From Desulfocapsa sp. (GTDB lineage: Bacteria > Desulfobacterota > Desulfobulbia > Desulfobulbales > Desulfocapsaceae), in the NCBI GenBank assembly GCA_030638765.1, contig DAOWDZ010000056.1, positions 1-17,323 on the forward strand: DNA of 17,323 nucleotides. The letters run 5' to 3'. Of this stretch, positions 1 to 17,323 are shown in pieces. How positions within the stretch are numbered: position 1 is the first letter of the stretch; every line of letters starts with the position of its first letter. The position numbers and the translations under genes were made by a program. A model generated the notes under the pieces. The model made no database searches, was not told the DNA's origin, and was given only the letters and a program-made list of their open reading frames with translations.

Positions 1-363
1 AGTGCAATCTCTACCACTTCGGCTGTTGTGGCTGGAGTTGGAACAGTAGCAGTAGTAGGTGGTGTGGCAGCGGCTGCTGGTGGTGGCTCCGGAGGTGGAG
101 ATGGAGGCGGAAGTACTGCTGCATTGACGAGTAGTTCGATCATTGGAACATGGAATATTAGTGAGGGCGGGAGTAGTTATACTGGAACATTTCATGAAAA
201 TGGCCAATTCACAACCAGTGTAGGTGTACCGGGTACCTGGCGTTTGTCAGGGACTACACTCAGCTTAATAAGATATGATGGCAGAGTTTGGTCCGGTACA
301 GTAAGTGGTAATGCGAGCCAGTTTACTGTAACAGGTGACTCCACGATGTCTTTTTCTCGATAA
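1..363 (+). CDS. C-terminal part of an unrecognised Gly-rich protein
   Basis: The frame is open to the left edge, so this is the end of a longer gene; the GTG at 28 is probably internal. Visible residues run from an Ala/Val/Gly-rich hydrophobic stretch (about the first 30 codons, plausibly a membrane segment) through a Gly/Ser/Asp-rich linker into a compact C-terminal domain of about 75 residues. That domain (IIGTWNI..., FHENGQFT, GTWRLSGTTLSL) has the alternating pattern of a small beta-barrel of the lipocalin-like 'GTW' kind. A strong terminator follows 6 nt after the stop and separates it from the exporter operon downstream. I do not recognise the full protein. The beta-barrel reading is inference from pattern only. 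Confidence 0.6.
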   Translation, partial: SAISTTSAVVAGVGTVAVVGGVAAAAGGGSGGGDGGGSTAALTSSSIIGTWNISEGGSSYTGTFHENGQFTTSVGVPGTWRLSGTTLSLIRYDGRVWSGTVSGNASQFTVTGDSTMSFSR

Positions 364-368
364 CTGTG

Positions 369-409
369 AAAACCACTTGATTTTATAGAATAGAATCAAG
401 TGGTTTTTT
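369..409 (+). terminator. Rho-independent terminator after the left-edge gene
   Basis: A perfect 14-bp stem (369-382 pairing with 394-407, core AACCACTTGATT / AATCAAGTGGTT) with an 11-nt loop runs into a run of six T (404-409). It lies directly after the stop codon at 361-363. Confidence 0.9.
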
Positions 410-462
410 ATGAAAATTCTTTGAAAAATAAATTGCCAAAACAAGTAAGTGTGTTGAGTAAT

Positions 463-490
463 ATAGCGTAATGACAGTATGTTGCGCTAT
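463..490. promoter_or_regulatory. Inverted repeat upstream of the exporter operon
   Basis: ATAGCG (463-468) and CGCTAT (485-490) form a perfect 6-bp inverted repeat with a 16-nt spacer, between the preceding terminator and the TTG start at 523. It could be an operator for the exporter operon. A weak promoter-like pair (TTGAGT at 454, TATGTT at 478) overlaps it. Short arms make this tentative. Confidence 0.2.
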
Positions 491-522
491 TCCCTTCAGC
501 GATTATCCCATTTTTATTTAAT

Positions 523-1980
523 TTGAAATCTAAAAATATCAGAAATACTAAATTCTGTCTGCTCCAGCTCATTGTCAGCTTTCTCTTCTTGACCGATGGC
601 CAAGCTGTATATGCTGACGAACTCTTTGATTATGTAACTATTGCCCTGAAACAGAGTGATATTTCCATGGATTTGACTGATAGTAAGATCTTGAGCGATA
701 TGTCAGTGGTTAAAGAAGAGCATCGATTTGATTCAAAACTTGTTCCCCTCTCTAACATTGGTGTGACTCAGGGAACTGGCTCTCAGACACTCGGGATGGA
801 AGTCCGTCGGGAGAATCCCTTTGGTTTAACCATGACTGCAGGGTTCCGAGGTGATCGTACCGAGCAGGACACTGAATACTCTGTGGAAAATATAAACAGT
901 GCCCGGGCCTATGTTAAGATGTCCCAGGGGGTGTTTCGTCGTTGGGGGAAGAAGTACAACCTTGCTGATCTTACCATTGCCCAGTTGAAAAACAGAGAGC
1001 AGATACTGAACAATGAACGTAAACGTCAGGATCTTATCTTGAGTACTGTGAAAAACTATTATCAGCTTGTTCTTGATCAGCAACTTGTTAAAAAGTCTAA
1101 ACAGGCTCTTAATCGTTCAAGAGAACATCTTGTTGCAGCCAAATCGAGGCACTCTGTTGATCTGGTTTCAAAAGTGGATGTCTATAGGGCGGAGCTTGCC
1201 TCACTTGATGCGGAGAGCAGACTGCAGGTGAGGCAACGTTCCAGAATGCGGTCATGTGATGTTTTCAATGAGCAACTTGGGTATCAGGAATATAATGATT
1301 TGTCTGTGGCAGACACTATTTCTCAAGTTGTGCCGGTGGTTCCTGATAACTGGGATGAAGCTTTACTAGCCAATCGATTGGATTGGCAGGCCTATCATCT
1401 CAAAGTTAAGTATGGTAAGCTTGCCGTATTCAAGGCACAGGAAAATCTTCAACCTGACATTCATCTTAATGTTACTGTGGAACAGAAGGGTGAAGGTGAT
1501 ACCATCAGTGAGGCCACCAGTCTGAATCAGACAAACTGGTCGGTACAGCTGGAGTTACGATCCGCACTTGATCTTTTTGACGAGGAAAACGATTTTGCCA
1601 GGGAAAAGATTCATATGCGTAAAATACGTCGGGAGGGAGCGACATTACGACGGAAAATATTCCGTCAAGCCAGGGAATCCTTTGATGACTTGAAGGCAGA
1701 AGAACGCTCTCATCAAATCAGTTTAAAGCGCCTGGAACAGTCTGCAAGTTCCCTGGATCTGACTAAAATTCGATATGAAAGAGGCTTGTCAGATAACCTT
1801 GATGTTCTGGATTCTGAAAGTGCCTATTCTGAGGCAGAACTGGATACCTCCAGGACGCTAATCTCTTATAATGTAGCTGCAGTAAATCTTGCCTATGCTC
1901 TCGGGGTTCTTGATGTGGAGTGGTTAAGTCTTTCTTTGTCTGGAGAATATCAGCAGGATACTGTTGATGCAGCCCTGTAA
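523..1980 (+). CDS. TolC-family outer-membrane efflux protein
   Basis: This would be the outer-membrane channel of a tripartite exporter, a trimeric beta-barrel with a long periplasmic alpha-helical tunnel. The 485-aa length is normal for TolC/OEP proteins. A signal peptide is clear (Lys/Arg-rich start, hydrophobic core CLLQLIVSFLFL, likely cleavage after AVYA about residue 31). Two helical repeat regions rich in Glu, Arg, Leu and Gln follow (about 155-245 and 350-440), the second with the typical LTKIRYERGLSDNLDVLDSE segment near 410-430. The start is TTG; no in-frame ATG fits and no good Shine-Dalgarno is visible, but the signal peptide begins right there. The next gene starts 24 nt downstream. 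Family assignment is firm; the substrate is unknown. Confidence 0.9.
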   Translation: MKSKNIRNTKFCLLQLIVSFLFLTDGQAVYADELFDYVTIALKQSDISMDLTDSKILSDMSVVKEEHRFDSKLVPLSNIGVTQGTGSQTLGMEVRRENPFGLTMTAGFRGDRTEQDTEYSVENINSARAYVKMSQGVFRRWGKKYNLADLTIAQLKNREQILNNERKRQDLILSTVKNYYQLVLDQQLVKKSKQALNRSREHLVAAKSRHSVDLVSKVDVYRAELASLDAESRLQVRQRSRMRSCDVFNEQLGYQEYNDLSVADTISQVVPVVPDNWDEALLANRLDWQAYHLKVKYGKLAVFKAQENLQPDIHLNVTVEQKGEGDTISEATSLNQTNWSVQLELRSALDLFDEENDFAREKIHMRKIRREGATLRRKIFRQARESFDDLKAEERSHQISLKRLEQSASSLDLTKIRYERGLSDNLDVLDSESAYSEAELDTSRTLISYNVAAVNLAYALGVLDVEWLSLSLSGEYQQDTVDAAL

Positions 1981-2004
1981 TCTATTACTTTTTTTGGTGA
2001 TTTT

Positions 2005-3456
2005 TTGGCTCGTTTATCTTTGCATTTTCTGCGTAGGCATGCTGCTCTGTCGAGCGGAATATTTCTTGTTTTCCTGCTGGCTTTAGTAACCAGTGGTGCA
2101 CTCTTTTTTTATGGTTCAGGAGAAAAAGAGAAACAGAAAATAGTTGTTGTTTCAAAGCAGAGTTTTCAACTTCGCGTCACTGAGCGCGGAGTTGTCAGGC
2201 CTGCAAGGGTGCTTTCCATAAAATCTATGATTTCCGGCAGTCAGTCAAAACTGGTCTGGATGATTGATGAAGGTGAAGCTATCACTAAAGGGCAGATTGT
2301 TGCACGCTTTGATACGAAGCCGTTTATGGATAATCTGGAAAAAGCTGAGCAGCATTTAACAGACGCCAGGGCCCAGTTTATTGCCGCAACAAAATCCATT
2401 GAGCTCCAGAAAGAAGACGAGAACAGTAAGCTGGAGGCTGCCAAGCGGGAGCTGGAAATTGCCACTATACAGGCAAATGATTTGAAAAATGGTGCCGGAC
2501 CATTGAAACGTCAGCAGTTTGAACAGAAAGTTCGGCAGGCGAAACGTGCTTATGATCTAGCTGCCAACGAGCTTGACGATCTTCGACCATTACTTGATAA
2601 AGGGCATGTTACTCTCAGGGAGTTTGAAAAGGGCGAGGATAGCCGGATATCTTCCGAGGAAGCTCTGGAAATTGCCAGGGCGGAGCTTGTAAACTTTGGA
2701 AAATATGAGTGGCCGCGTATCCTGCGGGAGGCTGAGGTTATAGAAGATGCGGCAAGAGTAAATCTGTCCAGAGTGTTGCGCACAACACAAATAACCCTGC
2801 AGAAATTCGCCTCTGAAGTGGAAAAAGCTCGCAGGGACCAGATAACGAAAGAAAAATTACTGAGAAAGGCTCAAAAAGATGTTGCTGCCTGTGATATTTA
2901 TTCTCCTGCTGATGGTATTCTTCTCTACGCCTTTATCCCAGCGATGAACAGTAGACGAAAAATCCAGATTGGTGATTCTGTCTGGGTTGGCCAGACTTTT
3001 CTTGAAGTTCCCGATACAAGAGAACTGGTGGTGGAAATTAATGTACGAGAGATAGATGTAGCGAAATTAAAAACAGGAATGAAAGCTGAGATTGAACTGG
3101 ATGCTTTTCCAGGCCATATTTTTCCAGGGGAACTTATGGCCATAGATGCTCTTGCCAGAAAAGAGGAAGGTGAGAGTGTCAGGCGGTTTTTTTCCAGGAT
3201 AAAATTGTTGGAGTTAAGTAGTGGTATTCATGTCGGGATGTCGGCAAATGTTAAGATAATTTATAAAGAATTAAATGAGGTTCCGGCAATTCCACCAAGT
3301 TGTATTGTGTACAGTGACGGCAAACCTATGGTTAAAAAAGCTGTAGGTGATGGGTACAACCTGATAGACGTGAAACTTGGCGGTAGTGGTATTCAATGGG
3401 TTCAGGTGGAAGAGGGGCTCAATGAAGGTGATTATATTGTTATTGAAAGCCTGTAG
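2005..3456 (+). CDS. HlyD/MacA-type periplasmic adaptor (membrane-fusion protein)
   Basis: It would bridge the inner-membrane ABC transporter and the TolC-like channel. There is one N-terminal membrane anchor (about residues 15-36, SSGIFLVFLLALVTSGALFF). A first half of the lipoyl/barrel-sandwich domain (about 45-110, with VVRPARVLSIKS and GEAITKGQIVARFD) comes next. A long coiled-coil hairpin follows (about 110-295), then the second lipoyl half (CDIYSPADGILLYA) and a beta-barrel/membrane-proximal domain to residue 483. The start is TTG, supported by GGTGA at 1996-2000. It sits in the middle of the exporter operon, 27 nt before the ATPase gene. The coiled coil is longer than in short RND adaptors, as expected for ABC-linked adaptors. 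Confidence 0.9.
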   Translation: MARLSLHFLRRHAALSSGIFLVFLLALVTSGALFFYGSGEKEKQKIVVVSKQSFQLRVTERGVVRPARVLSIKSMISGSQSKLVWMIDEGEAITKGQIVARFDTKPFMDNLEKAEQHLTDARAQFIAATKSIELQKEDENSKLEAAKRELEIATIQANDLKNGAGPLKRQQFEQKVRQAKRAYDLAANELDDLRPLLDKGHVTLREFEKGEDSRISSEEALEIARAELVNFGKYEWPRILREAEVIEDAARVNLSRVLRTTQITLQKFASEVEKARRDQITKEKLLRKAQKDVAACDIYSPADGILLYAFIPAMNSRRKIQIGDSVWVGQTFLEVPDTRELVVEINVREIDVAKLKTGMKAEIELDAFPGHIFPGELMAIDALARKEEGESVRRFFSRIKLLELSSGIHVGMSANVKIIYKELNEVPAIPPSCIVYSDGKPMVKKAVGDGYNLIDVKLGGSGIQWVQVEEGLNEGDYIVIESL

Positions 3457-3483
3457 CTTTGCCTTGTTTCAATTGGTGGTAAC

Positions 3484-4170
3484 ATGACAATATTGCTGGA
3501 AGCTCGGAATGTGGAAAGAAGCTTTCAGATAGGTAGCCAGTTGATTCCGGCTCTGGGAAAGGTCTCGCTCAGTCTGGAAAAGGGTGAGTTTTTTATGATT
3601 ACTGGGCCCTCTGGATCCGGTAAATCAACCCTTTTGAATCTTCTCAGTGGGCTCGATAAGCCAAGCTGTGGAGATGTCTTTTTTAAAGGGAATTCTCTTT
3701 TTGAGGCTGGAGAAAAAGAGCAGGTTTACATACGAAATGCTTTTTTTGGATTTATCTTTCAAACTCCTCATCTCCTGCCGGATAAGACCATTCTTGAGAA
3801 TATTGCATTACCATTTCATTATGGGAAAGTTTCTGACTCTACTCGTGCATGGGCAAGGTGCAGGGAGTTGCTGGATTATGTGGGATTGTCTTCTCTTGCC
3901 GAACGCTATCCGAATACTTTGTCTGGAGGTGAGATGCAGAGGGTCGTTTTTGCAAGAGCCCTGGTCCGTGAGCCTGAAGTCATTTTTGCTGATGAGCCCA
4001 CGGGCAGTCTTGATGCTGATAATTCAAAACGTTTGCTTGAATTGTTACAGGATCAGACCAGAATGGGACGAACCATTGTAATGGTCAGCCATGACCAGGA
4101 AGCTCTTTCCTATGGCAAATCTACTCTTCGTCTTGATAAGTTTAATCTAGCCGCTACGGGTAATGTGTGA
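3484..4170 (+). CDS. ABC transporter ATP-binding protein (LolD/MacB-type)
   Basis: This is the cytoplasmic ATPase that powers the neighbouring permease. All nucleotide-binding motifs are present: Walker A GPSGSGKST (about residue 41), Q-loop region FIFQTPHLLP (about 94), signature LSGGEMQR (about 146), Walker B VIFADEPTGSLD (about 165) and the switch histidine in MVSHD. The sequence matches the LolD/MacB/FtsE subfamily in length (228 aa) and in the FxFIFQxxxLLP and DEPTGSLD patterns. The start is ATG with GGTGGTAAC upstream. Its stop overlaps the start of the permease gene, so the two are translationally coupled. In MacB the ATPase and permease are one polypeptide; here they are separate. Confidence 0.93.
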   Translation: MTILLEARNVERSFQIGSQLIPALGKVSLSLEKGEFFMITGPSGSGKSTLLNLLSGLDKPSCGDVFFKGNSLFEAGEKEQVYIRNAFFGFIFQTPHLLPDKTILENIALPFHYGKVSDSTRAWARCRELLDYVGLSSLAERYPNTLSGGEMQRVVFARALVREPEVIFADEPTGSLDADNSKRLLELLQDQTRMGRTIVMVSHDQEALSYGKSTLRLDKFNLAATGNV

Positions 4171-5408
4171 TGTTACAGCATCAACGAATCCTTGATGCCC
4201 GTGATGCCTGGAGTTCACTGCTGCGGCGTCCTCTTCGTTCTCTGTTGAGCAGCCTGGGTATAGGCATCGGAGTGGCTGCTCTGGTAGCCATGCTTTCAAT
4301 AAGTGAAGGAGCAAAGAGAAAGGCATTGACCAAGATAATATCCCTTGGAGTTAATACCCTGAGAATCGAGCAGCAGGTTTCCGGGGCCAGACTGGGGCGG
4401 GCCAGTGTGGCGAACCTTTCCCAAGGCTTGACTTTTGATGATACAGAATCGATTTCGAACTGGCTCGGTACTAGAGGGACTGTCGCCTCATATTGTCGTG
4501 AAGATTCTGTTCTTGTAACAGGAGCATCATCTGAAAGTTTGACTATTCTTGGTGTCACCCGGCAGTGGTTTGAAGCAGAAAAGCTTGCATTTCAATGGGG
4601 GCGATCTTTTACCAGTAGGGAAGAAAAGGAACATGCAAATTTTTGTGTGATTGGCAGCAAGGTTGCTACAAAACTCAGGGTTATAGGTAATAGCACTCTG
4701 CGGTTAAATAATCATCCTGCCACTGTTGTTGGTGTGCTTGCTCCCCGTGGTCGATTACTGACAGAAGGAACGGGTCTTTCTTCTCTGGATTTTGATAATT
4801 TGATTATCATGCCCATAACAAGTTTTCCTTTTGCTGATGAACTGGCTGGTCGTCAGTTGCTTGATGGTCTGGTTATCTCTCTGACCACAGAAAAAGAAAG
4901 TGACATACTTGAAACTGCCAACCAGGTACAGGAAATTTTACAACGATCCCACAGGGGAGTTACTGATTATAATATAGTGATTGCTTTAAACTTGCTTCGG
5001 GAAGCACGGGAAAGTCAGCAGTTGTTTTCTCTGGTCATGGGTTCTATTGCCGGCTTGTCTCTTCTGGTGGGAGGGATAGGAGTGATGAATGTGATGCTTG
5101 CTAATATTTCCGAACAAACCCGGGAAATTGGCTTGCGAATGGCAGTGGGTGCCAGCAGGGGCCGTATTGTCAGTCTCTATCTATGGAACTCTATTCTTCT
5201 TACAGTAACCGGAGCTGTATGGGGAGTTGGTGGTGGCCTATTACTAGCCGTCCTGGTCCAGCAATATGCCGGTTGGGAAGTTGCTTTTTCTTTGGTGAGT
5301 CTGATTCTTGCTCCTGGATCAGCACTTCTTGCTGGTCTGGTGTTTGGCTTGCATCCGGCTATCCGGGCTGCTTCTCTTTATCCTGCAATTGCTCTTAGAG
5401 ATTCTTGA
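4167..5408 (+). CDS. MacB/FtsX-type ABC transporter permease
   Basis: This is the inner-membrane subunit, in the four-helix FtsX/MacB topology that uses a mechanotransmission mechanism rather than a membrane channel. Helix 1 is near residues 25-48 (LLSSLGIGIGVAALVAML), followed by a large periplasmic MacB_PCD-like domain (about 50-280). Three C-terminal helices follow. The hallmark VGGIGVMNVMLANISEQTRE motif and IGLRMAVGAS coupling segment lie near 308-335. GTG at 4167 overlaps the ATPase stop; ATG at 4170 is an equally good start one codon later. It is the last gene of the operon. The function is export of an unknown substrate from periplasm or inner membrane through the TolC-like channel. 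Confidence 0.92.
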   Translation: MMLQHQRILDARDAWSSLLRRPLRSLLSSLGIGIGVAALVAMLSISEGAKRKALTKIISLGVNTLRIEQQVSGARLGRASVANLSQGLTFDDTESISNWLGTRGTVASYCREDSVLVTGASSESLTILGVTRQWFEAEKLAFQWGRSFTSREEKEHANFCVIGSKVATKLRVIGNSTLRLNNHPATVVGVLAPRGRLLTEGTGLSSLDFDNLIIMPITSFPFADELAGRQLLDGLVISLTTEKESDILETANQVQEILQRSHRGVTDYNIVIALNLLREARESQQLFSLVMGSIAGLSLLVGGIGVMNVMLANISEQTREIGLRMAVGASRGRIVSLYLWNSILLTVTGAVWGVGGGLLLAVLVQQYAGWEVAFSLVSLILAPGSALLAGLVFGLHPAIRAASLYPAIALRDS

Positions 5409-5706
5409 AAAAAGGTGAGTGCATGATTATGGTTTTCCATTGAAGATTTCTTTTTACTTTCACTAGAAATTTAGTGTCTAACTGAGATCCTCAGGCTTTA
5501 CAGAATTGTACAGATGCTGTATTGTCTCGTCTGCATTTGTTACATCTCGCATAAATGACCACAGATTCTTTGTTGAGACTATGAGGGACGAATGAGGAAA
5601 TTAATATATTCCTTGTTGTTGTAGAGACGGAGTGACTGTTTGTTAATTTAATAATATCAGTTGAATGTGTGTGCTCAACGCACCCTGTTTTGTAGTATCA
5701 TTATAT
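5409..5706. other. Intergenic stretch before tRNA-Arg
   Basis: No convincing ORF on either strand. There is a small hairpin (CACTA / TAGTG with GAAATT loop, about 5460-5475) but no T-tract on the plus strand, so no clear terminator for the exporter operon. The tRNA promoter must lie in the last 60 nt; no strong consensus pair is visible there. Confidence 0.5.
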
Positions 5707-5783
5707 GCGCCAGTAGCTCAGCTGGATAGAGCAACGGCCTTCTAAGCCGTAGGTCCCCAGTTCGAACCTGGGCTGGCGTACCA
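5707..5783 (+). tRNA. tRNA-Arg(UCU), CCA encoded
   Basis: A full cloverleaf can be drawn. The acceptor GCGCCAG (5707-5713) pairs with CTGGCGT (5773-5779), with one G:U end pair. The D arm is GCTC...GAGC. The anticodon stem ACGGC / GCCGT encloses CTTCTAA with anticodon TCT (5741-5743). The T arm is CCCAG-TTCGAAC-CTGGG, then discriminator A and encoded CCA (5781-5783). It reads AGA codons. Its 3' half recurs, with a different T stem, at 7121, which suggests this gene served as an integration target. Confidence 0.97.
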
Positions 5784-5791
5784 ATTATATC

Positions 5792-5826
5792 AAGGAGTTA
5801 GCCGTTTTCGGTTAGCTCCTTTTTTT
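5792..5826 (+). terminator. Rho-independent terminator after tRNA-Arg
   Basis: A 13-bp stem (5792-5804 with 5809-5821; two G:U wobbles) with a TTTT loop runs into a T tract, 9 nt after the tRNA CCA end. Confidence 0.85.
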
Positions 5827-5929
5827 ATTTGATGCAGTAGCATGTCAGTAAAATCCTTTCCTGTAATTAAGTGCCTATTTTTGTCAAAAAAAGCAACCAG
5901 TTTCCCGTTTCTATACCTATTCTCTGGCT

Positions 5930-5951
5930 AAGGGGACTAACACCCCTTTTT
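5930..5951 (+). terminator. Possible small terminator hairpin
   Basis: AAGGGG (5930-5935) pairs with CCCCTT (5943-5948) over a 7-nt loop and continues into TTTTT. No gene is recognisable directly upstream, so it may be a remnant or accidental. Confidence 0.3.
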
Positions 5952-6160
5952 ATATATTGGCGGCGGGGATGCCATGTCAGACAAGCTTTCATTTTCTATG
6001 TTCTCGATAGATGGTACTATTTTTGTAATCAGCGGTCTGGAAACCAGCAACAACAGCGGATAAAAAACCGCACGAATAGTGCTGCACAGACTTCTGCATA
6101 TCAGGAAATTCCGACAACGGATTTCCTTACGCCCAATCCCAGCGATTTTCTAAAAAATCA

Positions 6161-6256
6161 TTACGACCTCTTTCGATAACCTTCCCCCTCCATAATAAGA
6201 ATCTCAGAATTGTAAACGAGACGATCGGCAATCGCTGTGGCCACTGGGGTAGTCAT
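6161..6256 (-). pseudogene. IS21-family IstB-like transposase helper, C-terminal remnant
   Basis: The minus strand encodes 31 residues to a stop at 6161-6163, including VATAIADRLVYNSEILIMEG and then EGYRKRS. This matches the typical end of IstB, the AAA+ helper ATPase of IS21-type elements (pattern AIxDRLxxxSxxxxxxGESYR). IstB is about 250 residues, so the rest is gone; the frame is open a little further upstream but soon leaves recognisable family sequence. No istA or terminal repeats are visible. It marks past transposition inside the tRNA-bounded interval. The assignment rests on memory of the family pattern only. Confidence 0.5.
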
Positions 6257-6316
6257 ACTCGATTGGGACCCACTACAAATTAGCATTGATTTACTCTGTG
6301 TTCCAATAAGAGGTAC

Positions 6317-6345
6317 TTGAATTTTTATAGGATAGAGCCTATAAT
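6317..6345 (+). promoter_or_regulatory. Sigma-70 promoter with embedded operator-like palindrome for the toxin-antitoxin operon
   Basis: TTGAAT (6317-6322), a 17-nt spacer and a perfect TATAAT (6340-6345) make a near-consensus promoter just upstream of the toxin start at 6367. Within the spacer and overlapping the -10 box lies the inverted repeat TATAGG-N6-CCTATA (6326-6343). Such a site is where a HigA-type antitoxin would bind to autorepress the operon. Confidence 0.65.
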
Positions 6346-6366
6346 TAGGTTAGAGGGAATTTACTT

Positions 6367-6717
6367 ATGTGGGATGTAATAACAACAGATAAATTTGATG
6401 AATGGTTTGGTTCGCTGGATGACATTGACAGGACAAACGTTATCGCGGGAATGTTACTGCTTGAGACGAAAGGTCCATCTTTACCACGTCCTTATGCTGA
6501 TACAGTAGAAGGATCTGTGTTTCCGAATATGAAAGAGTTGCGTATTCAAAGCAAAGGTAAACCATTGAGAGCATTTTTTGCTTTTGATCCAAAAAGAAAA
6601 GCGGTGATTCTTTGTGCAGGCAATAAAACAGGCAACGAAAAAAGATTTTACAAACAAATGATTCCTATAGCGGATAAAGAATACAAGAATCATTTGGCTA
6701 ACCTGGAGGGTAGGTGA
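6367..6717 (+). CDS. higB: RelE/HigB-family toxin (toxin-first TA module)
   Basis: The 116-residue protein matches the Gp49-like/HigB branch of the RelE superfamily, which are ribosome-dependent mRNA endonucleases. Family-like features are WDVITTDKFDEWF at the N terminus, the LPRPYADTVEGS segment, MKELRIQ, FFAFDPKRKAVILCAGNK and NEKRFYKQMIPIAD near the C terminus, whose basic residues correspond to the RNA-contacting surface. The ATG is preceded by GAGGG. Its stop overlaps the start of the antitoxin gene, in the toxin-before-antitoxin order typical of HigBA. Its promoter carries a likely antitoxin operator. It lies within the tRNA-bounded interval, so it may have stabilised that element. Toxicity is inferred from family. 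Confidence 0.85.
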   Translation: MWDVITTDKFDEWFGSLDDIDRTNVIAGMLLLETKGPSLPRPYADTVEGSVFPNMKELRIQSKGKPLRAFFAFDPKRKAVILCAGNKTGNEKRFYKQMIPIADKEYKNHLANLEGR

Positions 6718-7019
6718 TGGCTAGAACACTAAAAGAAATCATAGCACATGAGAAGCCTGAGGTTGTAAAGAAGGCCAAAGCATTGGCAACAGAAATGCTC
6801 CTCAACATTCACTTGGCAGAGCTTAGAGAAAAAACTAAATTAACACAGAATGATATTGCTTTGTCAATGGGAGTAAAACAACCGACTATTGCTGGTATGG
6901 AAAAGAATGGTCAGGATATTAAGCTTTCTTCTCTAAAAAGATATGTTGAGGCGGCAGGTGGTAAATTAAATCTAGATATCGAGCTTTCCGACGGCAGTCA
7001 TTTTGGTTTCTCTGTGTGA
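6717..7019 (+). CDS. higA: HigA-like XRE-family antitoxin
   Basis: This would be the antitoxin: a DNA-binding protein that neutralises the upstream toxin and represses the operon. The chosen ATG at 6717 overlaps the toxin stop (TGATG) and has GGAGG at 6706-6710; a GTG one codon earlier (6714) is less likely. The 100-residue protein has an N-terminal helical part (about 1-35) and an XRE helix-turn-helix (about 38-75: LTQNDIALSMGVKQPTIAGMEKNG). A short C-terminal strand region follows (GKLNLDIELSDGSHFGFSV), as in antitoxins partnered with this toxin family. The likely target is the TATAGG-N6-CCTATA palindrome in the operon promoter. Confidence 0.85.
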   Translation: MARTLKEIIAHEKPEVVKKAKALATEMLLNIHLAELREKTKLTQNDIALSMGVKQPTIAGMEKNGQDIKLSSLKRYVEAAGGKLNLDIELSDGSHFGFSV

Positions 7020-7120
7020 GAGTCGTGTGAGAAAAACATTCCAAAATCTGTAATTTATTTTCTTAGTAATTCTAATAGATTGCCGCAAATGATGAGGTTG
7101 CGAGGATCAGAGAAAACTTA

Positions 7121-7165
7121 CTTCTAAGCCGTAGGTCACAGGTTCGAACCCTGTCTGGCGTACCA
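7121..7165 (+). pseudogene. Displaced 3' half of a tRNA-Arg gene (att-like site)
   Basis: From the anticodon loop onward this copies tRNA-Arg(UCU): CTTCTAAGCCGTAGGTC, then T arm ACAGG-TTCGAAC-CCTGT, acceptor strand CTGGCGT, A and CCA (7163-7165). The T stem differs from the intact gene at 5707 yet pairs perfectly, so it came from a functional tRNA gene rather than a recent duplication. No acceptor 5' strand or D arm exists upstream, so it cannot fold as a tRNA. Confidence 0.85.
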
Positions 7166-7173
7166 ATTATATT

Positions 7174-7207
7174 AAGGGTTTCGGTTTTTATGGCCGAAAC
7201 CCTTTTT
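7174..7207 (+). terminator. Rho-independent terminator after the tRNA-Arg fragment
   Basis: A perfect 11-bp stem AAGGGTTTCGG (7174-7184) / CCGAAACCCTT (7194-7204) ends in a T run to 7207. It differs in sequence from the terminator after the intact tRNA, so each 3' half carries its own terminator. This fits the fragment being the original end of the host tRNA gene. Confidence 0.85.
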
Positions 7208-7232
7208 GCGTCGGTTACCGGAAAAAAGCTTT

Positions 7233-7499
7233 TTAAAATGTCGGCCTTTCATTCAGGAAGGCTTGTAGACCACGATTGAGATCCAAATTGGCAAAGAGCA
7301 AGTCCTCGGCCTTCTTGTTGGGGATTCCGTCAAGGAAGTCCAGGGTACCAATCTTAGTTGCCACCGTTTCTGGAGTCAGGATCGACTCAGGGATCTTGTT
7401 GTTGAAGCACGGCATAGGGTTTTTGGCAGAAACCGTTGTTGTCACTAACACGGTCGCAATTAGCACAACTATTACAGATGTGTAACTGTTAAAGACCAT
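7233..7499 (-). pseudogene. DUF1254-family protein, N-terminal fragment
   Basis: The 88-residue frame begins with a signal peptide (about residues 1-25, ending TTTVSA). It continues with the conserved entry of DUF1254 proteins: IPESILTPETVATKIGTLDFLDG, a variable linker, then NLDLNRGLQAFLN. Known members are roughly 400-480 residues, so more than three quarters is missing. The frame stops at 7233-7235, only about 26 nt from the terminator that follows the tRNA fragment. The most likely cause is loss of the rest of the gene by the rearrangement at the island edge. It is downstream of, and on the same strand as, the DsrE-family gene. Whether it is transcribed cannot be told. Confidence 0.75.
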
Positions 7500-7584
7500 T
7501 TTTTATGCTCAACTCATTCTTTTCTTTCCCGTGTTATTCTTCGCTGAGTTAGTATCAGAGCAGGTAGACTTTCTCTGGATCCCG

Positions 7585-7620
7585 TGGCACTCCATGCCAG
7601 GCTTATCAATGAATTGATAA
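7585..7620. repeat. Two adjacent hairpins between the DsrE-family gene and the DUF1254 fragment
   Basis: TGGCA-CTCCA-TGCCA (7585-7599) and TTATCAA-TGAA-TTGATAA (7603-7620) are both perfect inverted repeats, just past the end of the DsrE-family gene. Neither is followed by a long T run on the minus strand, so they could be mRNA-stabilising stem-loops or a weak terminator. Confidence 0.35.
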
Positions 7621-7639
7621 ACATCGCGTTTTGGTTATT

Positions 7640-8155
7640 CTATGGTATCCTTACTACTGAATATCCTTGGGCTTGATATCCGGCGACGGAAACGAACCCA
7701 TTGTCCACGTGATCGATTTCGGGCATGATAGTGGTGGGATCAACCCCCATTACCTTTGCTGCATAATCGCAAATCTCCAACGTTACACCGTTCTTTTTCA
7801 TCTGCCGGACGGTATCTGCAAACTTGTCTACCTCCACCACTGCTTCAGGGTTGAATCCTTTCCTGTCTGTGGAAATGAGTTTGACTGCCGGACCATGAAA
7901 AACGACAACAGTGCGTGGCGGATTGGGAAGTGCTCGTACTGATTCATTCTGATACACATCTTTTACAGCCAAAAAAACAATGTTGGCTACCTCTGGTGAT
8001 CCTTGACTAACATCAAAAACTGTATCGATTCCATCGACGCCCTTCAGTGCGGCGTAATCGCCAGCGATAACTGGAGTGGTTAGAGAGGTGAAAAAAAGTA
8101 CGGCAAGTAGAATGGACGGAGTACGACAGGAGACGATATTTTTAATACTTTTCAT
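7640..8155 (-). CDS. Periplasmic DsrE-family protein
   Basis: The 171-residue product starts at ATG 8155, which has AAGGAG at an 8-nt distance; an upstream TTG at 8173 overlaps that ribosome site and is unlikely. A signal peptide runs to about residue 32 (SILLAVLFFTSLTTPVIA). The rest matches the DsrE/DsrF-like fold: DVSQGSPEVANIVFLAVKDVY, VVVFHGPAVKLIST, then VEVDKFADTVRQMKKNGVTLEICDYAAK with a single mature cysteine, and VAGYQAQGYSVVRIP at the end. Members in sulfur-metabolising bacteria are linked to sulfur handling, but the periplasmic branch has no settled function, so sulfur relay here is a guess. Upstream DNA carries a striking 12-bp inverted repeat. Confidence 0.88.
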   Translation of the reverse strand: MKSIKNIVSCRTPSILLAVLFFTSLTTPVIAGDYAALKGVDGIDTVFDVSQGSPEVANIVFLAVKDVYQNESVRALPNPPRTVVVFHGPAVKLISTDRKGFNPEAVVEVDKFADTVRQMKKNGVTLEICDYAAKVMGVDPTTIMPEIDHVDNGFVSVAGYQAQGYSVVRIP

Positions 8156-8209
8156 TATGATGCTCCTTTTCAAGATATTGGTGTGTTTTAGGGTAATTCA
8201 ATTCTTATC

Positions 8210-8254
8210 TCATAATCACCTAGCACTTCCTATGGGCGGGGCAGGTGATTATGA
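8210..8254. promoter_or_regulatory. Perfect 12-bp inverted repeat upstream of the DsrE-family gene
   Basis: TCATAATCACCT (8210-8221) and AGGTGATTATGA (8243-8254) are exact reverse complements with a 21-nt GC-rich spacer. It lies 55-99 nt ahead of the DsrE-family start. Arm centres are 33 bp apart, about three helical turns, which would suit a pair of protein-binding half sites; as RNA it would form a long stem. Confidence 0.45.
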
Positions 8255-8267
8255 ACGCCAGGGGGTA

Positions 8268-8280
8268 ACCACAAAGTGGT
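8268..8280. promoter_or_regulatory. Palindrome ACCAC-N3-GTGGT, copy 1
   Basis: ACCAC-AAA-GTGGT lies upstream of the minus-strand DsrE-family gene. The same arms and spacing recur at 8609-8621 in front of the histidine kinase, so both may bind one regulator. Confidence 0.35.
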
Positions 8281-8447
8281 ACTTGACAAGCTAGGGAATG
8301 AACACGATTTGTCAAGAAGATCTGGAAATTCATTGGCTCGTCTGCCTATCGTTGATTCTTAAAGTAGGATACTTGCTGTAGTACATCAACGTCGGAGACC
8401 TTTTTATTGGAAAGACAGACAATGGTTTTCTTAGCAGGCAAAAAAAC

Positions 8448-8576
8448 ATGGATAGTACAGAAGATAAAGATATGCTTGATGTGTATGCATTACATCCTCA
8501 GGCGCAGTGCATTACATGCACTGATGCTGCAATTATCGTCGAGTTACTTGATGGATGGATGATATTGTCAGTCTGA
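8448..8576 (+). CDS. Possible small ORF or gene remnant (42 codons)
   Basis: From ATG 8448 the product begins MDSTEDKDMLDVYALHPQ and includes CITC and a hydrophobic end VELLDGWMILSV. The frame is open upstream to 8382 without a start codon, and that stretch (YINVGDLFIGKTDNG) also looks protein-like, so this may be the tail of a decayed gene. AGG lies about 9 nt ahead of the ATG. No family is recognised. Repeats at 8486-8523 overlap it. Confidence 0.15.
   Translation: MDSTEDKDMLDVYALHPQAQCITCTDAAIIVELLDGWMILSV
8486..8523. repeat. Direct repeat TGCATTACAT plus overlapping hairpin
   Basis: TGCATTACAT occurs at 8486-8495 and 8508-8517, a 22-bp period (two helical turns). The second copy is part of the perfect hairpin CAGTGCA-TTACA-TGCACTG (8505-8523). 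Confidence 0.4.
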
Positions 8577-8603
8577 TCGGCAGATTTATAAAGACGCGAT
8601 GCA

Positions 8604-8626
8604 ACAATACCACAGTGTGGTCTTGT
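8604..8626. promoter_or_regulatory. Near-perfect 23-bp palindrome, ACCAC-N3-GTGGT copy 2
   Basis: The 23-bp site is its own reverse complement apart from one mismatched pair (8608/8622) and the central base. Its core ACCAC-AGT-GTGGT (8609-8621) matches the 8268 site. It lies about 90 nt ahead of the kinase start, a plausible operator position. Confidence 0.4.
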
Positions 8627-8713
8627 ATTTAAACTAACAGATACGATAGAATAAAAATAATTTGTTAATTACAATTTGAGTGATGTTATATTTGCAGTTA
8701 TACATGAGGCACT

Positions 8714-11700
8714 ATGTTAACACGGACAAAGATAATAAGTATTGTCATGCTATTGATGGGGCTGTTTAGTGTTGTTTTCCTAGTTACCCTGTCATCAACC
8801 CAGCAACATGCACTTGATAAGCTTATTAATACAAAGGTGCACTTTGCAAATTTGTTAGCAAAAAATGTACTGCAGCAAGCTGCTGATCGTTATCAAAAAA
8901 GAATCAAAGGGTTCATCAATTATAAATCTGTAAAAACCAAAGAACTGTTTGTTAACGCCTTAGCTCACCAGGATAGGGAATCTCTCCTACACCTGACACA
9001 ACCATTTCTTGAAATCTTCCAAAAAGAAAACCCTTATTTCACTTCTTTGAGCTGGATTTTACCGGATAATACGGTAATCCTCCGCGTCCAAAAGCCAGAA
9101 TTATTCGGAGACAATATCTTAAAATTTCTTCCAGATGTTGTAGAGGCTAATTTGACGAAAACACAATTTCATGGATTTGGTGTTGCAAGGTCCGGTATGC
9201 AGTACCGTATTGTTGAACCGGTTGTATATGAAGGACGCCATGTTGGTGTCGTTCTGTTTGGTTTAAAAGCCAGCTTCATCTCTGACATGCTGGAGAAACA
9301 ACTTGATGTTCCAAGTGGCCTGGCAATCCTGAATAAAGAGTGTGCTTTTGCCGTGTATGCAGAAACGGACGGACTAAAAGGAAATACGCATACTGTCAGG
9401 GTGAGTGATAAAAAGATTTTTGACATATTGCCGAAGAATATTGACTGGAGTCAGCAAAGACATGATTTTCAAGCAAATGACCGTAACTATATACTGCTCA
9501 ACCTCTTCCCCCTGAAAAATTTTATTGGGACACAGCTTGGCAGGTATTTTATCATTCTTGATGTCACTGAAGAGCGCGAAGCTGCTTCCAGAATTCTTTA
9601 CGGTGCATTGATTGTATGTTGTTTACTCCTCGTACTCTCATTTGTTGTGATTTATGTCGGCTACAACGCACTTGTTCAAAAAATCGTTAACCTGAATAAA
9701 ACTCTGAAAAAAAACAACCTTGAACTTGAATATAGAGTGAGTGAACGCACAACGGATCTTCAGGAAAGGGAGTCTCAGCTTCGACAAATTATTGATTTAG
9801 TACCTCATTTTATTTTTGTAAAAGACGAAACTGGTAAATTTGAGATTGTAAACAAAGCGACTGCTGAAGTTTTTGGCACAACTGTGGAAGATCTCACGGG
9901 TAGGAAAGATGTTGAATTTGTAGCAAATGACGAAGAAATGGAAAGTTTCTGGTCCGATGACTTTGAAGTGATAAAATCAGGAAAGATTAAGTTTATCCCG
10001 GAAGAAAAAATTACGGACTCTGAAAACAAGACAAGATATTTACAAACGACGAAAGTTCCTTTTAAAATTTCAGGCACTGAAATATCTGCTCTTTTAGGTA
10101 TTGCTGTCGACATTACCGATCGTAAACAAACAGAACAGCAAATTATACGCCTTAACCATTTGCGAGAAGAATTGCTGGGACTTGGGGATTTTAATGAGAA
10201 ATTAATACATATTACCGATGCTGTTGTGGATATATTTGATGCTGATTTCTGTCGTGTCTGGATAATCAAATCGGGAGATCGCTGCAACGACAGTTGTCCT
10301 CATGCCGAAGCAACAGAAGGCCCACACGTATGTCTACACAGGGAACGATGCCTCCATCTTGCAGCCAGTTCAGGACGTTACTCAGGTCTGGACAGTACCA
10401 TGCACGGCAGGGTTCCTTTTGGCTGTTACAAAATAGGAATGATTGCTTCGGGTGCTATTGAAAGTTTTAACACTAATGATGTCACTCACGATTCTCGTGT
10501 ACATGATCGTGAGTGGGCCAAAAAACTCGGGATGGTTTCTTTTGCCGGATATTGCCTGTTTTCAGATAACGGTCTTCCCATAGGCGTTATTGCTCTTTTT
10601 AGCAAACATGTGATAGGTCCTCATGAAGTTGGGTTGTTGGAGGGAGTTGCCAACAGCACATCTCAGGTCATTCAAATGGCTATGGCTGCAACAGAGAAAG
10701 AAGCAATGCGGGTGAATCTTCACAGAGCGCAAAAGATGGAAGCCATCGGCTTGATGGCTAGTGGTGTGGCTCATGATTTAAATAATATTCTGGCGGGTAT
10801 TGTGAGCTATCCTGAATTATTGCTTTTAAAGTTGTCAGAATCCAGCGAGCTACGGAAACCTATTGAGGAAATTAGAGAGTCTGGAAAACGAGCGGCAACA
10901 GTGGTGGCGGATCTTCTAACCGTTGCAAGAGGCGCTGCCAGCACAAAAGTGCCATGTGATGTCAATGTTCTGATTCAGGACTATCTTGATTCTCCTGAAT
11001 GTTCGAAACTTAAATATTTGCATCCAGGTGTTATTTGTACAAACCAGCTTGACGCAGAAAATCCTATCATTGCTTGTTCTTCTGTGCATATCAAAAAAAC
11101 TATTATGAATTTGTTAACAAATGCAATGGAAGCTCTTGGGAAAAAAGGCAATGTCGTAATTGCAACTTGCAACCAAACGATTGAGAAAACAAATATTCTT
11201 GAAAAGAAGATTCCACCTGGCAACTATGTGTTAATAACTGTCCGTGACGATGGCTCAGGTATTGCTCCTAAGGATCTTAATCATATTTTCGAACCATTCT
11301 ATACAAAGAAGATTATGGGGCGCAGCGGTACAGGACTTGGTTTGTCGATTGTATGGAACACTGTTCAAGATCACAATGGAGAGATTTTTGTTGAGAGCAA
11401 TGAAAAAGGAAGCATCTTTCAGCTTTATTTTCCATTGAGCACAGAAGAGATAATAAACGACTGTCCTGAGGCAAATACAGAGCAAACATTTACTACTAAA
11501 GATACATATATTTTAGTAGTAGATGATGAACCTCAAATACGTGATATAGCAACTCAATTATTGAAAGTTATTGGTTATAAAGTTGATTCTGTTTGTTCTG
11601 GAGAATTAGCCATTGCATTTGTAAAAGATAATCCCGTTGACTTAATAGTGATGGATATGTTGATGGAACCAGGTATGAATGGACGTCAAACGTATGCTGA

Positions 11701-11863
11701 GATCCTGAAACTGTATCCTGATCAGAAAGCTATTGTGACCAGTGGGTTTTCTGAAAGTACTGATATTAAAGCAACGCTTGACCTTGGAGCTAATGGGTTT
11801 ATCAAAAAACCATATTCAATGGCTAGTCTTGATCGAGCTGTGAAGGAAGCTTTGAATAAATAA
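8714..11863 (+). CDS. Hybrid sensor histidine kinase (dCache-PAS-GAF-HisKA-HATPase-REC)
   Basis: The 1049-aa inner-membrane sensor kinase starts at ATG with GAGG 5 nt ahead. Domains in order: transmembrane helix 1 (about 8-28); a periplasmic dCache_3-like sensor (about 35-285); helix 2 (about 293-318); a coiled-coil linker; PAS (about 355-470); GAF (about 485-660); HisKA with His687 in GVAHDLNN; HATPase with N box NLLTNAMEAL, G1 DDGSGIAP, F box FEPFYTKK and G2 GTGLGLSI; a C-terminal receiver (about 930-1045) with VVDDEP, phospho-acceptor Asp981 and Lys in FIKKPYS. The GAF domain carries clustered cysteines (513, 524, 528, 540, 546, 571), suggesting metal, heme or redox sensing. No partner regulator is adjacent. 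The family is certain; the signal is unknown. Confidence 0.95.
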   Translation: MLTRTKIISIVMLLMGLFSVVFLVTLSSTQQHALDKLINTKVHFANLLAKNVLQQAADRYQKRIKGFINYKSVKTKELFVNALAHQDRESLLHLTQPFLEIFQKENPYFTSLSWILPDNTVILRVQKPELFGDNILKFLPDVVEANLTKTQFHGFGVARSGMQYRIVEPVVYEGRHVGVVLFGLKASFISDMLEKQLDVPSGLAILNKECAFAVYAETDGLKGNTHTVRVSDKKIFDILPKNIDWSQQRHDFQANDRNYILLNLFPLKNFIGTQLGRYFIILDVTEEREAASRILYGALIVCCLLLVLSFVVIYVGYNALVQKIVNLNKTLKKNNLELEYRVSERTTDLQERESQLRQIIDLVPHFIFVKDETGKFEIVNKATAEVFGTTVEDLTGRKDVEFVANDEEMESFWSDDFEVIKSGKIKFIPEEKITDSENKTRYLQTTKVPFKISGTEISALLGIAVDITDRKQTEQQIIRLNHLREELLGLGDFNEKLIHITDAVVDIFDADFCRVWIIKSGDRCNDSCPHAEATEGPHVCLHRERCLHLAASSGRYSGLDSTMHGRVPFGCYKIGMIASGAIESFNTNDVTHDSRVHDREWAKKLGMVSFAGYCLFSDNGLPIGVIALFSKHVIGPHEVGLLEGVANSTSQVIQMAMAATEKEAMRVNLHRAQKMEAIGLMASGVAHDLNNILAGIVSYPELLLLKLSESSELRKPIEEIRESGKRAATVVADLLTVARGAASTKVPCDVNVLIQDYLDSPECSKLKYLHPGVICTNQLDAENPIIACSSVHIKKTIMNLLTNAMEALGKKGNVVIATCNQTIEKTNILEKKIPPGNYVLITVRDDGSGIAPKDLNHIFEPFYTKKIMGRSGTGLGLSIVWNTVQDHNGEIFVESNEKGSIFQLYFPLSTEEIINDCPEANTEQTFTTKDTYILVVDDEPQIRDIATQLLKVIGYKVDSVCSGELAIAFVKDNPVDLIVMDMLMEPGMNGRQTYAEILKLYPDQKAIVTSGFSESTDIKATLDLGANGFIKKPYSMASLDRAVKEALNK

Positions 11864-11952
11864 GATTCGTTTGTTTAGCTAATTGCTGATGTGTTGTTTG
11901 TATGTAGCTGTTATTGAATCAGAAAGGCTGAGTTTGTTTGTTAGCGTTGGCG

Positions 11953-11969
11953 ATAGTTACTTTAACTAT
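11953..11969. repeat. Perfect inverted repeat after the kinase gene
   Basis: ATAGTTA-CTT-TAACTAT followed by TTT. It could act as a weak AT-rich terminator for the kinase or as an operator for the PEP-CTERM/lasso transcript that starts downstream. Confidence 0.35.
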
Positions 11970-12042
11970 TTTGCATGATTTGTAGTGTTTAGGTGCTCCT
12001 ACCCATTGATTTTCAAGCGTCTGGCGGTTACAGTATCACACA

Positions 12043-12093
12043 TGAATGACGAAAGTGTTGTTCGTTGTAATTGTGAATGACGAGATTGTGAAT
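12043..12093 (+). promoter_or_regulatory. Clustered direct repeats ahead of the PEP-CTERM/lasso-precursor genes
   Basis: TGAATGACGA occurs at 12043-12052 and 12074-12083 (31-bp period), and ATTGTGAAT at 12070-12078 and 12085-12093 (15-bp period). They end about 20 nt before the ATG at 12113, just ahead of its Shine-Dalgarno AAAGG. Spacing close to whole helical turns suits tandem regulator sites. No clear sigma-70 or sigma-54 promoter is identifiable. Confidence 0.35.
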
Positions 12094-12112
12094 AGGTACA
12101 AAAGGTGATGAC

Positions 12113-12964
12113 ATGGGAACAAAGCTAATTGCTGTAGTCTCGGTAGGTTTTTTTCTTTTCTTTTCGACGAGTGCAAGTGCGGTGGAATTTGCTGGAAGTG
12201 CTATAGGGTCTTGGCTTGATGTGAAATCTGATAATCCAGCTCCTGATTATCCTACAACCCCTGTAACCAACCCCTCTATGGATATTTGGGATGTGGAAAA
12301 TGATGATGATGGTTTGGATCCAGCAATTACAGAGCATGATACCGCACTGTTTTGGTGGGGAAGTTCAACCTATCTGAGTCCATATAGCGGGACGCTTTCT
12401 GATACTGGATCTGCTTTTCCTCGAAGTGAGTTTATCTTTGACGGAGTTGGAAGTGATGGTGCTCCTGGTGTTGTAGAGACAGACGATGATGAAATCTTTG
12501 CATTTGGGGATTTCACGTATAATAACGGCGATAATTACAATAGTGCAACTGTAAATGGAGTTGATCTGTTTCTTGACTTTATGCTCACTGATAACGGCGC
12601 AACTAGTTTTGAGAAATCATTTAATTTAACGGCGTCATATGCAATAGCTAATACAGCTAATACAGAAAATGATTCTGATACTCCTGTTTCTGATACAGTA
12701 ACGCTTACAAATTTTTCAGAGAAATATACCTTTGAGTATGATAGTATCAGTTATGATTTTGAAATTTTAGGTTTTGGAATACTTGATGAATTTGATGATC
12801 TTTCTATAAGTAATTTCATTGTGGTGGCTGAAAATGCCACTGCAGAACGTCAATTATATGCGAAGATATCTGAAACTCCAGTGCCTGAACCTGCCACCCT
12901 TGTACTTTTCAGTGTGGGCTTATTGGGACTGTCTGGTATGCGTCTCAGGAAGAAGAAATTGTAA
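12113..12964 (+). CDS. PEP-CTERM sorted surface protein (choice-of-anchor K-like)
   Basis: The 283-aa exported protein has a signal peptide (about 1-23, ending TSASA) and a classic PEP-CTERM sorting signal at the C terminus: VPEPATLVL, a hydrophobic helix and the basic tail RLRKKKL. In that system exosortase EpsH/XrtA cleaves the tail in the inner membrane, usually with exopolysaccharide production. The acidic, beta-rich middle, with FAFGDFTYNNGDNYNSATVNG followed by VDLFLDFML, resembles choice-of-anchor K domains; that label is from memory. The ATG has AAAGG at 12101-12105. It lies 40 nt ahead of the lasso precursor on the same strand with no terminator between, so the two are probably co-transcribed. 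No exosortase gene is in the window. Confidence 0.88.
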   Translation: MGTKLIAVVSVGFFLFFSTSASAVEFAGSAIGSWLDVKSDNPAPDYPTTPVTNPSMDIWDVENDDDGLDPAITEHDTALFWWGSSTYLSPYSGTLSDTGSAFPRSEFIFDGVGSDGAPGVVETDDDEIFAFGDFTYNNGDNYNSATVNGVDLFLDFMLTDNGATSFEKSFNLTASYAIANTANTENDSDTPVSDTVTLTNFSEKYTFEYDSISYDFEILGFGILDEFDDLSISNFIVVAENATAERQLYAKISETPVPEPATLVLFSVGLLGLSGMRLRKKKL

Positions 12965-13004
12965 ATATTTTCACTGAAGACTTTTTTTTATTAGGAGCTG
13001 GTTT

Positions 13005-13193
13005 ATGAAACAGAATGTAAAAAAAGAACCTGTGAGTACTGGTATAGTAGCTGAGACAGGAGCTTCAATATATGAAAAACCAACTTTGGTAAGATTTGGT
13101 ACTGTTACCAAATTAACATTTGGTGCAGCTGGATCTGGCATGGATGGTGAGTGTACTGATAATACGTGTAAAGAGGATCTGACGTCGTATTAG
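13005..13193 (+). CDS. Lasso peptide precursor (class IV-like Cys pattern)
   Basis: The 62-residue precursor has AGGAG 8 nt ahead of its ATG. Residues 23-38 match the lasso leader signature YxxPxLxxxGxxxxxT exactly (Tyr23, Pro26, Leu28, Gly32, Thr38). Thr38 is the conserved penultimate leader residue, so cleavage is predicted after Phe39. The core is then 23 residues, starting GAAGSGMD: Gly1 amine and Asp8 side chain would form an 8-residue macrolactam. Both cysteines (core 11 and 16) lie in the tail and could form a tail disulfide, as in class IV lasso peptides such as LP2006. The core ends Leu-Thr-Ser-Tyr and is acidic. By hand calculation the lasso's neutral monoisotopic mass is about 2305.88, or 2303.86 with the disulfide. 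It is transcribed towards the processing genes. Confidence 0.9.
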   Translation: MKQNVKKEPVSTGIVAETGASIYEKPTLVRFGTVTKLTFGAAGSGMDGECTDNTCKEDLTSY

Positions 13194-13220
13194 GATCTTT
13201 TTTAGAGTAAGTTTTAAAGA

Positions 13221-13253
13221 GGCACACTGTCTATGTTGATAGAGAGTGTTGCC
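13221..13253. terminator. Hairpin between the convergent precursor and cyclase genes
   Basis: GGCA/TGCC, CACT/AGTG and CTAT/ATAG segments nest into one imperfect stem with a GTTG loop. It lies midway between the precursor stop (13193) and the cyclase stop (13285). T tracts are weak on both sides, so a bidirectional terminator is likely by position but not proven. Confidence 0.45.
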
Positions 13254-13284
13254 GAGTTTCGTTAGTACTCTTTTCTGCGTTTGC

Positions 13285-15156
13285 TCAAGTTTTGAAGGCG
13301 GCTCTGTGCCATATTTCTATGGCTATAGCATTAAATGTCTCCCGTTTTCTGCCTCCCTTGGAATGTCTGTTTTTCTTGATACCCTCCAATACTGCTATGA
13401 ATTTTTCCTGAAGGATATCTGTATCTATCCAGCCCCGTTTGGAAATGGATAAGTTTTTCATATATTTGTTAAACTGAGGGCTGAGAAATGCTGCGTTGAT
13501 AAAAAAAGAAAATTCAGCTTTGCTATGACGTTTTTTTATCTGCGTGGGGAGTGTGTAGTTGGCTTCTTGTCTTAAAAGAAATTTGGTCTGCCCCTGACAG
13601 TAGCATTCGTAATCTGGTATCGAGATGGCATAATCAGCAATTCTGCGATCTAAAAAAGGTGAGCGGAACTCAATGCCAAGGGAAGCGTGATACCTGTCTA
13701 TATTGTCTAAAACAAAACTTTCTGTTCCGTTTGAATGGATGTTGGCCGTTGAGAGGGCGCCAAGGTTGTCGAGTGTTAACCTTTGGTCTGAATTGACGAT
13801 TCGATTGCGGATATCACTGGATTTTAAAAAGTCTTCAGGAAGCCATTTCGGCAGAGAGAGTGGCTGTCGTGTGCAAAGGGCTTTGCGCAGAAAACAGGGA
13901 GTTGATGACCAAAAAAGATTTACTAAAAGACGCTTTAACGCGGCATGTTTATTTCTCGAGAAAGAAAAATAAAACTGCTCTTTTAGATCTTTGAACCTCT
14001 TACCGAGAATAAAATCGAGGTAAGGGTATCCACTTCCTTGAAACCATTCATCGCCTCCAATACCAGAAAGTAAAACCCTGGAACCGCTGTTTGCAATTCT
14101 TTTTTTAAGATTGTTATTCATGGTTAAGTTTACAGGATATGGGGTTTGGTGACTGAATTTAGCCTGTTTTAGCCATGATTCAGCTACATATTCGTGTGAT
14201 GGTATTTTGTGCACCTGAAGCCCTAATGCTTCAGCAACGATGTCAATATATTGCTCTTCATCGCAATGTAATCCGGGGTAAACCGCACTGTAGATTTCGG
14301 GGTCGGGATGGTTGCTTTCTCTAAGGATGTTGCACGCCATTCCAACAACTGACGAAGAGTCAAGTCCGCCACTCAGTGATACGCTCACGGGGTCGGTTGT
14401 TCGCAGCATGCTCCCAACAGATGAGCGAAAAATATCAAGAAAATGTTCCGTGTAATCGGAACTGTTTTTGTACCATATGCGTTTGTTGGGCTGTGGCGAC
14501 CAAAACTGCTTTACAGTGAATTGTTCTGGTGATGTGATAAGGAAATGTCCGGGAGCAATTCTGCTGATATGTCTAAATAGTGTCTCAGTTTTACTTCGAA
14601 AAGTCGCGACAAGATACTCGGCAACCATTCCTTCATTGGGGGTTAATGGAACCCTGGGGTATTCTACAATTTGTTTGATTTCTGAGCTGAAGAGGAACTG
14701 CTTGGATGTACGATAATAATAAAATGGCTTAACACCTATGTAGTCTCTGGCACAAATTAACCGTTGTTTGGCGGGTTCCCAAAGCGCAAAAGAAAAATCC
14801 CCAATGAGTTGAGCGAAACCAGCAACTCCCCATCTTTTATAAGTACTGACAATAAGCATGCTGTCAGAAAGAGTAGTGCTCTGTTGGATGCCCAATTTGT
14901 CGCACAGCTCTTCACGGTTATCAATTCTGGCATCAGCTGTTATGGTTAGACCGCTTTCCAGGTCAGTGTATGGTAAAATCTCGGACTGCGATTCTGGAGT
15001 AGTTTGCAACATGCTATGGCCAAAACCGATATGGGGCAGGGTAATGGTTTTTGTTCCATCCGGACCACGATGAGCACTTGCTTCAGCCATTCCTTGTAGG
15101 TGCGATGAATTAACGGGTCGGTCATCCGAGTGATATATGCCGAAAATACCACTCAT
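13285..15156 (-). CDS. Lasso cyclase, asparagine synthetase B homologue
   Basis: The 623-aa enzyme would adenylate the core Asp8 side chain and form the macrolactam with Gly1. The N-terminal glutaminase-like domain (about 1-200) starts MSGIFGI; the Cys2 nucleophile of asparagine synthetases is Ser here, as in lasso cyclases that use no glutamine ammonia. The synthetase domain holds the PP-loop SLSGGLDSSS (260-269), GIGGDEWF (365-372) and the later EFRSPFLDRR and KFLLRQ segments that build the ATP and substrate pocket. The ATG lies 2 nt after the kinase stop with no good Shine-Dalgarno, so translation is probably coupled. It is last in the minus-strand operon and converges on the precursor gene. 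Confidence 0.93.
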   Translation of the reverse strand: MSGIFGIYHSDDRPVNSSHLQGMAEASAHRGPDGTKTITLPHIGFGHSMLQTTPESQSEILPYTDLESGLTITADARIDNREELCDKLGIQQSTTLSDSMLIVSTYKRWGVAGFAQLIGDFSFALWEPAKQRLICARDYIGVKPFYYYRTSKQFLFSSEIKQIVEYPRVPLTPNEGMVAEYLVATFRSKTETLFRHISRIAPGHFLITSPEQFTVKQFWSPQPNKRIWYKNSSDYTEHFLDIFRSSVGSMLRTTDPVSVSLSGGLDSSSVVGMACNILRESNHPDPEIYSAVYPGLHCDEEQYIDIVAEALGLQVHKIPSHEYVAESWLKQAKFSHQTPYPVNLTMNNNLKKRIANSGSRVLLSGIGGDEWFQGSGYPYLDFILGKRFKDLKEQFYFSFSRNKHAALKRLLVNLFWSSTPCFLRKALCTRQPLSLPKWLPEDFLKSSDIRNRIVNSDQRLTLDNLGALSTANIHSNGTESFVLDNIDRYHASLGIEFRSPFLDRRIADYAISIPDYECYCQGQTKFLLRQEANYTLPTQIKKRHSKAEFSFFINAAFLSPQFNKYMKNLSISKRGWIDTDILQEKFIAVLEGIKKNRHSKGGRKRETFNAIAIEIWHRAAFKT

Positions 15157-15158
15157 AG

Positions 15159-16109
15159 TTAATTTTTGTGGAGGGGAGCAGTGGAGGCAGTTATGATTGC
15201 TTTCATTATGTCAGGGAGTGACTCCATCCGTCGGGGAGAATTAAGTTTTAAAAATCGGGTTTTGGATTTTTTGATGAGCCCAGCAAGAGAAGTGAGTTGC
15301 TGACTAGTTTTATTACGGTCTGTAATGTCCAGGGGGAAACAGTGTTTTATAAGCTCGATGATGGCCTTTGATCTTGGAATGTTATCAGTTGTCGTGAAGT
15401 CGTTGGGCGGGAGTTTGGGGTCACGTAACATGAAAATTGCAGAAATTGGAAGTGTTTGCACTCTTTTTTCTTCAGGCAATGATAAACGTTTTTTTTGCGA
15501 ATAATGACATACATCAGTTAGTGTTTCTGGTAAATTTGGAAGCTGTGCAAGGCTATCATTTAAAAGGCGAATGCCGTGATAACTTGGTGTTCCGAGCATG
15601 TCGGATTTTTTGGTTCTTAAGAGAATGCAATCGTCTGTCAGGAGAGGGTGGCCTTCACTGTAGAAAAATGCGGCAAGGGTTGATTTTCCCCAACCTGAGT
15701 TACCGCAAAACAGAACACCATTATCATCGATCTGAACACAACTTGCGTGAATAATTAAATCACCATTGTGGCTGAGTAAGCGAGGGATAACCTGGTCAAG
15801 AAGTAAGTGGCTAATGGTGTGGTTGGGTATTTTTGTGTTGGAGTATGAGCTTATGTGGTTATTGTCTGGTTGAAGTTTAAAATCAGATATCCCAGGAAAG
15901 CGGAGCCAGTATGATTCCTTTTCTTTCCCTACAGAGATGGAGGTATTTCCATTGGGGAGTTTCCAGTGATGGATCCATTTAATGGCAATGTCAGGGGGAG
16001 AATCCTGTAATGAATTAAAGAAAATTGTGGGAGGGGCACTACTGTTTTCCTGTAATTCAGGAAGTGGAATATTGCTTTCCACAATATGGTTGAATATGGA
16101 ATATTTCAA
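15159..16109 (-). CDS. HPr kinase-like P-loop kinase of the lasso cluster
   Basis: The 316-aa protein resembles HprK-related kinases of lasso clusters (PadeK/ThcoK type), some of which phosphorylate the precursor's C-terminal serine. Key features are LIIHASCV (His121), Walker A GNSGWGKST (136-144) and the acidic pair Asp159-Asp160. The N-terminal 100 residues form a variable beta-rich domain. The start is TTG, supported by GAGAGG 6 nt upstream, 27 nt after the B1 gene. Here the predicted core ends Ser-Tyr, not Ser, so a classical C-terminal Ser target is absent; Ser22, Ser5 or a Thr would have to be used, or the protein does something else. Family confident, reaction inferred. Confidence 0.85.
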   Translation of the reverse strand: MKYSIFNHIVESNIPLPELQENSSAPPTIFFNSLQDSPPDIAIKWIHHWKLPNGNTSISVGKEKESYWLRFPGISDFKLQPDNNHISSYSNTKIPNHTISHLLLDQVIPRLLSHNGDLIIHASCVQIDDNGVLFCGNSGWGKSTLAAFFYSEGHPLLTDDCILLRTKKSDMLGTPSYHGIRLLNDSLAQLPNLPETLTDVCHYSQKKRLSLPEEKRVQTLPISAIFMLRDPKLPPNDFTTTDNIPRSKAIIELIKHCFPLDITDRNKTSQQLTSLAGLIKKSKTRFLKLNSPRRMESLPDIMKAIITASTAPLHKN

Positions 16110-16136
16110 CGTGAGCCTCTCTAGCTTGGCACTTTT

Positions 16137-16418
16137 TTAGTTACTTTCTGGAAAGATGAGTCCGGCCTCGAGTAGTTCTGAAAGAAGTACTGAAATATCC
16201 GCCTCTAACGTGTCTTTGTCAACTTCATAATCACCTTGTAAAGATGAAACTAAATAGTCGAGTGTCGCACCCTTTTGAAGGGTTGCCAGGATTTTACTCC
16301 CAACCTCATTGAGTCCGAAGTAGCATTCACTTTTCATGTCAAGCAAGACAGCTTCTCCATCAATTTCCTGACTGAGCACATCCTTGGATAACAGGAATAT
16401 CTGATTTCTATTGATCAT
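16137..16418 (-). CDS. PqqD-like leader-binding protein (lasso B1, RRE)
   Basis: The 93-aa protein is a stand-alone RiPP recognition element. It has the PqqD winged-helix pattern: VLSQEIDGEAVLLDMKSECYFGLNEVGSKIL, then helices ending DISVLLSELLEAGLIF. In split-B lasso systems B1 binds the YxxP...L part of the leader and presents it to the B2 peptidase. No strong Shine-Dalgarno is visible. A TATAAT-like -10 (minus strand, 16432-16427) lies close to the ATG, so a short or absent leader is possible. It is 27 nt ahead of the kinase gene and 131 nt after the peptidase gene. Confidence 0.9.
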   Translation of the reverse strand: MINRNQIFLLSKDVLSQEIDGEAVLLDMKSECYFGLNEVGSKILATLQKGATLDYLVSSLQGDYEVDKDTLEADISVLLSELLEAGLIFPESN

Positions 16419-16485
16419 AGTGTTTAATTATAAATTTATATTGGAAAAGTTGCCATAGAAAATGTTATATGCTTTGTGGGGTGAT

Positions 16486-16499
16486 AGTATATTAATACT
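16486..16499. promoter_or_regulatory. AT-rich palindrome between the B2 and B1 genes
   Basis: AGTAT-ATTA-ATACT lies in the 131-nt gap between the peptidase and B1 genes. It is positioned to be an operator for an internal promoter reading B1, kinase and cyclase. The AT content makes chance possible. Confidence 0.25.
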
Positions 16500-16549
16500 A
16501 GATAGATACATGCTCTATGTGGTTCCAGGTGTGAATCTGTCTTTTGACG

Positions 16550-17101
16550 TTAAGTTTGTTTTTTCCAGAGGAACACTGAGACTACGGTAAAAGATTCATG
16601 GCCACTTTCACCTGTGAGTATTGTATCTCCACATTGCGACCAGGCGTGTGCCTGGGCTGTTTCTGGTCGTTCTTTTAAGACACCCAGGTAGAAAACACCT
16701 GGGATATTTCTTTTGTATAACATTCGGTGTGCTGTAAGGGCTTGCGTGAGGCAGGTGCTTTGCCATGGGGTATGTTGTGCTGCCCTTTCGATTGCCTTGC
16801 CAATAAGTAGAGCATTGTCCATATCAACAGAAGATAATGCTGGACCTGATTTGATACTTGTATGTTGTTCAAGAGAACGTGTAAGTCTTTTAAATGGAAT
16901 AGTTAGTATGGCGGTACGAACTATTCCTAACAGCATGAAGGCCTTAATAAAAAGAATTTTTTCTTTAAGGGATAAGTCGTTGAATTTGCGTATGTGACTC
17001 TTCAATGTGTTGTGTGTAAGTGAAGGATAATAAAGAATTATCTGCTCTTTGTGTGGCGATCGTATCTTTCCGACACCTGTTAAAGAAAGTTTTGTAAACA
17101 A
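16550..17101 (-). CDS. Lasso leader peptidase (B2, transglutaminase-like)
   Basis: This would be the cysteine protease that removes the leader after Phe39. The family motifs are clear: IERAAQHTPWQSTCLTQAL with catalytic Cys117, then GVFYLGV and AHAW with His152, and Asp159 as the likely third residue. The preceding helical part (RKFNDLSLKEKILFIKAFMLLGIVRTAI...PFKRL) is typical of B2. The given start is a TTG with only AAGA upstream. A second TTG at 17005 would give 151 residues, nearer the usual B2 length, but it also lacks a ribosome site, so the N terminus is uncertain. It is the first gene of the minus-strand set and divergent from the right-edge gene. Confidence 0.87.
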   Translation of the reverse strand: MFTKLSLTGVGKIRSPHKEQIILYYPSLTHNTLKSHIRKFNDLSLKEKILFIKAFMLLGIVRTAILTIPFKRLTRSLEQHTSIKSGPALSSVDMDNALLIGKAIERAAQHTPWQSTCLTQALTAHRMLYKRNIPGVFYLGVLKERPETAQAHAWSQCGDTILTGESGHESFTVVSVFLWKKQT

Positions 17102-17171
17102 TCTTGTTGATGATACAATATCCTACAAAGTTGCGAAATATTTTTCACTAAGCATATTTTCCGGGGAAACA

Positions 17172-17323
17172 TTGAACGATTTAAAAGTAACAGCAGACAG
17201 AAATAAAAATCGGCTTAATTTTATACTTGCTAACCGAATCACCAAGAAAAATCTGGGAGAATTGTACACGGAGGTTCGCTTCTGTGTGCCGGATTTACAA
17301 CCTGGTTTTGATGTGGTTTCTGA
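17172..17323 (+). CDS. Small conserved-looking protein, 5' part (runs off the window)
   Basis: The frame is open from 17034 to the right edge. The most likely start is TTG 17172, preceded by GGGGA at 17163-17167, giving at least 50 residues. They read like the beginning of a small STAS/SpoIIAA-like protein found in related bacteria: NRLNFILANRITKKNLGELY, then TEVRFCVPDLQPGFDVVS, with alternating strand-helix-strand character. That family link is from memory and weak. It is divergent from the peptidase gene, 70 nt away, and not clearly part of the lasso set. Confidence 0.5.
   Translation, partial: MNDLKVTADRNKNRLNFILANRITKKNLGELYTEVRFCVPDLQPGFDVVS

Follow-up and report, generated by a model that had tools for sequence, protein, structure and literature searches.

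A lasso peptide gene cluster of Desulfocapsa sp. linked to the gene of a PEP-CTERM surface protein

The region from 13005 to 17101 of the 17,323-nucleotide stretch of Desulfocapsa sp. DNA analysed here (hereafter, the window) is almost certainly a genuine lasso peptide gene cluster, and it is preceded by the gene of a surface protein with a PEP-CTERM tail, whose real functional linkage to the cluster is well supported. As judged from their sequences, the genes are those of the precursor (A), the cyclase (C), a kinase (K) and the two B proteins (B1 and B2), with the surface-protein gene directly upstream of A, a pairing that is conserved in relatives.

The precursor gene (13005-13193, plus strand) encodes 62 amino acid residues, and its product passed the NCBIfam model lasso_leader_L3 (NF033521) with 20.4 bits (cut-off, 19). 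The predicted leader peptide of 39 residues (13005-13121, plus strand) contains YEKPTLVRFGTVTKLTF and Thr(-2). The exact leader motif Y-x2-P-x-L-x3-G-x5-T, which a preliminary description of this DNA had reported, is indeed present in the precursor; it occurs once in the six frames of the window and arose by chance once in total over 300 order-1 Markov windows of equal length. The predicted core, GAAGSGMDGECTDNTCKEDLTSY (13122-13190, plus strand), was delimited from the sequence and a comparison of six cores. It has Gly1 and Asp8 for the proposed ring (both found in all six related cores), C11 and C16 for a possible disulfide, and a free C-terminus of -Thr-Ser-Tyr. The product masses given previously, 2305.88 and 2303.86, are right for the unphosphorylated lasso but overlooked the forms of +79.97 Da, which are to be expected of the predicted product because the cluster encodes a precursor kinase. 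Used alone as a query, the precursor matched nothing except itself; the precursors compared and tabulated here were chosen by the leader motif.

B1 (16137-16418, minus strand, 93 residues) is a PqqD-like RiPP recognition element, with 58 bits for PqqD (PF05402) and PDB matches to TbiB1 (E = 6e-11) and TfuB1 (2e-5), and its scores lie under the cut-offs of the lineage-specific NCBIfam lasso models. B2, a transglutaminase-like leader peptidase, scored 89.7 bits with NF033537 against a cut-off of 33. Its coordinates (16550-17101, minus strand) are those of the longest open reading frame, and the true start is probably a TTG near 17005 rather than 17101, because the former fits the alignment with relatives better. 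The asparagine synthetase-like cyclase (13285-15156, minus strand, 623 residues) exceeded the Pfam cut-offs of Asn_synthase and GATase_7 (PF00733, PF13537), and its top NCBIfam match was the lasso cyclase model NF033535 (415.6 bits, 4e-124; the lineage-model cut-off of 525 was not reached). All four genes named in the preliminary description (precursor, B1, B2 and cyclase) were thus found in the window, and its reading of a lasso cluster with split B proteins is supported by PqqD, NF033537, the cyclase domains and the TbiB1 match. In the HMM searches, precursor and B2 exceeded lasso cut-offs, whereas B1 and cyclase stayed under those of the lineage models.

A kinase gene (15159-16109, minus strand, 316 residues), absent from the preliminary description, lies between the cyclase and B1 genes. 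Its product, an HprK-like precursor kinase over the cut-off of PF07475, has the His, the P-loop Gly, Lys and Ser and the Asp-Asp of HprK-like kinases: H121, G136, G139, G141, K142, S143, D159 and D160 are invariant in 37 of 37 alignment rows, the window's included. An HprK-like kinase beside A, B1, B2 and C is also a feature of the lasso clusters with the paeninodin-type kinases PadeK, ThcoK, SyanK and PsmK, as reviewed in PMC9266682. The bsf lasso cluster of Bradymonas sediminis FA350, described in PMC10368454 as BsfA, B1, B2, C, D, K and N, resembles that of the window in its split B1/B2, its origin in the former Deltaproteobacteria and the H-G-G-G-K-S-D-D motif of its kinase, whose spacing in BsfK is identical; it differs in having the D transporter and a nucleotidyltransferase.

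The candidate phosphosite differs from those of both systems. The conserved C-terminal Ser that is modified in the paeninodin-type systems, according to PMC9266682, is absent from the window core, which ends in Tyr, and from the five related cores, so that none of the six cores of the window's kinase clade has it. BsfK, according to PMC10368454, acts within the ring and phosphorylates Ser3 of BsfA, which has Ile(-2), whereas the window core has Ala3 and Ser5 behind a leader with the normal Thr(-2), and the six cores have A, P, A, A, G and G at position 3. Ser5 is the sole Ser/Thr common to all six cores compared. Because of this, and because the C-terminal Ser is absent, phosphorylation in the ring (+80 Da) is likely, and we lean slightly toward Ser5 as the residue that K would phosphorylate. 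Two points weaken the case for Ser5: it is based on six cores, and the Gly4-Ser5 pair could have a structural role. It is rather unlikely that the kinase targets the C-terminal part of the precursor (a C-terminal Thr or a penultimate Ser/Thr) instead of Ser5. Such a target would suit the C-terminal Thr in four of the six cores of the clade, the penultimate Ser/Thr in all four cores paired with surface proteins of the window type (family I, see below), the C-terminal Ser in 11 of the 16 other precursors tabulated and the C-terminal Ser specificity described for PadeK, ThcoK and SyanK (PMC9266682), but not the C-termini of the window core and the L002 core (Pro-His-Lys), nor the presence of Ser5 in all six cores and the action within the ring described for BsfK, an enzyme from a former deltaproteobacterium (PMC10368454).

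The cluster had been called complete-looking, which needs correction: the kinase and PEP-CTERM genes were overlooked, and in the window the cluster has no adjoining exporter gene. An ABC ATPase-permease pair, as read from translations, adjoins four of the 12 relatives that were read gene by gene (L001, L003, L118 and L153), and a permease alone was seen beside the cluster in L146 and L148; several of the contigs of these 12 relatives are cut. The genes at 523-5408 (TolC, HlyD, ABC ATPase and MacB-like, from translations) were considered as a peptide exporter and set aside; they could export, and nothing ties them to the peptide. Judged by the relatedness of the cluster, the proposed Desulfobacterota lineage agrees with the nearest clusters, which are in Desulfocapsa and Desulfobulbaceae MAGs of the order Desulfobulbales. 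The host of the window is probably a sulfur-cycling bacterium. That the lineage is little explored for lassos was overstated: B2 exceeded its cut-off in 45 of 257 Desulfobulbales genomes, and a phosphorylated lasso precursor from the former deltaproteobacterium Bradymonas has been published (PMC10368454).

The PEP-CTERM gene (12113-12964, plus strand) is the most surprising part of the cluster. The region delimited in the preliminary description began at 12113, where this gene starts, and the gene went unmentioned. It encodes a protein of 283 residues, the proposed partner of the lasso peptide, and lies 40 bp upstream of the precursor gene in the same orientation; an AGGAG ribosome-binding site was seen by eye in the gap (12965-13004, plus strand). 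The tail (motif, hydrophobic stretch and basic end) exceeded the cut-offs of TIGR02595 and PF07589, and so did the choice-of-anchor K domain its own, features that the protein shares with known PEP-CTERM/exosortase proteins (THxN, choice-of-anchor K); the THxN family model gave 71.7 bits, under its cut-off of 85. MGTKLIAVVSVGFFLFFSTSASA at the N-terminus is a putative signal peptide, by eye. An exosortase was found in 10 of 12 related genomes, and none was seen in G108 and G136. A scan of 11850-13400 gave no terminator-like site, and the layout suggests that the surface-protein and precursor genes are probably co-transcribed; their counterparts in L001 share 4 bp of overlap. Sigma-70 sites in the same interval were at chance level, and inspection by eye for a sigma-54-like site ahead of the PEP-CTERM gene gave nothing convincing. 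As a query, the surface protein matched only itself and P0123 (44%); the longest contig of P0123 equals that of the kinase homologue P0028 in length (15993), so that both may lie on one contig. Strict co-descent of surface protein and kinase is not claimed, since their identities are not parallel: L118 has the kinase nearest to the window's (57.6%), yet the most distant PEP-CTERM protein (37.8%).

A PEP-CTERM gene lies within 2 kb of at least 15 of the 35 kinase-plus-cyclase clusters of Desulfobulbales, where 0.35 would be expected, although these 15 are not independent, because many clusters share insertion sites, and the P value is therefore too small. The count covers the 35 Desulfobulbales loci in which tblastn found both C and K; the window, loci outside the order and loci with B2 without C, C without K, or K without C (L123, L124, L128-L130, L136, L138-L143, L147, L150, L151, L155, L156, L160 and L162-L165) were excluded, and among the latter L165 (G071) carries a PEP-CTERM gene at a distance of about 2-2.5 kb from K. 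The positives include L007, where the distance to B2 is 1.85 kb, and L117, where the PEP frame is truncated at the start of the contig. Among the matches listed, no PEP-CTERM gene comes within 2 kb of the other 20 clusters, and the genomes of six of these 20 contain none at all; a few weak PEP-CTERM genes are possible beyond the matches listed for the position check.

The surface proteins fall into three PEP-CTERM families, which in most pairs have no mutual similarity beyond the tail, and each family accompanies lasso clusters at more than one site. In the 257 genomes, strong matches to family I were found solely directly upstream of three lasso precursors, with two further marginal matches in Desulfobulbales, and all strong matches to family II in that order were at lasso clusters. 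The family II protein of L157 is of the F5/8 type C kind, the surface protein of L007 has a thioester domain, and the family III proteins had no match in the PDB search. A regular expression for PEP-CTERM tails over all loci collected returned 19 rows. A link outside the order was rejected, as three of these rows (L016, L022 and L072) fell among 75 such loci, with a convincing tail only in L022. In loci L041-L080 (cyanobacterial and other), the kinase match was only 24-33%. The C-plus-B2 loci without K (L129, L140 and L150), two of which are on short contigs, showed no PEP-CTERM gene.

The profile of the window's surface protein and a low-confidence AF2 model (mean pLDDT 53, 5-row alignment) match the peptide-binding domain of RTX adhesins (PDB 5k8g, 6x6q, 6x5v, 6x5w, 9y9w and 9ybq), and the assignment of this fold is moderately supported. 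As described in PMC12077191 and PMC10865825, such domains of MpIBP/MpAFP and FrhA grip C-terminal tripeptides. There, one domain of a giant type I-secreted adhesin binds the C-termini of other proteins, whereas in the window a stand-alone protein of 283 residues, ending in a PEP-CTERM sorting tail, is encoded next to a lasso precursor. A shared fold alone does not demonstrate peptide binding. Among the core C-termini compared, none is -Tyr-Thr-Asp. In the literature searched, no connection was drawn between PEP-CTERM proteins and lasso peptides.

Because the C-terminal tail of a lasso peptide is free, we propose that the surface protein captures or displays the peptide. K would phosphorylate the precursor, most likely at the ring residue Ser5, B1 and B2 would cut behind Thr(-2)-Phe(-1) to release the leader of 39 residues, and C would close the Gly1-Asp8 ring around the tail, after which the lasso peptide would be exported. 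The PEP-CTERM protein would reach the cell surface or matrix by Sec export and exosortase processing, and there its peptide-binding-domain-like fold would grip the free tail, so that the producer would keep the peptide at its surface in the manner of a display, reservoir, receptor or sink. On this reading, the cell surface may retain the peptide instead of simply letting it go. That this is a lasso system with a dedicated surface partner interacting with the peptide falls a little short of an even chance in our estimate, and direct binding of the tail by the surface protein is put forward tentatively. Tail capture by this fold would not be general, because the surface proteins of other lasso clusters differ in fold. 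The widest reading, which we consider doubtful, is that the surface protein is a receptor for the free tail by which a ring-phosphorylated Desulfobulbales lasso is displayed on the producer's surface or matrix, and that different lasso types have different partners (choice-of-anchor K/peptide-binding, F5/8 type C and a third family), forming undescribed two-component surface systems.

The surface protein could also be an independent, co-regulated adhesin that shares a life-style with the peptide (in biofilms or attachment, or in competition at surfaces) and has no contact with it, a possible explanation to which we give real, if minority, weight. The partners resemble adhesins of different sorts (choice-of-anchor K, F5/8 type C and thioester domain), and the literature, so far as consulted, ties PEP-CTERM proteins to exopolysaccharide and floc formation; however, the confinement of families I and II to the lasso locus in the order, the two marginal family I matches aside, is more than co-regulation needs, and the modelled fold of family I is specifically that of peptide-binding domains. 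An improbable variant keeps the mechanics of the proposed capture and makes immunity its purpose, the surface protein binding the peptide outside the cell for self-protection or sequestration. A likely operon would couple the dose of binder and peptide, and no ABC exporter adjoins the window cluster (the MacB-like genes, from translations, are more than 6 kb off). Export and immunity are commonly attributed to the ABC ATPase-permease pair of lasso clusters. Yet L001, L003 and L118 have, as read from translations, such a pair in addition to the same surface protein, and the peptide has no known target or activity. Finally, it is very improbable that the lasso cluster is an ordinary one and the PEP-CTERM gene a neutral neighbour placed there by shared insertion-site history, for although seven clusters flank one same gene (glutamine synthetase, from translation) and three flank one same gene of 429-434 residues, so that part of the co-occurrence is common descent, each of the three largely dissimilar families recurs beside lasso clusters at more than one site, strong matches to families I and II are lacking elsewhere in the order, and the genes in L001 overlap.

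For many lasso peptides, we know of no role in the cells that produce them. If the proposed capture is true, a dedicated surface protein that has a peptide-binding fold and is tied to the precursor gene would provide a handle on that role, since the partner protein would predict both the destination of the lasso peptide and its contacts. A choice-of-anchor K PEP-CTERM protein would also gain a suggested function, and phosphorylation at the proposed site would add another example of a lasso peptide phosphorylated within its ring.

The preliminary description had reported a complete-looking lasso cluster at 12113..17101 with a precursor, B1, B2 and a cyclase, and this reading was borne out by the profile and domain searches. 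The 62-aa precursor (13005-13193, plus strand) scored 20.4 bits against the leader family NF033521 (cut-off 19 bits), and the longest open reading frame for the leader peptidase B2 (16550-17101, minus strand) scored 89.7 bits against NF033537 (cut-off 33 bits). The recognition protein B1 (16137-16418, minus strand) has a PqqD domain, with TbiB1 as its best PDB match, and the cyclase (13285-15156, minus strand) has an Asn-synthetase domain. All of the named genes stood, but an HprK-like kinase gene (15159-16109, minus strand) had been overlooked; as read, the minus-strand order is B2, B1, HprK-like kinase and cyclase. The exact lasso leader motif has a single occurrence in the window, and 300 Markov windows taken together also yielded just one. 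The predicted masses of the product are 2305.88 (lasso) and 2303.86 (with disulfide), or 2385.84 and 2383.83 with phosphate. An inverted repeat, noted by eye, lies at 13221-13253 in the gap where the precursor and cyclase genes converge and could be a two-way terminator, although the terminator scan was negative there.

A gene for a 283-aa PEP-CTERM protein (12113-12964, plus strand) ends 40 bp before the precursor gene, and relatives of the window cluster have a gene of the same kind in the same position (4-bp overlap in L001, 65-bp gap in L003 and 43-bp gap in L118). PEP-CTERM genes are scarce (at least 242 matches in 47 genomes, 187 Mb). At least 15 of the 35 kinase-plus-cyclase clusters of the order Desulfobulbales, in which Desulfocapsa is placed, have one within 2 kb, against 0.35 expected from each genome's own PEP-CTERM density (Poisson-binomial P about 1e-22, relatedness ignored); among the matches listed, 20 of the 35 have no such neighbour.

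The PEP-CTERM proteins of the 15 clusters belong to several families: family I (the window type; L001, L003 and L118), family II (L002 and L157) and family III (L144, L146, L148, L149 and L153, with L161 added by the profile search), with L154, L007, L117 and L135 left unassigned. The family I body profile (five rows, the PEP-CTERM tail omitted from four) gave three strong matches in 257 genomes, every one the gene upstream of the precursor, and two others, in G238 and G071, that were marginal (E about 1e-10). Both family II matches were at lasso clusters. Of 15 family III matches the top six were lasso-linked; the remaining nine were weaker, and none was near the kinase or B2 matches of the genome searches. 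Of 257 genomes, five carry a gene whose choice-of-anchor K domain exceeded its cut-off, and three of these five genes are the lasso-linked ones. Among the 75 genome-scan loci outside the order, L022 was the only one in which a regular-expression search picked up a convincing PEP-CTERM tail close to the cluster.

Within the genome collection, the clusters nearest to that of the window were L001 and L002 (Desulfocapsa MAGs) and L003 (a Desulfobulbaceae MAG), with kinase identities to the window of 52%, 44% and 45%, respectively. Since B2 exceeded the cut-off in 45 of the 257 genomes searched from this order (the order of G001, which carries L001), lasso clusters are common there. L001 has no local B2, and the sole B2 match of its genome (L083) sits on another contig, C12, among lasso-unrelated genes, so leader removal would occur in trans. 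A B2-like gene at L157:9934-10347 keeps the Cys motif, but the HAW motif usually found, which holds the presumed catalytic His, is missing; that genome has a further B2 in its second lasso cluster, L119. All precursor candidates of eight kinase-linked loci (L019, L020, L022, L026, L027, L031, L033 and L035) terminate in Cys-Leu; these loci belong to Acidobacteria, Rokubacteria, Nitrospira and two deltaproteobacterial MAGs.

At E<=0.001 the sequence search found 863 kinase relatives (the best 120 of 863 listed), and H121, G136, G139, G141, K142, S143, D159 and D160 were invariant in a 37-row alignment. Their spacing is identical to that of the BsfK catalytic residues H148-G163-G166-G168-K169-S170-D186-D187, as given in PMC10368454, where the target is Ser3; PadeK, ThcoK and SyanK phosphorylate a C-terminal Ser, according to PMC9266682. 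The window core, GAAGSGMDGECTDNTCKEDLTSY, has neither a C-terminal Ser nor Ser3. Within the first ten core positions, only Gly1, Gly4, Ser5 and Asp8 were common to the six cores of the window kinase clade (window, L001, L003, L118, L002 and L157, with last residues Y, T, T, T, K and T). Because the window core lacks the published target sites and Ser5 is common to the six cores, Ser5 is the favoured phosphosite. Since 11 of 16 further precursors in the table, chosen by leader motif, end in Ser, both kinase habits seem to be present within one order.

Consecutive genes at 523-5408, read from their translations as TolC-like, HlyD-like, ABC ATPase and MacB-like permease, are a possible export route for the lasso peptide. 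The window also contains a tRNA gene (5707-5780) and a toxin-antitoxin-like pair (6367-7019, RelE/ParE-like and HipB-like, both below family cut-offs).

Taken separately, each element is already known: lasso clusters, lasso kinases, PEP-CTERM proteins and peptide-binding domains. In the literature searched (most subscription papers lie outside it), we found no published link between lasso peptides and PEP-CTERM, papers naming both having PEP-CTERM only within a cited title, and no paper joining at least three of PEP-CTERM, exosortase, HPr kinase and PqqD.

The C-terminus of a lasso peptide is free, and we propose that the surface protein would capture the C-terminal tail of its own lasso peptide. 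In the four clusters with a family I protein the precursors end in TSY, GTT, KTT and QST; a penultimate Ser/Thr is found in 4/4 of these versus 4/18 others, and echoes the Thr of the -YTD optimum of RTX-adhesin peptide-binding domains. Exosortase, required to place a PEP-CTERM protein, is present in 10 of 12 relatives. What the sequences establish is the gene content, the linkage and the exclusiveness; the phosphosite, the export and the tail capture are inferred. Several points argue against tail capture: the model of the surface protein is of low confidence and its match is one of fold, other folds occur (F5/8 type C in the family II protein of L157 and a thioester domain in L007), 20 of the 35 clusters lack the neighbour among the matches listed, and kinase and surface-protein identities do not run in parallel. 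The thioester domain (TED, PF08341) is internal to the PEP-CTERM protein at L007:14753-15418, and the core of the nearby lasso cluster has Ser3.

A 442-aa gene (glutamine synthetase/glnA-like by reading of translations) adjoins seven clusters (L001, L002, L003, L118, L146, L148 and L153), and a 429-434-aa gene adjoins three PEP-linked clusters. At the 442-aa-gene locus, related genomes carry lasso clusters that differ widely and have different surface proteins, a pattern that would fit a site where lasso cassettes are exchanged. Family I occurs at this locus and also, in the case of the window, next to a histidine kinase gene. Because families I, II and III each occupy more than one site, the lasso cluster and its surface protein stay together as a pair when the site changes.
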